Part shown: one piece after another, positions 1 through 64,000 of the stretch | Position numbering within the stretch: position 1 is the first letter of the stretch | Layout: every line of letters begins with the position of its first letter | Origin: Hyphomonas pacifica | GTDB taxonomy: Bacteria > Pseudomonadota > Alphaproteobacteria > Caulobacterales > Hyphomonadaceae | Direction: 5' to 3' | DNA: 64,000 nt | Assembly (NCBI RefSeq): GCF_000682675.1 | Contig: NZ_AWFA01000012.1 | Span: forward strand, 124,001-188,000 | Made by a program: the position numbers and the translations under genes | Notes under the pieces: generated by a model | Database searches by the model: none | Told to the model about the DNA's origin: nothing | Seen by the model: the letters and a program-made list of their open reading frames with translations, nothing else

Positions 1-1
1 C

Positions 2-436
2 CCGTTCTCCATGCCGCAAGGCGGTATGGACGCGCTAATGGCCGCCAATACGGATGAAAAGCTGCTGGAGCTAAAGGCTTACCAGTATGACATTGTATGT
101 AACGGTGTCGAGCTGTCCTCCGGCGCGATCCGGAACCACAGCCCGGAACTGATGCTGAAAGCATTTGAGCTGGCGGGCTATGGCGCTGACGTGGTTGAGA
201 CGGAGTTTGGCGGCATGCTGAATGCGTTCCGCTATGGTGCGCCGCCGCACGGCGGTATTGCGCCGGGCGTTGACCGGATTGTCATGCTTCTGGCGGACGC
301 AGAGAACATCCGCGACGTGACACTGTTTCCGATGAACCAGCAGGCCCGTGACCTGATGATGGGCGCGCCGAGCCCGGTGGACGAGCGTCAGCTGAAAGAG
401 CTGAACATCCGGATGGCGCCGCAGCTCAAATCCTGA
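2..436 (+). CDS. aspS: Aspartyl-tRNA synthetase, C-terminal part (5' end outside window)
   Basis: This is the last ~144 codons of a class II aminoacyl-tRNA synthetase that charges tRNA-Asp (or also tRNA-Asn) in the cytoplasm. The frame is open from base 2. The visible part carries the AspRS C-terminal catalytic core, with the class II motif 3 region ([15 protein letters not shown]) and the typical ending [14 protein letters not shown]. The 5' part, including the OB-fold and motifs 1 and 2, lies outside the window, so I cannot tell whether it is the discriminating or the non-discriminating type. A rho-independent terminator follows 25 bases after the stop. Confidence 0.97.
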
Positions 437-461
437 TTTCAGGTCTTGGAATAGTGGAAGA

Positions 462-489
462 GGGCGGGATGTATGTTCCGCCCTTTTTT
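462..489 (+). terminator. Rho-independent terminator of aspS
   Basis: Perfect 6-bp stem GGGCGG (462-467) / CCGCCC (478-483) followed by six T. It lies just after aspS and before the convergent pentapeptide-repeat gene. Confidence 0.85.
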
Positions 490-497
490 CGTGCGCT

Positions 498-1241
498 CTA
501 TTGCGCTGCGATCAGGGCAGGGCTGAGCGTTGGGATGGAGCAAAGGGGTAGGCTCAGCTCCTGAGGCAGGCGCGTACTTAGGGACACGCAGGCGCCTGTG
601 AAATCTGCTGTTTCCACGCCAGCCATGTGGCTGAGGTCCGCGTCAATGAAGCGCACATCCTTGAAGGAGGCGCCATCCACGCGGGCATTGTTCAGACTGA
701 CACCGGTCATGTTCGCGCCGTTAAAGATGGCCCCCGTCAGGATTCCATCATTCAGCCATGTGCCCGTCATATTGGCGCCTGAGAGGTCTGCCGTGTCGAG
801 GCGTGCGCTGCTCATGTCCGAAGAGGCAAAGTTCGCACCGACGAGTAGAGCACCCTGCAGGCTGGTCCCTTGCATCGTGGCATTGCGGAACTCCGCCCCA
901 GTCGCGCGAACGCCCTGCAGGCGGGCATTGGAGAGGATGGCTCCAGACAGTTTTGCCGATGTCAGGATAGCACCGCGCATGTCTGCGCCAGTCACCTTAG
1001 CCTGCTCGAAATTTGCGTTTCCAGCTTCAATACTGCGCATGAAAGAGTATTCGAAGTTTGCGCCTGCGTAATTTCCGCCTGTCAGGTCCCAGCCTGTGAG
1101 GTTTCGGCCCGACAAGTCACACTTGCCACAGGCACCGGCATAGCCTGGGGACCACGCAACAGCCTGGCCTTGCGCTGAGGCGTCTGGCGCGCTCACGGCG
1201 ATAGCCAGCATGGAGACGAGAGCGAAACCTGCACGGATCAT
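498..1241 (-). CDS. Exported pentapeptide-repeat protein
   Basis: Protein of 247 residues made almost entirely of A(D/N)LXX pentapeptide repeats, which fold as a right-handed quadrilateral beta-helix. I chose the ATG at 1241 because it opens a clean Sec signal peptide (MIRAGFALVSMLAIAVSAPDASA), so the product should be periplasmic. An in-frame GTG at 1340 would add 33 residues in front of that signal. The mature protein starts with a Cys-x-x-Cys pair (CGKCDL) before the repeats, and another Cys pair lies near the C-terminus. No binding partner can be read from the sequence. It is convergent with aspS and lies downstream of the NrdJ-like gene on the same strand, 181 bases from it. Confidence 0.85.
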   Translation of the reverse strand: MIRAGFALVSMLAIAVSAPDASAQGQAVAWSPGYAGACGKCDLSGRNLTGWDLTGGNYAGANFEYSFMRSIEAGNANFEQAKVTGADMRGAILTSAKLSGAILSNARLQGVRATGAEFRNATMQGTSLQGALLVGANFASSDMSSARLDTADLSGANMTGTWLNDGILTGAIFNGANMTGVSLNNARVDGASFKDVRFIDADLSHMAGVETADFTGACVSLSTRLPQELSLPLCSIPTLSPALIAAQ

Positions 1242-1422
1242 GCTATTTGAATATCGCGTTGTTTTGTCACTCCAAACTGAACAAACAGTAAGAACTGACA
1301 AAATAGCTCCAAGTGTTGCAATTGCGCCATGGTGGATCACGCTGCGTAAAGTGCGCCAGGCATCTGCATCAGCAACAGTAGAAAGGCGCGGATACTCAAT
1401 TGCGGAACAGTAATGAGCGCCT

Positions 1423-3663
1423 TTATTCGATCGTCTGGCGAACTTCTTCGCCGCACGTATCGCATTCTACATCGCCCTCATCGCTGATCTGAAAGAGTGT
1501 GAAGCTGCCGCATGCCGGGCAGGCCTCCGTGAGGTATTCAGGCATACTCTGCTCTTCGGACTCGGCTTCTTCCTCGGTCAACTTTTCTTCGCGCTTCTTG
1601 TCCAGGATCACGATATTGTCTGGCAATTGCCCCCGCGAGAAACCGCGGGAAATGATCTGCGCGGCTTCTTCCGTAAAGGCGGCAGGCTGGCGGGTGGCAT
1701 CGCCTTCGCCCCGTCCCAGGCCGTCATGGGTGACGTCCACTTCCGCCAGATCATCCCGCCCGAGATAGGACACGGCCAGTTCACGGAAGATATAATCCAG
1801 AATTGAGGTGGCCTTCGTGATGCGGTCATTACCCGTAACAGCCCCGGCGGGCTCGAAGCGAGTGAAAACAAAGGCGTCTACATATTCTTCCAAGGGCACG
1901 CCATATTGCAGGCCGATGGAGGTCGCGATGGCGAAATTGTTCATAAGGCTCCGGAACGCGGCGCCTTCCTTGTGCATGTCCAGAAAGATCTCACCGAGCG
2001 AGCCGTCTTCGAACTCCCCCGTATGCAGGTACACTTTGTGCCCGCCGACAGAGGCCTTCTGGATGTAGCCCTTGCGACGGTCCGGTAAGCGTGTACGCGT
2101 GCCGCTCTGGCTGGTCGATACTGACGCGGAAGCCATAACGGGTGCTTCCGCTTCGGAGGCCAGTTCTTCGGCAAGGCTGAGAATATGTTCCATGCGCTCG
2201 GCAACTTCGTCGTCTGCGGGAGCGCGAATGCCGATCAGGAGACTGGAGAGCCCAGCGTTCAGTGCGGCGTCTGCCATGTCGAGGCCCGCGCGGCCCGTGA
2301 TTCTAACCATGACATCACCGCCCAGTGCTTCGGCGCAGGCCTTTGCGAAGGCGATCTCGGCTTCGGGCGAGACGGTAATATCCAGGCCGCACCCAGTCAG
2401 GGCTTCGGCAGCGATCTTCTCTGTCGCGCCGCCCACAGCAGATTCTGCAGCGGCAATATCCCTGCGGGAAAAGCCCATGGCTGAGAGCAGTCCACAGCCA
2501 TCCGAATCAAAATTTTCCGGCGGCAATTTCAGATCCTGACTGATGATCTCATCGCCGAGGACCCACCGTGAGAAGGCGGCATTCAGGGGCAAGCCCTCGC
2601 TGAGCGCGCGTTTGACGCGCTCCAAGGCCGCTTCGGAGAAGCCGCGATCCTTCAGCCTGTCGGCGCCAAGCGCGCTTTCAAGGTCATGTGCGCCGCCATG
2701 AGCCAAGCGGTCCAGAATTAACGGCAGGGATTCCGGGGCTTTTCTGGCAATCGCCAGGCGGGCACTGCGCGTCAAAGTGGGGCCTTCATCTGAAAAGGCG
2801 AGAACTGTCGTGACCGGACCGCTCGCATTGCTATCGCAGTCAGGCATGATGTCCGGCAGGTCGCTGACCGGCAGGATTTTTACCTGGCAGGCCTTCTTGC
2901 CGCCCGCACGGCGCGCCTCAATGCCCAGAGTTGCCGCATGGTTGGCTGAGAGGGAAGCACCGGTCGCCGCGGATTTGACGAGGCCGCAGATCGCCGCGGC
3001 CATATCGCGGCCTTCATCGCTGTCATAGGCAAGTCCGAGGGACATGACAGCCGCGCCCAAGCCGTGAATCAGCAGTAGACCATCTCCGAGGCTCTTTGAG
3101 GCGGCATCTGTCACAGAGGTCAGAAGGTCTGTCTCCAGGCCTTCCGGGCTGACGGCCAGTGAGATATCCAGCAGGCGGCACAGTGTACGCGACGCGGGAA
3201 GCTCTGATTGTGCGAGAATGACCTCGGCGCCTTCCTTCAGCGCTCCCAGCAGCTCCGCTTCGATATCCTCTTCAATGCTGTCAACAGCAAACACAGCGGG
3301 TGGCGGAGAAGGCGTGTTCACAGCAGCAATGCGAAGAGCGTCCGCTGTGCGCAGGATGCCATCCGGCTGGCGCAGCGCCTCTTCAAGGATGTCCTGTGGC
3401 AGGCCGGAGGCGATGGCTTCGGCCAGCTCGGCATTGCGCGGGGCATTGCCAAGACGCTCCAGCATTTCGGCTGTCGCGATCTGAGTGGCCTCCAGAAGGC
3501 TGGCAGATGCGTAGGCAGAGGTTACATTGCGCAGCGATTCCGGCGTTGCCGGTCTGCGGTGACGGCCTGCTGCACGCCAGATGTCACCGAGGTCGAGGGG
3601 GCCTGACAGCAGGCCATCCATCTCCGCAGCCTGTAATATGGATTTTAGCTCGGCCTTGGTCAT
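1423..3663 (-). CDS. NrdJ-derived TSCPD-domain protein, probable pseudoenzyme
   Basis: Protein of 746 residues. The C-terminal third is clearly homologous to the end of the adenosylcobalamin-dependent (class II) ribonucleotide reductase NrdJ: DRRKGY, the TSCPD region from about 530 to 640 ([54 protein letters not shown]) and a C-terminal zinc ribbon with Cys 715/718 and 734/737. Weaker NrdJ-like stretches occur at 212-220 (AYDSDEGRD) and about 325-375 ([19 protein letters not shown]...FSRWVLGDE). The NPCSE-type active-site segment and the large N-terminal barrel are missing or unrecognisable, and a full NrdJ is about 1200 residues. It should therefore not reduce ribonucleotides; a regulatory or structural role is a guess. 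Start at 3663: GGGAGG lies just upstream. A longer start at 3723 lacks this. Confidence 0.85.
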
Positions 3664-3860
3664 TCTCGCCTCCCTGCGAAACATTGGCGAATCATTCCAC
3701 ACAGGGTGACGCTTCGCAGACATTGTATCAACCTGAGCTGCCTCAAAATCGCCAATGTGAAATGAGTTTTGTGCGTCGCATTGCCTGCGGCTGCTCTATG
3801 GATTAACTGCCGCGAAGACGCCATATTGCGGCCAACAAGACAGGTCAGGACATCAAGACG

Positions 3861-4253
3861 ATGCTGAAACAGATTTTCACCTGGTGGAGCGGGCACACGC
3901 TCGGGGCTTCCTTCGACATCAAACGGCGCTCGACCTATGTCGGCACTGATGAGTATGGCAATCGCTATTTTGAAGAGCGCAAACCATCCCTCGAAGGGCG
4001 TAAGCGCCGCTATGTGATGTACAAAGGGCTCGCGGAGCCGTCCAAGGTGCCCGCAGACTGGCATGGTTGGATGCACCATACTATTGATGAGCCGCCGACC
4101 CGTATGCCGCTCAACCGTCGTGAGTGGGAAAAGGATCACAAGCCGAACATGACCGGTACGCCTTACGCCACGAAGCCGAAAGGCAGCATTTCCACTGACC
4201 GGGCCCGCCAGAAGGCGACCGGAGACTACGAGGCCTGGACGCCTGATGCGTGA
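3861..4253 (+). CDS. NADH:ubiquinone oxidoreductase subunit NDUFA12 family protein
   Basis: Protein of 130 residues related to the mitochondrial 17.2-kDa complex I accessory subunit NDUFA12, which alphaproteobacteria share with mitochondria. It is expected to be a peripheral part of respiratory complex I on the cytoplasmic face of the inner membrane. Family features seen are the N-terminal FTWWSGHTLG, the GTDEYGNRYFEER segment, RRYVMYKG and the W-rich stretch PADWHGWMHH. The length is normal. Its stop overlaps the start of the MCE-domain gene by 8 bases, so the two are probably translated together, as in related genomes where this gene heads the mlaD-DUF2155 set. Confidence 0.93.
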   Translation: MLKQIFTWWSGHTLGASFDIKRRSTYVGTDEYGNRYFEERKPSLEGRKRRYVMYKGLAEPSKVPADWHGWMHHTIDEPPTRMPLNRREWEKDHKPNMTGTPYATKPKGSISTDRARQKATGDYEAWTPDA

Positions 4254-4794
4254 ATCACTTTTTGAAACCCTGATTGGCGCTCTGGTTGTTGCCGTTGCAG
4301 GCGCTTTCCTTTGGTTTGCGATTGGCCAGGGAACAGATGTGAAAGCTTCCGGTGATCAGTATGAGGTGACGGCGCGCTTCAATAATATCTCCGGCATTTC
4401 CCGTGGCACTGATGTGCGGATTGCTGGCGTGAAGGCTGGGATCGTAAAGGCGGTCGAAGGAGATCCGAAGCGTTTTGAAGCTGTCGTTACGCTAAGCGTC
4501 GATGAGAAATGGGACCTTCCGGAAGACACGGATGCCCGCATATCGACAGATGGCCTTTTGGGCGGCAGCTATGTGGCTCTAGAGCCCGGTGGCAGCTTTG
4601 ACAACATTTCAAAGGATGGCTCGGGCGAAATCATTTACACGCGTGGCAGTGTCGATCTGCTGACCCTGTTTGCCTCTTTCGCCTCCAGTGGCGGCGGGAA
4701 TGCGGATGGGGCCCCTGATGCATCTCCCGTCGCGGCTGGTGATGCTTCATCTGCAGCAAGTAATGATTCATACCCTGACGAGGATTATCAATAA
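4246..4794 (+). CDS. mlaD: MlaD-type MCE-domain phospholipid transport protein
   Basis: Protein of 182 residues: one N-terminal membrane anchor (about residues 7-27, LIGALVVAVAGAFLWFAIGQ) followed by a single MCE domain (about 38-115; FNNISGISRGTDVRIAGVKAGIV and STDGLLGGSYVALEPGG). MlaD forms the hexameric substrate-binding ring of the Mla ABC system, which carries phospholipids between outer and inner membrane. The other Mla genes are not in this window. The tail after residue 150 is Ala/Ser/Asp-rich and probably disordered. The gene overlaps NDUFA12 by 8 bases and the following DUF2155 gene by 1 base, so the three look like one operon. Confidence 0.93.
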   Translation: MRESLFETLIGALVVAVAGAFLWFAIGQGTDVKASGDQYEVTARFNNISGISRGTDVRIAGVKAGIVKAVEGDPKRFEAVVTLSVDEKWDLPEDTDARISTDGLLGGSYVALEPGGSFDNISKDGSGEIIYTRGSVDLLTLFASFASSGGGNADGAPDASPVAAGDASSAASNDSYPDEDYQ

Positions 4795-5339
4795 TGAAAT
4801 TCGCTGTCTCTGCCTTGGCAATCTGCGCTGCTATGGCTGGGGCCGCGCATGCGGCGACCTTCGTGCAGAAGGATCGCGCCACGTTGCGCGCACTCGACAA
4901 GATTACCGGTCGCTCCACGGACATTGAGGTCAAAGTTGGTGAGCCGGTTGTGTTTGGGTCTCTGAAGGTGGAGCTGAAGGTTTGCTATCAGACTCCACCG
5001 GAAGAAGCGCCGGAGAGCGCAGCTTTTCTCAAGATCAACTCCACGCAGCCGGTTGCCGTCGAGACGATGGAAGCTGCCGTGACGGCCGACGATGTGAATA
5101 CGGTCAGCGACGAGAATCCGGAGCTATTTTCTGGGTGGATGTATGCATCTTCTCCAGGACTCAGCGCTCTGGAGCATCCGGTTTACGACATCTGGGTGAT
5201 CCGCTGCAGCGCACCTGATCCTGTGAAGTTGCCGCCCAAGGCGTCTGCGCCCGTGGATGATGATGTGGTGTATGATGACGAAGTGCCGCCGGGCATCGAG
5301 ATCGTCGACGACCCGTCCGAGGTTGAAGATCCGCAATAG
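4794..5339 (+). CDS. DUF2155 domain-containing periplasmic protein
   Basis: Protein of 181 residues with a Sec signal peptide (cleavage likely after GAAHA, residue ~20) and a DUF2155 domain to about residue 140. Conserved family features are the start ATLRALDKITG, a central Cys (VCYQTPPEE), FSGWMYASSPGLSALEHPVYD and a second Cys in WVIRC; the two Cys may form a disulphide. The function of DUF2155 proteins is not established. The last ~40 residues are acidic, low in complexity and lie in the overlap with the convergent aat gene. The start codon shares one base with the mlaD stop. Confidence 0.9.
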   Translation: MKFAVSALAICAAMAGAAHAATFVQKDRATLRALDKITGRSTDIEVKVGEPVVFGSLKVELKVCYQTPPEEAPESAAFLKINSTQPVAVETMEAAVTADDVNTVSDENPELFSGWMYASSPGLSALEHPVYDIWVIRCSAPDPVKLPPKASAPVDDDVVYDDEVPPGIEIVDDPSEVEDPQ

Positions 5340-5953
5340 AAATCGGCCTCTACGGTCAGGGCCATTCTCAGCATTTTTTTGAACTCCGTACGCGTGATTT
5401 CATAGAGTCCAAACTGCTCAAGGTGCGGATTATGGAATTGTGCGTCCAGCAGGATGTATCCGCCAGTCAGCAAGCGCGCGACGAGGTGCACGAGCGCGAT
5501 CTTTGAAGCATCTGTCGCGCGGGAAAACATGCTCTCCCCAAAGAAGGCACCGCCCACAGAGACGCCATAGAGCCCGCCGACAAGATCGTCCCCATCCCAG
5601 CACTCAATGGAGTGGGCATGGCCCTCGCGGTGCAGGGCGCTGTAAAGATTCAGGATTGGAGAGTTGATCCAGGTGCTCTCTCGGCCAGCGGTGCTCTCGG
5701 CACACATTTCCATCACGCGCGTAAATGCCTGATCGGCGGTGACCCTGAATGGGTCCTGCTTTACTTTCCGCGCAAGGCGTTTGGGAACGTGAAAGCCTTT
5801 GAGGGGAATGATCCCACGCATGTCCGGGTCGACAAGGAACAGGTGCGGGTCGTTGCGGGCATCTCCCATCGGGAAGACGCCCCGCCTGTAACAGGCCAGC
5901 AGGTCAGACGTACCAAAGCGCGAAGACATGGCTTCATATGTTAGGGCGGACAC
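5183..5953 (-). CDS. aat: Leucyl/phenylalanyl-tRNA--protein transferase
   Basis: Cytoplasmic enzyme that moves Leu or Phe from its tRNA to the N-terminus of proteins with basic first residues, marking them for ClpS/ClpAP. Aat motifs are present: the N-terminal DLLACYRRGVFPMG, WINSPI, the GGLYGVSVGGAFFGESMFS block and LLDAQFHNPHLEQFG. Homology ends near residue 206 (ALTVEADF). The remaining ~50 residues are Ser/Thr/Gly-rich and encoded entirely antisense to the DUF2155 gene tail, so the reading frame seems to have run through a lost stop. The start is GTG at 5953 with GGAGG about 12 bases upstream; an in-frame ATG at 5929 is possible. It lies 51 bases downstream of, or beside, accC in a conserved neighbourhood. 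Confidence 0.92.
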   Translation of the reverse strand: MSALTYEAMSSRFGTSDLLACYRRGVFPMGDARNDPHLFLVDPDMRGIIPLKGFHVPKRLARKVKQDPFRVTADQAFTRVMEMCAESTAGRESTWINSPILNLYSALHREGHAHSIECWDGDDLVGGLYGVSVGGAFFGESMFSRATDASKIALVHLVARLLTGGYILLDAQFHNPHLEQFGLYEITRTEFKKMLRMALTVEADFYCGSSTSDGSSTISMPGGTSSSYTTSSSTGADALGGNFTGSGALQRITQMS

Positions 5954-6004
5954 TCAGATGTCCACCCTCCAATATGATGCCGCTGGCATTAGGTTGCAGA
6001 TGAA

Positions 6005-7375
6005 TTACTCACCAGCTTGTTTGGCGTCAGCGAGGAATTTCTCCAGCCAGTGTATGTTATAATTACCTGCTAGGACGTCGTCGTTCTCAACGAGTCTGCG
6101 ATGGAGGTCCAGTGTTGTGAAGACACCACCAACCACCATTTCAGACAGAGCGCGACGCAGCCGCATCAGGCACTCGCGACGCGTGCGGCCATGTACAATC
6201 AGCTTGCCGATCAACGAGTCGTAATGAGGTGGAATGCGATAACCGGCATACGCAGCGCTATCGAGGCGCACATCGGGGCCGCCTGGTGCGTGGAAGTCGG
6301 TTATCAGGCCGGGCGACGGGACGAATGTCTCGGGGTGCTCAGCATTGATACGGCACTCGATGGCGTGGCCCACAAGCATGACGTCTTCCTGGCGGAAGGA
6401 CAGCTCCTTGCCTTCAGCGATCCGAATTTGTTCGCGGACCAGATCTATCCCTGTGATCATCTCCGTGACTGGGTGTTCCACCTGAAGACGGGTGTTCATT
6501 TCGATGAAGTAGAACTTCCCATCCTCGTAAAGGAATTCGATTGTGCCTGCGCCCCGATAGCCAAGCTTTTCCATCGCATGGGCAACGATTCCGCCGATTT
6601 CCTCACGCTGCGCCTGATTTAGAGCAGGGGATGGCGCTTCCTCGAAGACCTTTTGGTTGCGGCGCTGCAGTGAGCAGTCGCGTTCCCAAAGGTGGGCGAC
6701 GTTGCCGTGCGTATCGGCAATAACCTGCACCTCAATGTGACGCGGGCCCTGAAGGTATTTCTCCAGATAGACAGCGTCATCACCAAAGGCGGCTTTCGCC
6801 TCAGTCTTCGCAGTACGGACAGCGTTTTCCAAATCGCCTTCCGTCATGGCCAGCTTCATACCGCGACCCCCGCCGCCTGCAGAGGCTTTTACCAATACCG
6901 GGAAACCGATTTTCTTTGCGGCTTTCTTGGCTTCGGAAATGCTTGAGAGTGCACCTTCTGAGCCGGGGACACATGGTACGCCAGCTTCGATCATCGCCTG
7001 CTTGGCTGCGATCTTGTCGCCCATGATGCGAATGTGCTCAGCGGTTGGGCCAATAAAGGCCAAGCCGTGCGCTTCTACCATTTCAGCGAACTGGGCGTTC
7101 TCTGACAGGAATCCATAGCCGGGATGGATCGCATCAGCGCCGGTAATCTCGGCTGCCGCCAGGATCTGCGACTTTTTCAGATAGCTTTGCGCGGATGGGG
7201 CCGGGCCAATGCAGACACTCTCGTCTGCCAAGCGAACCGCCATGGCATCCCTGTCTGCCTCGGAATGGACAACTACCGTGGACAGGCCCATTTCTTTGCA
7301 GGCGCGGTGAATTCTCAGGGCAATCTCACCGCGATTAGCGATGAGAACCTTTTTGATGACAGGTTGCTCGGCCAT
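6005..7375 (-). CDS. accC: Acetyl-CoA carboxylase, biotin carboxylase subunit
   Basis: ATP-dependent carboxylation of the biotin carried by AccB, the first half reaction of malonyl-CoA synthesis. At 456 residues it has the normal length. Visible motifs: N-terminal [27 protein letters not shown], the Gly-rich ATP-binding loop [14 protein letters not shown] (about 160-173), and the catalytic [14 protein letters not shown]. The ATG at 7375 lies one base after the accB stop at 7377, so accB-accC is a standard translationally linked pair. aat follows downstream. Confidence 0.98.
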
Positions 7376-7376
7376 A

Positions 7377-7856
7377 TTACTCGATCAGTATCAGAGCTTC
7401 GCCATATTCCACTGGCTGGGCGTCGGTAACATAAATTTCTTTAACGACACCAGCCTTGTCCGATTCGACCGGGTTGAAAGTCTTCATGGCTTCAACCAGC
7501 ATCAGAGTGTCGCCTTTCTTCACCTTGTCGCCAACAGCGACAAAGGCTTTCGCGCCAGGCTCAGGTGATAAATAGACCGTACCGACCATGGGGGATTTGA
7601 TGGCATTGTCAGACGCGGCAGGCGCACCAGCTTCAGCGGAGGGAGCGTTTGCAGCCGTCGTAGCAGGGGCGGCGGCGGGAGCAGCAGACGGGGCTGGCGC
7701 GTACGCTGCGGCCTGAACGATTGGGGCGGCAGGCTTGCTCACGCGAATGCGAAGGCCATCATGCTCAACTTCGAGTTCGCCGAGGTCAGCTTCACGCAGG
7801 ATGGCTGCGAGTTCCCGGACGAGGCCGGTATCCAGCTTGTTCTTTGTCGTACTCAT
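7377..7856 (-). CDS. accB: Biotin carboxyl carrier protein of acetyl-CoA carboxylase
   Basis: BCCP of 159 residues. The C-terminal biotinyl domain (about 82-159) carries the biotin-attachment motif EAMKT with Lys125. The N-terminal domain ([32 protein letters not shown]) is followed by an Ala/Pro-rich linker (about 45-85) that lets the biotin arm swing between AccC and AccAD. It lies between aroQ (6-base gap) and accC (1-base gap) on the minus strand, the usual aroQ-accB-accC order. Confidence 0.98.
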
Positions 7857-7862
7857 GAAATA

Positions 7863-8306
7863 TCAGGTCTCTTTCTGGCCCAGAAGGGTCTTAGCCGCCA
7901 AAAGCGCCAGCTCATAGCCATAGGCGCCCAGGCCCGCAATCGTGGCCTTCACAGCGGGGGAAACATAATTCACCTGACGAAACGCGTCACGCGCCGCCGG
8001 GTTTGATAAATGAACTTCTACAACCGGCACCGTACAGGCCTTCAGTGCATCATGCACTGCAATGGAGGTATGCGTGTATGCAGCCGCATTTAGAATGATG
8101 GCTGCGCCCTTGGCAGACCCTTCTTGAATCCAGCTTACCAACTCACCTTCATGATTCGTCTGGCGGGTTTCCAATGGAAGGTCACCTGCCAGCACTCTGA
8201 GCCGTGTGTGGATATCTTCCAGCGTGTCACGGCCGTAAATCTCCGGCTCACGTGAGCCGAGAAGGTTGAGGTTGGGGCCTCCAAGTACGTATACCGGTTT
8301 AGACAT
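7863..8306 (-). CDS. aroQ: 3-dehydroquinate dehydratase, type II
   Basis: Third step of the shikimate pathway: dehydrates 3-dehydroquinate to 3-dehydroshikimate through an enolate. Type II signatures: GGPNLNLLGSREPEIYG (lid region with catalytic Arg and Tyr), QTNHEGELVSWI, NAAAYTHTSIAVHDAL (catalytic His) and EVHLSN. I use the ATG at 8306, giving 147 residues with the normal N-terminus; an upstream in-frame start at 8342 only adds 12 unusual residues. It is divergent from thiS with a 62-base gap. Confidence 0.96.
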   Translation of the reverse strand: MSKPVYVLGGPNLNLLGSREPEIYGRDTLEDIHTRLRVLAGDLPLETRQTNHEGELVSWIQEGSAKGAAIILNAAAYTHTSIAVHDALKACTVPVVEVHLSNPAARDAFRQVNYVSPAVKATIAGLGAYGYELALLAAKTLLGQKET

Positions 8307-8368
8307 GGTGTCCGTCTTGCGCTGTATCGCCTGGCAAGGCAAGGGGCAGATGAACGGAGAAAACTCGA

Positions 8369-8581
8369 ATGTTGGTTACTGTCAATGGTGAGACGCGCTC
8401 AGTGCAGCCGGGGACGACGATTGCAATGCTGATTACGCAATTGGCAGGCGAATCAGGCAAGGATCAGCGCGGCATCGCCATTGAGCGGAATCTTGAGATT
8501 GTCCCCAAATCCGAGCATGCCTGCACGGTCATTGAAGAAGGCGACCGCATAGAGCTTGTTCAGTTCGTCGGCGGGGGGTAG
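8369..8581 (+). CDS. thiS: Sulfur carrier protein ThiS
   Basis: Small ubiquitin-fold protein of 70 residues ending in FVGGG. The C-terminal Gly is adenylated and converted to a thiocarboxylate that delivers sulfur to ThiG for the thiazole ring of thiamine. GGAG lies 8 bases before the ATG. It stands just before thiG, its partner. The adenylyltransferase ThiF, ThiO and ThiE are not in the window. No TPP riboswitch is visible in the 62-base leader. Confidence 0.93.
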
Positions 8582-8591
8582 GCCTGCACCT

Positions 8592-8626
8592 GCCTCAGAC
8601 TAAAGAGGCCATCAATTTTCCTTTCC
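8592..8626 (+). promoter_or_regulatory. Short hairpin between thiS and thiG
   Basis: GCCTC (8592-8596) can pair with GAGGC (8605-8609) and is followed by a T-rich stretch. It may be a weak attenuator that lowers thiG expression relative to thiS, or may be chance. There is no direct evidence for a function. Confidence 0.22.
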
Positions 8627-8643
8627 AGACCAAGGTTAGACCT

Positions 8644-9414
8644 TTGACAGATTCACTTACTATTGCCGGCAAGACGTATAATTCCCGCCTGATCGTCGGG
8701 ACAGGAAAGTACAAATCCTATCAGCAGAATGCCGACGCGGCGCGTGCCGCGGGTGCCGAGATCGTCACGGTTGCCTTGCGCCGGGTAAATCTCTCTGACC
8801 CTGAACAGGAACGGCTGACAGATTTCGTGAAACCTGACGAGTTCACCTATCTGCCCAACACAGCCGGCTGCTACACGGCGGACGAGGCTGTTCGCACGCT
8901 GCGACTTGCGCGCGAGGCAGGCGGTTGGAATCTGGTGAAACTGGAAGTGCTGGCTGATCAGAAGACACTGTACCCTAATATGCCGGAGACGCTGGAGGCT
9001 GCCAAAGCGCTGATCGCTGATGGCTTTGAAGTGATGGTCTACTGCTCGGATGATCCGGTCTATGCCAAGATGCTGGAAGACGCCGGGTGCTGCGCGATTA
9101 TGCCTCTCGGCAGTCTGATTGGATCAGGTCTTGGGATTATGAACCCGGTCAATATTCGTCTGATCGTTGAGCAGACGCGTGTGCCGGTAATCGTGGATGC
9201 CGGTGTCGGTACGGCTTCTGACGCGGCCATGGCGATGGAGCTTGGTTGTGATGGCGTTCTGATGAACACGGCTATTGCCGCAGCCAAGGATCCGATCATG
9301 ATGGCCAGCGCCATGAAACATGCTGTGATCGCAGGCCGTGAAGCTTATCTCGCCGGCCGGATGCCCAAGAAGATGTACGCTGATCCCAGCTCACCGCTTG
9401 CCGGGCTGATCTGA
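8644..9414 (+). CDS. thiG: Thiazole synthase ThiG
   Basis: Builds the thiazole phosphate of thiamine from 1-deoxy-D-xylulose 5-phosphate, dehydroglycine and ThiS thiocarboxylate. TIM-barrel protein of 256 residues, normal length. Motifs: RLIVGTGKY at the N-terminus, the Schiff-base Lys in [20 protein letters not shown] and [12 protein letters not shown] (phosphate binding). The start is a TTG at 8644, preceded by AAGG; no ATG is nearby upstream. Its stop codon is directly followed by the stop of the convergent gntP gene with no spare base. Confidence 0.96.
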
Positions 9415-10788
9415 TCAGAAAACTGCCAGTAGCATGTAAATCAAGGAACACATGGCAAAGCCCACGATGCTTATAAGGCTCGTGGAGACGGTCCAGGTCC
9501 GGAGTGTTTCCCCCGGCGTGATCCCGAAGATGCGCCCAACCAGCCAGAAGCCGCTGTCATTCACATGACTGCCTGTGCTGGCCCCGGCGGCAATTGCAAT
9601 GGTCAAGAGCCCTAGTTGCGGTGCAGTCAATGGTGCGGCAATCAGGAGAGGCGCTGTCAGCCCCGCCGATGTGATCATCGCAACGGTGGCGCTGCCTTGG
9701 GCAAGGCGCAGGATAACGGCCAGCGCATAGCCTGTTAGAAGCGGGCCAAAGCCCACGCTTAGCGCAGCATCGGCAATCTGGGTGCCCGCGCCTGTATCCA
9801 CAAGAACCTGCTTGAACGCTCCGCCAGCCCCGGTGACAAGAATAACGGCGCCTGTCGGTTCAAAGGCCTTGGCCATGGCTTTCGACATCAACTCACGGCT
9901 TTCCTGTGTCGCGGGATAGAGCAGGATCCATGTTGCGCCACAGGCTATCAGCAGAGCGCTGAAGGGGTGCCCTGTGACCGACAGGATGTATCGCAAGGGG
10001 CCGGGCGGCAACAGCTCCGCCAGTGTTCCCAGAAGGATCAGTGCCAGCGGCAGTACGATGAGAAACACGGCGCGGCCAAACTTGGCAGTAGACGCCGCCA
10101 AGTCTGCGGGCTCTACAATCTCGAAGTCAAAGTCTGAGTCTCCTTCAGGTAGCAGACTTTGCCGTTCTAGAAAAACCGCAAGAAGTGGACCAGACACGGC
10201 CAGCGCGACTGCGCCGCAAATGGCCCCGAAAAGGATCACCCAGCCAAGTTCTGCCCCCAGCAGTTCGGCAATCGCTACAGGTCCCGGTGTCGGTGGCAGA
10301 AAGGCGTGGCCCACAGCAAGGCCTGCCATCAGGGGCAAGCCGAGCGCCAGAGGCGGCCGAGATTTGGCGTGCGCCATGGTCAGGATCAGAGGCGCCAGGA
10401 TGATTAGCGCCACATCAAAGAAGACTGGTGTGGAGGCCAAGAGGGCGATGCCCGCGATCTGCCACTGGTTCGTCGTGAAGCTGGCTGTATTGGAGAGCCT
10501 GGATGCGAGCGCCTGCAGCGCGCCGGAAGCCTGCAGGATCGCGCCGAATAGGGCGCCGAGTCCGATGATCGTCGCAATAAAGCCCAGCGTGCCCCCCATG
10601 CCGTTTGTGATCGTCGCAAAAGACTGGTCGGGCGTCAGCCCGGCGGCAAGGGCGCTGAAGATGCTGATCAGCAGCAAGGCGGCAAACGCATTCAGCCTGG
10701 CTTTCAAAATCAGCACCAGCAGGGCTGCAATGCCAAGCCCTGCCGCGATAAGTGGCCGATAGGCCTGAAGGCTTTCGATCAACTCCAT
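9415..10788 (-). CDS. Gluconate:H+ symporter, GntP family
   Basis: Inner-membrane protein of 457 residues with about 12-14 hydrophobic segments, matching the GntP permease family (NGMGGTLGFIATIIGLGALFGAILQASG, STPVFFDVALIILAPL, FLPPTPGPVAIAELLGAELG, GASTGSHVNDSGFWLVGRIFG). These carriers import gluconate or related sugar acids with protons. The gene is the last of three overlapping genes: it starts 10 bases inside the SMP-30 lactonase gene, which itself overlaps the GH3 gene. Gluconate made in the periplasm by the lactonase is the most likely substrate; this is inferred from context. Confidence 0.93.
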   Translation of the reverse strand: MELIESLQAYRPLIAAGLGIAALLVLILKARLNAFAALLLISIFSALAAGLTPDQSFATITNGMGGTLGFIATIIGLGALFGAILQASGALQALASRLSNTASFTTNQWQIAGIALLASTPVFFDVALIILAPLILTMAHAKSRPPLALGLPLMAGLAVGHAFLPPTPGPVAIAELLGAELGWVILFGAICGAVALAVSGPLLAVFLERQSLLPEGDSDFDFEIVEPADLAASTAKFGRAVFLIVLPLALILLGTLAELLPPGPLRYILSVTGHPFSALLIACGATWILLYPATQESRELMSKAMAKAFEPTGAVILVTGAGGAFKQVLVDTGAGTQIADAALSVGFGPLLTGYALAVILRLAQGSATVAMITSAGLTAPLLIAAPLTAPQLGLLTIAIAAGASTGSHVNDSGFWLVGRIFGITPGETLRTWTVSTSLISIVGFAMCSLIYMLLAVF

Positions 10789-11801
10789 CCCAGCCCGCGC
10801 GTTCTCGTACGGATACGCATCAATGTATCATGGGCGGTCAGGTAAAGGGTTCGCCCGTCAGGATCGCCAAAGCAGCAATTGGCGGTTGCTTTGCCGGTCT
10901 TGATGCGGGCAAGCGGTGTGCCGTCAGGAGAGAGGATAAAGACGCCGCCGGGGCCTGTTGTGAAAATGTGGCCTGTCTCGTCAATGGCCAGGCCATCCGG
11001 CAGGCCGGGAGCATCCTCTGCCATAAAGGGTGCTGCATCGAACAGGAGTTCAGGTTCCGCGCCGTCCGGTCCCATCTGTAGAAGGTGAGCGGCATCGGGG
11101 TCTGACTGCGTGACATAAAGCGTCTTCTGATCCGGGGAGAGCGCTACCCCATTCGGGAATGTCATTGTGCTGATGACACGGGTCAGGCTGCCATCAGGCG
11201 AAAAGCGATAGACGCCATTGGCATCCTGCGCCTTGAGCGGAGAGTCATTCATACCCTCCAGCCCATATGGAGGATCAGTGAAGAACAGCGTTCCGTCTGA
11301 TGCCTCGACAACATCATTCGGGCTGTTGAGCGGTTTGCCATCATAAGCGCTGACCAGTGTGGTGCGCTGCTTCGTGTCTATATCCATGGACTGTACGGCC
11401 CGCCGTCCGTGATTGCAGATCAACAGGCGTCCATCATGGCTTATTGCGAGACCATTCGCGCCCGGCTCACGAAAGCCTTGTGTCTCATCCGTTGGCGCGC
11501 CGGATGGCTGCAGGAAGACCGTTGCGCCTTCATCCTCGGTCCACTTCCAGCAAGTATTCTCCGGAACATCCGAGAAATACAGGCAGCTTCGCTTTCGGTC
11601 CCAGACAGGACCTTCGCTCCAGGTGTAGCCAGAGGCCAAAACATCCAGCCTGGCCCCCGGACTAATCAGATCGCGCGCTGAATTGTCCAGGATTTCTACG
11701 TCCAATGATTTCCGCAAGGAAGGCAGGCGCGGCATTGCGCAGGCCGAAACGAGCCCGGTGCTGGCAGCGGAAGCGAGAAAGAGTCTGCGTGTGTAGCTCA
11801 T
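10779..11801 (-). CDS. SMP-30/gluconolactonase family protein, exported
   Basis: Six-bladed beta-propeller lactonase of 340 residues, expected to hydrolyse a sugar lactone such as gluconolactone in a metal-dependent way. Family features: WSEGPVWDRKRSCLYFSDVPENTCWKW, GANGLAISHDGRLLICNHGRR, NSPNDVVEASDGTLFFTDPPYGL and FPNGVALSPDQKTLYVTQSD. The N-terminus has a twin-arginine signal (TRRLFLA) ending in a Cys-containing box (LVSACA), so it is probably exported by Tat and may be a lipoprotein. The ATG overlaps the stop of the GH3 gene (ATGA), and its own stop overlaps the gntP start by 10 bases. Confidence 0.92.
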   Translation of the reverse strand: MSYTRRLFLASAASTGLVSACAMPRLPSLRKSLDVEILDNSARDLISPGARLDVLASGYTWSEGPVWDRKRSCLYFSDVPENTCWKWTEDEGATVFLQPSGAPTDETQGFREPGANGLAISHDGRLLICNHGRRAVQSMDIDTKQRTTLVSAYDGKPLNSPNDVVEASDGTLFFTDPPYGLEGMNDSPLKAQDANGVYRFSPDGSLTRVISTMTFPNGVALSPDQKTLYVTQSDPDAAHLLQMGPDGAEPELLFDAAPFMAEDAPGLPDGLAIDETGHIFTTGPGGVFILSPDGTPLARIKTGKATANCCFGDPDGRTLYLTAHDTLMRIRTRTRGLGWS

Positions 11802-14164
11802 TCGATACGGATCCTTGTTGGCAGGGCACTTGCCGGGGTGCCGGTTATCGTTTGTTGAGTCAGGGTAATCTCGGTGCTGCTGCGTATGTCAGCCGCTGAA
11901 GCCCCTACCATGAATTCCAGTTTGCCGGGCTCAACTACCCAGCCTGTACCGCTCTTGTAGATCGCCGCCTGGTCGGGGGTGAGCGTGAAGGTGAGCGTTT
12001 TTGTTTGTCCTGCGGGAATGTTCACACGCTGGAAGCCGCGCAATTCGCGCTTCGGCCGGGCAATACTGGCATATGGGTCTCGCATGTAGAGCTGGACGAC
12101 TTCGTCCGCATCCACCTTGCCGGTATTGGTAACCGGAATGCTGAGAACGATGTCTTTGCCCGCCTGCACCGTGGTGGACGCCGTGTTCAGTTCTCCATAC
12201 TCAAATTGAGTGTAACTGAGACCGTGCCCGAACGGGAAAAGAGGCGTGATCGGAATATCCATGTAGCGGTTGGTATCTTTTGTCAGGTCAGAATCAGCCG
12301 GGCGTCCGCCGGGATATTCGGAATAGGTATGCGGCAGAGCGCCCGTACGCCTTGGGAACTCAATCGGTAAACGCCCCGCAGGCGACACTTTCCCCCACAG
12401 CACATCTGCCAGCGCGTTCCCGGCCTCGACGCCCAGCATCCATGTGTTGAGTACAGCGTCTGCCTGGGCCGCTTCGCTTTCAATGGCCAGTGGACGCCCG
12501 GTAACCAGAATGATCGTGACAGGCTTTCCGATTGCGAACATCGCCTCGGCCAGCTCTGCCTGATTGCGGGGCAGGGCGATGTCAGACCGGCTGCGCGCTT
12601 CGCCAGAGAGGTCGTAGTCTTCCCCGATCACAAGCAGAATGCGGTCAGCCGCTGAGGCGGTTACAATTGCCGCGTCCAGAGTCGCCTCGCCGTCGCCCTT
12701 CGGAAAGACCCCTGCAGCGTAGGTGATCCGTGTGCCTTCAGGGGCGTTCTGTTTCAATCCGTCCAGAAGCGAGACAACATCTTCAGGTTTGCCCTGCGCA
12801 CGCCAGGAACCGAGTTGGGTCATCTTGTCTTCGGCCAGTCCACCAATCACGGCAATGGTTTGTGGGGAGCTGGAGAGGGGTAGGGCGCCGTTCTTGTTCT
12901 TCAACAGAACCATGGCGCGTGTCGCGGCTTCACGAGCGGCTTGACGGTGCTGCGGGCTGAGCAACGTCTCCGCTTCCCGCTGGGCATCATGATAGGCCAT
13001 GGGCGCATCAAACAGACCCAAACGCTCCTTTGCTGTCAGGATGCGCGCCACTGCGGCATCAAGATCCTGCATCAGGCACTCGTCAGCCTGCACGACATTT
13101 CGGATATCTGTAGGCAGAACATTGCTCGTCATGTCCATGTCGACGCCCGCTTTCAGGGCCAGCACGCCGGCTTCTTCGCGCGTTGCGGCCACACCATGGT
13201 TCATTAGTTCTGCGATGGCATTCCAGTCCGACACGATCATACCCTCAAAGCCCCAGTCGCCGCGCAACAGGCCGTCGATCAGAACTTCATTTGCTGTCGT
13301 CGGTACGCCTGCAATGTCATTGAATGCCGTCATCATGGAGCCTGTTCCGGCGCGGGTGGCCGCGTAGAAGGGCGGCATATAGGTTTCCATCAGGCTTTGC
13401 TCGCTGATATCAGCCGTGCCGTAGTCGCGCCCGCCAGTCGGCGCGCCATAGGCGCCGAAATGTTTGGTTGTGGCAAGAATGGTTTCAGGAGAGGAGAGGT
13501 CCGTGCCCTGATAGCCTTCGACCTGCGCCTCGGCCATGCGCGCGCCAAGATATGGATCGGCGCCCGCGCCCTCTACGATGCGTCCCCAGCGCGGGTCACG
13601 CGTAATGTCGACCATGGGCGCAAAGGTCCAGTGAAGACCGGCGGCGGAAGATTCGTCAGCAGCTATCGCTGCGGCCTGTCTCCAGTCTTCTGGGTCCCAG
13701 GTGGCGGCCATGGCGATCGGCACCGGGAAGATCGTGCGGTAGCCGTGAACCACATCCATAGCGAAGAGCAGGGGAATACCCAACCGACTTTCCTCGACAG
13801 CCACTCTCTGAAGCTCTCCCAGAGGTTCTGCACCCGCCACATGCAGGTAAGATCCGATCTCGCCCCGGCGGACCTTTTCCATCTCTTCTGGCGTCAGCTT
13901 GGAATTCAGGGATTTGCTGCGCCCGCCAGCGGCCTGGTTAAGCTGACCCAGTTTCTCATCCAACGTCATTTGCGCGACGAGGTCTTTTACCCTGGCGCTG
14001 GCGTTCGTCAGGCTCTCGATTGGCTTGCAGGCTTCAGCGGGCGCTTCAATTGGCGCGGTCGCGACAACCGATTCGGCCACTACAGGAGGCTGTGTGGTGC
14101 ACGAGCTGCTGACTAGCGCCATTAGAGCCAAAGGCAAACGCAAGCGTATCCGGCTATCGGTCAT
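11798..14164 (-). CDS. Beta-glucosidase, glycoside hydrolase family 3
   Basis: Exported GH3 enzyme of 788 residues that should release glucose from beta-glucosides. Order: signal peptide with a lipobox-like but imperfect ending (ALVSSSC), GH3 N-terminal barrel (about 50-390), GH3 C-terminal alpha/beta domain (about 420-640) and fibronectin III-like domain (about 690-765). The nucleophile is the Asp in EGMIVSDWNA; KHFGAYG and the DPRWGR region line the active site. I chose the ATG at 14164 because GGGGAGG lies directly upstream; an ATG 15 bases earlier lacks this. First gene of the GH3-lactonase-GntP operon. A 10-bp palindrome 64 bases upstream may be its operator. Confidence 0.95.
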   Translation of the reverse strand: MTDSRIRLRLPLALMALVSSSCTTQPPVVAESVVATAPIEAPAEACKPIESLTNASARVKDLVAQMTLDEKLGQLNQAAGGRSKSLNSKLTPEEMEKVRRGEIGSYLHVAGAEPLGELQRVAVEESRLGIPLLFAMDVVHGYRTIFPVPIAMAATWDPEDWRQAAAIAADESSAAGLHWTFAPMVDITRDPRWGRIVEGAGADPYLGARMAEAQVEGYQGTDLSSPETILATTKHFGAYGAPTGGRDYGTADISEQSLMETYMPPFYAATRAGTGSMMTAFNDIAGVPTTANEVLIDGLLRGDWGFEGMIVSDWNAIAELMNHGVAATREEAGVLALKAGVDMDMTSNVLPTDIRNVVQADECLMQDLDAAVARILTAKERLGLFDAPMAYHDAQREAETLLSPQHRQAAREAATRAMVLLKNKNGALPLSSSPQTIAVIGGLAEDKMTQLGSWRAQGKPEDVVSLLDGLKQNAPEGTRITYAAGVFPKGDGEATLDAAIVTASAADRILLVIGEDYDLSGEARSRSDIALPRNQAELAEAMFAIGKPVTIILVTGRPLAIESEAAQADAVLNTWMLGVEAGNALADVLWGKVSPAGRLPIEFPRRTGALPHTYSEYPGGRPADSDLTKDTNRYMDIPITPLFPFGHGLSYTQFEYGELNTASTTVQAGKDIVLSIPVTNTGKVDADEVVQLYMRDPYASIARPKRELRGFQRVNIPAGQTKTLTFTLTPDQAAIYKSGTGWVVEPGKLEFMVGASAADIRSSTEITLTQQTITGTPASALPTRIRIE

Positions 14165-14227
14165 GTATATCCTCCCCATGGTCGCGCATTATTGCGCGCT
14201 TGTTTGAGGGGAGTTTTGTTCGCTTGA

Positions 14228-14237
14228 ACAACGTTGT
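14228..14237. promoter_or_regulatory. Palindrome ACAACGTTGT, candidate operator of the glucosidase operon
   Basis: Perfect 10-bp palindrome with a central CG, within TTGA-ACAACGTTGT-CAAC. LacI-family sugar regulators often bind even palindromes centred on CG. It lies 64 bases upstream of the GH3 start and close to the end of the LysR gene. No LacI gene is in the window, so the assignment is only from form and place. Confidence 0.4.
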
Positions 14238-14275
14238 CAACGCTAACATGAAAACGATTACACTGACTGTTTTGG

Positions 14276-15169
14276 CTAGGCTTTGTCAGAAGGCCAATAA
14301 GGATCGTTGCGAAATGACTTTGCCAGAAAGTCCATTAATACAGATATCCGCCGGACATTCCGCAAGTCTGGATGGGTGAGAACCCACAGCGTGTTAGGGG
14401 TGCCCAGCGGATAAGTGAAGCACCGCTTCAAGTCAGGCCTGCGCAAGTCGTCCGGCAATAAGGCAACACCAGAGGCTGCAACAGCAAGAGCTGCCATGGC
14501 GGTCAGGTCGTCACACATTGTAGGTGAGAGAGGTTGCTTTTTGCTGAGTGCTGCAACAAACACGGGGTGGCGCATAAGCTGGCCGGCTGGAGGGATGAGT
14601 TTGTGTTCGGACAAGTCGCTGGCTTGTTCTAGCCGTGGTGCGTCTGCCAGATAATGCGGGGAGGCATAAACGCCCCAATCAATCTCCAATATCCGTCGGC
14701 CCCATAGATAATCCGGTGGATTGTGGACCACCCGCAAGGCAATATCCGCGCTTCTGTCAGAGATATTGGCTTCCTGATTGGAGACCAGCAATTCGACCTG
14801 AGTACCTGGGTGTGTCGTGCAAAATTCGGCCAGATAACGCGGTAGCACCGTGTGAGAGAAGCTGTGTGGAGCAGTGAGCCGCACCACACCTTGTATGGTG
14901 CCATCCCGACCGGAAACGCGCCGGTCGATGGCCTCAAAGGACTGGGCAATTCCAAGACCAATGTCTCTCAGCTCGTTGCCGGCATCGGTAAGAATCAACC
15001 GCCCCTTGATGCGGTCAAAAAGGCGGGTGCCCGTTTGATTTTCTAATGCGCCAATGTGCCTGAATACTGTTGCATGGCTTACGCCTATACGTTTCGCCGC
15101 CTCGACCTGTGAGCCGGTTTCGCAGACAGCGAGGAAAACTTTGATCAGGTTCCAGTCAAAATGGTTCAT
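14276..15169 (-). CDS. LysR-family transcriptional regulator
   Basis: Regulator of 297 residues with an N-terminal winged helix-turn-helix (about 4-62; SQVEAAKRIGVSHATVFRHIGALENQTGTRLFDR) and a LysR substrate-binding domain (about 90-290). It is divergent from the VOC-GST pair with an 85-97 base gap, the usual layout for a LysR regulator and its target genes, so it probably controls those two genes and itself. The inducer is unknown. It is not placed to control the glucosidase operon, which it precedes on the same strand with a 111-base gap, but that cannot be excluded. Confidence 0.93.
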   Translation of the reverse strand: MNHFDWNLIKVFLAVCETGSQVEAAKRIGVSHATVFRHIGALENQTGTRLFDRIKGRLILTDAGNELRDIGLGIAQSFEAIDRRVSGRDGTIQGVVRLTAPHSFSHTVLPRYLAEFCTTHPGTQVELLVSNQEANISDRSADIALRVVHNPPDYLWGRRILEIDWGVYASPHYLADAPRLEQASDLSEHKLIPPAGQLMRHPVFVAALSKKQPLSPTMCDDLTAMAALAVAASGVALLPDDLRRPDLKRCFTYPLGTPNTLWVLTHPDLRNVRRISVLMDFLAKSFRNDPYWPSDKA

Positions 15170-15225
15170 ATTTCAAATCTGCAATAAGGCAACGCAAATA
15201 TGATTATATCCATCAATTATGAAAG

Positions 15226-15235
15226 GAAATATTTC
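15226..15235. promoter_or_regulatory. AT-rich palindrome in the lysR/VOC intergenic region
   Basis: Perfect palindrome GAAATATTTC, 31 bases before the chosen VOC start. It may be part of a LysR site or promoter; AT-rich palindromes of this size also occur by chance. Confidence 0.25.
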
Positions 15236-15266
15236 TCTTGAGGTAGCTTAAACCATGGAGATAAGA

Positions 15267-15638
15267 ATGATTGGATACACGACACTAGGAACAAGGGATC
15301 TCGCCCGGGCCGAGATGTTCTATGACGCGCTGCTTGGCCTTCTGGGCGCAAAGCAGGCGATGCGCATGGATGATTTTATCGTATGGTCAGGTGAGGCTGG
15401 CGGAGCAGCCTTTTCAATTCATGTGCCTGAAAATGGCAAAGCCTACTCGGTTGGGAATGGCGTCATGATTGCCCTCGTTGCCAGAGATCCGGCTCAGGTG
15501 GACGCTGTTTACGCCAAGGCATTGGAATTGGGCGGTCAGGATGAGGGAAAGCCGGGTTTTCGCGCGGAAGGCTTTTACGCCGCATATTTCCGTGACCCGG
15601 ACGGTAACAAGCTCAACATTCACAACATGACCAGCTAA
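15267..15638 (+). CDS. VOC-superfamily (glyoxalase/bleomycin-resistance-like) protein
   Basis: Small metal-enzyme fold protein of 123 residues (paired beta-alpha-beta-beta-beta modules). Features: MIGYTTLGTRDLARAEMFYDALL at the start and GFYAAYFRDPDGNKLNIHNM at the end, with His/Glu positions typical for a bound metal. Substrate unknown. I use the ATG at 15267, with GGAG six bases upstream and the usual family N-terminus; the in-frame ATG at 15255 adds four residues. It lies 12 bases before a glutathione transferase gene, so a role in detoxifying an electrophile, perhaps with glutathione, is a reasonable inference. Confidence 0.88.
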   Translation: MIGYTTLGTRDLARAEMFYDALLGLLGAKQAMRMDDFIVWSGEAGGAAFSIHVPENGKAYSVGNGVMIALVARDPAQVDAVYAKALELGGQDEGKPGFRAEGFYAAYFRDPDGNKLNIHNMTS

Positions 15639-15650
15639 AGAGCGCTGGTT

Positions 15651-16325
15651 ATGTCTCACATGATTATCGGACACAGGCTGTGCCCTTATGTGCAGCGCGT
15701 TGTCATCGTGATGCTGGAAACCGGAATCAGCTTTGACCGCACGGACATAGACCTCGACAACAAGCCTGGTTGGCTGGGGGACATTTCCCCCGGCTGGCAG
15801 GTTCCCGTGCTTGAGGCAGAGCCGGGCAAATGGTTGTTCGAGTCCACTGTTATCGTGCGTTATCTGGACCAATTGAGCGGGGGTGTACTGCTGCCGACTG
15901 ATCCGCTTGCAAGGGCACAGCAGGAGGCGTGGATGGCTTTTGCTGACGGAATGTTGAGCCTTGTTGCGCGTATTATCTACTGTGACCAGACCGCTTCGGC
16001 AGCCTTTGCCTCGATGTCAGAGCTGGCTGAACGCCTAGACCTGATTACTCGGCGGTTTTGTCCGGATGACTACTTCAATGGCGGTACATTCGGTCTTGCT
16101 GACATCGTCTTCGCTACGCTTTTTCGATACTTTCCAGTGCTCGATCAGGTCTGCGCAAGGAAAGTGGGACCAACTCTTTCGGAAGATCTAAGGACGTGGT
16201 GGGCGCGTGTCCAGAACAGGCCTTCCGTCATGGGTGCCGTGCCTTACACGTATGAGGCCGAACTCAGCCAATTCATTGCGACAAAGCAGAGTCATGCCGG
16301 TTGCGTCCTCGGGCAGCTCAATTGA
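15651..16325 (+). CDS. Glutathione S-transferase family protein
   Basis: Protein of 224 residues with a thioredoxin-like N-terminal domain (about 1-80) and an all-alpha C-terminal domain. The N-terminal motif is Cys-Pro-Tyr-Val (HRLCPYVQR, about residues 8-16), as in omega/glutaredoxin-like GSTs, which use Cys and act as thiol transferases or reductases. WQVPVLE with cis-Pro and FESTVIVRYLDQL (the ES pair binds glutathione) follow. Co-directional with and 12 bases after the VOC gene. Convergent with the tRNA-Ser gene. Confidence 0.9.
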   Translation: MSHMIIGHRLCPYVQRVVIVMLETGISFDRTDIDLDNKPGWLGDISPGWQVPVLEAEPGKWLFESTVIVRYLDQLSGGVLLPTDPLARAQQEAWMAFADGMLSLVARIIYCDQTASAAFASMSELAERLDLITRRFCPDDYFNGGTFGLADIVFATLFRYFPVLDQVCARKVGPTLSEDLRTWWARVQNRPSVMGAVPYTYEAELSQFIATKQSHAGCVLGQLN

Positions 16326-16362
16326 ATCGGAAGGAATGAGAAATAAGGAACATCTAGAAAAG

Positions 16363-16452
16363 TGGCGGAGAGGAAGGGATTCGAACCCTCGATACGCGTT
16401 AACGTATACGCCCTTAGCAGGGGCGCGCCTTCAGCCACTCGGCCACCTCTCC
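16363..16452 (-). tRNA. tRNA-Ser (anticodon GCU)
   Basis: Reading leftwards from 16452, the acceptor stem GGAGAGG pairs with CCTCTCC (16367-16373), followed by a G discriminator and an encoded CCA (16363-16365). The anticodon loop CTGCTAA gives GCU, decoding AGC/AGU. A long variable arm and the TTCGAATC T-loop fit a type II serine tRNA. 90 nt including CCA. Confidence 0.97.
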
Positions 16453-16468
16453 ATCGCGGAAATAGCGG

Positions 16469-16498
16469 TCTAGTGAAAGCCTAACCTGATCGCAAGCC
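16469..16498 (-). promoter_or_regulatory. Possible promoter of tRNA-Ser
   Basis: On the minus strand a TTGCGA box is followed after 17 bases by TAGACC, about 15 bases before the tRNA. This fits a sigma-70-like promoter in position and spacing, but the -10 match is weak. Confidence 0.3.
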
Positions 16499-16680
16499 CC
16501 CATGCCCTGTCAGGCGGGAAAATGTTCACTCTGAGCTGCAAGAAAGCGGGCGCCGGGCTTATTTCCCCCATTATTTCAAGCTACGCCATATTGCCGCTAT
16601 GTGATCTGGCCGTGTGGCAGGCTGGAAGACATGTGGTAAAATGTGCGGCTATACTCCGGACAAAGAGGCAGGCGATCAAG

Positions 16681-17622
16681 ATGATAGAGTATTTCAAGCC
16701 GGTTCCATTCTCCTTGTTTCGCAAGGATAAGAAAGCTTTTGGCGACGCACTGTGCCAGTCTTTCCGAGAAACCGGCTTTGCGGTCGTCTCAGAGCATACC
16801 GTGGATCAAGGCATCATTGATCGCAATCTGGAGGCAACCAAGGCCTTCTTCGCCCTGCCGGAAGAGGTGAAAGCGCAATATGACGGGCGCGACGGCGGTG
16901 GCCAGCGCGGCTACACGGCCTTTGGCACCGAAAACGCCAAGGGCAATGCCCATGCCGACCTGAAAGAATTCTGGCATACCGGGCGAGACCTGCCCGTTGA
17001 CAGCCCATATCGCACGACCATGGCCGATACGCCCTCGGTTTCCGAAGTCGCGTCCTTCGATGAGAGCACGCGCGCGCTCTACAATGCACTGGATGAGATG
17101 GGGCGTCAGATCCTGGAAGGCGTGGCGCTGCATCTTGGCCTGCCGGAAGGCTGGTTTGATGACAAGGTCAATTTCGGCAACTCCATCCTGCGCCTGCTGC
17201 ACTATCCGCCGCAGATGAGCCCGCCGTCCGAAGGCACTGTGCGGGCAGGGGCGCATGAAGACATTAACGTCATTACCCTGTTGCTGGGCGCGGAAGAGGC
17301 TGGCCTGCAGGCGCTGCACCGCTCCGGCACGTGGCTGGACGTAAACCCGCCTGAGGGCGCGCTGGTGATCAATTGCGGTGATATGCTGCAACGCCTTACC
17401 GCTGGCGTGCTGCCGTCAACCACCCACCGCGTGCTGAACCCCACGCCGGAGCGTGTCAAATTCCCGCGCTATTCGACGCCCTTCTTCCTGCACTTCAATC
17501 AGGACTACCTGATCGATCCTTTGCCGGGCTGTGTTGCTGAAGGGGGTAAGGCCGAGCCAGCGATTACTGCACAGGACTATCTGATGGAGCGTCTGAGAGA
17601 GATCGGTCTCGTCAAAGCTTGA
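16681..17622 (+). CDS. Isopenicillin N synthase-like 2-oxoglutarate/Fe(II) dioxygenase
   Basis: Non-haem iron oxygenase of 313 residues with an N-terminal DIOX_N region (RETGFAVVSEHTVD) and a C-terminal double-stranded beta-helix. Iron ligands are His and Asp in AHEDINVITLL and the distal His in TTHRVLNP; RYSTPFFLHF gives the Arg-x-Ser that binds the co-substrate carboxylate. Substrate unknown; such genes are common in bacterial chromosomes. I use the ATG at 16681; the open frame continues upstream to 16522 but that part does not resemble the family and crosses the tRNA promoter region. It ends 10 bases from a convergent glycosyltransferase gene. Confidence 0.92.
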   Translation: MIEYFKPVPFSLFRKDKKAFGDALCQSFRETGFAVVSEHTVDQGIIDRNLEATKAFFALPEEVKAQYDGRDGGGQRGYTAFGTENAKGNAHADLKEFWHTGRDLPVDSPYRTTMADTPSVSEVASFDESTRALYNALDEMGRQILEGVALHLGLPEGWFDDKVNFGNSILRLLHYPPQMSPPSEGTVRAGAHEDINVITLLLGAEEAGLQALHRSGTWLDVNPPEGALVINCGDMLQRLTAGVLPSTTHRVLNPTPERVKFPRYSTPFFLHFNQDYLIDPLPGCVAEGGKAEPAITAQDYLMERLREIGLVKA

Positions 17623-17632
17623 ATGGTCGCCC

Positions 17633-18913
17633 TTAGTGGCGCAGATGGTGGAAAATCAGATCAAGGGCGGCGGCGACACCGTCCTCTCTGGACATATCCT
17701 CCGCAAGTTTGGCGGCGTTTGCGCGCAGCTCCGGATTGGACACGGCATCTTTCATTGAGGCGGCAAGCCTGTCTGCCGTCAGTTTCTTGCGCGGGACAGG
17801 CTTTGCGCCGACGCCCAATCCCTCACTGAGCCTTGCCCAGCCAGGCTGATCCCCGAAAAAGGGGCAGATCACACAGGGCACGCCCGCGCGGAATCCTTCT
17901 GCGGTGGTACCGGCGCCGCCGTGATGCACGACGGCTGACATTTTCGGGAAAAGCCAGTCATAGGGCGCAGGACCTATGGCGAGCACATCGTCTGATGTCT
18001 CAATTTTCAGGTCTGCCCATCCGGAACCGATGATACCGCGCACCCCGGCCTGTTTCAGCGCGCTGGTTACGATGGTGGCCAGGCGGTCCGGGTCCGAACT
18101 GGTCATGCTGCCAAAGCCGACAAAGACCGGAGGCGCTCCGACCTCAAGAAATCTTGCCAGCGCTTCTGGCGGTGTAAAGCCGGTGTCCTTCTTCAGGGAC
18201 CAGTATCCGGTGATGTGGGCATGATCCGGCCAGTCATCCGGGCGTTTTAGAACGGACGGGCTGATCGCGTGCAGGATGGGAATGGAGCCGCGCCCCTGAG
18301 GAAAGAGAACCTGACCTGAAGAATGTATAGGCGGCAAGCCCAGACTGTTCTCCCGAAACCGGTTCACGCTTTTGCGTTGTGCGGCAAAGCCCTTGCTGAC
18401 AAGTGTGTAGGTCAGCCGGTTGTATCCCGGCAAGGGAAGCGCGGGCAGGCCCATGGCAGGGAACTCAGCCGTCGGAACAATCATTGGCTGCAGCAAAGCC
18501 AGAAAGGCGGGGATGCCCAGTTTTTCGGCAATGTGCGGTGCCCCGAATTGCTTGGAGTGGAAGACGATAAAGTCAGGCGAGCAGGTCTGCGCGGCATTCC
18601 AGCTGTCTGTGATCATTTGTTCCGTAAGGGGAGCAGACTTTTTAGCAAGGCGCATCCCCGCCGCCATGCGCTTGAAAACATTGACCGCGCCTTCCAGCAT
18701 CATCTTGCCATCGGGAGAGTCGATCAGCGCCAAAGGGGCATCCGACATGGGGAAGCAGGCGATGCCAGCCCCTTCGACCCAGTCCTTATACCGTTCCGAC
18801 GTGGCCAGCGTTACGTCCACACCGGCAGCTTTCAGGCCCTGGGCCAGTGCCAGAAAAGGCTCCACATCGCCGCGAGTTCCATAGGTGCAGAGCAATCCGC
18901 GCAATTGGCTCAT
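17633..18913 (-). CDS. GT1-family glycosyltransferase (sterol/lipid glucosyltransferase-like)
   Basis: Cytoplasmic GT-B fold enzyme of 426 residues. N-terminal acceptor domain begins TYGTRGDVEPFLALAQGLKAAGVDVTLAT; the C-terminal UDP-sugar domain has VGFGSM and the signature HHGGAGTTAEGFRAGVPCV followed by FFGDQPGWA, which is typical of the UDP-glucose:sterol and flavonoid glucosyltransferase group. The acceptor is probably a lipid or other hydrophobic molecule, but cannot be named. It is separated by 82 bases from the upstream propionyl-CoA synthetase gene on the same strand. Confidence 0.9.
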   Translation of the reverse strand: MSQLRGLLCTYGTRGDVEPFLALAQGLKAAGVDVTLATSERYKDWVEGAGIACFPMSDAPLALIDSPDGKMMLEGAVNVFKRMAAGMRLAKKSAPLTEQMITDSWNAAQTCSPDFIVFHSKQFGAPHIAEKLGIPAFLALLQPMIVPTAEFPAMGLPALPLPGYNRLTYTLVSKGFAAQRKSVNRFRENSLGLPPIHSSGQVLFPQGRGSIPILHAISPSVLKRPDDWPDHAHITGYWSLKKDTGFTPPEALARFLEVGAPPVFVGFGSMTSSDPDRLATIVTSALKQAGVRGIIGSGWADLKIETSDDVLAIGPAPYDWLFPKMSAVVHHGGAGTTAEGFRAGVPCVICPFFGDQPGWARLSEGLGVGAKPVPRKKLTADRLAASMKDAVSNPELRANAAKLAEDMSREDGVAAALDLIFHHLRH

Positions 18914-18995
18914 TGGTCCATGCTCCCCTGATGGCGGATTACCCTGCGATAGGCCTATCTGGGAGAAACTTCAATACAGAGGAGCTGGAAACCGG

Positions 18996-20915
18996 TTATT
19001 CCGTTGGTGTCATCGCGCCGACCTTGTGGTCTTTCATGACGTCTTCAATCTCATTGAAGATTTTCGGGTCATCCACGGTGGCGGGCATGGCCCAGTCTTC
19101 GCCGTCAGCGATCTTGCGGATCGTTGCGCGCAGGATCTTGCCAGACCGGGTCTTCGGCAGGCGGCCTACCGTCATCACCTTCCTCAACGCGGCGACTGCG
19201 CCGATGTGCTCGCGTACCAGTTTTACACACTCGGCTTCAATCTGTTCGGAGGGCTCTTCAACGCCTGCCTTCAGAATGATGAAGCCAACCGGAACCTGAC
19301 CTTTCAGGCTGTCTGCCACGCTGACCACGGCGCATTCCGCAACGGCCGGGTGAGCGGAGAGCACTTCCTCCATGCCGCCGGTCGAGAGGCGATGCCCTGC
19401 CACATTGATAATATCATCTGTGCGCGCCATGATGTGGAGATAGCCGTCTTCATCCATGTATCCGGCATCCGCGGTTTCGTAATAGCCGGGGAAATTTGCC
19501 AGATAGCTTTCGCGGAACCGGTCATCATTCTTCCATAGGGTCGGCAGGCATCCGGGTGGCAGCGGCAGCTTTACACAGATCGCGCCAAGATCTCCGCGCG
19601 GCACTTCATGGCCGCCCTCATCCAGAATGTGGATTTCATACCCCGGCATCGGCACGGTGGACGATCCGTATTTAATGGGCAGATGCTCGATACCCATCGG
19701 ATTGCCAGCAATCGTCCAGCCGGTCTCCGTTTGCCACCAATGGTCAATAACGGGGATGTCCAGAAGTTTCTCAGACCACTGTATTGTATCCGGATCAGCC
19801 CGTTCGCCGGCCAGGAACAGGGTTCGCAGGCTGCTCATGTCGTAACCTTTCAGCAGGATGCCTTGCGGGTCTTCCTTCTTGATCGCGCGCAGGGCGGTGG
19901 GCGCGGTGAACAGCGCGGCGATATTGTGCTCATCAATCATGCGCCAGAACACGCCAGCATCCGGAGTGCCGACGGGTTTGCCTTCGAACATTACCGTGGT
20001 GCAGCCATGCAGTAATGGTGCGTACACGATGTAGGAGTGTCCCACGACCCAGCCAACATCAGATGCAGCCCAGAAAACTTCACCCGGCTTCACGCCATAG
20101 ATGTTTTCCATCGACCATTTCAGCGCCACCATGTGGCCGCCATTGTCGCGCACAACACCTTTCGGTTTGCCGGTGGTGCCAGACGTGTAGAGCACATAAA
20201 GTGGGTCAGTGGCTGCTACGGGTACGCAGTTTGCCCGCTCACCCCTGGTGGACATCTCGTCCATCAGCTCCATCCAGTCGGCATCTCGGGCCTGGTCCAG
20301 ATTTGCCGTCACTTGTTCGCGCTGGAAGACGATGCAGGTATCCGGCTTGTGGCGGGAAAGATTGATCGCCTCATCGACTAACGGCTTGTACGGGATGACG
20401 CGGTTCGGCTCGATGCCACAGGAGGCGCAGATCATCGCCTTTGGCGTCGCATCATCAATTCGCGTTGCCAGCTCGTGCGGAGCAAAGCCACCAAAGACAA
20501 CAGAGTGTATCGCGCCAATACGCGCGCAAGCCAGCATTGCAATCGCGGCCTGCGGGATCATCGGCATATAGAGGACCACACGGTCGCCCCTGGTAATGCC
20601 ACGCGATTGCAGTGCTGCCGCAAAAGTCGCCACCTCTTCCAGCAGCTCTGAATAGGTATAGGTCTTCTGCGCGCCGGTGATGGGGCTGTCATAGATCAGG
20701 GCGTTCTGATCGCCCCGGCCTTCCTCTACATGGCGGTCCAGGCAATTATACGCCGTATTGCATTCGGCACCTGCAAACCATCGCCCGTAAACGCCGTGCT
20801 TAGCATCAAACACCTTGTCCGCAGGTTTTACCCAGTCGATGGCGTTCGCCGCTTCGGCCCAAAAGTCTTCCGGCGCAGATTTCCATGAAGTGTAGACGTC
20901 TTTGTAGCTGGTCAT
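18996..20915 (-). CDS. prpE: Propionyl-CoA synthetase-type acyl-CoA synthetase
   Basis: AMP-forming ligase of 639 residues that activates propionate (or another short acid) to its CoA thioester. Core motifs: YTSGTTGKPKGVV with the PrpE-like continuation RDNGGHMVALKWSM, WWQTETGW, YYETADAGYMDEDGY and the C-terminal LPKTRSGKILR whose Lys is the usual acetylation-controlled residue. The RDNGGH version of the A3 region and the ACSS3-like ending distinguish it from acetyl-CoA synthetase. ATG at 20915 is preceded by GGGAGAG. It is divergent from a CoA-transferase gene with a 255-base gap. Acetate as an alternative substrate is possible. Confidence 0.88.
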   Translation of the reverse strand: MTSYKDVYTSWKSAPEDFWAEAANAIDWVKPADKVFDAKHGVYGRWFAGAECNTAYNCLDRHVEEGRGDQNALIYDSPITGAQKTYTYSELLEEVATFAAALQSRGITRGDRVVLYMPMIPQAAIAMLACARIGAIHSVVFGGFAPHELATRIDDATPKAMICASCGIEPNRVIPYKPLVDEAINLSRHKPDTCIVFQREQVTANLDQARDADWMELMDEMSTRGERANCVPVAATDPLYVLYTSGTTGKPKGVVRDNGGHMVALKWSMENIYGVKPGEVFWAASDVGWVVGHSYIVYAPLLHGCTTVMFEGKPVGTPDAGVFWRMIDEHNIAALFTAPTALRAIKKEDPQGILLKGYDMSSLRTLFLAGERADPDTIQWSEKLLDIPVIDHWWQTETGWTIAGNPMGIEHLPIKYGSSTVPMPGYEIHILDEGGHEVPRGDLGAICVKLPLPPGCLPTLWKNDDRFRESYLANFPGYYETADAGYMDEDGYLHIMARTDDIINVAGHRLSTGGMEEVLSAHPAVAECAVVSVADSLKGQVPVGFIILKAGVEEPSEQIEAECVKLVREHIGAVAALRKVMTVGRLPKTRSGKILRATIRKIADGEDWAMPATVDDPKIFNEIEDVMKDHKVGAMTPTE

Positions 20916-21170
20916 GCATCTCTCCCTCGGCCTCTTGTCGCAGAGATAGGCAAGGAGCGTGCTGTCTCAAGCGAGGCCTCGTGTGAGCTGTTACGTCTGC
21001 CGCAGGACATGACAATACGCCTTTAGTCTAATTCGGAGGGGAGATGGGAGATTCAGGCAGGTTTGGGTGAATCGGTCGCATCCCGCTAGAAGGGAAAGCG
21101 ACTCGATATGGATTGTCCCAGCTTGACGTCGGGATGAATGATGTCAGCTTGATATTTATCGGAGAGGCAT

Positions 21171-22376
21171 ATGCCGGAAACAAGCAAAGAGCGGTCAGGT
21201 CCGCTGACAGATCTGCGGGTCATTGAACTTGGCCAGTTGGTGGCAGGCCCATTCTGCGGCCAGATGTTCGCGGACATGGGCGCGGATGTCATCAAGGTCG
21301 AGCCGCCAGCGCAGGGGGATCCACTGCGCGAATGGGGCCGGGATGGCTTTCCGCTCTGGTGGAGTGTCTGTGCGCGCGGCAAACGCTGCATCACACTGAA
21401 CTTGCGCACAGAAGAGGGACAGGGCCTACTAAAGCAGCTCGTCGCTGAGGCGGACTTTCTGATCGAGAATTTCCGGCCCGGCACACTCGAAAAATGGGGC
21501 CTTGGCTATGAGGAGCTAAAGAAAGTCAATCCCGCTCTGATCATGATCCGCGTCTCCGGCTATGGCCAGACGGGCCCTTACTCTTCGCGTCCAGGCTATG
21601 CCTCAGTCGGTGAGGCGATGGGCGGTGTGCGTTATCTGATGGGAGAGCCGGACCGGAAGCCCTCCAGGGCGGGAATCTCTCTGGGTGACAGCCTGGCTGG
21701 CCTCTTCTCGGCCTTTGGGGCGCTGGCAGCTCTGCATCACCGCGAGAAGACCGGCGAAGGCCAGATGATTGATACGAGTATCTATGAGTCCGTTCTGGCC
21801 TTCATGGAGGGGCTCGTGCCGGAATACCAGTTCGAGGGCTACACACGGGAACGCTCAGGCTCCGTCCTGCCGTCCATTGCGCCCTCCAACATCTATGATG
21901 GCAGCGACGGCATGGTCATCATTGCGGCCAACCAGCCGACGGTCTTTGCGCGCCTCTGCAAGGCCATAGGACAGCCCGCCCTGAAAGACGATCCACGTTT
22001 CAAAACCCATGCCGGGCGCGGTGAGAACATGGCCGAACTGGACGCGATCATCAATGACTGGACCTCCAGCCGCACGATTGACGAGATCGAAACCGCGATG
22101 GTTGAGGCCGCTGTGCCCGTGGGCAAGGTGTTCCGGGCCTCCGACATGCTGGAAGATCCGCACTACAAGGCCCGGCAATCGCTTGTTGAAGTGCCGTCAG
22201 AGCGCTGGCCCGGCATTCTCCAGCAGAATATCGTTCCGCGTCTTACCGGTACGCCTGGCAAGATCCGATGGGCAGGGCCCGACCGTCTCGGCCAGCATAC
22301 AGCCGACGTGCTGACCGAGCTGCTTGAGCTGACGCCAGAGCAAGTCGAAAAGCTCAAACAGTCGGGGATTGTCTGA
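21171..22376 (+). CDS. Family III CoA-transferase (CaiB/BaiF type)
   Basis: Acyl-CoA transferase of 401 residues with the intertwined-dimer fold. Visible features: RVIELGQLVAGPFCGQMFADMGADVIKVEPP, NLRTEEGQ, ENFRPGTLEKWGLGYEEL, and the catalytic Asp in ISLGDSLAGLFSAFGALAAL, which forms the acyl-anhydride intermediate. Donor and acceptor acids are not evident. GGAGAGG lies five bases upstream of the ATG. It is divergent from prpE and ends five bases from a convergent SDR gene; these three acyl-CoA/alcohol genes may serve related catabolism, but this is only context. Confidence 0.92.
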   Translation: MPETSKERSGPLTDLRVIELGQLVAGPFCGQMFADMGADVIKVEPPAQGDPLREWGRDGFPLWWSVCARGKRCITLNLRTEEGQGLLKQLVAEADFLIENFRPGTLEKWGLGYEELKKVNPALIMIRVSGYGQTGPYSSRPGYASVGEAMGGVRYLMGEPDRKPSRAGISLGDSLAGLFSAFGALAALHHREKTGEGQMIDTSIYESVLAFMEGLVPEYQFEGYTRERSGSVLPSIAPSNIYDGSDGMVIIAANQPTVFARLCKAIGQPALKDDPRFKTHAGRGENMAELDAIINDWTSSRTIDEIETAMVEAAVPVGKVFRASDMLEDPHYKARQSLVEVPSERWPGILQQNIVPRLTGTPGKIRWAGPDRLGQHTADVLTELLELTPEQVEKLKQSGIV

Positions 22377-22381
22377 GCGCG

Positions 22382-23197
22382 TCAGGCCGTCATCGCACCA
22401 TCAACGATATGTTCCTGTCCGTTGATATAGCTCGATTTGTCGGACGCCAGGAAGACGATCAGGTTTGCTACTTCATCCGGGCGTCCAGCGCGGCCCATGG
22501 GAGAGGATTGTGCGCCAAGCAGCGCGACATTCATCTCATTCGAGCCATCCGGCGCAGTCATGATGCTGGCCGTCTCCGGGTCCATCGTCTCAGTCAGTCT
22601 TGAGATGGATTTCTGCCAGATCGGCGTATCGATGATCCCGGGATGCACCGAGTTCACCCGGATCGGCCAGCCCATCTGCGCGCATTCCACCGCGGCAGAT
22701 TTGGTAAACAGCCTCACCGCGCCTTTGGATGTGCAATAGGCGCTGAGCCCTGCTGCGCCCTTCAGGCCTGCGACAGAGGAAATATTCACAATGGAGCCGC
22801 CATTTTCCATCATTCTGCGAATGGCCGCGCGAGTGCCAAGGAATACGCTGTCTATATTGACGCTCATCTGGCGTTTCCAGTCATCCAGCGAGAAATCCGC
22901 GATAGCCCCGCCAATGGCGATGCCGGCATTGTTGACCAGGATGGAGGGCGTGCCGAGCTTGTTCTCTGCCGTCTCAAAGGCGGTGTCCCACATCGCTTCG
23001 TCCGTCACATCCTGTTGCAGCGTCTCCACCTTGCCGCCATTGGCTTTGATGCGGCTGGCGGCAACTTTCAGGCCGTTATCGTCAATGTCTGTCGCCAGCA
23101 CCGCTGCGCCCTCCAGGGACAGTGCTTCCGCAGTTGCCAGTCCGATCCCGCTGCCTGCACCCGTAACAATTGCGACACGTCCGTCCAGTAAACCCAT
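22382..23197 (-). CDS. Short-chain dehydrogenase/reductase
   Basis: Classical SDR of 271 residues, NAD(P)-dependent. Cofactor motif TGAGSGIG (about 12-19) with an Asp at the end of beta-2 (ATDID), which favours NAD(H). NNAGI follows, then catalytic Ser (NISSVAG) and Tyr-x-x-x-Lys (YCTSK). A 20-residue insertion around ISRLTETMDPETASIMTAPDGS comes before the conserved C-terminal region. Substrate unknown. It stands convergent to the CoA-transferase and divergent from rpsD with a 178-base gap. Confidence 0.92.
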   Translation of the reverse strand: MGLLDGRVAIVTGAGSGIGLATAEALSLEGAAVLATDIDDNGLKVAASRIKANGGKVETLQQDVTDEAMWDTAFETAENKLGTPSILVNNAGIAIGGAIADFSLDDWKRQMSVNIDSVFLGTRAAIRRMMENGGSIVNISSVAGLKGAAGLSAYCTSKGAVRLFTKSAAVECAQMGWPIRVNSVHPGIIDTPIWQKSISRLTETMDPETASIMTAPDGSNEMNVALLGAQSSPMGRAGRPDEVANLIVFLASDKSSYINGQEHIVDGAMTA

Positions 23198-23251
23198 GCT
23201 TTCCTCCCTTATGGTCTTTATGATTAGCCCTAGCTGTAGCAGGTGTGCAGC

Positions 23252-23280
23252 TTGACGGAAGAAGATGTTTGGTGTTTACC
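23252..23280 (+). promoter_or_regulatory. Possible rpsD promoter
   Basis: TTGACG (23252-23257), 17 bases, then TTTACC (23275-23280), about 95 bases before the rpsD start. The -35 is good and the -10 poor, so this is only a candidate. Confidence 0.28.
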
Positions 23281-23375
23281 CCGCGCTTCACAACGGGATG
23301 GTGCGGTGCCGCCGTTGAAATCGTGGGTGCGAATGAGCGTCGCCCACCGGCCCGCGTCGATAATGAGGTACTACC

Positions 23376-23993
23376 ATGTCTCGTCGCCACAGCGCGAAGT
23401 ACAAAATCGACCGTCGCGTCGGTGAAAACATCTGGGGCCGCCCCAAATCTCCTGTAAACAAGCGTAACTACAAGCCGGGCCAGCACGGTCAAAGCCGTCG
23501 CAGCAAGACGTCCGACTATGGTATGCAGCTGATGGCGAAGCAGAAGCTGAAAGGCTACTACGGCGACATCACGGAGAAGCAGTTCCTTCGTATTTACGAA
23601 GATGCGAACCGCATGAAAGGCAACACCTCCGAGAACCTGATCGGTCTGCTCGAATCCCGTCTCGATGCCGTTGTGTATCGCGCGAAATTCGTTCCAACGA
23701 TCTTTGCTGCCCGTCAGTTCATCAACCACGGCCACGTGATGGTGAATGGTCGCCGCTGTAATATCGGTTCTGTCCGCCTCAAAGCGGGCGATGTTGTTCA
23801 GATCCGCGAAAAGTCCCGCAACCTGGCTCTGGTGCTTGAAGCACTCGGCAGCCCGGAGCGTGACGTTCCGGAATATGTCGAAGTCGACCCGAAAGCGATG
23901 ACAGCCACTTATGTGCGCGTTCCGGAACTCTCCGACGTGCCATACCCGGTCCAAATGGAACCGGCACAGGTGGTCGAATTCTACTCCTCCTAA
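23376..23993 (+). CDS. rpsD: 30S ribosomal protein S4
   Basis: Primary 16S rRNA-binding protein of the small subunit, 205 residues, normal length. N-terminal [22 protein letters not shown], the [28 protein letters not shown] region and the S4 RNA-binding domain ([34 protein letters not shown]) are all present. It stands alone rather than in the alpha operon, as is usual in alphaproteobacteria. A rho-independent terminator follows 29 bases after its stop and sits directly against the ribosome-binding site of the next gene. Confidence 0.98.
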
Positions 23994-24022
23994 GAGGACT
24001 GAATTTCTTGAACTATTTGATG

Positions 24023-24054
24023 GGCCGCGCCAGACTGGTGCGGCCTTTCTTTTT
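24023..24054 (+). terminator. Terminator after rpsD, directly against the ppk2 ribosome-binding site
   Basis: Stem GGCCGC (24023-24028) / GCGGCC (24040-24045) followed by TTTCTTTTT. The next bases are GGAG (24055-24058), the ribosome-binding site of the PPK2 gene. Any transcript of PPK2 starting at rpsD must read through this site. Confidence 0.8.
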
Positions 24055-24069
24055 GGAGACCTGCCCCAT

Positions 24070-24897
24070 ATGGACATACCCAGCATCAAGCATGTTCGCG
24101 ATCACCTTATCGCCAAACCCGGCGAGCCATTCAGCCTGGCGGAGCGGCCAACGCGGGATGACGCGATCTTTGCCAATAAGGATGATGCCGCAACCAGCCT
24201 CAAAAAGGATGCGGCCGTCATCAATGAGCTGAAAGACATGCTGTATGCCCACAAGAAGCAATCCGTTCTGGTCGTGCTCCAAGGCATGGACACAGCAGGA
24301 AAATCCGGCACCATTCGCGGTGTCTTTGCAGACACGACGCCCCTCGGCATGGAGGTGAAGGCGTTCAAAGCGCCCAGCGCGAACGAACTGGCACGCGACT
24401 ATCTCTGGCGCGTCCACAATGCCGTGCCGAAGAAGGGCAGTGTCGGCATCTTTGATCGTTCACATTATGAAGATGTTCTTGTCGTGAAAGTACGCGGCTG
24501 GGCCAGCCCGAAAGAGATTGAACACCGCTACGACCAGATCAATGCTTTTGAAAAACACCTTACACAGAATGGTGTCATCATCGTCAAATGCATGCTGAAT
24601 GTTGGGCATGAGGAGCAGGGCGTGCGCCTTGCCGAGCGTCTGGTCGAGCCACACAAGCTGTGGAAGTTCAATCCGGGAGACCTGGATGACCGCAAGGACT
24701 GGACAAAGTTCATGGCGGCCTATGAGACAGCGATCGAGCGCTGTTCGACAGAGCATGCGCCCTGGTATGTGATCCCGTCAGACAGCCGTACCCGCAGGAA
24801 TGCGATGATCGCCCGGCTTGTCCGCGGGGCCCTCGAAGATCTGAACCTCGAATGGCCGAACCCGGGATACAAGCCGGACGATTTCGATATCGGTTAG
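24070..24897 (+). CDS. Polyphosphate kinase 2 family protein
   Basis: PPK2-type nucleotide kinase of 275 residues that transfers phosphate between polyphosphate and nucleotides. Motifs: Walker A GMDTAGKSGT, the lid-region Arg segment, Walker B-like FDRSHYEDVLVV and the C-terminal WYVIPSDSRTRRNAMIARLV. The overall pattern (YAHKKQSVLVVLQGMDTAGKSG) suits the class I/III group using ADP or AMP; which one I cannot decide. The ATG at 24070 is chosen because GGAG precedes it; the open frame runs back into rpsD but that part is not PPK2-like. Its stop overlaps the stop of the convergent GIN-domain gene (shared TTAG). Confidence 0.93.
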   Translation: MDIPSIKHVRDHLIAKPGEPFSLAERPTRDDAIFANKDDAATSLKKDAAVINELKDMLYAHKKQSVLVVLQGMDTAGKSGTIRGVFADTTPLGMEVKAFKAPSANELARDYLWRVHNAVPKKGSVGIFDRSHYEDVLVVKVRGWASPKEIEHRYDQINAFEKHLTQNGVIIVKCMLNVGHEEQGVRLAERLVEPHKLWKFNPGDLDDRKDWTKFMAAYETAIERCSTEHAPWYVIPSDSRTRRNAMIARLVRGALEDLNLEWPNPGYKPDDFDIG

Positions 24898-25547
24898 CCT
24901 CCGTGGAAGTCCGTAGACCCGCCACTGATGGATTTATTGGCGGAGCGTGAGGCTGGGTTGCCATAAATGTCGACGCTGCCCCCGCTGGATGTCTTGCTCT
25001 TGGCTGCGTCGCTGGCATAGGCGCGAACGGAGCCGCCACTATTGGCGCCGGCTTTCACGGTCTTGCAGGTCAGCTCCTTTGCATTGGCTGAGCCGCCGGA
25101 CGAGGCCTTGATGTTCAGCTTGTTGCAGCTGCCATACGCCGACACGGATGCGCCGCTGGAGACGCTGATCACCATGTCATCCGTCTGCAGTCCTTCTGCG
25201 AGAAGGGAGGAACCGGAGCTTGCTTCAATCTCTTCAAGGCTTGGTGCGGTCACATGGAAAGTGACGCGCATTTTCTTGTTGCTCAGGCTGGATGTATTCT
25301 TGCGGGCAAGATAGAGCCGATCACCATCCTGACGAACTTTCACATCGTCAGGGCCGCCTCTGGAGAAAACCGCGTGTACGGAATAATCCGGGGCTGTCGT
25401 GAACTTTACTTCGACGCCTGCCGCGACATCCAGTTCATCAAAGTTTACCGCATCATATGTCTTGGTGACATCTGCGTAGCTGGCCGGCGTAAAGGCGGTG
25501 ACTGCAAGGGCTGCGGAGGCAGCAGCGAACAGAATGCGTTTTTTCAT
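24894..25547 (-). CDS. Exported GIN-domain (DUF2807) protein 1
   Basis: Protein of 217 residues: Sec signal peptide (MKKRILFAAASAALAVTAFTPASYA) and a GIN/DUF2807 domain, a beta-helix built of short strands with turns rich in Ser and Gly (SSGSS, SSGAS, SSGGS, NSGGS at regular spacing). A Cys pair (GSCNKL and LTCKTV) could bridge neighbouring coils. Function of the family is not established; envelope or adhesion roles have been suggested. It lies 23 bases after a second, longer GIN-domain gene on the same strand, with a similar start of the mature protein (ADVTKTYDAVNFDELDVAAGVEV), so the pair probably arose by duplication. Confidence 0.85.
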   Translation of the reverse strand: MKKRILFAAASAALAVTAFTPASYADVTKTYDAVNFDELDVAAGVEVKFTTAPDYSVHAVFSRGGPDDVKVRQDGDRLYLARKNTSSLSNKKMRVTFHVTAPSLEEIEASSGSSLLAEGLQTDDMVISVSSGASVSAYGSCNKLNIKASSGGSANAKELTCKTVKAGANSGGSVRAYASDAAKSKTSSGGSVDIYGNPASRSANKSISGGSTDFHGG

Positions 25548-25570
25548 GAGAATTTCCTTCCGTTCAGGAA

Positions 25571-26494
25571 TTAGTTGAAGTCGACGTCGCCGCCGCTCGA
25601 TTTGCTGACATCGCGTTCAGCCGGGTCGCCGTGGACCAAAACATCTGCGCCGCTATTGGCAGTTGCCTTGACGGACTTGGAAGCATGAACGCCGACATCA
25701 GCGCTGCTGGAGGCTTCGACTTTCGCGGAAACGCAGATCAGGTCATCGGCGTCAACATCGGCGGAGGAGGAGGCCTCCACGTCGATCAAATTGCAGCTTC
25801 CCTCAACAGTGACATCTGCGCTGGAGGACGCGTCGATCTCGACATCGGACGATCCGGCAATAGTGACTTCTACATCAGAGCTCGAAGACGCTTCGACATC
25901 AACCGGACCGGCGCCGGAGGCGTTTGCGCTGACATCTGCGCTGGAAGATGCATCAATGCTCAGCTTGTCGCTGACCAAGTCTTCTGCGTCGAGATCAGAG
26001 CTCGAAGACGCTTCGATGCTGGTATCCTTTGAAGTGCCGCTGACCGTCAGGGAGGCGCTTGAGGAGCTGTCCAGCTCCAGCTCGTCTGCCGAGATATTGT
26101 TCGCTGTCAGCATGGAGGACTGGGATATGTCCAGTTCGCTGATCGAGGGAGAAGTGACGATGACTTTATAGCTCGGCTTCACATCGCCATTCACCTTGAC
26201 GACAAGTTCGCCATTTTTGTGCTTGATCGACATGTTCTTGCGCCATTTAGCCTTTTCGAGGCTCTTGCGCTTGATCTGCAATTCGTCGCCCTTGGTTTCG
26301 ATCAGGATATCAGAGAAATCGCCATCCTTCTGATCCACTGTGACGGAATGAGCTGGCCCTTGCGTGTACTCGACCATGATGGCACCGCTGACATCCAGGG
26401 CGTCAAAGTCTGACACGTCATAGGATTTGGTCTCGGCGAGGGCAGGCATGGCCGCCAGGGTAAGTGCGGCGATAGAGATGGCAGTGCGTTTCAT
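25571..26494 (-). CDS. Exported GIN-domain (DUF2807) protein 2 with 20-residue repeats
   Basis: Protein of 307 residues with a Sec signal peptide (cut after AMPALA) and a DUF2807 region. From residue ~142 to 265 the motif (D/A)SSS(A/S)(D/S) recurs at 142, 162, 182, 202, 222, 241 and 261, an almost exact 20-residue period that fits stacked coils of a beta-helix. At DNA level a 23-base stretch is identical at 25874-25896 and 25994-26016, 120 bases (two repeats) apart, suggesting recent expansion or conversion. Two Cys (EGSCNL and DLICVS) lie in adjacent coils, as in the shorter neighbour. First gene of the pair; two dyads lie upstream of it. No function known. Confidence 0.85.
   Translation of the reverse strand: MKRTAISIAALTLAAMPALAETKSYDVSDFDALDVSGAIMVEYTQGPAHSVTVDQKDGDFSDILIETKGDELQIKRKSLEKAKWRKNMSIKHKNGELVVKVNGDVKPSYKVIVTSPSISELDISQSSMLTANNISADELELDSSSSASLTVSGTSKDTSIEASSSSDLDAEDLVSDKLSIDASSSADVSANASGAGPVDVEASSSSDVEVTIAGSSDVEIDASSSADVTVEGSCNLIDVEASSSADVDADDLICVSAKVEASSSADVGVHASKSVKATANSGADVLVHGDPAERDVSKSSGGDVDFN
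25874..26016. repeat. Coding repeat inside the GIN-domain gene
   Basis: A 23-base segment containing TCAGAGCTCGAAGACGCTTC occurs identically at 25874-25896 and 25994-26016. It is part of the 60-base (20-residue) repeat array of the gene. Confidence 0.85.
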
Positions 26495-26528
26495 GAGTAT
26501 GCTCCAGAACTTGATACCCTCATATTCA

Positions 26529-26566
26529 TATCGAAATACGATAAGTCAATGTATTGTTTTTCAATA
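26529..26566. promoter_or_regulatory. Tandem dyads upstream of the GIN-domain genes
   Basis: TATCG-N5-CGATA at 26529-26543 and TATTG-N5-CAATA at 26552-26566: both are 15-bp dyads of the same shape, with centres 23 bases apart (about two helix turns), 35 to 72 bases before the start of the longer GIN-domain gene. They look like two sites of one dimeric regulator. The regulator is not in the window. Confidence 0.45.
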
Positions 26567-26643
26567 ATCTCAGTACAGCGCGCACTCGACCTGTGTGCAC
26601 GTAACATCCGCTACATATCTGCTGGCTTTGTGAAAATCAGAGT

Positions 26644-27999
26644 TTATGCAGGATGGCCATAAAGATCATAGGAATCGGCATCCGTAACCTGAGCAGAAAC
26701 GATATCACCCGACTTCAGGTGACTCGCATTGTCCAGATAAATCACGGCGTCAACTTCGGGTGCATCGGCCTTCGTTCGTCCAATCATCTCACCCGGCTCA
26801 TCGCCTGGGCCATCAATGATAACATCTTGAACCGTGCCGACCTGAGCCGCCGCGCGGTCGGCAGAAATCTGCGCCTGTACTTCCATAAAGCGATGCCAGC
26901 GTTCTTCCTTGACCTCTTCGTGGATATGCCCCGGCAGGTCTCGGCTGTCGGCATGGGCGACATTCTCGTATTTGAAACAGCCGGCGCGGTCGATCTTCGC
27001 TTCGCGGATAAAGTCCAGCAGGATGTCGAAATCCTCGTCCGTCTCACCGGGGAAGCCGACAATGAAGGTCGAGCGGATGGCCAGTTCGGGAACATCCCGG
27101 CGCCATTGCTGGATACGCTCCAGCACGCGGTCCTGCTTGGCCGGGCGCTTCATCGCTTTCAGAACAGGGGCGGAGGCATGCTGGAATGGAATATCCAGAT
27201 AGGGCGTGATCAGGCCTTCAGCCATCAGCGGGATGACATCATCGACATGCGGGTAAGGGTAGACATAATGCATCCGCGTCCACACGCCGAGGCTGCCGAG
27301 CCCCTTTGCCAGATCGAGGAAGCGGGTCTGATATTCCGTGCCGCGCCAGGTTTCCGGCTTGTAGCGCACATCCAAGCCATAGGCGGACGTGTCCTGGCTG
27401 ATTACCAGCAATTCCTTCACGCCTGCGCCAACCAGACGTTCGGCTTCTGTCAGAACATGATGGATTGGTCGGGACGCAAGATCGCCGCGCAGTTTCGGGA
27501 TGATGCAGAAGGAGCAGCGATTGTTGCAGCCCTCTGAAATCTTCAGATAGGCATAATGGCGAGGCGTCAGGCGCAGGCCGGCTTCTGGCACCAGATCAAG
27601 GTGAGGATTGTGCGGCGGCGTTAGATGCGTGTGCACCGCGTCCATGACCGCTTCGTACTGGTGCGGCCCTGTAATCGCCAGCACTTTGGGGTGGGCTTTC
27701 TCGATCACATCCGGTTCTGCACCCAGACAGCCCGTCACGATCACCTTGCCATTGGCCTCGATAGCCTCGCCGATTGCGTCCAGGCTTTCATCGCGCGCGC
27801 TGTCGATGAAGCCGCATGTGTTTACCAGAACAAGGTCTGCGCCATCATAGTCGGGCGCGATCTGATAGCCTTCCGCGCGTAGACGCGTGATGATCCGTTC
27901 GGAATCCACTAGCGCCTTGGGGCAACCAAGCGAAACAATCCCCACTTTCGGGGATTTTGCGGGCCGGATCGGGGCGGGGGCAATCGGTGTCGTGTTCAT
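26644..27999 (-). CDS. rimO: Ribosomal protein S12 methylthiotransferase RimO
   Basis: Radical-SAM enzyme of 451 residues that methylthiolates the conserved Asp of ribosomal protein S12. N-terminal UPF0004 domain ([39 protein letters not shown]) holds the three Cys of the auxiliary cluster; the radical-SAM CxxxCxxC is in [19 protein letters not shown]; a TRAM domain closes the protein (about 380-448). [12 protein letters not shown] and GFIDSA separate it from MiaB. The GIN-domain genes lie downstream on the same strand after 149 bases. Confidence 0.97.
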
Positions 28000-28200
28000 C
28001 GCGCCCTGCTATAACGAAAGCCCATGTCTGGGAAGAGCATGCCGACAGACCCGGATGAGGGCCTTGCGTCTGGGTAGGAGCTCATCAGGGTTAAGTTTTG
28101 GTTGCAGGCCGAGTCCCAAATTGGTCCAAAAACTTGGAGGCGTGGAAACATCAAACTGTTAGCCATAAGATCGCATGAACACGCGATGATAGAGGCGACT

Positions 28201-28452
28201 ATGGAAGGATGGATGATTAATCTGGCTGGCTGGGGCTTCGCGCTGCTAGGCGTTTACCTGATCTGGTATACGCTGAAGCAATGGCGCCGCGCCGCGAAAG
28301 CCTGCTATCCAATGCCGTTCCGCCGCCGCAAAAGCTATATGGCCGGTCTGGCGTTTAGCGCTCTGTTCCTGGTCTCACCCGCCCTCGTTCAGGCTGACAG
28401 CCCGATGGACGCATATCAAATGGTTGCGAATAATGCGGCAGAGCAGGGCTGA
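28201..28452 (+). CDS. Small membrane protein, unknown function
   Basis: I do not recognise this gene. Protein of 83 residues with two hydrophobic stretches (about 7-21, AGWGFALLGVYLIWY, and about 45-60, GLAFSALFLVSPALV) joined by a strongly basic loop (KQWRRAAKACYPMPFRRRKSY). The ATG at 28201 follows GAGG by seven bases; an earlier in-frame ATG at 28186 is possible. It ends three bases from the convergent grxD gene. The loop charge predicts a hairpin with the loop in the cytoplasm. Confidence 0.5.
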   Translation: MEGWMINLAGWGFALLGVYLIWYTLKQWRRAAKACYPMPFRRRKSYMAGLAFSALFLVSPALVQADSPMDAYQMVANNAAEQG

Positions 28453-28455
28453 GGC

Positions 28456-28794
28456 TCATGCCTCTTCCAGCTCGATGCCTTTTTTCTTCAGGAAGTCACG
28501 CAGCTCGCCGCTTTCGAACATCTCTTTTACGATGTCACAGCCGCCAACGAACTCGCCTTTGACGTAAAGCTGCGGGATGGTTGGCCATTCGGAATATGCC
28601 TTGATGCCTTCACGTACGGCCTGGTCTTCCAGAACGTTGGTGGAGACATATTCCACGCCCAGATAATCCAGCACCTGAACCACGACGGATGAGAAACCGC
28701 ACTGCGGGAAGGTCGGCGTGCCTTTCATGAAAAGGACAACGTCATTGCTCTTCACGGCCTTGTCGATGGCGTCGAGTGTGGCTTGGTCAGTCAT
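28456..28794 (-). CDS. grxD: Monothiol glutaredoxin, Grx4 type
   Basis: Glutaredoxin of 112 residues with the monothiol active site CGFS ([18 protein letters not shown]). Such proteins hold a [2Fe-2S] cluster with glutathione, usually together with a BolA protein, and pass it on in iron-sulfur metabolism. [30 protein letters not shown] complete the family pattern. In many alphaproteobacteria bolA is directly upstream; here a bolA gene is present on the same strand at 30816-31052 but a peptidase gene lies between them. Confidence 0.97.
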
Positions 28795-28873
28795 TCAGAT
28801 ATCTCCGCTGTCTGCACAGCATGTGTGGTGGATACCCGGCAGCGTCAAGAAGCGAAGCTGCCGGGTAGTGAGA

Positions 28874-30745
28874 TTACCAGCCGCAGCTCTCGTCGGCGTT
28901 CTGGTCTTTCAGGTACAGCATCAGCGGATCAAAGTATTCGATGATCGCGCTGCCATCCATTTCACGGGTGCCGGTGAATTTCTCCAGCGTGTCCGGCCAT
29001 GGCTGTGAAGCGCCTGCTTCCAACATGGCGTTGAAGCGCTCGCCGACTTCCTTGTTGTCATAGATGGAGCAGCGATGCAGCGGGCCTTCCCATCCGGCCT
29101 GCTCACAGGCCGCCTTATGGAACTGGAACTGCAGGATGTAGCTGAGGAAATACCGTAGATAGGGCGTGTTGCCCGGAATGTGGTATTTGGCGCCGGGATC
29201 GAAGGCATCCGCCGGGCGCGGGGCCGGCGGCACAAGGCCCTGATTCTTCAGGCGCAGGTCCCACCAGGCCTGATTATAGTCTTCCGGCGCGGTCTTGCCG
29301 GCCAGCACATCCCATCGCCAGCCATCAACGGTCAGCGCGAAGGGCAGGAAGGCGATCTTGTCGAGCGCAGTATTCAGCAGCAGCGCCGTATCGGCCTCCT
29401 CCGGCGGAATTTGGTCTTCCGTGATCACGCCGATCTTCTGAAGATAAATGGGCGTGATGGACAGTCCGACAAAGTCCCCAATCGCTTCGTGGAAGCCATC
29501 ATGCGCGCCGTTTTTGTAGAGATAGTCCTGATCCTTGTAGGCGCGCTGATAGAAATTGTGCCCCAATTCGTGGTGCACGGTGTAGAAGTCTTCCGCGTTC
29601 ACCTCGGTGCACATCTTGATGCGGACATCTTCCTCATCATCAAGATCCCAGGCGGAGGCGTGGCAGACCACTTCCCGGTCTGCCGGGCGCACGATCATGG
29701 AGCGTTCCCAGAAGGTCTTCGGCAGTGGATCAAAGCCCAGTGAGGTGAAGAAAGCTTCCCCCGTCTCGACCATCTTGATCGGCGTATAGCCTTTTTCCCG
29801 CAGTTGCTCCGTCAGGTCATAGCTTGGCGCAACCACATCGGCCAGCCTCACGATATCATAAATGCTGGACCATTGCTGGGCCCACATATTGCCCAGCAGG
29901 TCAGCGCGGATCGGGCCGGTACGCGGCTGCACATCGTCGCCATACTTCTCGTTTAGCTTGGCGCGCGTATAGCAGTGCAGCTCCTTGTAGAGCGGCTCGA
30001 CCTGCGTCCATAGCCGCTCGACTTCGGCTTCCATCTCTTCCGGCGGCATGTCGTAGCCTGACAGCCACATCTGGTCGAGGCTCGGGAATCCCAGCTCCTC
30101 AGCACCTTCATTGGCGATCTCGACCATGCGGGCATAGTCATCCTTCATCGGCACGGAGACGGTACGCCAGCCTTCCCAGACAGCTTTCAGCTCTTCCGGA
30201 TCGCGGCTGGTTTCGATGATCGTGGAGAGTTGATCCAGATTGAGCGCTTCGCCCTTATAGGTGAACTTGCCGGTGCCATAGGTGGCGTCCAGATTGGTCG
30301 TGATCTTGGACAGCTCTTCCGCCGCGCCGGGTGTAGAGGGGGCCGGAATGGTGATGCTGGAGCGCAGGATATTCATCTTGCGGGCCAGGTCAGCCGGCAG
30401 GACGTCCACATCAAACGTCTTGGAGTCGTTGGCCAGCGACACGGCTAGCTTGGTTGAGACAGCGCCAGCCTCGGCAGCTGCAGCATTGGTCTCGTCTGTG
30501 ATATTGGTTGCTTGGTTCCAGTAGGCCTGTGCGGCAATCTTGCTCTGCGCGGCCAGTTTGGCTTCTGCCATCTCCAGGAATGCGCGAGCCTCGGCAATCT
30601 CTGCGGAATGATCCGGCTCGGCTGATGTCTCGGCAGCGGTTTCAGTCAGGTCTGCTTGGGGGGCTTCAGCTTTTTCAGGTGATGAGCAGGAGGCCAGCAC
30701 AAGCCCCAGCGCGATCACGCTGCTTGTCAGGGTCAAACGTTTCAT
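28874..30745 (-). CDS. M2-family (ACE-like) peptidyl-dipeptidase, lipoprotein
   Basis: Zinc metallopeptidase of 623 residues related to angiotensin-converting enzyme, which removes dipeptides from peptide C-termini. The zinc site HELGH with the following Glu (HEAIGDF, 24 residues on) is clear: VHHELGHNFYQRAY...GFHEAIGDFVGL. PRPADAFDPGAKYHIPGNTPYLRYF is also typical. The N-terminus is a lipoprotein signal with lipobox LASC, so it should be anchored in the periplasm, probably to feed on or recycle peptides. It is inserted between bolA and grxD on the same strand. Confidence 0.94.
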   Translation of the reverse strand: MKRLTLTSSVIALGLVLASCSSPEKAEAPQADLTETAAETSAEPDHSAEIAEARAFLEMAEAKLAAQSKIAAQAYWNQATNITDETNAAAAEAGAVSTKLAVSLANDSKTFDVDVLPADLARKMNILRSSITIPAPSTPGAAEELSKITTNLDATYGTGKFTYKGEALNLDQLSTIIETSRDPEELKAVWEGWRTVSVPMKDDYARMVEIANEGAEELGFPSLDQMWLSGYDMPPEEMEAEVERLWTQVEPLYKELHCYTRAKLNEKYGDDVQPRTGPIRADLLGNMWAQQWSSIYDIVRLADVVAPSYDLTEQLREKGYTPIKMVETGEAFFTSLGFDPLPKTFWERSMIVRPADREVVCHASAWDLDDEEDVRIKMCTEVNAEDFYTVHHELGHNFYQRAYKDQDYLYKNGAHDGFHEAIGDFVGLSITPIYLQKIGVITEDQIPPEEADTALLLNTALDKIAFLPFALTVDGWRWDVLAGKTAPEDYNQAWWDLRLKNQGLVPPAPRPADAFDPGAKYHIPGNTPYLRYFLSYILQFQFHKAACEQAGWEGPLHRCSIYDNKEVGERFNAMLEAGASQPWPDTLEKFTGTREMDGSAIIEYFDPLMLYLKDQNADESCGW

Positions 30746-30815
30746 AAGGTTGTTTCCTCATCCTTCGATGCGGGGCAAACAACCGCGAACCGTTCGTTGC
30801 GTCAATGCAGCTTGT

Positions 30816-31052
30816 TCAAGAAGATGGGGCCTTTGTCTTTAATGCCAGCGCATGAAGTTCCCCGCCCATTGTGCCTTTGAGGGCAGAATATACCAACTGA
30901 TGCTGTTTCACGCGCGGTAATCCGGCAAATTGCGGGCTGACGATTTCCGCTTGCCAGTGATTATCATCTCCGGCGAGATCAGTCAGCGTGATGTCTGCTT
31001 CCGGAAACGCATCCGTCAGATATCCAAGCAGCGTTTCGCGGGACATGGCCAT
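30816..31052 (-). CDS. BolA-family protein
   Basis: Protein of 78 residues with the BolA fold; the C-terminal part FAGLPRVKQHQLVYSALKGTMGGELHALALKTKAP holds the invariant His of RxxQHxxV that helps ligand a [2Fe-2S] cluster shared with a monothiol glutaredoxin. The partner grxD is about 2 kb downstream on the same strand. N-terminal region MSRETLLGYLTDAFPEADITLTDLAGDDNHWQAEIVS is normal. An in-frame second ATG two codons in is an alternative start. Confidence 0.94.
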   Translation of the reverse strand: MAMSRETLLGYLTDAFPEADITLTDLAGDDNHWQAEIVSPQFAGLPRVKQHQLVYSALKGTMGGELHALALKTKAPSS

Positions 31053-31192
31053 GGCAGTCTTCCTTTATTCTTGTTCCCCGCACAGGTGGCTTTTCAGACG
31101 TGCGGCGTCAAGCACCCGCACCGGGGGCGTTGTGAGGCTAGTGTCATGGGAATAGGGTGCGCACGTCTTCCACAGCACTCAGGATCTGACCC

Positions 31193-32185
31193 ATGAAGAT
31201 CGGCCGCGCGTTCATTATTTCCGAAATCCTGCTTGTCGTGACGATAATCGGGGCAGTCGTATTCTTCTCCATGCGCGACAAGCCGGACGATTCTACGACG
31301 CTTACTCATTATCAGACCCAGTATATTGACGGCCCAGCCATGCTGAATTTGACGGAGACGCTTTCCTCAGATGCCCTTCAGGGTCGCCGTACCGGCACCG
31401 AAGGTGCAGATGCGGCGATGAACTTCATCCTGAAGCGCTACGAAAATATCGGACTGGAACCAGTTGGCGACAGCTACAAACATCCATTCCCGATCACGGC
31501 GCCAGAAGACGCACCTGCGGATACGACGCCGGAAGAAGGCGTGAACGTGCTTGGCTGGATGCCTGGCAAGACGCCTGGCAAAGGCCCGATGCTGATCATC
31601 ACCGCACACTATGACCATTTGGGCATTATAGATGGAGAGATCTATAATGGCGCAGATGATAATGCGTCCGGCGTCGCTGCTATGATTGCAATTGCGGAAT
31701 ACTTCAAACGCAACCGCCCCACGCATGATATCGCCTTTGCTGCGCTGGATCGTGAGGAGATGGGCCTGCAAGGGGCCAAGGCGCTGGTCAGGTCAGATCT
31801 GATTGACCTCAAGCGCGTGGCTCTGAACATCAATCTGGATATGGTCAGCCGTTCAGAGGCAGGTGAGCTATATGTGGCAGGCACATATCATACGCCAGCT
31901 CTGCTGCCGCTAGTCAAGGAGATTGCAGCTGAAGCGCCGGTCTCGCTCATGGTTGGACATGACCAGCCAGACCTCGGGCCAGATGACTGGACGCTCGCGT
32001 CCGATCATGGGCCGTTTCACAAGGCGGGAATTCCATTCCTGTATTTCGGTGTCGAGGATCATCCAGGCTATCACCAGCCTTCAGATGATTATGTGAACAT
32101 CACCCATGACTTTTTTCTCAGGGCAGGGGACACAATCACTCTGGCTGTTGAAAAGGCAGATGTGTGGGTTGGTAGCAACTACTAA
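31193..32185 (+). CDS. M28-family zinc aminopeptidase, membrane-anchored
   Basis: Peptidase of 330 residues with one N-terminal membrane segment (about 7-25, FIISEILLVVTIIGAVVFF) and a periplasmic M28 domain. The two-zinc site is visible: His-x-Asp in TAHYDHLG, bridging Asp in NGADDNASGVAA, Glu-Glu in LDREEMGLQG, Asp in NINLDMVSR and the late His in YHQPSDDYVN. M28 enzymes release N-terminal amino acids from peptides. Together with the M2 dipeptidase nearby it could complete breakdown of peptides in the periplasm. Confidence 0.93.
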   Translation: MKIGRAFIISEILLVVTIIGAVVFFSMRDKPDDSTTLTHYQTQYIDGPAMLNLTETLSSDALQGRRTGTEGADAAMNFILKRYENIGLEPVGDSYKHPFPITAPEDAPADTTPEEGVNVLGWMPGKTPGKGPMLIITAHYDHLGIIDGEIYNGADDNASGVAAMIAIAEYFKRNRPTHDIAFAALDREEMGLQGAKALVRSDLIDLKRVALNINLDMVSRSEAGELYVAGTYHTPALLPLVKEIAAEAPVSLMVGHDQPDLGPDDWTLASDHGPFHKAGIPFLYFGVEDHPGYHQPSDDYVNITHDFFLRAGDTITLAVEKADVWVGSNY

Positions 32186-32533
32186 GTAAGATGCAATTGC
32201 CGTTTACGGATAATATCGGTCAGTCGTTTACTGCTTAAGGCGGACGCCAAAATATTATCCCTGATCTGAACAACCCTGCCTTACGCCTTGCTTTTGCATT
32301 GGTTCCGCCTGTACTGCGCATGCCCCTGCACAGGCTTAACCCCTGAGAGCGTCGGAATCGAAAAAGTTCCATTAAAACAACGTCACGTAGGGTTAATCCG
32401 CGTTAAGAATATGTGGCTTTGCAGCAACTGCTGCAGCTTGCGGAATTGTCATCGGAACGAACACAGTTCGGACACGGTTTCCTTGTGGTCTCGTCAATCT
32501 GGCGGGAGCTGATTTTTTTAAAAAGGAGACCAC
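32186..32533 (+). other. Long leader/promoter region of the outer-membrane protein gene
   Basis: 348 bases without a convincing gene. Contents: a short dyad CGAAC-ACA-GTTCG at 32458-32470, a GCAGCA/TGCTGC repeat near 32421-32434, and the inverted repeat that covers the ribosome-binding site (32484-32534). A reading frame of 74 codons here (32288-32512) has no family likeness and I do not call it. Confidence 0.6.
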
Positions 32534-32534
32534 A
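32484..32534 (+). promoter_or_regulatory. Hairpin covering the ribosome-binding site of the outer-membrane protein gene
   Basis: TGTGGTCTC (32484-32492) is the exact reverse complement of GAGACCACA (32526-32534). The right arm holds the GGAG ribosome-binding site (32525-32528) partly and the A of the start codon. If formed in the mRNA, this 9-bp stem would block translation, so it may be a temperature- or RNA-controlled switch. The loop is 33 bases, with a run of seven T. Confidence 0.5.
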
Positions 32535-33151
32535 TGTTTAAGTATATTCTGATTGCCTCAGCAGCTACGGGTCTGGCAGCAACGGCGAATGCACAGTCTT
32601 ATGACAATGACACAGGCCTCTATTTGGACGGCGGGTATCAGTATCTGGACATTAAGCCGGATGGTGCTGAGAGCGGTGTTGATACCAATGGCATTGCGGC
32701 GCGTCTTGGCTACAAGTTCAACAATGTTTTCAGCCTCGAAGGTGAATTGGCCAGCGGCATTGATGATGGTGAGTTCGACTACAATGTCGACGAAGACGAA
32801 TTCAATCTTGATGACAATGATGATGGCGACTTTGAAGACGTCATCGGTGCGTCAGGCGATATCGGCCTGAACTATCTGGTCGGTCTCTATGGCCGCGCAG
32901 ATTTGCCGGTTACGGAGCGTATGAATCTCTTCGCTCGTGCAGGTTATGCCTATATCGACGTTGATGCCTCTGTGAACACGCCCGGTGGCACCGCCATCAA
33001 TATCGAAGACTCTGCTGATGGCCCAGCCATCGGTGCGGGTCTGACCTATGACCTCAGCGAGAACTGGGAACTGCGGGGTGACTACACCTACTATTCCTTC
33101 GACAGCACCGACACGAATGGTGTGATGCTGGGTCTCGGCTACAAATTCTAA
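32534..33151 (+). CDS. Outer-membrane beta-barrel protein (OmpA/Omp25-like porin family)
   Basis: Protein of 205 residues: Sec signal peptide (ending ATANA), then an eight-strand beta-barrel pattern with alternating hydrophobic residues, closing in the outer-membrane C-terminal signature ...NGVMLGLGYKF with final Phe. Segments such as LYLDGGYQYLDIKP, IAARLGYKFNNVFSLEGELA and WELRGDYTYYSFDS are barrel strands; an acidic Asp/Glu-rich loop (about 78-100) would face outside. Role probably structural or small-molecule passage. AAGGAG lies before the ATG but inside a possible hairpin. A terminator follows. Confidence 0.88.
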   Translation: MFKYILIASAATGLAATANAQSYDNDTGLYLDGGYQYLDIKPDGAESGVDTNGIAARLGYKFNNVFSLEGELASGIDDGEFDYNVDEDEFNLDDNDDGDFEDVIGASGDIGLNYLVGLYGRADLPVTERMNLFARAGYAYIDVDASVNTPGGTAINIEDSADGPAIGAGLTYDLSENWELRGDYTYYSFDSTDTNGVMLGLGYKF

Positions 33152-33178
33152 TCGAACGTAATTGTAGTTGAATGGATT

Positions 33179-33209
33179 GCCCCTCTCGCAGAATGCGGGA
33201 GGGGCTTTT
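33179..33209 (+). terminator. Terminator of the outer-membrane protein gene
   Basis: Stem GCCCCTC-TCGCA (33179-33190) / TGCGG-GAGGGGC (33194-33205), 12 pairs with one G-T wobble, loop GAA, then TTTT. Confidence 0.85.
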
Positions 33210-33214
33210 CACAT

Positions 33215-35482
33215 TCAGTCTACGGAATCCATATAAGTCGGCAGCCAGCCTTCATGTGCCTCGCGGAGCGTCGCCAGGGAGATCGACTGGGCCTCTGAGC
33301 CCACCAAGGTGAACTCAATCGCATCGCCCTTGAACTTGCCGACTTGCGTATAGGGCAGACCAAGGTCTTTCAGTTTCTGGTGCGTGGCCTCTTCGTCGGC
33401 GGCATCCACAGCGATGACAAACCGGTTCTGATCTTCCCCAAACAAATAGCCGAGCTGTCCGGCTTTGGGTCCATAGATCTCGACGCCGACACCGCTGGCC
33501 AGCGCCATCTCGGCCAGCGTGCAGGCAACGCCGCCATCGCTGACATCATGCACAGCGCGCACAGCGCCATCTTTGATCAGTTTGCGGACTTCTGTACTAA
33601 TACGCACCGTCTCTTTCAGGTCCACTGCCGGGGAGGTGCCAAGGTCATCCCCCTTCAGGCCCAGAATTGTGCGGGCATAGAGGGACGCGCCAAGCTCGCT
33701 GCCCGCCGCGCCAATCAAGAAGGCTACATCGCCCGCTTGCGCACCTTTCAACGTGATAATCTGCGACACATCCTCTATCAGGCCCACGCCGCCGACAACC
33801 GGCGTTGGCGGGATCGCCTTCCCGTCGGTCTCGTTGTAGAGGGACACGTTGCCAGAGACGACCGGGAAGTCGAGCTCGCGGCAGGCCTCGGCCATGCCTT
33901 CGATGGCCTTCACGATATAGCCCATCGTGTTCGGCTTTTCCGGATTGCCAAAATTGAGATTATCGGTGATCGCAATCGGCGTTGCGCCCACGGCAGACAG
34001 GTTGCGATAGGCTTCCGCCACAACGGCCTTTCCGCCTTCAAACGGGTCCGCTGCCACATAATGCGGGTTGCAGTCGGAACAAATCGCCAGCGCCTTGTTC
34101 GTGTCGTGGATGCGGACAATCGCTGCATCCCCCTGCGACTGGGAGCTGTCGACCGTGTCGCCCATCACATGCCGATCATATTGTTCCCAGATCCAGCGCT
34201 TGGAGGCCATGTCCGGACAGGACATTAGCTTCAGCAGCACATCGCAATAATTGTCAGGCTCGGAATATTTTGAAATGTCCAGGGCGGCCCGCTTCGGGGG
34301 CTCGTTCCAGGGGCGGTCATAATTCGGCGCATCATCGGCCAGCGGGGCAACCGGAATATCGCAAACCACTTCGCCGAACTGCTTCAGGACCAGATGGCCA
34401 TTGTCTGTCGTTTCGCCGATCACTTCGGCATCGAGGTCGTATTTGTCGAAGATGGCTTTCGCGACATCAATCTTGTCGGGATAGAGCACCATCAGCATGC
34501 GCTCCTGGCTCTCCGACAGCATGATCTCGTAGGCGGTCATGCCTTCCTCGCGCTGAGGCACCTTGTCTAGGTCCATGACCACGCCGATGCCTTCGCCATT
34601 CTCGCCGCCGCTGGCCGCCATTTCGACAGAGGAAGACGTCAGGCCCGCAGCGCCCATGTCCTGGATCGCCTGAATGGCGTCGGTCGCCATCAGTTCGAGG
34701 CAGGCCTCGATCAGCAGCTTCTCGGTAAACGGGTCGCCCACCTGAACCGTTGGGCGTTTCTCTTCGTCACCTTCAGAGAATTCAGCAGACGCCATGGTCG
34801 CGCCATGGATTCCGTCACGACCGGTTTTGGAACCAACATAGAAGATCGGGTTTCCGGGCGTTGCGCCGCGCGCATAGAAGATCTTGTCCTGATCTGCGAG
34901 GCCAACCGCCATAGCATTCACCAGGATATTGCCATTATAACCTTCGTCAAACTGCGTCTCGCCGGCGACCGTCGGCACGCCAACGCAATTGCCATAGCCG
35001 CCAATGCCTGCCACGACACCGGCGACGAGGCTGCGTGTCTTCGGGTGGTCAGGGGAGCCAAAGCGTAGCGCATTGACCAGCGCAATCGGGCGGGCGCCCA
35101 TGGTGAAGACATCGCGCAGAATGCCGCCTACGCCTGTAGCTGCGCCCTGATAGGGCTCGATATAGGACGGGTGGTTGTGGCTCTCCATTTTGAAGATGGC
35201 CGCCTGGCCATCGCCAATGTCGATCACACCGGCATTTTCGCCCGGCCCCTGAATGACGCGGTCATTCTTGGTCGGGAATTTCGACAGGTGCCGACGGGAT
35301 GATTTGTAGGAGCAGTGCTCGGACCACATCACCGAATAGATACCAAGTTCCACAAGGTTTGGCTTGCGCTCCAGGCGCGTCACAAGACGCTCCCATTCGT
35401 CGGCCTTGATGCCATGTTCCAGGCCGGCAGCTTCATCCTGCTCGGCGGTGAGGTGGGCGAGGATCGCAGATGTGTCAGTCAT
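33215..35482 (-). CDS. purL: Phosphoribosylformylglycinamidine synthase subunit II
   Basis: ATP-dependent conversion of FGAR to FGAM in purine synthesis, acting with PurQ (which supplies ammonia) and PurS. 755 residues from the ATG at 35482, normal for the small PurL; a GTG at 35509 would add nine residues. Features: [78 protein letters not shown] and the second repeat with [11 protein letters not shown] and [16 protein letters not shown]. purQ is on the same strand 5.4 kb upstream and bolA 2.2 kb downstream, although these genes usually touch. purS is not in the window. Confidence 0.97.
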
Positions 35483-35642
35483 GCCCGGCGCTTTAGCGGC
35501 AATTGCCACGAGTCGCCAGACTCTATTGCCGTTCAGACGCCGTTAGAGGCCGCTTTTCGCAAAATGAACGCATTTTAACGAAGCCTTCCGGAGGGGTGGG
35601 CGTTGAAACAGCTGAACAGGCAGCTTTGGAAAGGAGCCGACC

Positions 35643-36275
35643 GTGAAGCAACATCTACTCATTCTGGCAGCACCCCTGCTTGCTGTAGCCTGCGGACAGA
35701 ACGTCACCAAGGCAGATGGCGAGGCCATGCCCGCGCCTACGCCCATCAACTCCGCCGACAAGGACACGAAGAAGGCCGACAAGGCTCCTGAAATCCAGGT
35801 GACTGAAGTCAAAGGCGCATGGGAGAAGACCGATACCCCCCGTGGCCAGCAAGTGGCCTACTTGTCGGAAGATGGTGAGGTCAGCCTGTCGATTACGTGT
35901 CAGGAGCCTGACGCTTTTGCAGGCGAAGACGGCCAGAACGTACTGGTTCTGCGCCGCACATTCGCGGGCAAGGATGCCCCGTCCCAGGTCGGCGTGTTCA
36001 CCTCGGCCAGCAATGCGGCCATCGTCGCTCAGGTAGATGAAGAGAGCCAGGAAATCGTCGGCATGTTCGATACGCGTTCAACGGCGGCTAATGCCCTGGC
36101 CAATGGAGATGGTGATCTTCGCTTTGTTGCTGGTCAGAGCGCTTATGTCATGCCGACTGACCCGATGGTTGAAGAGCTGATCGAAACCTGCCGCCCGCCG
36201 ATCGAGAGCAATTTGGAGGGCGCCAACACGGAAAATGAAGAAGAGGCTGAGGCTCCATCCGATTCCGGAACCTGA
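35643..36275 (+). CDS. Predicted lipoprotein, unknown function
   Basis: I do not recognise a family. Protein of 210 residues with a lipoprotein-type signal (LLAVACGQ), a Pro/Lys-rich linker (about 25-50), a compact middle region with one Cys (LSITCQE) and another near the end (ETCRPP), then an acidic tail. The start is GTG at 35643 with AAGGAG six bases upstream. It is divergent from purL (about 160 bases) and convergent with the TonB receptor; a strong hairpin lies between them. Confidence 0.7.
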   Translation: MKQHLLILAAPLLAVACGQNVTKADGEAMPAPTPINSADKDTKKADKAPEIQVTEVKGAWEKTDTPRGQQVAYLSEDGEVSLSITCQEPDAFAGEDGQNVLVLRRTFAGKDAPSQVGVFTSASNAAIVAQVDEESQEIVGMFDTRSTAANALANGDGDLRFVAGQSAYVMPTDPMVEELIETCRPPIESNLEGANTENEEEAEAPSDSGT

Positions 36276-36308
36276 TCCCCCCAACACGTTCAATCCCCGT
36301 GAACGAAA

Positions 36309-36346
36309 CTGGCCCGCCTCGGTATGAGACGGGCCAGCTTTGTTTC
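36309..36346. terminator. Terminator between the lipoprotein and TonB receptor genes
   Basis: Stem CTGGCCCG-c-CTC (36309-36320) / GAG-a-CGGGCCAG (36326-36337), followed on the plus strand by CTTTGTTT. The T-run is weaker on the minus strand, so it serves mainly the lipoprotein gene. Confidence 0.78.
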
Positions 36347-36394
36347 AGTTTGTCATTTCATCAGGCCGGAAGGCGATGATGAAAGGTCACCTGC

Positions 36395-38815
36395 TTACCA
36401 GTTATAGCTGGCGCGGGCGTAGACGAAGCGACCGGAGAAGCCATAGGGGCTGCGGCTTGAATACGGGAAGATCCCGTTAAAGTTCAGGCCATCCGGCGTC
36501 ATGGTCGGATACTCGTCCAGGATGTTGTCCGCACCGATGCCGACGCTGAACTTCTCGGAGACATGGAAGTCGACAGAGGCGTCGAGGATCCAGTCGGATT
36601 CCAAAGTGAAGTCATTGTTGGGGTTGTTGGACGGCACCAGAACGTCACCATAGCGGGTGGCGCGCAGGTTGAAGTCAGCCTGCTGATAGGTGTAGTCCGC
36701 GTTCAGGATCAGCTTGGTCTCCGGTGCGCTTTCCTCCAGGGTCAGCGTACGGTCACGACCGAAGAGAACCAGAGACGGGATCGCAGTGTTCTCAGGAACG
36801 AAGGTGACTTCCGTCTTGGAATAGTTGAACGCAGCAGACACATCCAGCGTCCCCATGGCGTCGAAGTCGAAACCATACTTGGTGACGATGTCGACACCTT
36901 TGGTTTCGGTCTCGATACCATTCTGGAAGAAGCGGATTTGATCTACACCAGTGACGCCAGCAGCGGCAAGAACCGCGTCCACATCATCGCCATCCAGGTT
37001 TTCCGTCAGGAAGATCTGGTCGTCGATATTGATCTGGTAAGCATCAATGGTGATGAACCAGTCACTTGTCGGCGTGATGACCGTACCCAGGGAGTAGCTG
37101 GTCGATTCTTCCGCATCCAGCTGGCCACCGCCGAGGGCTACAGCTGCAGGAGACGTAGCCGGGAACGTACCCACTTCAAACGGCACACCATCACTAAAGT
37201 TGGTGGAGATGGCCGTGAAGTATTGCTGCTGAAGGCTCGGGGCGCGGAAGCCCGTTGCGATCGCACCGCGAATGGCAACCTGATCCGTAAAGTCATAACG
37301 GCCAGCAATTTTGCCGGTTACAGCATCGCCAAAGTCGGAATAGTCTTCATACCGCAGGGCTGCGGAGAGAAGGGTCTTCTCGTTCGGCACCCATTCGATT
37401 TCGCCATAGATACTGGCAGCATCGCGGCTAACGTCCACTTCGGATTCCGGCGTAAAGCCTGGGAACACCTGGCTACCTGCAGCGCCCGGGAACGGGCCCT
37501 GAATGTAGGAAGCTTCTTCACCTGCCGTGATTTCGAAGCTTTCGTCACGATATTCCGCACCGAAGGCCAGCGAGGTTTCACCCGGCAGCATGTTGTAAAA
37601 GGTCTTCACAATGTCCGCATTGACCGTGACCTGATCGAAGGCCAGCGAGCCGGCATCGAAGGAGGTCTGGCTGGTCGGCCCAAGTGACACGTTCAGCGAG
37701 TTGTTGACAGAATAGTCCAGCTCGTTGGAGCCATAGACGGCGCTGACATCATAGTCCCAGCCGCCAGCTTGGCCGCGCACACCGCCGCCGAGGCTGTAGT
37801 CCGTGACATCCCCACCAATCAGGGGCAGATAACCGCCCGGATAGATCTCAGGAATGTTGCGGGAGTCGTTGGCACGACGGTAGAAGCCTGGGCTTTCCGC
37901 TTCACGTTCCTGCACACCGCCGAAGGCATACAGCTCGACACCATTGTTCAGCGTGTAACCTGAATTGAAGAAGAAGTTGATATTCTCCATACGACCGTTG
38001 CCATAAACATGGTTCAGGCGGTCAAAGGTGCGTTCTGCTTCATCATATGCCGGGTCGCTTGGGAATTGCTGACGCGGATCCAGACCGGCGCGGTTGCTGC
38101 GCTGGCGCAGGGAGTATTCGCCGGAGACGGTCAGGAAGCCATTGTCGCCAAGGCCGAAACCGGCCCAGCCGCCAATATTGGTCGTCTGACCGTCCACTTC
38201 GCTGCGGTTCAGGCCTTCCGGATCGGTGACGTGAGCGCCATAGCGGATGTTCAGGCCGCCGCCATGATCTGCTTCACGCAGGATGACGTTGATCACGCCT
38301 GCAATGGCATCGGAGCCATATTGGGCGGATGCGCCGTCACGCAGAACCTGGACATTGCCAATGGCGCTGGTCGGAATGGCATTGAGGTCCACAGCAGCAG
38401 AGCCGCGGCCCACAGACCCGTTGATGTTGATCAGAGCGGAAATGTGACGGCGCTTGCCGTTCACCAGCACCAGCGTCTGGTCAGGAGACAGGCCACGCAG
38501 GGTAGCGGGGCGGATGATGTCCGTTCCGTCATTGATGGCTGTCTGGTTGAAGTTGAAGCTCGGCACGGTTGTGGCCAGAATCTGGTTCAGTTCAACGCGG
38601 CCGGTCTCGGTCAGTTCTTCTACCGGGAACACATCGACAGGAACAGCTGTTTCCAGAGCTGTACGGTTTGCCGTGCGTGTACCGGTAACGACGATTTCAC
38701 TCTGCCGCAATTCGTCGGATGTCTGGGCTGTGTCATCCTGTGCGAATGCGGGAGTTATAGCTGTAGCCACGGCAAAGGTTGAGGCCGTGACGAGCAATGT
38801 CCGCAACTTGGTCAT
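36395..38815 (-). CDS. TonB-dependent outer-membrane receptor
   Basis: Receptor of 806 residues: Sec signal (ending ITPAFA), a short N-terminal region with EIVVTGTR, plug domain (about 50-165; TLRGLSPDQTLVLVNGKRRH, GSAAVDLNAIPTSAIGNVQVLRDGASAQYGSDAIAGVINVIL) and a 22-strand barrel ending in ...GFSGRFVYARASYNW with a final aromatic residue. It takes up a large substrate using TonB energy; which one cannot be read. The neighbours (adenine deaminase, purQ) suggest but do not show a purine link. Start at 38815 with AGGAG 11 bases upstream; an ATG at 38839 is the alternative. The 330-base upstream region has several dyads. Confidence 0.94.
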   Translation of the reverse strand: MTKLRTLLVTASTFAVATAITPAFAQDDTAQTSDELRQSEIVVTGTRTANRTALETAVPVDVFPVEELTETGRVELNQILATTVPSFNFNQTAINDGTDIIRPATLRGLSPDQTLVLVNGKRRHISALININGSVGRGSAAVDLNAIPTSAIGNVQVLRDGASAQYGSDAIAGVINVILREADHGGGLNIRYGAHVTDPEGLNRSEVDGQTTNIGGWAGFGLGDNGFLTVSGEYSLRQRSNRAGLDPRQQFPSDPAYDEAERTFDRLNHVYGNGRMENINFFFNSGYTLNNGVELYAFGGVQEREAESPGFYRRANDSRNIPEIYPGGYLPLIGGDVTDYSLGGGVRGQAGGWDYDVSAVYGSNELDYSVNNSLNVSLGPTSQTSFDAGSLAFDQVTVNADIVKTFYNMLPGETSLAFGAEYRDESFEITAGEEASYIQGPFPGAAGSQVFPGFTPESEVDVSRDAASIYGEIEWVPNEKTLLSAALRYEDYSDFGDAVTGKIAGRYDFTDQVAIRGAIATGFRAPSLQQQYFTAISTNFSDGVPFEVGTFPATSPAAVALGGGQLDAEESTSYSLGTVITPTSDWFITIDAYQINIDDQIFLTENLDGDDVDAVLAAAGVTGVDQIRFFQNGIETETKGVDIVTKYGFDFDAMGTLDVSAAFNYSKTEVTFVPENTAIPSLVLFGRDRTLTLEESAPETKLILNADYTYQQADFNLRATRYGDVLVPSNNPNNDFTLESDWILDASVDFHVSEKFSVGIGADNILDEYPTMTPDGLNFNGIFPYSSRSPYGFSGRFVYARASYNW

Positions 38816-39149
38816 CTTGCAGTTTACTCCTGTAATCATGGTTATTACGCCCCACGGGCAAGAAGTAGTCGCCTAAGGGGGTACGTTACAGGTCTGTAAG
38901 GCAAGAATTTGCGGGATTAACGTAAGTCAATTCAGAATTGTGTTTTCAGTGTCACACTCTTGTAACCTAATAAGCACATCCGATAATCAAAATTGGCCCA
39001 GTGAGTAAGAATTAGGCAATTGCACTGTCAGCTGTACTTAAGCCCATTGCGGGCAAGGTGAATTGATAAAAGAATCAATTAGTTATCATAGGTAGAAAAT
39101 CGGTGCGCCGCTATCTACTTTTGGGAGAATGATCGGCTCTGAGGAGGCG
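38816..39149. other. Intergenic region with several dyads, upstream of the TonB receptor gene
   Basis: 334 AT-rich bases without a gene. I see CAATTC-A-GAATTG at 38928-38940, AGTGT-C-ACACT at 38948-38958 (centres 19 bases apart), and AATTGAT-N6-ATCAATT at 39061-39080. No rho-independent terminator is evident for the adenine deaminase gene that ends at 39150. Confidence 0.55.
38928..38958. promoter_or_regulatory. Two odd palindromes, candidate operators of the TonB receptor gene
   Basis: CAATTCAGAATTG (38928-38940, perfect 13 bp) and AGTGTCACACT (38948-38958, perfect 11 bp), 113 to 143 bases before the receptor start codon. Position suggests control of receptor expression; the regulator is unknown. 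Confidence 0.35.
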
Positions 39150-40160
39150 CTATGCAGTGGCCGCCGTATCAACCGCCTGAATGTATCGCGCTTTCGCATC
39201 TTCTGGCAAAAAGGACCCCGCAAAACTATTGCGCGCGAGTTGGATGATCTGGCCCGCCGATAGGTCCAGCGCCTCTGAAATCGCTTCGTAGTTCTGGTTG
39301 ATATAGCCGCCAAAATAGGCCGGATCATCGGAGTTGACGCAGACCAGAAGGCCTTCTTCCAGCTGTGTCTTCACCGGGCTCTTTTTCAGATCATCCAGCA
39401 CGCAAAGCGACAAATTGGAGAGTGGACAATTGGTCAGCGGAGTCTGTGTGTCGCGCAGCACCTGGATGAGGGCAGGGTCTTCCATGGCGCGGTTGCCATG
39501 GTCAATCCGGTCTGCGCCAATATCCAGCAGGGCCTCTCGTACATATTCCGGCGGGCCTTCCTCACCGGCATGCAGGCACAGTTTGAAGCCCAGCTCCCGG
39601 CAGCGCTCGAACAGGCCTCTGAACTTCAGGGGAGGGTGGCCGACCTCTGAACTGTCGAGGCCCACCCCGATGAAATGCTCATGCCACGGAATGGACTCAT
39701 CCAGCAGCACAAAGCCGGCGCCCTCGGACAGGTGACGCAGGAAGCTCATTATCAGTTCTGACGTAATGCCCAGCTCGGCCTCACCGCGTTTCAGCGCGGC
39801 CAGAATGCCCTCGGCCACAACACCGAAAGGCACGCCGCGCTCGGTATGGGCCTGTGGGTCGAAGAACATCTCGACATGCACGACATTGTCCTGCTTCACG
39901 CGCTCCAGATACGCCCAGGTCATGTCGTGAAAGTCCTGTTCGGTGCGCAGCACATTCATGCCCTGATAGTAGATATCCAGGAACTCCTGCAGGTTCGAGA
40001 AATCATAGGCGGCCTTGGCCTCTTCCAGCGTCTTGAACGGGATGTCGACCCGGTTGCGCTCGGCAATCGCCATCATCAGTTCCGGCTCGAAACTGCCTTC
40101 AATATGAAGGTGCAGCTCGGCCTTCGGCAGGCGGGCGATGAGGTCGGAATGTGCGGACAT
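39150..40160 (-). CDS. Adenine deaminase (adenosine deaminase family)
   Basis: Zinc amidohydrolase of 336 residues. Metal and substrate residues: ELHLHIEGS at the N-terminus, LCLHAGEEGPPEY (about 195-208), DRIDHGNRA and VNSDDPAYFGGYINQNY. The DDPAYFGGY form and the spacing match the adenine deaminase (ADE) subgroup, which turns adenine into hypoxanthine for salvage, rather than true adenosine deaminase; this call rests on motif memory. Start at 40160: AGGAG lies seven bases upstream. It follows purQ by 36 bases on the same strand, probably one transcript. Confidence 0.9.
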   Translation of the reverse strand: MSAHSDLIARLPKAELHLHIEGSFEPELMMAIAERNRVDIPFKTLEEAKAAYDFSNLQEFLDIYYQGMNVLRTEQDFHDMTWAYLERVKQDNVVHVEMFFDPQAHTERGVPFGVVAEGILAALKRGEAELGITSELIMSFLRHLSEGAGFVLLDESIPWHEHFIGVGLDSSEVGHPPLKFRGLFERCRELGFKLCLHAGEEGPPEYVREALLDIGADRIDHGNRAMEDPALIQVLRDTQTPLTNCPLSNLSLCVLDDLKKSPVKTQLEEGLLVCVNSDDPAYFGGYINQNYEAISEALDLSAGQIIQLARNSFAGSFLPEDAKARYIQAVDTAATA

Positions 40161-40196
40161 GTGAGGGCTCCTGTCAGACAGGCCCATAGAGCCGGA

Positions 40197-40865
40197 TCAG
40201 GCGGCCGAGAGCAAGCTTTCGAATACGCCGAGGCCGTCTGTACCGCCCTCATGACCGCCAATTGCGCGCTCTGGGTGGGGCATCATGCCCAGGATGCGGC
40301 CATTCTCGCTAAGGATGCCGGCAATGTCCCGGGCAGAGCCATTCGGGTTGTGGCCATTGCTGTAGCGGAACGCCACACGGCCTTCGCCTTCCAGCGTGTC
40401 CAGCGTCGCATCATCGGCGAAGTAATTACCGTCATGATGGGCGACCGGGATGATGACCTCGCGCTTGCCTTCATAAGCGGATGTATAGGCGGTGTTCGCG
40501 CTTTCCACACTCAGCGCCTGCGGGCGGCAGACAAAGTGTAGCGATGCGTTGCGCATCAGGGCACCCGGCAGCAGACCCGTCTCGCAGAGGATTTGGAAGC
40601 CATTGCAGACGCCCAGAACATAGCCACCGCGCTCGGCATGGGCATGCAGCTGAGAGATTACCGGAGAATTGCCAGCCATCGCGCCGCAGCGCAGATAGTC
40701 TCCATAGGAGAATCCGCCCGGTACCATAACGAGGTCGGTGCCCTCAGGAATGGTTCCATCCTTGTGCCAGACCATGGCAGGGGCCTTGCCCGTTACTTTG
40801 GCGAGGGCGTCATGCGCGTCGCGGTCACAATTCGATCCGGGGAAGACAATCACGGCAGTTTTCAT
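40197..40865 (-). CDS. purQ: Phosphoribosylformylglycinamidine synthase subunit I (glutaminase)
   Basis: Glutamine amidotransferase of 222 residues that feeds ammonia to PurL. Catalytic Cys in [15 protein letters not shown], His and Glu in MMPHPERA, N-terminal [15 protein letters not shown] and [17 protein letters not shown]. Start at 40865; the open frame extends 42 codons upstream but these do not match PurQ. It is divergent from the entericidin gene (160 bases). The usual upstream purS is not found here, and purL is displaced to 33215-35482. Confidence 0.97.
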
Positions 40866-41025
40866 GCGCAGGCCTTTAGCAGGGAGTCGGGCAGGAAGGG
40901 AACAGGCTTTTGCCGTCATTGCGTCATATCGGTCAGGCTGATTGCCGCATCCTGGCGTTACGATCTTGCCGGAATCGACCGTCGGGCACATTCTGGGCGC
41001 GCTTTAATTGTCCGGGAGACGAGAG

Positions 41026-41184
41026 ATGAAAAAAATTCTGATTGCCGCCCTGGCGCTCGCCGCGCTGCCCATGGTGACGGCCTGCAACACGGTCGAGGGC
41101 GTCGGCAGGGACGTTCAGGCTGGCGGCGAAGTCGTGGCCGATACGGCGCGGGACGTCAAAGACAAGATCTCGAAGAAAGACTGA
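41026..41184 (+). CDS. Entericidin-like small lipoprotein
   Basis: Protein of 52 residues: lipoprotein signal with Cys after MVTA (ALPMVTACNTVEG), then an amphipathic stretch GVGRDVQAGGEVVADTARDVKDKI and a basic end. The CNTVEGVGRDVQAGG pattern is the entericidin EcnA/EcnB family, small membrane-bound lipoproteins of a stress-related toxin/antidote pair in enterics; the role in alphaproteobacteria is unproven. GGGAG stands about 11 bases before the ATG. Only one such gene is seen here. It is divergent from purQ and ends at a strong two-way terminator. Confidence 0.88.
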   Translation: MKKILIAALALAALPMVTACNTVEGVGRDVQAGGEVVADTARDVKDKISKKD

Positions 41185-41214
41185 CAGGCCTGCTTTGGGC
41201 CGCCCAAAAAGAAA

Positions 41215-41244
41215 GGCCCCGGACGCAATGCCGGGGCCTTTTTT
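41215..41244. terminator. Bidirectional terminator between the entericidin gene and gltA
   Basis: Perfect 8-bp stem GGCCCCGG (41215-41222) / CCGGGGCC (41231-41238), T-run TTTTTT on the plus side and, read on the minus strand, TTTCTTTTT on the other side. It can end both convergent transcripts. Confidence 0.92.
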
Positions 41245-41267
41245 ATGTCCTGTGACAGGAGGTGCGT

Positions 41268-42572
41268 TTAGCGCTGATCCATCGGCACATAGTCGCGCAT
41301 GGCGGCGCCGGTATAGATCTGGCGCGGACGGCCGATACGCTGGGTCGGATCGTCCAGCATCTCGTTCAGCTGGGCAATCCAGCCGACGGTACGGGCCAGG
41401 GCGAACAGCACAGTGAACATCTGCTTCGGGAAACCGATCGCATCCAGGATGATGCCGGAATAGAAGTCCACGTTCGGGTAGAGCTTCTTTTCGACGAAGT
41501 ATTCGTCTTCCAGAGCGATCCGCTCCAGCTCCATGGCAACTTTCAGGATCGGCTGATCCTTAAGGCCCAGCAGGTCCAGAACCTCGTGAGCGGACTCGCG
41601 CATCACGGTCGCGCGTGGGTCGTAATTCTTGTACACGCGGTGGCCAAAGCCCATCAGGCGGAAGCTGTCATTCTTGTCCTTCGCGCGGGCGATGAATTCC
41701 GGAATGCGGTCAACGCTGCCAATCTCGTGCAGCATGTTGAGGCAGGCCTCGTTTGCGCCGCCATGGCTCGGGCCCCACAGGCAGGCAACACCAGCGGCAA
41801 CAGCTGCGAATGGGTGCGCGCCGGAAGAGCCGGCCAAACGCACAGTGGAGGTGGAGGCGTTCTGCTCATGGTCTGCGTGCAGGATGAAGAAGCGGTCCAT
41901 CGCTTTGGCGATTTTCGGGTCAACCTTGTAGTCTTCCGCAGTGACGGAGAAGCACATGCTGAGGAAGTTCTCGGCATAGGACAGCTCGTTGCGCGGATCG
42001 ACGAATCTCTGGCCCAGGTTGTACTTAAGGATGCGCGCGCACAGCGTCGGCATTTTCGCGATCAGGCGGATGGAGGCCAGGCGGCGCTCTTCCGGATCTT
42101 CACTGTCCATGGCGCCAGGGTAGAAGGAGGCCATTGCTCCAACAGCGCCGGTCAGCATGGCCATCGGGTGGCTGTCACGGCGGAAACCGTCAAAGAAACG
42201 GTCCATCTGGGTGTGGAGCAGGGTATGCTGCTTGATCTCTTCGTTGAAGGTGTCGAGTTCGGCTTTGCTGGGCAGTTCGCCGTTCAGGATCAGATAGCAG
42301 ACTTCAGGGAAGGTGGCTTTGCCGGCCAGTTGGCCGATCGGGTAACCGCGATGCAGAAGAACGCCTTCTTCACCATCAATAAAGGTAATCTGGCTTTCGC
42401 AGCTGGCGGTGGACGTGAAGCCGGGGTCAAAGGTGAACTGGCCAGACTGGGCGTAGAATTTACGGACGTCGACAACATTCGGTCCGTGAGTGCCGGAATA
42501 AACCGGAAGGTCATAGGTCTTGCCGTCTACCTCAATCTTGGCGGTACCAGCGTCTTTCACTTTATTTTCCAT
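41268..42572 (-). CDS. gltA: Citrate synthase (type II)
   Basis: First TCA-cycle enzyme: condenses acetyl-CoA and oxaloacetate. 434 residues, the length of the hexameric Gram-negative type. Catalytic residues lie in [16 protein letters not shown] (His), [25 protein letters not shown] (His) and [10 protein letters not shown] (Asp). The ATG at 42572 is preceded by GAAGGG; a GTG seven codons upstream is the alternative. It follows gltX on the same strand by 39 bases, as in related genomes. Confidence 0.98.
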
Positions 42573-42611
42573 CAACTTGCCCTTCTTGTTCACTACAGCG
42601 CGAGCCCGGGG

Positions 42612-44081
42612 CTATTCCCGGCCCTGCGCGATTTGATCATCAATCCGTCCCAGTGCTTCATCTCGGCCCAGCCACTCCAGCACCGGCGCAATATCCGGCG
42701 CGGGAAGCCCCCCAGTCAGTGCTGCGCGTAGCGGCGGACCTACCTGCCCCATAGATAGGTCTAGTGCGGTGCAATAGGAACCAATTGCGGTTGATATAGT
42801 CTCAGCCGACCAATGCGGCAATTGCTGCAGTTCGTCGCGCAGACCGGCCAGCCGGTCAAGTCCCTCTACCTTGAGAGCCTTGCGCGCTTTCTTGTTCAAT
42901 TCGATCGGGCGAATATCCTTCAGAAATGCAAAGGCCTCGGCCAGTTCCGGCAGCGTGTTGCCGCGATCTTTCATATGCGGAAGCGCGGCGCGAATGCGGG
43001 CAATTTCTGCCTCGGTCAGCGGTTTTTCCGCTTCCAGATAGGGCTTCAGCAGGGAGAACAGGCGCTCATCATCGGCCAGGCGCAGGAAGTGGGAATTGAT
43101 CTGGCCCAGTTTCTCAATATCCAGCCGGGCAGGCGCCTTGTTGATGCCGCCGATGTCGAACACGGCGGCGGCCTCGTCCTGGGTGAAGATCTCTTGGTCG
43201 CCATGGCTCCATCCAAGGCGCAGCAGATAGGCCTTCATCGCTTCCGGCAGATAGCCCATCTCGCGATAGGCCAGCGTCGACAGCGCACCATGGCGCTTGG
43301 ACAGCTTCGCACCGTCCGGGCCATGGATTAGCGGCACATGCGCATATTTGGGGATGTCCCAGCCCATGGCTTCGTAAATCGGGATCTGGCGGAATGTGTT
43401 GCGCAGATGGTCATCCCCGCGGATGACATGCGTCACGCCCATATCGTGATCATCGACCACGACGGCCAGCATATAGGTCGGCGTGCCATCAGCGCGCAGC
43501 AGGATCATGTCGTCCAGCTCGCTGGCCTGAATGCGCACCGTGCCCTGCACGCCATCCTCAACGACCCGGTCGCCGCCATCTGGCGCGCGCAGGCGGATCG
43601 TATAGGGTGTGTCTTCTGACGGCGCAGGCGCACCATCGCGCCAGGGGGAACGGTAAGGTCCCAGCAGAACATTGGCCTCTGCCAGCAGCGCGGCTTTCTC
43701 GTCTTCGGAAATGCCTTCAGCCTTGGCGGCCTGGCGCTTTTCCTCGCCCAGATCGCGGCGGGCCTGCAGCTCTTCCTGTGTGGCATAGCAGCGGAACGCC
43801 GTGCCGCGGGAGACCATGTCCAACGCAACTTCCGTGTGACGGCCCGCACGGGAGAACTGCATCAGCGGTTTCTCGTCTGCCGTCAGGCCGAGCCATTCCA
43901 TGCCTTCGAGAATCGCGGCGGTCGCTTCGTCGGTAGAGCGTTCGCGGTCGGTATCTTCAATGCGGAGAAGGAACTTTCCGTTGTGCCGTTTCGCATAGAG
44001 ATAGTTGAAAAGTGCTGTCCGAGCCCCTCCAATATGCAACATGCCGGTGGGAGAGGGGGCAAAACGCGTAATGACGCTCAT
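42612..44081 (-). CDS. gltX: Glutamyl-tRNA synthetase
   Basis: Class I synthetase of 489 residues that charges tRNA-Glu (possibly also tRNA-Gln for later amidation). HIGH-type motif in FAPSPTGMLHIGGARTALFN and KMSKS-type motif in HGPDGAKLSKRHGALS. The C-terminal anticodon-binding part is present. The ATG at 44081 gives the normal N-terminus MSVITRFAPSPTG; the frame open upstream to 44174 does not match. Its start codon lies only 18 bases from the divergent comEC start. Confidence 0.97.
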   Translation of the reverse strand: MSVITRFAPSPTGMLHIGGARTALFNYLYAKRHNGKFLLRIEDTDRERSTDEATAAILEGMEWLGLTADEKPLMQFSRAGRHTEVALDMVSRGTAFRCYATQEELQARRDLGEEKRQAAKAEGISEDEKAALLAEANVLLGPYRSPWRDGAPAPSEDTPYTIRLRAPDGGDRVVEDGVQGTVRIQASELDDMILLRADGTPTYMLAVVVDDHDMGVTHVIRGDDHLRNTFRQIPIYEAMGWDIPKYAHVPLIHGPDGAKLSKRHGALSTLAYREMGYLPEAMKAYLLRLGWSHGDQEIFTQDEAAAVFDIGGINKAPARLDIEKLGQINSHFLRLADDERLFSLLKPYLEAEKPLTEAEIARIRAALPHMKDRGNTLPELAEAFAFLKDIRPIELNKKARKALKVEGLDRLAGLRDELQQLPHWSAETISTAIGSYCTALDLSMGQVGPPLRAALTGGLPAPDIAPVLEWLGRDEALGRIDDQIAQGRE

Positions 44082-44099
44082 AGGACAGGCAGGCTCCGC

Positions 44100-46229
44100 A
44101 TGACAGGCGCGATACGTGCGCCTGCGCCGCAGAAACACAAGACTGCGGCCAAAGGCAAGGGGCAGCGCGCTCACAATACAGTTGAATGGCCTGATCTATG
44201 GTCGATTGCATCCGTCGATGTAAGGCCGTTGCTGCTGGCCTTTTCGATGACGGCTGGGGCAGGCGTGTACTTTCTGCTGCCATGGGAGCCGTCACTCTGG
44301 GCCATACTCGCCCTGCCGTCAGGGGCGCTCTTCCTGGTGATTATAAGCCGTCGGAGCCTTGTTCTGGATGGCTTGCAACTTGCCATATGGATGCTGTTCG
44401 GTATCGCGCTGGGGGCTGGCGCAGCCAGTCTGCGGTCTCATCTTGTGGCGGCCCCTGTTGTAGCCCCGGCTGAGGGCAGGCTGGCCCGTCCCGTCATGCT
44501 GGAAGGTTGGCTGACAGAAATTGAGCCCGGCGCAAAGGGCCCGCGCCTACGCATTCAGGTGCATGCCATGGCCAGGCATTCGCCCGCCGAGACGCCGAAA
44601 TATGTCCGCCTGACCCACCGCGCCCGCCTGGAAGTCTCGCCCGGCCGCTTCGTGCGTTGCTGGGCCGTGCTGCGTCCTCCGCCAGCGCCGTCCATGGCAG
44701 GCGAATATGACTTCCAGCGTCAGGCCTGGTTCGAGCAATTGGGCGGCGTAGGCTATGTGCAGGGTCGCTGTCGGGGCGGCACACTCGGCGCGCCTTCGGG
44801 ATGGGGCCAGCAGATAGGCCTGAAAGTCCCCGCGCTGAGGCGGCAACTGGCCGGGCATGTTCAGCAAGCTGCGGGAGAGCGGGCCGGGGGCTTTGCCGCC
44901 GCGCTGATCTCTGGCGACCGTAGCTATATGCGTCTGGAAGACCAGGAGGCCCTGCGCAATTCAGGCCTTGCGCACCTGCTCGCCATATCCGGCCTTCATA
45001 TGGCGATCGTAGGCGGGCTGGTTTACTTCCTCACTTGGCGCGCGCTTGCTTTGATAGAGCCGCTGGCCTTGCGCGTGGCCGTACAGAAGCCAGCCGCCGT
45101 CGTGGCGCTGATGGCGAGCCTGGCCTATCTCATTGTCTCAGGCGCAAGCGTCTCCACCCAGAGGGCCTTTATCATGTCTGCCGTCGTGTTCGGGGCGGTG
45201 CTTTTTGATCGTGCAGCGCTCAGTATGCGGTCTTTCTCCATCGCGATGATCCTTGTGGTTCTGATGCAGCCGGAAAGCGTCATGACGCCCGGTTTCCAGA
45301 TGTCGTTCGCAGCCTCCGCCGCACTGATCGCGACCTATGAGGCGTGGACCCACCGCCGCGCGACACGGGAACGGGTGATGGGCAAGCTCAGCTATAGCTG
45401 GGCCTCACTGGCCGTCACCTCGCTTGTAGCGGGCACTGCCACCGCGCCCTTCGCGCTCTACCATTTTGACCGTCTGGCCGGGCTTGGCCTGCTCGCCAAT
45501 CTGCTGGCCATGCCGGTGATTACCTTTGCGACCGCGCCGCTGGCGGCCTTCGCACTGATCCTTACGCCGTTTGGGTATGGTGATTTTGGCCTGCGCCTGT
45601 TTGGTTATTCGCTGGAAGTGATCCTGATGATCGCGCATTTTTGCACCGATCATGCTCCGGCCATGATCTCGGCAGGCAAGCAGATGCCGGGCCTGACGCT
45701 GGCCTTGCTCAGCCTCGCGCTGGCCGTCTCCGTCATAGCGAAGGGATGGGGCAGGGCCCTGTTGCCTGCTCTGGCAATCGGACCCGCTGTCTGGGTGTGG
45801 ACCGTCGCGCCTGCCTTGGCATTGCATTGGAGCCCGTCAGGGGATGTGTTCCTGCGGCAGACGGATGGGCAGATCGCGCGGCTCGCCTATCTGGACGGCG
45901 ACGGCTTGTCCCCCATGCGCTTCAGTACGTTGGAACCGGCAGAGCTTTGCGCTGGCTGGCCCTGCATCTTGGAGACAGCCGCAGGCCGCATTGCCCTCAA
46001 TGATCCCGAGCTTCCGGCCGCCACATGCATTCCGGATACCCAAGCCGAATATGAACTCCGCCAGTCCGTCTCCGGCACGCAGGCTGGTTGCGCGCCTCCA
46101 ATCTATTGGGAAGATGTGCTGCGCCTGAACGGCATCACCCTGAAGACCGGCGGGGCCATGACAGAAACGCGCGGCAGATGCAATCCGCGCCTCTGGCGCC
46201 CCTGTCCTGTTTCAGCAGAACCGGACTAG
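44100..46229 (+). CDS. comEC: ComEC/Rec2 family DNA-uptake channel protein
   Basis: Inner-membrane protein of 709 residues with an N-terminal soluble OB-like DUF4131 domain between hydrophobic segments (about 110-200) and a competence domain with about 8-10 membrane helices (signature [21 protein letters not shown] at about 287-307; [15 protein letters not shown]). ComEC moves single-stranded DNA into the cell during natural transformation. The C-terminal metallo-beta-lactamase-like domain found in Bacillus ComEC is absent, as in many alphaproteobacterial forms. I use the ATG at 44100, the first not inside gltX coding sequence. The stop overlaps the lexA stop (CTAG). Confidence 0.92.
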
Positions 46230-46909
46230 TCGTAACGGCGAACCAGCGCGACCAGACGACCCTGAACCTGTACCCGGTCCGGCCCAAAAATGCGGGTCTC
46301 AAAGGCCGGGTTCGCCGCTTCCAGCGCCACCGAAGCGCCCTTGCGCCGCAGGCGTTTCAGTGTGGCTTCCTCACCATCGATCAGCGCCACGACAATGTCG
46401 CCAGTATTGGCGGTATCCGTGCGGCAGCAGATCACGATGTCGCCTTCCAGAATGCCTGCATCAATCATGGAATCGCCCTGCACGACCAGCGCGAAATGCT
46501 CATCTCCCTCAGCCAGGCCATCAGGCGCGTTCACCTGGCCATTGTCTTCCTGAATGGCAGAGATTGGCAGGCCAGCCGCGATACGTCCGATCAGCGGCAC
46601 AGTACGGGAGCTTGGCTCTTGTGCAGGTTTGCCTGATGAGACCAGTGCCGGCTTGAATTCCTTGCGACCGCGCGGGGCGGTGGCGGGCGAAGCCGATTCC
46701 GGCAGCTTCAGCACTTCCAGTGCGCGGGCACGGTGAGCAAGACGGCGGATGAAGCCACGTTCCTCAAGCGCCGTAATGAGGCGATGGATGCCCGATTTGG
46801 AGGCAAGGTTCAGCGCGTCTTTCATTTCATCGAATGAAGGCGAAACGCCTGTGGCCTGAATGCGCTCATTGATAAAGAGCAGCAATTCCTTCTGTTTACT
46901 GGTAAGCAC
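46226..46909 (-). CDS. lexA: LexA SOS repressor
   Basis: Repressor of 227 residues controlling the DNA-damage response. N-terminal winged helix-turn-helix (about 1-65; [35 protein letters not shown]), then the S24 self-cleavage domain: scissile Ala-Gly in [11 protein letters not shown], catalytic Ser in [10 protein letters not shown] and Lys in GEEATLKRL. The SFDEM form is usual for alphaproteobacterial LexA. An SOS box lies 36 bases upstream, so it should repress itself. It follows trpC on the same strand and is convergent with comEC. Confidence 0.97.
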
Positions 46910-46934
46910 CGGGCACTCCCTTAAGCGAATCTCT

Positions 46935-46959
46935 GTTCACTTATGTTCTATATGTGTTC
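46935..46959. promoter_or_regulatory. SOS box (LexA operator) with an extra GTTC
   Basis: GTTC-N7-GTTC at 46945-46959, the exact alphaproteobacterial LexA site, 36 to 50 bases before the lexA start. A third GTTC stands at 46935-46938, six bases before the second, giving a GTTC-N6-GTTC-N7-GTTC series. Confidence 0.9.
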
Positions 46960-46969
46960 ATGCTTCGGG

Positions 46970-47773
46970 TCAATCTTTACCCGTTACTCTCATTTTTGTG
47001 ACTAGTTGAGCGCGGTCTTCTTCCATTTTCATTAGACTCTCTCCAACCAGAAAGCGACGCGCGCCGGTTTTACGCAGGCGATCTATGCTTTCAGCTGACG
47101 AAACGCCGCTCTCAGAGATCAGAACCTTGCCGTCTGGAATCAGCGGAGCCAATCGCTCAGTCGTGCTGAGGTCTGTTACCATGCGCTTCAGGTCCCGATT
47201 GTTCACTCCGATCAGCGGAGAGGGCAGCTTCAGCGCGCGCTCCAGCTCTTCCTCATTATGGGTTTCAAGAAGCACATCCATGCCCAGTTCCAACGCCGTG
47301 CCGGTCAGTTCCTCTGCCTGGCCATCGCTGAGGCAGGCCATGATGACCAGCACACAATCAGCGCCATAGGCCCGCGACTCCACCACCTGATAGGAGTCGA
47401 TCATGAAATCCTTGCGCAGCATGGGCAGGGTGACGACAGAGCGGATAGCCTGAAAGTCATCCAGGCTACCGCCAAAGCTCGGCCCATCCGTCAGGACGGA
47501 GAGACAGGCTGCGCCGCCATATTCATATTCCTGCGCGATGGCGACCGGGTCTGCGCCGGGAAGGATGTCCCCCGCAGAGGGGCTCTTGCGCTTCAGTTCG
47601 CAGATCAGGGCGTTCTCGTCATGCCCGGCCACCTGATCCAGCGCATGTGCAAAGCCACGCGGTTTGCGCGCCTTTAGTATTCGGTCCGCCAGTTCAGCAA
47701 GAGGACGCTCGCGCTTTAGCGCAGCCACCTCGTCCACCTTGTACTCAATAATCCGGTCGAGGGCGGTACTCAT
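46970..47773 (-). CDS. trpC: Indole-3-glycerol-phosphate synthase
   Basis: Tryptophan pathway enzyme of 267 residues that closes the indole ring from CdRP. TIM barrel with ICELKRKSPSAGDI (catalytic Lys), YEYGGAACLSVLTDGPSFGGS, LRKDFMIDSYQV, VLLETHNEEEL, GVNNRDLKR and SESGVSS. The ATG overlaps the trpD stop by four bases. lexA follows. In many relatives moaC and moeA lie between trpC and lexA; they are missing here. Confidence 0.97.
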   Translation of the reverse strand: MSTALDRIIEYKVDEVAALKRERPLAELADRILKARKPRGFAHALDQVAGHDENALICELKRKSPSAGDILPGADPVAIAQEYEYGGAACLSVLTDGPSFGGSLDDFQAIRSVVTLPMLRKDFMIDSYQVVESRAYGADCVLVIMACLSDGQAEELTGTALELGMDVLLETHNEEELERALKLPSPLIGVNNRDLKRMVTDLSTTERLAPLIPDGKVLISESGVSSAESIDRLRKTGARRFLVGESLMKMEEDRAQLVTKMRVTGKD

Positions 47774-48804
47774 TCAGGTGTTTGTCCATTGGAGAGGGCA
47801 ACAAGCTTGCGAAGCGTATCACGGGCGCGGCCAGTGTCGATTGCGCCGGCTGCCATGGCAACGCCGTCCTTCAGCGTCTCGGCTTTGCCGAATACGTGCA
47901 GGCCCGCCGCCGCGTTAAGCAGAACGACATCCCGGAACGGGCCCTCATGGCCATCCAGCAGCTCTGTCAGCGCCAGGGCATTCTCCTGCACGCTGGAGCC
48001 TTCCAGGGTTGAGAGCGGGCTGGTGTCTAGCCCGGCATCGGCGGGCGTGATCTCGAACTCGCGCAGTTCGCCGCCCATGACTTCGCAGACCTTTGTTGTG
48101 CCCGCGATGGAGATCTCGTCGATACCGTCCATGCCATGCACGACCCAGGCACGCTTGGTGCCCAGTCGGTTCAGAGTCTCGGCCATGGGGCGCACCCATT
48201 CCGCAGCTGGCACGCCCAGCACCTGATACTCGGCATTGGCGGGATTGCTGAGCGGCCCCAGCAGATTGAAGATAGTGCGAATGCCCAGTTTTGAGCGGAC
48301 CGGTGCAACATGGCGCATCGCGCTGTGATGGGTGCGGGCATAGAGGAAGGCCACGCCAGCCCCGTCGAGACAGGTGCGGAAGGTTTCTTCGTCAATCTCA
48401 AGGTTCACACCCAGCGCTTCAAGCACGTCGGCAGAGCCGGATTTGGGGGGCACAGAGCGATTGCCATGCTTGGCCACCCGGCCACCGCAGGCCGCGATGA
48501 CAAGGGCGCTGGCGGTGGAGGTATTCAGGCTCTTCCAGGTCAGCCCGCCAGTGCCGCACGTATCCAGGACCGGGCCTTCGACATGCACCTTACGGGCATG
48601 CTGGCGCATGATGGTCGCCCCGGCAGACAGTTCGTCTGCTGTCTCGCCACGCACGGTCAGTCCCATCAGGAAAGCGCCAATCTCTTCCGGCGCTGCTTCA
48701 CCAGAGAGCAGCATGTCGAATGCGTCTTCCAGCATCTGCCGGTCGAGAGGCTGGCGGCGCGCAAGCGCCTTCAGGGCAATGGTAAGGGAAGTTTCTGCTG
48801 ACAT
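47770..48804 (-). CDS. trpD: Anthranilate phosphoribosyltransferase
   Basis: Transfers the phosphoribosyl group of PRPP to anthranilate. 344 residues from the ATG at 48804; the longer open frame to 48888 adds 28 residues unlike the family. PRPP site: LDTCGTGG, NTSTASALVIAACGGRVAKHGNRS. The next bases code for VPPKSGSADVLEALG, where most TrpD proteins have Ser-Ser or Ser-Gly in place of Pro-Pro. The gene overlaps trpC by four bases. It is separated from trpG by a PNPOx-like gene on the other strand, so trpDC has its own promoter or none within reach of trpEG. Confidence 0.96.
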   Translation of the reverse strand: MSAETSLTIALKALARRQPLDRQMLEDAFDMLLSGEAAPEEIGAFLMGLTVRGETADELSAGATIMRQHARKVHVEGPVLDTCGTGGLTWKSLNTSTASALVIAACGGRVAKHGNRSVPPKSGSADVLEALGVNLEIDEETFRTCLDGAGVAFLYARTHHSAMRHVAPVRSKLGIRTIFNLLGPLSNPANAEYQVLGVPAAEWVRPMAETLNRLGTKRAWVVHGMDGIDEISIAGTTKVCEVMGGELREFEITPADAGLDTSPLSTLEGSSVQENALALTELLDGHEGPFRDVVLLNAAAGLHVFGKAETLKDGVAMAAGAIDTGRARDTLRKLVALSNGQTPE

Positions 48805-48966
48805 GTCATGACTCTGAATTGCGTCCGCTGGTGCATAGGTTGCCGCGGGCAATGAAATCAACCCTGAACTCGCAATTGCGGGCCTCAATCGGTGCGGGCT
48901 GATGGAACTGAGGGCAGGAGGGCTGCGTTCAGACTCCAGTTAGTAGACAATGGAGATTCCCCCCTC

Positions 48967-49443
48967 ATGACGAATATTGCAGACAAAGAGCAGACCGAGA
49001 AGTTCTGGGACAAACTGGATGATTGCCGGACCGGCATGCTGGTCATTGATGGCCGCGCGGTTCCGATGTCCCATTATGTCGATGAAAACCACAGGGAGAT
49101 CTGGTTCATCACGGCGAAAGGCACCTACATGAGCGATCACGCCGATGGTCAGGATGCGCACTATATCATCTGCAATGACAAGAAGGGCCTCTATGCCAGC
49201 CTGCGCGGACGTATCACCTCCGAGATAAACCCAAAAAAGCTGGAAGAGTATTGGAGCTTTGTCGCCGCCAGCTGGTACGAAGACGGCAAGAATGATCCGG
49301 ACGTCCAGCTGCTGAAGCTATCCCTCAAGGATGGTGAAATCTGGACCGCCAAGAATGGCGCGGTCTTCATGTTTGAAGTGGCCAAGGCGAACCTCACCGA
49401 TTCCAAACCTGATATCGGCGAGCATTTCGAGATCAGCTTCTAG
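48967..49443 (+). CDS. Pyridoxamine 5'-phosphate oxidase-fold, general stress protein 26-like
   Basis: Flavin-binding split-barrel protein of 158 residues (FWDKLDDCRTGMLVIDGRAVPMSHYVDENHREIWFITAKGTYMSDHADG, then YEDGKNDPDVQLLKLSLKDGEIWTA). This group binds FMN or FAD and is linked to stress, but no reaction is assigned. I use the ATG at 48967. The gene sits on the plus strand inside the trp cluster, between trpG and trpD, and its stop shares the CTAG with the trpG stop. It is the odd member of an otherwise conserved minus-strand block. Confidence 0.9.
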   Translation: MTNIADKEQTEKFWDKLDDCRTGMLVIDGRAVPMSHYVDENHREIWFITAKGTYMSDHADGQDAHYIICNDKKGLYASLRGRITSEINPKKLEEYWSFVAASWYEDGKNDPDVQLLKLSLKDGEIWTAKNGAVFMFEVAKANLTDSKPDIGEHFEISF

Positions 49444-50024
49444 AGCTTGTCCAGCCAGTTCTTGAGCAGGGCGTGGCCGTGTTCGGTGAGGATGCTTTCC
49501 GGGTGGAATTGCACACCGTAGATCGGCCGCGTCTTGTGGTGCAGGGCCATAACTTCGCCGTCATCGGTGAAGGCATCGGCGATCAGCACATCCGGCAGAC
49601 CGTCCGGCCTCACAGCAAGAGAGTGATAGCGCACGACGCGGTAGCTTTCCGGCAGTCCCGCAAACAGGTCTCCGCCGGTCTGGTGGATGTCTGACAGTTT
49701 GCCGTGGCGGATTTCGCGCGCGGTGATGACTTCACCTCCGAAGGCCTGACCGATCGACTGGTGGCCAAGGCAGACGCCCAGAATGGGCAGGTCTTCCGGC
49801 GCACCCTGGATCAGCGCCACGCAGATGCCCGCCTCATTCGGAGAGCAGGGGCCCGGCGACAGAAGGATGCCGTCTGCACCGCTGGCGAGAGCCTCTTCGA
49901 CCGTCAGTTCATCATTGCGCACGACGCGCGTTTCTGCGCCCAGCTCTTCCAGATAGTGGACGAGATTCCAGGTGAAGCTGTCATAATTGTCGATGACGAG
50001 GACGTGCTTCTTCTTCGCGCTCAT
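49440..50024 (-). CDS. trpG: Anthranilate synthase glutaminase component
   Basis: Class I glutamine amidotransferase of 194 residues giving ammonia to TrpE. Catalytic Cys in PILGVCLGHQSIGQAFGG; His-Glu in GVQFHPESILTEHG; N-terminal VLVIDNYDSFTWNLVHYLEELG. It could also serve aminodeoxychorismate synthase, since many bacteria use one such protein for both. Start overlaps the trpE stop by four bases; stop overlaps the convergent PNPOx-like gene. Confidence 0.96.
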   Translation of the reverse strand: MSAKKKHVLVIDNYDSFTWNLVHYLEELGAETRVVRNDELTVEEALASGADGILLSPGPCSPNEAGICVALIQGAPEDLPILGVCLGHQSIGQAFGGEVITAREIRHGKLSDIHQTGGDLFAGLPESYRVVRYHSLAVRPDGLPDVLIADAFTDDGEVMALHHKTRPIYGVQFHPESILTEHGHALLKNWLDKL

Positions 50025-51448
50025 TGGTCAAACTCATAGGAGGCAGCCAGTTCGGCAGCGCGGCGCAGGGCGCCTGCCTTGTGGACGGTTTCGTCATATT
50101 CGTATTGAGGCTTGGAATCTAGCACGACCCCGCCGCCCGCCTGGATGTGCAGCTGGCCATCCTTGATGATGGCGGTGCGCAAGGCGATGCAGGTGTCGAG
50201 ATCACCATTCCAGCCGAAATAGCCGACCGCGCCGCCATAGATTCCGCGGCGATGGGTTTCCATCTCGTCGATGATCTGCATGGCACGGATCTTCGGGGCA
50301 CCTGACACTGTGCCTGCCGGGAAGCCGGCAAACAGCGCATCAACACTGTCGAGGCCTTCGCGCAAGTCTCCCTCAACATGGCTGACAATATGCATGACGT
50401 GGGAATAGCGCTCGACGATGAACTGCTCGGTAACGGTCACGCTGCCATAGGCGGCGACACGGCCGACATCATTGCGGCCAAGGTCCAGCAGCATCAGATG
50501 CTCGGCGATCTCCTTGGGATCGTTCAGCAGATCCTGCGCGCGGCGGGCATCTTCCTCGGCGTCCCCACTACGCGGCCGGGTGCCGGCAATCGGACGGATG
50601 GCGACGCGGCCATCACGGACGCGCACAAGGATCTCCGGGCTGGAGCCGACGAGGCAGACATCGCCCAGATTCATGTGGAACATGAAGGCGGACGGGTTCA
50701 ACCTGCGCAGGGCGCGATAGAAGCTGATGGACTTGCGCGGGAAGGGCGTCGAGAAACGCTGGCTCGGTACAACCTGAAAGATGTCGCCTGCACGAATGTA
50801 GTCCTTGCAGGTTTCGACCATCTCGAAATAGCGCTCCTGAGAGGTATTCGAAACCGGCTCGACCAGCACCGGCGCCTGGTCCTTAGGCGGCATCTGGGGC
50901 AGGCGCTCCAGCTTCTGCTCCACTTCATCAAGCAGGGCGTTGATCTCCACATCCTGGCCATCCTCGACACGGCCGATCAGCAGGATCTCCTGATAGATGT
51001 GATCGAACACGATAACGACGCGTGGCACGACCAGCAGCGTCTCGGGCACGTTCAGCATATCCGGCTTGGTGATTTTAACCGGCTCGACATACTGGATCAT
51101 ATCATAGCCGACATAGCCGAAAGCCCCGGACGCCATGGGCGGCAGGGCTTCGTCAGCCGAGGCGCGGGCATCGCGGACAAAAGCCTTCAGCGCCGTGACC
51201 GGATCCCCATCCTGTTCAACGGGTTCAGAAAAGCTGACATCTCTGGCGATTTCTGCCTTGCCATTCAGGATGCGAAACCAGCGACCAGGCTCCAGCCCGA
51301 TAAAGGAATAGCGGCCCAGACGTTCGCCGCCCGCAATGGACTCGAACAGAAAGCTGCCGGGCGTCTCGTCGCCGAGCTTCAGCATGGCTGCAACGGGAGT
51401 TTCTATATCCCCGATGCGCCGCCGGACGATCAGTTGTGCCTGGCTCAT
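50021..51448 (-). CDS. trpE: Anthranilate synthase component I
   Basis: Chorismate-using enzyme of 475 residues that makes anthranilate with TrpG. Features: N-terminal tryptophan-binding region (SFLFESIAGGERLGRYSFIGLEP), the chorismate-binding domain with DIFQVVPSQRFSTPF, IAGTRPRSGDAEEDARRAQDLLNDPKE, FPAGTVSGAPKIRAMQIIDE and the C-terminal IQAGGGVVLDSKPQYEYDET. ATGA-type overlaps link it to ppiD upstream and trpG downstream. I see no Trp-rich leader peptide before ppiD-trpE. Confidence 0.97.
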   Translation of the reverse strand: MSQAQLIVRRRIGDIETPVAAMLKLGDETPGSFLFESIAGGERLGRYSFIGLEPGRWFRILNGKAEIARDVSFSEPVEQDGDPVTALKAFVRDARASADEALPPMASGAFGYVGYDMIQYVEPVKITKPDMLNVPETLLVVPRVVIVFDHIYQEILLIGRVEDGQDVEINALLDEVEQKLERLPQMPPKDQAPVLVEPVSNTSQERYFEMVETCKDYIRAGDIFQVVPSQRFSTPFPRKSISFYRALRRLNPSAFMFHMNLGDVCLVGSSPEILVRVRDGRVAIRPIAGTRPRSGDAEEDARRAQDLLNDPKEIAEHLMLLDLGRNDVGRVAAYGSVTVTEQFIVERYSHVMHIVSHVEGDLREGLDSVDALFAGFPAGTVSGAPKIRAMQIIDEMETHRRGIYGGAVGYFGWNGDLDTCIALRTAIIKDGQLHIQAGGGVVLDSKPQYEYDETVHKAGALRRAAELAASYEFDQ

Positions 51449-53358
51449 TGGTCTGTCGAAATCGAAGCCTTGTAGGCGTTCAGGGCGGCTTCATTGGTGC
51501 GCAGTTTCATATACGCCTGGATCTCTCCATCGAGGGCCTGATTAAGATCAGACTGCAGCGAGGTGATCAGAGAGGTATCGGCAATCGGCGCGATGCTCGC
51601 GATCTGGGTCTCGTCCGGCGGCGTGATTCTCAGCACTTCAAGTACCAGAACAATGTTGCCGTCACGGCTCGGGAAGGTGAAGACTTCGCCTTCCTTGCCG
51701 GAGAAGATGGAGGCGATGGCCTGAGTCGGCAGGCCGGTATCAGCCGCATTTCGACGTGAGATCGGGGCGGGCGGACTTTCGACCTCTGTGTCAGACTTGC
51801 GGGCCTCGACCTCCAGCGTGGTCTCGCCGGACTGGAGACGCTCCTTCAGCTGGTCCAGAGCCGTCTGGCGGGCATTTGTCTCACGCTCGCGCAGCAGGTT
51901 GCGGCGGACGCGTTCCTTGATCTGGTCGAATTCCGGTGTGTAGGCCTCGATGATCTTGCGAGGAGAGGTCAGGAAGATACCGGTCGGGCCGTCATAGCGG
52001 TTGCTGGTTTCACCAACAGGGATCTGAAAGGCCTGCGCGAAGGCATCGCCGGCATTGATCAGGCTGACCATGGGCGCGCCTTCCTCGGTCACTCCCTGCG
52101 GACCAACGGGGGCGAACGTCATGATCGGAACATTCAGCTCCTCGCCAATCTGGCTGAGCGGATAGCCGGCACCGATGGCGCGGTCGAGAGCTTCCATCTT
52201 CTCATACAGCATGACCTCAGCGCGCTCGCGAGAGAGCTGGTCGCGGATTTCCTGTTCCACCTGTTCCAGCGGCAGCACAGCACCTGGCTGAACAGACATC
52301 AGGCGGGCAATCATCCACTGATTGCCACGCTCGACCGGGCCAAACAGGGCGCCACTCTGCTTGCCAGGCCCGAACATGGCTTCGGCCAGATCCTTGTCAG
52401 CGGTGCCTTCCTTGCGGCCTGTTTTGGTTTCGCGATTGGCGACCCCTTGCAGGCTAGCAGAGTCGCCGCCGGCTGCGAGCAGGCCAAAAGCCGAGCGGGC
52501 TGCTTCGCGCGTGTCGAAGTAAAGCTCCACATAGGTGCGGGTGTCAGGCTCGGAATAGCGCTCGGTCTTGCTGGCCTCATAGATCGTGGCGATCTCCTGA
52601 TCGGTGACCGTGACCTGAGAGATGAAGTCTTCCGACGACATTTTGAGCATGTCGATCATGCGGCGCTCAGGCTGTTTCAGGCTTTCGAGGTTTTCATCAT
52701 AGAAGGCGCGCACTTCCTCGTCTGTCGGGGCATCCGGCTCCGGCAGCTTGGTGGCATCCAACAGGAACCAGGCGACTTCACGTTCCTCACCAATGTAGCG
52801 GGCCTGCAGGTTCGACAGTGTCTTGGCCGGATAGATGGCCGCATTGGCCCCATTGCGCAGGGCCTTGAGGATCAGATCATCTGCGACCTGCTGCTCATAT
52901 TCCTTCTGTGTGATGCGGCTGCTGTAGAGTACTTGGCGATAGGTATCGAGGTCCAGCGCGCCGGTGAGCGGGTTCTTGAAGGCGTCGACCGTCTTCAATT
53001 CCTCTACCACAGCATCCGCGGAAGGGTGGATGCCGATGGATTCGGCAAAGCCGAGCAGGGTGAGTTTAGCCGCTTCCATCTGGAACAGCTGGTCAATCAT
53101 ACCCTGTTCCTGCAGCTGGCTTTTTGTCATCGGCTCTTCTGATTCGGCATTGATATTCCGGATCACAGTCTCGACGCGGCGGTCAAAAGCCTGCGGATCA
53201 ATCGAGCGGCTGCCCGAAGCGGCGAGGTTTGACCCCAAGCCGCCGCGGATCTGCGCGAACATCTGGTCCACGCCCCAGAACGCCATCCCCGCGATGATGA
53301 TCATGACAATAATTTTCCCGACGAAGGAATTCATCAGGCTTTTCATCAAGGCTAGCAT
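51445..53358 (-). CDS. ppiD: PpiD-like periplasmic chaperone/peptidyl-prolyl isomerase
   Basis: Protein of 637 residues with one N-terminal membrane helix (about 13-32, VGKIIVMIIIAGMAFWGVDQM), a SurA-like N-terminal chaperone region (about 35-200), a parvulin-like region (about 240-380) and a C-terminal helical part. It should be anchored in the inner membrane near the Sec translocon and help outer-membrane proteins fold. The parvulin core is weakly conserved, so isomerase activity is uncertain. The start is divergent from tpiA (85 bases). Its stop overlaps the trpE start by four bases, the usual ppiD-trpE arrangement in this group. Confidence 0.9.
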   Translation of the reverse strand: MLALMKSLMNSFVGKIIVMIIIAGMAFWGVDQMFAQIRGGLGSNLAASGSRSIDPQAFDRRVETVIRNINAESEEPMTKSQLQEQGMIDQLFQMEAAKLTLLGFAESIGIHPSADAVVEELKTVDAFKNPLTGALDLDTYRQVLYSSRITQKEYEQQVADDLILKALRNGANAAIYPAKTLSNLQARYIGEEREVAWFLLDATKLPEPDAPTDEEVRAFYDENLESLKQPERRMIDMLKMSSEDFISQVTVTDQEIATIYEASKTERYSEPDTRTYVELYFDTREAARSAFGLLAAGGDSASLQGVANRETKTGRKEGTADKDLAEAMFGPGKQSGALFGPVERGNQWMIARLMSVQPGAVLPLEQVEQEIRDQLSRERAEVMLYEKMEALDRAIGAGYPLSQIGEELNVPIMTFAPVGPQGVTEEGAPMVSLINAGDAFAQAFQIPVGETSNRYDGPTGIFLTSPRKIIEAYTPEFDQIKERVRRNLLRERETNARQTALDQLKERLQSGETTLEVEARKSDTEVESPPAPISRRNAADTGLPTQAIASIFSGKEGEVFTFPSRDGNIVLVLEVLRITPPDETQIASIAPIADTSLITSLQSDLNQALDGEIQAYMKLRTNEAALNAYKASISTDQ

Positions 53359-53443
53359 ATCGGCAGCGTCTTTCTGGCAGGTTGAGGGGTGGTCCAGTGC
53401 TTGCTAGGCGACCCGGCAATGTCTTTCAAGATAGGGATAGCTT

Positions 53444-54193
53444 ATGGCCAGAACACTGATAGCCGGTAACTGGAAAATGAACGGGCTCAAAGAAAGCCTT
53501 GGGGAAATCCGGACAGTCGCCTCGGAGATGGGTAAAGCACGCGAAGGGGTTGAGGTTCTGCTATGCGTTCCGGCGACCCTTCTGGCGCTTGCCGCAGAGG
53601 CTGCACAGGGCTCTGCGCTCAAGGTAGGCGGAGAGACCTGTCACCCGAAAGCCAGTGGCGCGCATACAGGGGACATATCTGCTGAAATGCTTGCAGATGC
53701 GGGCGCATCGCACGTCATTGTTGGTCATTCTGAGCGCCGCATGGATCATGCCGAAAACAATGAAACCGTCGCCGCGCAGGCCGAAGCAGCGCTGCGGGCA
53801 GGCCTGACGCCGATCATCTGCATCGGGGAGAGCCTGGAACAGCGCAAGGCCGGCGAGACGCTGGATTTCGTGGCAAGCCAGATCAAAGGCTCAATTCCGG
53901 CTGGTGTGGATGCCGAACAAATTGTCATTGCCTATGAGCCAATTTGGGCCATCGGTACGGGCGAAGTGGCCAGTGTGGAACAGATTGATGAAGTGCACCG
54001 CGCCATCCGTGCCCGCCTGGGCGAGCGATTCGGCCCGGAAAAGGCAGATCTCATCCCTCTGCTGTATGGCGGCAGCATGAAACCGGACAATGCCGGGGAA
54101 ATTCTGGCCATAGATGACGTAAATGGGGGGCTTATCGGGGGTGCCAGCTTGAAGGCGACCGACTTCCTCGCCATCTACGCGCAAGCAAAGTAG
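53444..54193 (+). CDS. tpiA: Triose-phosphate isomerase
   Basis: Interconverts dihydroxyacetone phosphate and glyceraldehyde 3-phosphate. 249 residues, normal. Active site: Lys in IAGNWKMNGL, His in VIVGHSERR, Glu in IAYEPIWAIGTG; phosphate loop in LYGGSMKPDN and GLIGGASL. First of the plus-strand trio tpiA-secG-pyrG; secG follows after 94 bases. Confidence 0.98.
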   Translation: MARTLIAGNWKMNGLKESLGEIRTVASEMGKAREGVEVLLCVPATLLALAAEAAQGSALKVGGETCHPKASGAHTGDISAEMLADAGASHVIVGHSERRMDHAENNETVAAQAEAALRAGLTPIICIGESLEQRKAGETLDFVASQIKGSIPAGVDAEQIVIAYEPIWAIGTGEVASVEQIDEVHRAIRARLGERFGPEKADLIPLLYGGSMKPDNAGEILAIDDVNGGLIGGASLKATDFLAIYAQAK

Positions 54194-54287
54194 ACTGCCA
54201 AATTAAACAAGACTGAAGCCCAAGGCTTGGCGTCCGCGTTCAATGACGATATGCGGGCCGCTTGAATTTCACTGGGACGCACCCGCC

Positions 54288-54782
54288 ATGCAGACTGTCA
54301 TACTTACCGTTCATATCATTGCGTGTATCGTGATGACTGGCCTCGTGTTGCTTCAGAAGTCCGAAGGCGGTGGCCTTGGACTGGGTGGTGGTGGTGGCGG
54401 TGCTGGCTCCCTGATGTCCGGACGGGGCGCTGCTGGCGCTCTGGTGCGGTCCACGATCATCTTTGGCGGCATCTTCTTTGTCACCAGCCTGGCGCTGACG
54501 ACCATTGCCAACCGCAACAATGACACCCGTTCGGAAGTCGAGCGGGCGCTGGGCGCGGACGATGCGACCACGGGCACCGGAAGCCCGGCAGACCTGCTGG
54601 ACCCGACAGCCCCGCTGCTGGAAGGCCAGGAAGGCCTCGGCACACCGGAAGCTGATGATAATCTGCCGACCACTCTGACAGACCCGACCGTCGATACGCC
54701 TGTGGAAGAAGCCCCTGCAAATGAGGCTACTGCCACGGAGACTGCGCCGGAAGGTGATGGCGGGGAAAGTAATCCCCAATAA
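54288..54782 (+). CDS. secG: Preprotein translocase subunit SecG
   Basis: Small inner-membrane protein of the SecYEG channel. Two membrane helices (about 1-20, MQTVILTVHIIACIVMTGLV, and about 50-72) flank the conserved LLQKSEGGGLGLGGGGGGAGSLMSGRGA loop. The tail after residue 80 is long (about 85 residues), acidic and rich in Pro/Thr/Glu, an extension common in alphaproteobacteria. 164 residues from the ATG at 54288; an upstream in-frame ATG at 54243 adds 15 unlikely residues. pyrG follows. Confidence 0.95.
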   Translation: MQTVILTVHIIACIVMTGLVLLQKSEGGGLGLGGGGGGAGSLMSGRGAAGALVRSTIIFGGIFFVTSLALTTIANRNNDTRSEVERALGADDATTGTGSPADLLDPTAPLLEGQEGLGTPEADDNLPTTLTDPTVDTPVEEAPANEATATETAPEGDGGESNPQ

Positions 54783-56483
<1,701 letters not shown>

Positions 56484-56512
56484 GCCGGGAACTTTCTTTC
56501 ACGCAGCACTGG

Positions 56513-56553
56513 CGCCCGGCGCGGACAAATGGTCCGGCCGGGCGTTTGTTTTT
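56513..56553 (+). terminator. Rho-independent terminator of pyrG
   Basis: Stem CGCCCGGC (56513-56520) / GCCGGGCG (56537-56544), with an inner GGAC/GTCC pairing (56523-56526 / 56532-56535), followed by TTTGTTTTT. Confidence 0.9.
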
Positions 56554-56568
56554 GGGGTGGGGCAAGCC

Positions 56569-57258
56569 TCAGGACGTGTTGAGAAAGTAGGGCTGAACGT
56601 CGTGCGCCTCCTGCTCCAGCAGGCGGGCCGTGTTGCATTGCTGCGGCGTCAGGGGGCCGCGATGGAACAACCGCCTGGCGACTTTTGCGATCTGGGGACG
56701 GGCCGTGCCCAGCAGGCGGCGGATCTTGTTGATGTAGTGCTGGCGATAATCCAGCGCGTGGTCCAGAGCCATCAGACGGCGGACGAGACGCTTTGCCGGC
56801 AGGATGTCTTCCGGCAGTTTCGGGTATTCGTTGATGTCAGGAATATCGTCCGCATCCAGAAAGCGTATGCGTGGGCCGCTGGTGCGAACCGGAGGCGGCG
56901 GGATTGTGCCGGGACGTTTGTTGCCTTTTGTTTCAAACAGGCGGAAGAGGGGCTGGGTATCGCGCTTTGGTGTTTCGGAGGGGGTGGCCGGGCGTGAGGG
57001 CGCGGGTTCTGCCGGAGTGCGGCTTGAGGCGGGCAGGGCGCCAAGTTCTGCCGCCGCGAGCCACAGGCAACGGCGCAAGGCAGGCTCGGCCTGTGACAGG
57101 AAGCGGCTGACGCCTTCAATCACACGGCGCGGCAGAAGCGGCGTGTGGCGATTGATGCCATGGCGCGCGAGCAAACGGACAAGCTCCGTACTCAGTACAT
57201 TCAGCATCAGCCAGACGGCTGCACGTATCTGCGGTGGGGGCGTGTAGCGCAAATCCAT
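56569..57258 (-). CDS. Hypothetical protein with basic helical C-terminal region
   Basis: I cannot assign a family. 229 residues in three parts: a helical N-terminal region (about 1-80, IRAAVWLMLNVLSTELVRLLARHGINRH...RRVIEGVSRFL), a Pro/Ser/Thr-rich middle (about 78-130) and a basic C-terminal region (PRIRFLDADDIPDINEYPKLPEDILPAKRLVRRLMALDHALDYRQHYINKIRRLL). The last part resembles a widespread but unnamed alphaproteobacterial protein type with paired R/L-rich helices. No clear ribosome-binding site. Convergent with pyrG. Reading frames on the other strand over the same bases look worse. Confidence 0.6.
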   Translation of the reverse strand: MDLRYTPPPQIRAAVWLMLNVLSTELVRLLARHGINRHTPLLPRRVIEGVSRFLSQAEPALRRCLWLAAAELGALPASSRTPAEPAPSRPATPSETPKRDTQPLFRLFETKGNKRPGTIPPPPVRTSGPRIRFLDADDIPDINEYPKLPEDILPAKRLVRRLMALDHALDYRQHYINKIRRLLGTARPQIAKVARRLFHRGPLTPQQCNTARLLEQEAHDVQPYFLNTS

Positions 57259-57364
57259 GGCCGTAAGGATGGAGCGGGGCGCTTTGCGAAGGATTTAGAT
57301 AGGCAGAGGCTTTGTTATTGTTGCTGTTTTTCAGCTCTGAGCGTGGACAGGCGAGGTTTTTTTA

Positions 57365-57423
57365 CCCCGGCGCAAGAGGCGGATCTCACCTCCCACGCCT
57401 TTGGCCTCTCCCTCTTGCGGGGG
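57365..57423. repeat. Imperfect palindromic intergenic element
   Basis: CGCAAGAGG (57371-57379) is the exact reverse complement of CCTCTTGCG (57411-57419), and flanking CCCC/GGGG can extend the stem after a two-base bulge. The 31-base loop holds GCC-TTT-GGC. It resembles the REP-like palindromes common between genes in alphaproteobacteria. A T-run stands on the wrong side for terminating the leftward operon. Confidence 0.5.
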
Positions 57424-57431
57424 AGGGATAT

Positions 57432-58655
57432 TCAGGACTTTGAGACCTGGAACTGGCCGACATTGATGCGGCCGTCGAGGAAGCCTGCTTCGCAATAGGA
57501 GAGGTAGAAGTTCCACATGCGGCGGAAGGGTTCGTCGAACTCCATCTGTTTGATCTCGTCCCATTTGTCATTGAAGGCGCGGGCCCATTCATGACAGGTG
57601 CGGGCATAATCCTGGCCGAAATAGGTGACGCCATCATGGCGCAGGCCGGCTGTATTGAACTCTTCCTTCAGGGCCTTTTCGCTGGGCAGCATTCCGCCCG
57701 GGAAAATGTGGCGCTGGATGAAGTCCACACGTTTGCGATAGCGCGGGAAGATGTCATCATCAATGGTGATGATCTGCAGCGCGGCCTTGCCGCCCTGTTT
57801 CAGGCTTTCATAGATCTTGGCGAAATAACTGGGCCAGTAGGACTCGCCGACGGCTTCGAACATTTCAATGGAGGCAACACCATCATAGATGCCCTTATGG
57901 TCCCGGTAGTCTTCGAGGCGGATCTCGACGCGTTCTGACAGGCCTTCGCGCTGCATGCGGGCCATGGCGTATTCACGCTGCGATGGAGAGATGGTGAGGC
58001 ACGTGACTTTCGATCCGCGATGCTTGGCGGCATATTCGGCAAAGCCGCCCCAGCCGCAGCCAATCTCAAGGATATCGGAAGAGGGGCCCGCATTGATCCG
58101 GTTGCAGATGTTCTGGTACTTGTTGTGCTGGCCCTGTTCCAGGCTCATATTGGGACTGTCGAACATGGCGGAGGAATAGGTCATGGAGGGATCCAGCCAC
58201 AAGCTGTAGAAGTCATTACCCAGATCATAATGGGCCATGATGTTCTTCTTCGCGCCCTCCTTTGAATTACGATTGAACATGTGGCGGATCATGTTGGCCC
58301 AGCGCACGATGACGCCGCCAACAGCCAGCTTGCCGACCTTGTCAAAATTGGCCGAGAAGAAGCGTAGCACTTCTGTCAGATTTGGTGTGGACCATTGGCC
58401 GTCCATATAGGCCTCAGCGAACCCTACATCGCCGCCAGCCATGGCGCGTTTCACAAAGTCATAATCATGCACGATGATGGTGGCGTCCGGACCAGGCTGG
58501 TCATTCTGGAACTTCAGGGCACGGTCATCCGGCAAGACAAAAGTGATATGCCCCTTGCTGGTGTTGAGCAGGGCAAAGGCGGCCAGGCGAAAGCTGGTCG
58601 GAACGCCTTTCAGGTTCCGGATGGACTGGCTGCTGGCTAGTATGACCTCGGTCAT
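57432..58655 (-). CDS. Cyclopropane-fatty-acid synthase-family methyltransferase
   Basis: SAM-dependent methyltransferase of 407 residues acting on unsaturated acyl chains of membrane phospholipids. N-terminal region about 1-110, then the methyltransferase domain with LEIGCGWGGFAEYAAKHRGSKVTCLTISPSQREYA (SAM site, about 190-225), MFEAVGESYWPSYF and the C-terminal FPGGMLPSEKAL. FAEAYMDGQW is the usual CFA lead-in. The start overlaps the DUF1365 gene by four bases. In Rhodobacter a related methyltransferase (UfaM) works with an FAD enzyme (UfaD) encoded nearby to make methylated and furan fatty acids; the gene set here suits that or plain cyclopropanation. Confidence 0.92.
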   Translation of the reverse strand: MTEVILASSQSIRNLKGVPTSFRLAAFALLNTSKGHITFVLPDDRALKFQNDQPGPDATIIVHDYDFVKRAMAGGDVGFAEAYMDGQWSTPNLTEVLRFFSANFDKVGKLAVGGVIVRWANMIRHMFNRNSKEGAKKNIMAHYDLGNDFYSLWLDPSMTYSSAMFDSPNMSLEQGQHNKYQNICNRINAGPSSDILEIGCGWGGFAEYAAKHRGSKVTCLTISPSQREYAMARMQREGLSERVEIRLEDYRDHKGIYDGVASIEMFEAVGESYWPSYFAKIYESLKQGGKAALQIITIDDDIFPRYRKRVDFIQRHIFPGGMLPSEKALKEEFNTAGLRHDGVTYFGQDYARTCHEWARAFNDKWDEIKQMEFDEPFRRMWNFYLSYCEAGFLDGRINVGQFQVSKS

Positions 58656-59461
58656 GCGGCATCCCTCCTGTTAGCAGGATTACGCATTTGTAAGCCGGAT
58701 GCAATCGTCGCGGGCGATTCCGGCATGGCGGGTTTAGAGTGATACTTTGCGCCGCGCCGCCAGATCTGTAATGCCTGCCAGTGAATGCCGAGTGTGACGC
58801 CCAGCGTCGAGAGGGGATTTTTAAGGGCAAGTTTCAAGAGATTTCCCGTCGTCGCAGGGCGCTTGCGCGCGGTGATATTGGCCATGTGCAGGCGGTTCCC
58901 GTCTTTCAGGCTTTCCACGACAACGCCCATTTTTTCTTCCGGGGCGCGGAGCGTGAAGCGGTAGGTTCCGGTCACGTCAAAGAAGGGCGACACGTGGAAG
59001 GATTTCGGTGCGGCATGAACATCGCGCGCGCCTGATACTGCGGCGACATAGCAATGATGCTCCCCGAACGTATTGTTCACTTCGTAGATGATGCCGCGCA
59101 GCTCACCGTCCGGCCCGTAGCCATACCAGAGGGAGAGCGGCGCGAATTTGTAAAACAGGTGGCGCGGAAAGGTAACAAGGCGGATCGCGCCGCCGTCCAA
59201 ATCCACACCCGCACCGGACAGCATGTCTTCCGCCCAGGGACGCAAGGCCGTGCCTTTTTGGCGGGGACCATGGTCTGCCTCATGAAAGGCGAACAGGCCG
59301 GGGCGATTGACGCTGAACAGGGGGGAGGCGCGGGCGGCCTCTTCCAGGCGGTCAATGTCCACATCAATCAGGACAAGATCATAGGCAAAGCGGCGCTCAA
59401 ACGGGGTGTAGCGCATATGCACGGTCTGGCCGGTCCACAGATTGAGGGCGGGGGCGGTCAA
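58652..59461 (-). CDS. DUF1365 family protein
   Basis: Protein of 269 residues of the DUF1365 family, regularly found with an FAD-dependent oxidoreductase and a CFA-type methyltransferase; its own role is unknown. Features: HMRYTPFERRFAYDLVLIDVDIDRL, FPRHLFYKFAPLSLWYGYGPDGELRGIIYEVNNTFGEHHCY and KSFHVSPFFDVTGTYRF. I place the start at the TTG 59461, which overlaps the stop of the upstream oxidoreductase gene (TTGA) and gives the usual N-terminus; a longer frame to 59539 would overlap that gene by 82 bases. The stop overlaps the methyltransferase start. Confidence 0.88.
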   Translation of the reverse strand: MTAPALNLWTGQTVHMRYTPFERRFAYDLVLIDVDIDRLEEAARASPLFSVNRPGLFAFHEADHGPRQKGTALRPWAEDMLSGAGVDLDGGAIRLVTFPRHLFYKFAPLSLWYGYGPDGELRGIIYEVNNTFGEHHCYVAAVSGARDVHAAPKSFHVSPFFDVTGTYRFTLRAPEEKMGVVVESLKDGNRLHMANITARKRPATTGNLLKLALKNPLSTLGVTLGIHWQALQIWRRGAKYHSKPAMPESPATIASGLQMRNPANRRDAA

Positions 59462-60774
59462 ACGGACACCTCTGCAGCAGCGGGCACTGCACGCAGTTTG
59501 CGGGAGGGCTGGAGAATGTCCACCCCTTCGGCCTGCCATGGCACCTGACCACCAAGCGAGAGCGCCGCAGAAAGGCCGGCTTTCAGGCCGTCTTCATGGA
59601 AGCCGCGCCCCATCCATGCGCCGGCGATCCACAGGCCGTCCTGGCCCTGGATACGGTTCAGTCCGCGTACGGCCGCTTCAGCCGCTGCGTCGAATTGCGG
59701 GTGGTCGAAATTGTATTCCAGAAAGGTGAATTCATCGCGCGGCGGTGTATCCGGATTGAGCGTGATGAAGACCGGGCGGTCATCCGGCAAGCCCTGCAGT
59801 CGGTTCATCCAGTAGGTGAGGCAGATATCGCCGCTTTCCTGCTTCAATACGTTCCAGCTGGCCCATGCCGCCTTGCGGGACGGCATCAGGGCCGGGTCGC
59901 GGTGAAGATAGATGCGGTTCGGGCGGTAGCGGACCGAGCGCAGCAGGAAGGATTGCTCTTCGAACTTGCCTTCCACCATGCGCTGGGCCTGGTCTGAATG
60001 GGTGGCAAGGATCACATCATCGAAGACCTGAGTCCTGCCGGCATCGGTGACGACCGCAACATGCTCACCAAAGGGGAAGATGCGCTGCACCCCGGTGTTC
60101 AGACGGAGCCGTGGGCCCAGCAAACGCACGACGCGGTCGACATAGTTACGACTGCCGCCGGTGACGGTGCGCCATTTCGGGCGCTCCTTGTGCATCAGGC
60201 GGTGATTGTCGAAAAACTGGAAGAAGCTCATCGCCGGATAGTCCAGCATCTTCTTCTCGCAAGTGGACCAGATTGCTGCGCCCATGGGCAGGATGTAATT
60301 GGAGCGAAACTCCGCAGAGAAACCATGCCGGTCCAGCCATGCGCCGAGGGTTGTGTCGTTGATAGCGCCGGAGGCAAGCTCTTCCCTTGCGATGTCATTG
60401 AACTTCAGAATGGTACGCCAGAAGCGGTGAAAGCTGGGGCTGAACAGGTTGCGGCGCTGGGCGAAGATGCCATTCAGCGTGGAGGCCCATTCCCAGCCAT
60501 CAGGATCGGACACGGCAAAACTCATGTCCGATGGCTGGGTCTGTACATTCAGGGCATCGAAAAAGCCGATCAGGTTCGGGTAGTTCAGGGCATTATAGAC
60601 GATGAAGCCAAGGTCTACGGCGGTCTCGTGACCGTCATAGTCAAAGACGTGCGTACACGCATGGCCTCCGGCACGGTCGGACTTTTCAAAGACCGTAACC
60701 TCGGCCGTGTCCTTCAGGGCATAGGCTGCGCCGAGCCCGGAAATGCCGGAACCAATGATGGCGATGCGTTTCAT
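59458..60774 (-). CDS. FAD-dependent oxidoreductase (amine-oxidase/desaturase-like)
   Basis: Flavoprotein of 438 residues with a dinucleotide-binding start (AIIGSGISGLGAAYAL, then EKSDRAGGHACT) and an amine-oxidase-like domain (PAMSFFQFFDNHRLMHKERPKWRTVTGGSRNYVDRV; IQGQDGLWIAGAWMGRGFHEDGLKAGLSAAL). Its close relatives stand next to DUF1365 and CFA-type genes. In Rhodobacter sphaeroides an enzyme of this context (UfaD) acts on phospholipid-bound unsaturated acyl chains; that activity is an inference here. Overlaps the photolyase gene by four bases and the DUF1365 gene by four bases. Confidence 0.9.
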   Translation of the reverse strand: MKRIAIIGSGISGLGAAYALKDTAEVTVFEKSDRAGGHACTHVFDYDGHETAVDLGFIVYNALNYPNLIGFFDALNVQTQPSDMSFAVSDPDGWEWASTLNGIFAQRRNLFSPSFHRFWRTILKFNDIAREELASGAINDTTLGAWLDRHGFSAEFRSNYILPMGAAIWSTCEKKMLDYPAMSFFQFFDNHRLMHKERPKWRTVTGGSRNYVDRVVRLLGPRLRLNTGVQRIFPFGEHVAVVTDAGRTQVFDDVILATHSDQAQRMVEGKFEEQSFLLRSVRYRPNRIYLHRDPALMPSRKAAWASWNVLKQESGDICLTYWMNRLQGLPDDRPVFITLNPDTPPRDEFTFLEYNFDHPQFDAAAEAAVRGLNRIQGQDGLWIAGAWMGRGFHEDGLKAGLSAALSLGGQVPWQAEGVDILQPSRKLRAVPAAAEVSV

Positions 60775-62228
60775 GCAGCGTCTCTCTTTTTCTTGAGGGT
60801 ATCATAAGCGTCCAGAGCGCGCTGACGCGCGTCGGAATGCTCGACAATCGGTTTGGGATAAGTGTCACCGAGTTTGACGCCTGCTTTCTCCAGCGTGGCG
60901 TCATCGGCCTCCCAGGGTGCGTGAAGGTGCTTCAGCGGCAGGTCTTTTAATTCCGGGCACCAAGTGCGGACATAATCTCCGGTCTCGTCAAACTTCTCGC
61001 CCTGGGTGATCGGGTTGAAGATACGGAAATAGGGGGCTGCATCAGCGCCGGAACCGGCTGTCCATTGCCAGCTGGCGGGATTGTTGGCGTGGTCTGCATC
61101 GACCAGCGTATCCCAGAACCATGCCTCTCCCTTCTGCCAGGGCAGGAGGAGATGCTTGGTCAGGAAGGATGCGACAATCATCCGTACACGATTGTGCATC
61201 CAGCCGGTGTGCCACAGTTGGCGCATCCCGGCATCGACGATGGGATAGCCGGTCTGGCCTTTGGTCCAGGCCTCATAAGCGAAGCTGTCCGTGCGCCAGG
61301 GCATGTGCTGGAAGGAGTCGTTGTAATTTTCGGTCGCGATATCCGGATTGTAGTAGAGCAGGGTGTAAGAGAATTCCCGCCAGCCGACTTCCGACAGGAA
61401 GTTCCGGCCGTCACTCTCGTTTACCTGACCGGATTCCATGCCGGCCTGAACGGCACGCCAGATCTGGGCCGGGCCGATTTCGCCAAAGCGCAGATGCGGA
61501 GAGAGGCCGGACGTGGAATCGTCCAGATCCGGACGATTGCGGTTTTTCTTGTAGCCATTGACCGGGCCGTCGAGAAAGTCTTTCAGGCGCTGGATTGCGC
61601 CTGCCTCGCCGGGTGTCCAGTGATCGTCGAATCCGGTGGACCAGTCAGGCCCGGACGGGTGCAGGTCCCAATCCTTCAACTTTTCGGATTTCACTTCCCG
61701 GCTGGACAGGGCGGAGGCCTTTCCCAGTGTCGGCGCGGGGCGGTAATTCTGGCTTGCGGATTTCCAGTAAGGCGTGAACACCTTGTAATAGCCGCCCGCA
61801 TTGGTTTCGATGTCCCAGGGCTCGTTCAGCAGGCGCGCATTGTAGCTGCTGACGGAAAGGCCCCGGGATTTGAGATCTTCCTTGATGGCAGCGTCGAGGT
61901 CTCGCTCCGGCTTCTCATAGCGGCGGTTCCAGAAGATCGCCTCTGCGCCGGTTTCCTCGATGACCTGATCCAGAACATCGGCAGATTTACCGGACCGCAA
62001 GGTGAGCTGTGCGCCAGCATCTTCAATGTCAGCGGCAAGCGCCTTCAGGGATTTGTCGAGCCACCATTTGGAAGCGCCGCCGAGCTTGCGCAGGCCTTTG
62101 GTCTCTTCATCATGAATATAGAGCAGGACGAGCGGACGCCCTGAAGATACCGCCGCCTGCAGGGCCGGGTTATCCGTCAGTCGAAGGTCTTCTCGAAACC
62201 AGACTATGGCGGGGGAAGATTGCGTCAC
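60771..62228 (-). CDS. phrB: Deoxyribodipyrimidine photolyase (CPD class I/cryptochrome family)
   Basis: Blue-light flavoprotein of 485 residues that repairs cyclobutane pyrimidine dimers. N-terminal antenna-binding domain (IVWFREDLRLTDNPAL) and C-terminal FAD domain (LSPHLRFGEIGPAQIW, WREFSYTLLYYNPDI, DAGMRQLWHTGWMHNRVRMIVASFLTKHLLLPW, SWQWTAGSGADAAPYFRIFNPITQGEKFD). The Trp and Asn/Asp residues needed for FAD reduction and dimer contact are in place. Start: GTG at 62228, with GAGG six bases upstream; TTG at 62240 lies in the same leader and is less likely. First gene of the four-gene operon that ends with the methyltransferase. Confidence 0.95.
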   Translation of the reverse strand: MTQSSPAIVWFREDLRLTDNPALQAAVSSGRPLVLLYIHDEETKGLRKLGGASKWWLDKSLKALAADIEDAGAQLTLRSGKSADVLDQVIEETGAEAIFWNRRYEKPERDLDAAIKEDLKSRGLSVSSYNARLLNEPWDIETNAGGYYKVFTPYWKSASQNYRPAPTLGKASALSSREVKSEKLKDWDLHPSGPDWSTGFDDHWTPGEAGAIQRLKDFLDGPVNGYKKNRNRPDLDDSTSGLSPHLRFGEIGPAQIWRAVQAGMESGQVNESDGRNFLSEVGWREFSYTLLYYNPDIATENYNDSFQHMPWRTDSFAYEAWTKGQTGYPIVDAGMRQLWHTGWMHNRVRMIVASFLTKHLLLPWQKGEAWFWDTLVDADHANNPASWQWTAGSGADAAPYFRIFNPITQGEKFDETGDYVRTWCPELKDLPLKHLHAPWEADDATLEKAGVKLGDTYPKPIVEHSDARQRALDAYDTLKKKRDAA

Positions 62229-62261
62229 GAATTTCCTCAAGTCTTCTCGGGTGTTGTGCAG

Positions 62262-62291
62262 TCTTTACGCGTGAAGTCGCCAACTGGATCA
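62262..62291 (-). promoter_or_regulatory. Candidate RpoE/ChrR-type (ECF sigma) promoter of the photolyase operon
   Basis: On the minus strand TGATCC (62291-62286) is followed after 18 bases by TAAAGA (62267-62262), about 35 bases before the photolyase start. TGATCC with a TAAGA-like -10 is the promoter type described for the singlet-oxygen sigma factor RpoE of Rhodobacter, which controls photolyase and cfa genes. The sigma factor gene is not in this window. Confidence 0.45.
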
Positions 62292-62387
62292 ACCGCATGA
62301 GCGCTTAGCCTTCCGCCCCTGTGTCTGCCCGGTTATAGGTGGAGCATTAGGCGTGGAATCAACCACAAGGAAAGACAGGTAGACGTC

Positions 62388-63848
62388 ATGGCAGGTACAT
62401 CCCTTACAGGCCTGATCCGGGCCGCTTCTGGCAAGCGTGTGGTCTGTGTGGGCGATGTGATGCTGGATCGTTTTGTCTATGGCAGTGTCACACGCATTTC
62501 TCCCGAAGCGCCAGTTCCAATCATGCGCCGGGCCCGTGAAGCGGCCATGCCAGGCGGGGCAGGCAATGTAGCGCGTAATCTGGCATCGCTGGGTATGTCT
62601 GCCAGCCTGCTGGGCGTCGTGGGAGATGATGCCGAGGGCCGGGAGCTGGCCGAATTGCTGGGAAATATCGAGGGCATTGAGGCCGACCTGATCGCCATGC
62701 GCGGACGCAGCACAACGCTGAAAACGCGTTTTGTGGCAGGTGGCCAGCAATTGCTGCGCGTGGACGCGGAGGATACGGGCGCCATTGATTCCATGTCTGA
62801 AACCGAACTAATCGCCTCCATTACGGATGAAGCACCCAATGCGGCTGTGATCATCCTGTCGGACTATGCCAAGGGCGCCGTAACGGATGGTGTGATTGCC
62901 GCAGCTCTGAAAGCCGGCGCCGAGAATGGCGTGCCGGTGATTGCTGACCCGAAAGGCCGGGATTTTGCACGCTATGGCGCGGTAGACCTGTTGAAACCGA
63001 ATGCGAGTGAGCTGGCAATAGCGCTAGGCCTGCCAGTGGAGTCTGACCATGAGATCGAAAAGGCGCTGACCGCAGCGCAATCCGTGCTGCCGGCAAAGTC
63101 TGTTGTCGTGACACGCGCCGCGAAGGGCATGAGCTTTGCCAGGGAGGGCGAGGCTCCGCAGCATCGCAGCGGGCAGGCGCGTGAAGTGTATGATGTCTCC
63201 GGCGCGGGGGACACAAGCATTGCCGCGCTAGCACTGGGCCTTGCAGGTGGAGGCAGCCTTTCAGACGCGGTCAGCCTGGCGATTGCAGCTTCCGGCATTG
63301 CTGTTGGCAAGGCAGGGACGGCGACAGTCTCTGCGGCAGAACTGGAGACGGCCCTGCTGTTGGGCCTGCGCAATGGAGGGGTCAGCTATTTGTCGCTCGA
63401 TGCGGCGAAGGCACAGGTTGAGGCGTGGCGCGATACCGGCCTCACGGTCGGTTTTACCAATGGCTGCTTTGACATACTCCACCCCGGACATCTGCGCGTG
63501 CTGGAAGAGGCAAAGTCCCGCTGCGGACGGCTTGTCGTGGGGTTGAATTCGGATGCCTCGGTGTCTCGCCTGAAGGGACCGAGCCGACCGGTAAACAATG
63601 CTGATTCGCGGGCGCGTGTCCTGTCCGGCCTGACGGCTGTGGATGCGGTCGTCGTGTTTGAGGAAGATACGCCGCTGGACCTGATCGAGGCGTTGCAGCC
63701 GGACCTGCTGGTCAAGGGCGGGGATTATTCCATTGATACGATTGTCGGCGCGGACATTGTTCAGGCGCGTGGCGGCAGCGTCCATATCGTGCCGCTGGTG
63801 GACGGTCAGTCAACGACGGCTGCGATTGAGCGGGCGCAGTCGAAATAA
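62388..63848 (+). CDS. hldE: Bifunctional heptose 7-phosphate kinase / heptose 1-phosphate adenylyltransferase
   Basis: Makes ADP-heptose for lipopolysaccharide core. 486 residues. N-terminal PfkB-type kinase (about 1-320; VVCVGDVMLDRFVYGSVTRISPEAPVPIM, DVSGAGDTSIAALALGLAGGGS with catalytic Asp) and C-terminal nucleotidyltransferase (about 345-486; FTNGCFDILHPGHLRVLEEAKSRCGRLVVGLNSDASVSRLKGPSRP). Divergent from the photolyase operon with a 159-base gap. Two adjacent hairpins without T-run follow the stop. Confidence 0.97.
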   Translation: MAGTSLTGLIRAASGKRVVCVGDVMLDRFVYGSVTRISPEAPVPIMRRAREAAMPGGAGNVARNLASLGMSASLLGVVGDDAEGRELAELLGNIEGIEADLIAMRGRSTTLKTRFVAGGQQLLRVDAEDTGAIDSMSETELIASITDEAPNAAVIILSDYAKGAVTDGVIAAALKAGAENGVPVIADPKGRDFARYGAVDLLKPNASELAIALGLPVESDHEIEKALTAAQSVLPAKSVVVTRAAKGMSFAREGEAPQHRSGQAREVYDVSGAGDTSIAALALGLAGGGSLSDAVSLAIAASGIAVGKAGTATVSAAELETALLLGLRNGGVSYLSLDAAKAQVEAWRDTGLTVGFTNGCFDILHPGHLRVLEEAKSRCGRLVVGLNSDASVSRLKGPSRPVNNADSRARVLSGLTAVDAVVVFEEDTPLDLIEALQPDLLVKGGDYSIDTIVGADIVQARGGSVHIVPLVDGQSTTAAIERAQSK

Positions 63849-63850
63849 AC

Positions 63851-63887
63851 TGTCTGGTGACAGGAAACTCATGCAACCCGCATGAGA
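63851..63887 (+). other. Two adjacent hairpins after hldE
   Basis: CTGTC-tggt-GACAG (63851-63864) and CTCATGC-aaccc-GCATGAG (63869-63887), both perfect. No T-run follows, so they are not a standard terminator; they may stabilise the hldE mRNA end. Confidence 0.4.
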
Positions 63888-63929
63888 GGTAGGCGTTCTG
63901 GCTGGAATAATCACAACAGGATCGCCTGC

Positions 63930-64000
63930 ATGGAGCCGTTTCTTTCAGAGCATGCCGCCCTGATTTCCCTCAGCATTCTTGCGTTCATGTTTGTCGGCTT
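63930..64000 (+). CDS. Start of a membrane protein gene (truncated by window end)
   Basis: ATG at 63930 with AGGA nine bases upstream opens a frame of 23 codons to the window end: MEPFLSEHAALISLSILAFM and on. The hydrophobic N-terminus points to an integral membrane protein, but too little is present to name a family. Confidence 0.55.
   Translation, partial: MEPFLSEHAALISLSILAFMFVG

Follow-up and report, generated by a model that had tools for sequence, protein, structure and literature searches.

A candidate EcfG-type promoter and 5'-proximal stem-loop ahead of an outer-membrane protein gene of Hyphomonas pacifica, with a competing helix over the ribosome-binding site

The window (the whole stretch of DNA analyzed here) comprises 64,000 nucleotides of a Hyphomonas pacifica contig (NZ_AWFA01000012.1, positions 124,001 to 188,000 of the forward strand), and all positions below are those of the window. 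It contains a gene for an outer-membrane beta-barrel protein, and the following features were identified in and upstream of that gene.

32454-32458, + strand: GGAAC, -35 element of an EcfG-type promoter motif that is kept in 54 of 58 orthologue upstream regions
32476-32479, + strand: GGTT, -10 element, spacer 17; GGTT in the 8 clade A members, CGTT in 43 of 54 and TGTT in 3 of 54
32484-32492, + strand: TGTGGTCTC, left arm of the 9-bp helix, sharing TCTC with the local hairpin; invariant in clade A except for 32484 in L008
32487-32489, + strand: predicted start of transcription, with 32488 (9 nt past the -10) as the best candidate, from a purine signature and the RpoE2 pattern
32489-32507, + strand: TCTCGTC-AATCT-GGCGGGA, local hairpin close to the predicted 5' end; hairpins recur at this position across the family
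32524-32528, + strand: Shine-Dalgarno (SD) AGGAG, read from the sequence
32526-32534, + strand: GAGACCACA, right arm of the 9-bp helix, which takes in part of the SD plus the A of the ATG
32534-33151, + strand: gene encoding an outer-membrane beta-barrel protein of 205 aa (Pfam match to PF13505, OMP_b-brl, with E 4.5e-25)

An earlier note on this DNA described the two arms as a hairpin that would hide the ribosome-binding site of an outer-membrane protein mRNA. The arms TGTGGTCTC and GAGACCACA are indeed perfect complements (100% complementary, 33 nt apart, with their positions exact), and the Pfam match confirms that an outer-membrane protein gene lies downstream of them. The right arm was said to cover GGAG and the first base of the AUG; it does take in the A of the ATG (32534) and the GAG, but the G at 32525 is unpaired. 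An Rfam search of positions 30000-36000 of the window at E values up to 1 matched no family. A leader peptide beginning at a TTG (32483-32512, seen by eye) was rejected, since its first codon lies ahead of the predicted transcript start and L008 lacks the TTG. Directly 3' of the gene we observed by eye a terminator-like hairpin, CCCCTCTCGCAGAATGCGGGAGGGGCTTTT (33180-33209), which is absent from the list of the terminator scan.

The 50 nt upstream of 334 ORF starts, taken from 464 kb of this organism's genome, were compared with the respective ribosome-binding sites; these starts were called crudely and 36 of them lacked an SD-like word. A perfect 9-bp helix was found at one start, the one described here, with 8 bp at 2 and 7 bp at 9 of the same starts. 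Base-composition shuffles reached at least 9 bp at 0.078% of starts, or about 0.26 expected per 334. Chance is therefore an unlikely source of the match, as the note had held, when a single gene is specified beforehand, but over the whole genome a few such helices would be expected at the shuffle rate. The overall stability of the 83-nt region was not unusual (z -0.67, with 45 of 200 shuffles folding at least as well). We also considered the arm sequence as a repeated DNA half-site and rejected it: GTGGTCTC occurs 8 times in the pieces of the organism's own genome, two of these being the arms, against about 14.5 expected if base composition is taken as uniform, so there is no sign of a widespread site.

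Orthologues of the gene were collected from three sources: 61 related genomes, of which 53 matched; 105 genomes of the family, of which 59 matched at 1e-20; and 33 named loci. The related- and family-genome sets overlap, and the loci were taken for the best of the matches. Twenty further family matches were added and two (G089 and G123) were left out. Merging identical upstream regions gave 58 distinct ones; L024, L043 and L028 were without a usable start, L030 and L031 are absent from the upstream set (E-value threshold 1e-15), and L023 was retained with its start placed at a downstream TTG. The named near relatives are Hyphomonas. Eight sequences form what we call clade A: the window's own (L002), L003, L004 (H. 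beringensis), L005, L006 (H. atlantica), L007, L008 and L065.

The pattern GGAAC-N16/17-[CTG]GTT is present upstream in 54 of the 58 distinct regions; the four that lack it (L029, L091, L092 and L094) were excluded from the 54 leaders analyzed below. The spacer is 17 nt in 41 of these promoters and 16 nt in 13, and the window's own promoter reads GGAAC-N17-GGTT. By its sequence this motif matches that of the alphaproteobacterial general-stress sigma factor EcfG, for which the consensus is given as GGAAC-N16-CGTT (PMC7083833, PMC4287350) and as GGAACN16-17cgTT (PMC6011840). GGTT, the form found in all eight clade A members, is described for Sphingopyxis as one of the frequent -10 variants and was used there for in vitro transcription (PMC7083833), and a table for S. 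melonis contains CGGTT sites and includes outer-membrane proteins among the EcfG-dependent genes (PMC6599016). A single locus of the genome itself (L130, C7:74000-85057) encodes PhyR and NepR together with EcfG-like proteins; there we found the domains of PhyR (PF22029, PF22233 and Response_reg) and NepR (PF18557) and two sigma-70 r2/r4 proteins, as well as further GGAAC-N16-CGTT matches. Additional PhyR_sigma2 matches were seen on contigs C11 and C24, and the genome possibly holds several EcfG-like paralogues. Genome-wide the sigma-site pattern is not specific (23 matches, compared to 20 for the reversed pattern), so the case for the promoter rests on its conservation at this place. No sigma-70-like site was found in 32186-32540. 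The outer-membrane gene is probably EcfG-dependent.

Two other elements were observed upstream of the promoter. The first is a dyad, TTAATCCGCGTTAA (32393-32406), both halves of which are present in seven of the eight clade A genomes (L007 reads TTAG) within an otherwise diverged region; it is absent from the alignment of the sister clade, clade B, and has one match in the window compared to 0.05 expected. This dyad is possibly a regulator site, although for a CtrA-like site its spacing is off by one. The second is GCAACT at 32424-32429. In 34 of the 54 orthologues, GC[AC]ACA or GCAACT precedes GGAAC by 30-32 nt, and this fixed spacing suggests a candidate activator site.

We examined 43 distinct sequences, of which many are related to one another: 77% have a purine 9 nt past the -10, and 81% have a pyrimidine at 8 nt. 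The pattern reported for RpoE2 of NT-26 is GGAAC-N18-TT-N8-G, in which the G would be the start, and in a Caulobacter SigT site the GGAAC is placed at -34. The 9-nt signature agrees with the RpoE2 pattern and, within a base or two, with the SigT site. The 5' end is thus predicted at about 32487-32489, with 32488 as the best candidate, which lies inside the left arm. The window has a G at each of 6, 8 and 9 nt past the -10 (32485, 32487 and 32488), so 32485 or 32487 could also serve as the start. The predicted start is not downstream of 32492, a position that by the earlier note would remove the left arm and refute its hairpin, but it does remove 3-5 of that arm's nine bases.

The location of the 5' end decides between two folds in our folding model, because TCTC (32489-32492) belongs to both the 9-bp helix and the local stem TCTCGTC/GGCGGGA. 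With the window sequence, transcripts starting at 32484 or 32485 form the long helix at about 1.0 and cover the SD, those starting at 32486-32487 give mixed folds, and those starting at 32488 or later give the local hairpin with the long helix at 0.07 or less. For the start at 32487 the outcome depends on the length of coding sequence folded: the long helix ranges from 0.15 to 0.73 between 15 and 37 C, and at 37 C it is 0.66-0.73 in one folding and 0.19 with the other coding-sequence length. From the 9-nt start, all eight clade A leaders form the local hairpin at 0.96 or more at 15-37 C, with the long helix at 0.03 or less, and from the 8-nt start six of the eight form it at 0.81 or more, L003 and L004 being mixed. 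From the 6-nt start, the long helix reaches at least 0.84 in six of eight; it is 0.09-0.32 in L005 and 0.45-0.52 in L007, in both of which the long helix is weaker and the local stem stronger. When the window sequence was folded at several temperatures from 32484 or 32485, the full-length helix was still at 0.93 or more at 65 C, and the RNA thermometer that the note had offered as one function of the helix was discarded.

The SD is predicted to be mostly paired whichever fold forms. The open fraction of GGAG in clade A at 25 C is 0.00-0.25 from the 6-nt start and 0.00-0.39 from the 9-nt start, and from later starts GGAG is mostly paired through other weak pairs. A looser measure, the openness of the 5-nt SD, gave 0.39-0.55 in clade A, similar to 45 other orthologues with a median of 0.42. 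Transcripts that begin at the -10 box or further upstream have the SD 0.00-0.23 open in the eight clade A genomes, and in these longer transcripts other folds often prevail over the long helix even though the SD is shut. By eye, the -10 stretch GGTTTCCTT (32476-32484) is complementary to AAGGAGACC (32523-32531) with one G-U pair, and the largely shut SD of a read-through transcript is partly due to this complementarity.

These folds raise the idea of a bistable leader selected by start site, in which the EcfG start would yield the 5' hairpin and a start approximately 3 nt upstream would yield a helix locking the SD and AUG, so that the choice of transcription start, and not a ligand or temperature, would set translation of the outer-membrane protein. 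The UCUC strand (32489-32492) does serve two mutually exclusive helices, the fold flips between starts at 32485 and 32488, and the conserved clade-specific dyad at 32393-32406 could be counted in favor of such regulation. However, no second start is known and the region holds no sigma-70-like site, the longer transcripts keep the SD shut often without the long helix as winner, and GGAG is not clearly more open in the hairpin form. The last result led us to lower the already slim odds of this arrangement a little further, and we regard it as very improbable.

Both arms are kept in all eight clade A genomes, the window's own included, the sole change being the outermost base (32484) in L008, while 67 of 73 four-fold sites (92%) are variable in the same clade, with a mean pairwise difference of 0.46 and near-saturated silent divergence. 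In clade B (7 genomes) 71 of 79 four-fold sites are variable with a mean pairwise difference of 0.48, and there the sequence between the SD and ATG varies despite silent divergence equal to that of clade A. Because the arms are kept against this background and clade B varies, the arms look constrained in clade A. The check for covariation that the note had proposed went against the pairing: among the eight clade A genomes the arms show no compensatory change, and in the other 46 promoter-bearing leaders the duplex of a leader's own 5' end with its ribosome-binding site was, as a group, no stronger than duplexes swapped between species. The number falling below their swapped mean was 14-20 of the 46, varying with the start used. 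L071, L027 and L067 top their own swaps at some starts, first ranks that we take to be chance among many tests. Invariance of the right arm is not specific to pairing either, since genus g15 (Henriciella) retains CCTCCC before the ATG in 14 of 14 genomes, which have no such pairing, and clade C retains GAACCC before the ATG in 4 of 4.

Within clade A the swap test depends on the start. With starts 6, 7 or 8 nt past the -10, the own duplex is stronger than that with any of the 46 swapped partners in eight of eight genomes; at 9 nt it is equalled or beaten by 4-11 of the 46 and at 10 nt by 16-29. This result bears on an SD-sequestering leader, in which the main transcript would have the whole left arm and the helix would block translation until a small RNA, a ribosome or a protein opened it. 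The kept arms of clade A beside a sister clade that varies before the ATG, the swap results at 6-8 nt and the helix at about 1.0 from 32484-32485 all suit this possibility, but the predicted start lies 3-5 nt inside the left arm, the own duplex loses its lead at 9 and 10 nt, compensatory changes are wanting in clade A with no group signal outside it, and the helix is weaker in L005 and L007 and too stable for a thermometer. We consider sequestration unlikely as the main role. The clade A conservation of GTGG and CCAC (ACCAC) is left unexplained by the local hairpin, and for this reason both the SD block and the much less probable start-site switch were kept under consideration. The reading of the 9-bp helix as hiding the ribosome-binding site is thus only partly supported: the helix forms almost fully from 32484 or 32485, and GGAG is mostly paired anyway, but the start is predicted inside the left arm. 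The related suggestion of a pre-formed translation block is favored by the invariant arms in clade A and opposed by the lack of group pairing in the 46 others.

The local hairpin was analyzed across the 54 leaders. Its region (34 nt from 7 nt past the -10) has a mean z of -2.1, whereas the stretch ahead of the promoter gives -0.5 and the first codons give +0.7; a reversed-sequence control is uninformative here, since a hairpin reversed is still a hairpin. With predicted starts picked among 8-10 nt by a purine rule, 51 of the 54 leaders show an overhang of 3 nt or less before the first stem and 48 combine this with a dG of -6 or below, while shuffled leaders satisfy both in 22%. Pair counts used 35 of the 54 leaders, the other 19 being omitted as near-duplicates or judged hard to align (L004, L006, L008, L012, L023, L026, L027, L066, L069, L070, L073, L077, L082, L083, L087, L090, L093, L095 and L096); of those omitted, L066, L090 and L093 fold into hairpins, and L026, L027, L095 and L096 form weak hairpins or none. 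L071 was left out of both subsets described next because of its register.

In subset A3 (15 Henriciella/oceanitis/johnsonii-type leaders) 105 of 105 cells pair and four of seven pairs change on both sides, and on four measures none of 500 shuffles attained the observed value, while on the fifth 20 of 500 did, with the reservation that covariation cells stand for few independent events on the tree. Subset A2 (19 Hyphomonas/Ponticaulis-type leaders, clade A included) is less clear. Here 82.7% of cells pair, a fraction above all slid versions (37.6-57.9%), and the number of pair types also beats the slid versions. There was no excess over shuffles in this subset, where the pairing was reached by 114 of 500 and the covariation score by 92 of 500; two of seven pairs change on both sides, which 86 of 500 shuffles reach, and a slid partner gives three. 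In a swap test of the hairpin the grouping put 43 of 53 sequences together as a single chained group, and the p-value of that test was not relied on. The 9-bp helix was found in one Hyphomonas clade only; as modelled, it is the local stem-loop, rather than this helix, that is the element common to the family.

Dyads just downstream of promoters can be repressor sites, and the fixed position of the element directly after the promoter would suit a DNA operator as well as an RNA hairpin. The stem sequences, however, differ among groups while pairing persists, and A2 and A3 together have 38 G-U cells compared to 5 A-C cells on the mRNA strand, an asymmetry that an operator would not favor. The RNA hairpin is therefore preferred and an operator seems distinctly improbable. 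The hairpin is followed in the window by seven T, and a scan marked 32489-32507 with this T-run as terminator-like (0.5 expected, for a smaller region), as a terminator or attenuator in the leader would require. The T7 run is present in just one of the eight clade A sequences, the others reading TTTTGTC, ACACGTC or TCACGTC, so an intrinsic terminator was rejected as not conserved and we give attenuation hardly any credence.

Our preferred reading, to which we assign a probability of roughly 0.55, is that this is an outer-membrane mRNA with an EcfG-type promoter, a start at about 32488 and a 5'-terminal stem-loop acting as a stabilizer like that of ompA. An EcfG (general stress response) type promoter would transcribe the beta-barrel mRNA from about 32488, giving a leader of roughly 46 nt with the stem-loop 32489-32507 at 0-3 nt from the 5' end. 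In E. coli ompA, a base-paired 5' end slows RppH/RNase E-dependent mRNA decay, and the 5'-terminal stem-loop was reportedly described as an mRNA stabilizer by Emory, Bouvet and Belasco in 1992. By analogy only, the most likely role of a base-paired 5' end in our leader would be to slow such decay as well, so that a stress-induced envelope mRNA would last. The arms, the promoter motif, the purine signature, the hairpin with its pattern of pairing and the competing helices of the folding model are computed results, and from these we infer the exact start, the dependence on EcfG and the stabilizing role. The 9-bp helix re-uses the TCTC strand, and the predicted start would cut most of its pairing off. 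In the folding model it is at most a minor alternative fold of transcripts starting a few bases upstream, and it may be such a fold or a chance by-product in one clade. The 9-bp match is thus real as a sequence feature, with its function partly misread in the earlier note. A stress promoter with a 5' hairpin is a known kind of arrangement and the likelier function here. The case also warns that perfect pairing across an SD can be largely an artefact when the transcription start is not known.

In SD-sequestering leaders and RNA thermometers, one arm is complementary to the SD and start codon. The leader studied here resembles them in the complementarity of its right and left arms over these elements, and differs in that its helix is likely truncated by the start, stays unmelted to 65 C in the model and was found in one clade only. 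Narrow literature searches, from which we claim no absence, found no report of an RNA thermometer for an alphaproteobacterial outer membrane protein and none of a promoter switch.

The promoter resembles those of EcfG, SigT and RpoE2 in its GGAAC-N16/17-CGTT pattern with GGTT as an accepted variant, and in a genome that encodes PhyR-NepR-EcfG (PMC7083833, PMC6599016, PMC6011840 and PMC4287350). As in the EcfG regulon of S. melonis, where outer-membrane proteins are listed among EcfG-dependent genes (PMC6599016), an outer-membrane gene is involved, with EcfG dependence here being predicted. Post-transcriptional control within a general-stress regulon is described in Caulobacter, in which GsrN activates the katG leader (PMC5869019). 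Our sequence is likewise the leader of a candidate general-stress gene and has a G-rich stretch, GGCGGGAG; the action of GsrN, in contrast, was demonstrated on katG and not on a gene of this type. In contrast to the stress role proposed here, E. coli ompA mRNA is described as destabilized in slow growth (PMC7509114).

The leader is like that of E. coli ompA in belonging to an outer-membrane beta-barrel mRNA, in having a stem-loop 0-3 nt from its predicted 5' end and in keeping the SD outside the stem, and unlike it in its EcfG-type promoter, such that the stem-loop would serve a stress regulon. If this reading is right, an alphaproteobacterial family joins a promoter of the general-stress type to a stem-loop at the 5' terminus of an envelope mRNA, possibly a convergent solution with E. 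coli ompA that is reached by a different sequence.
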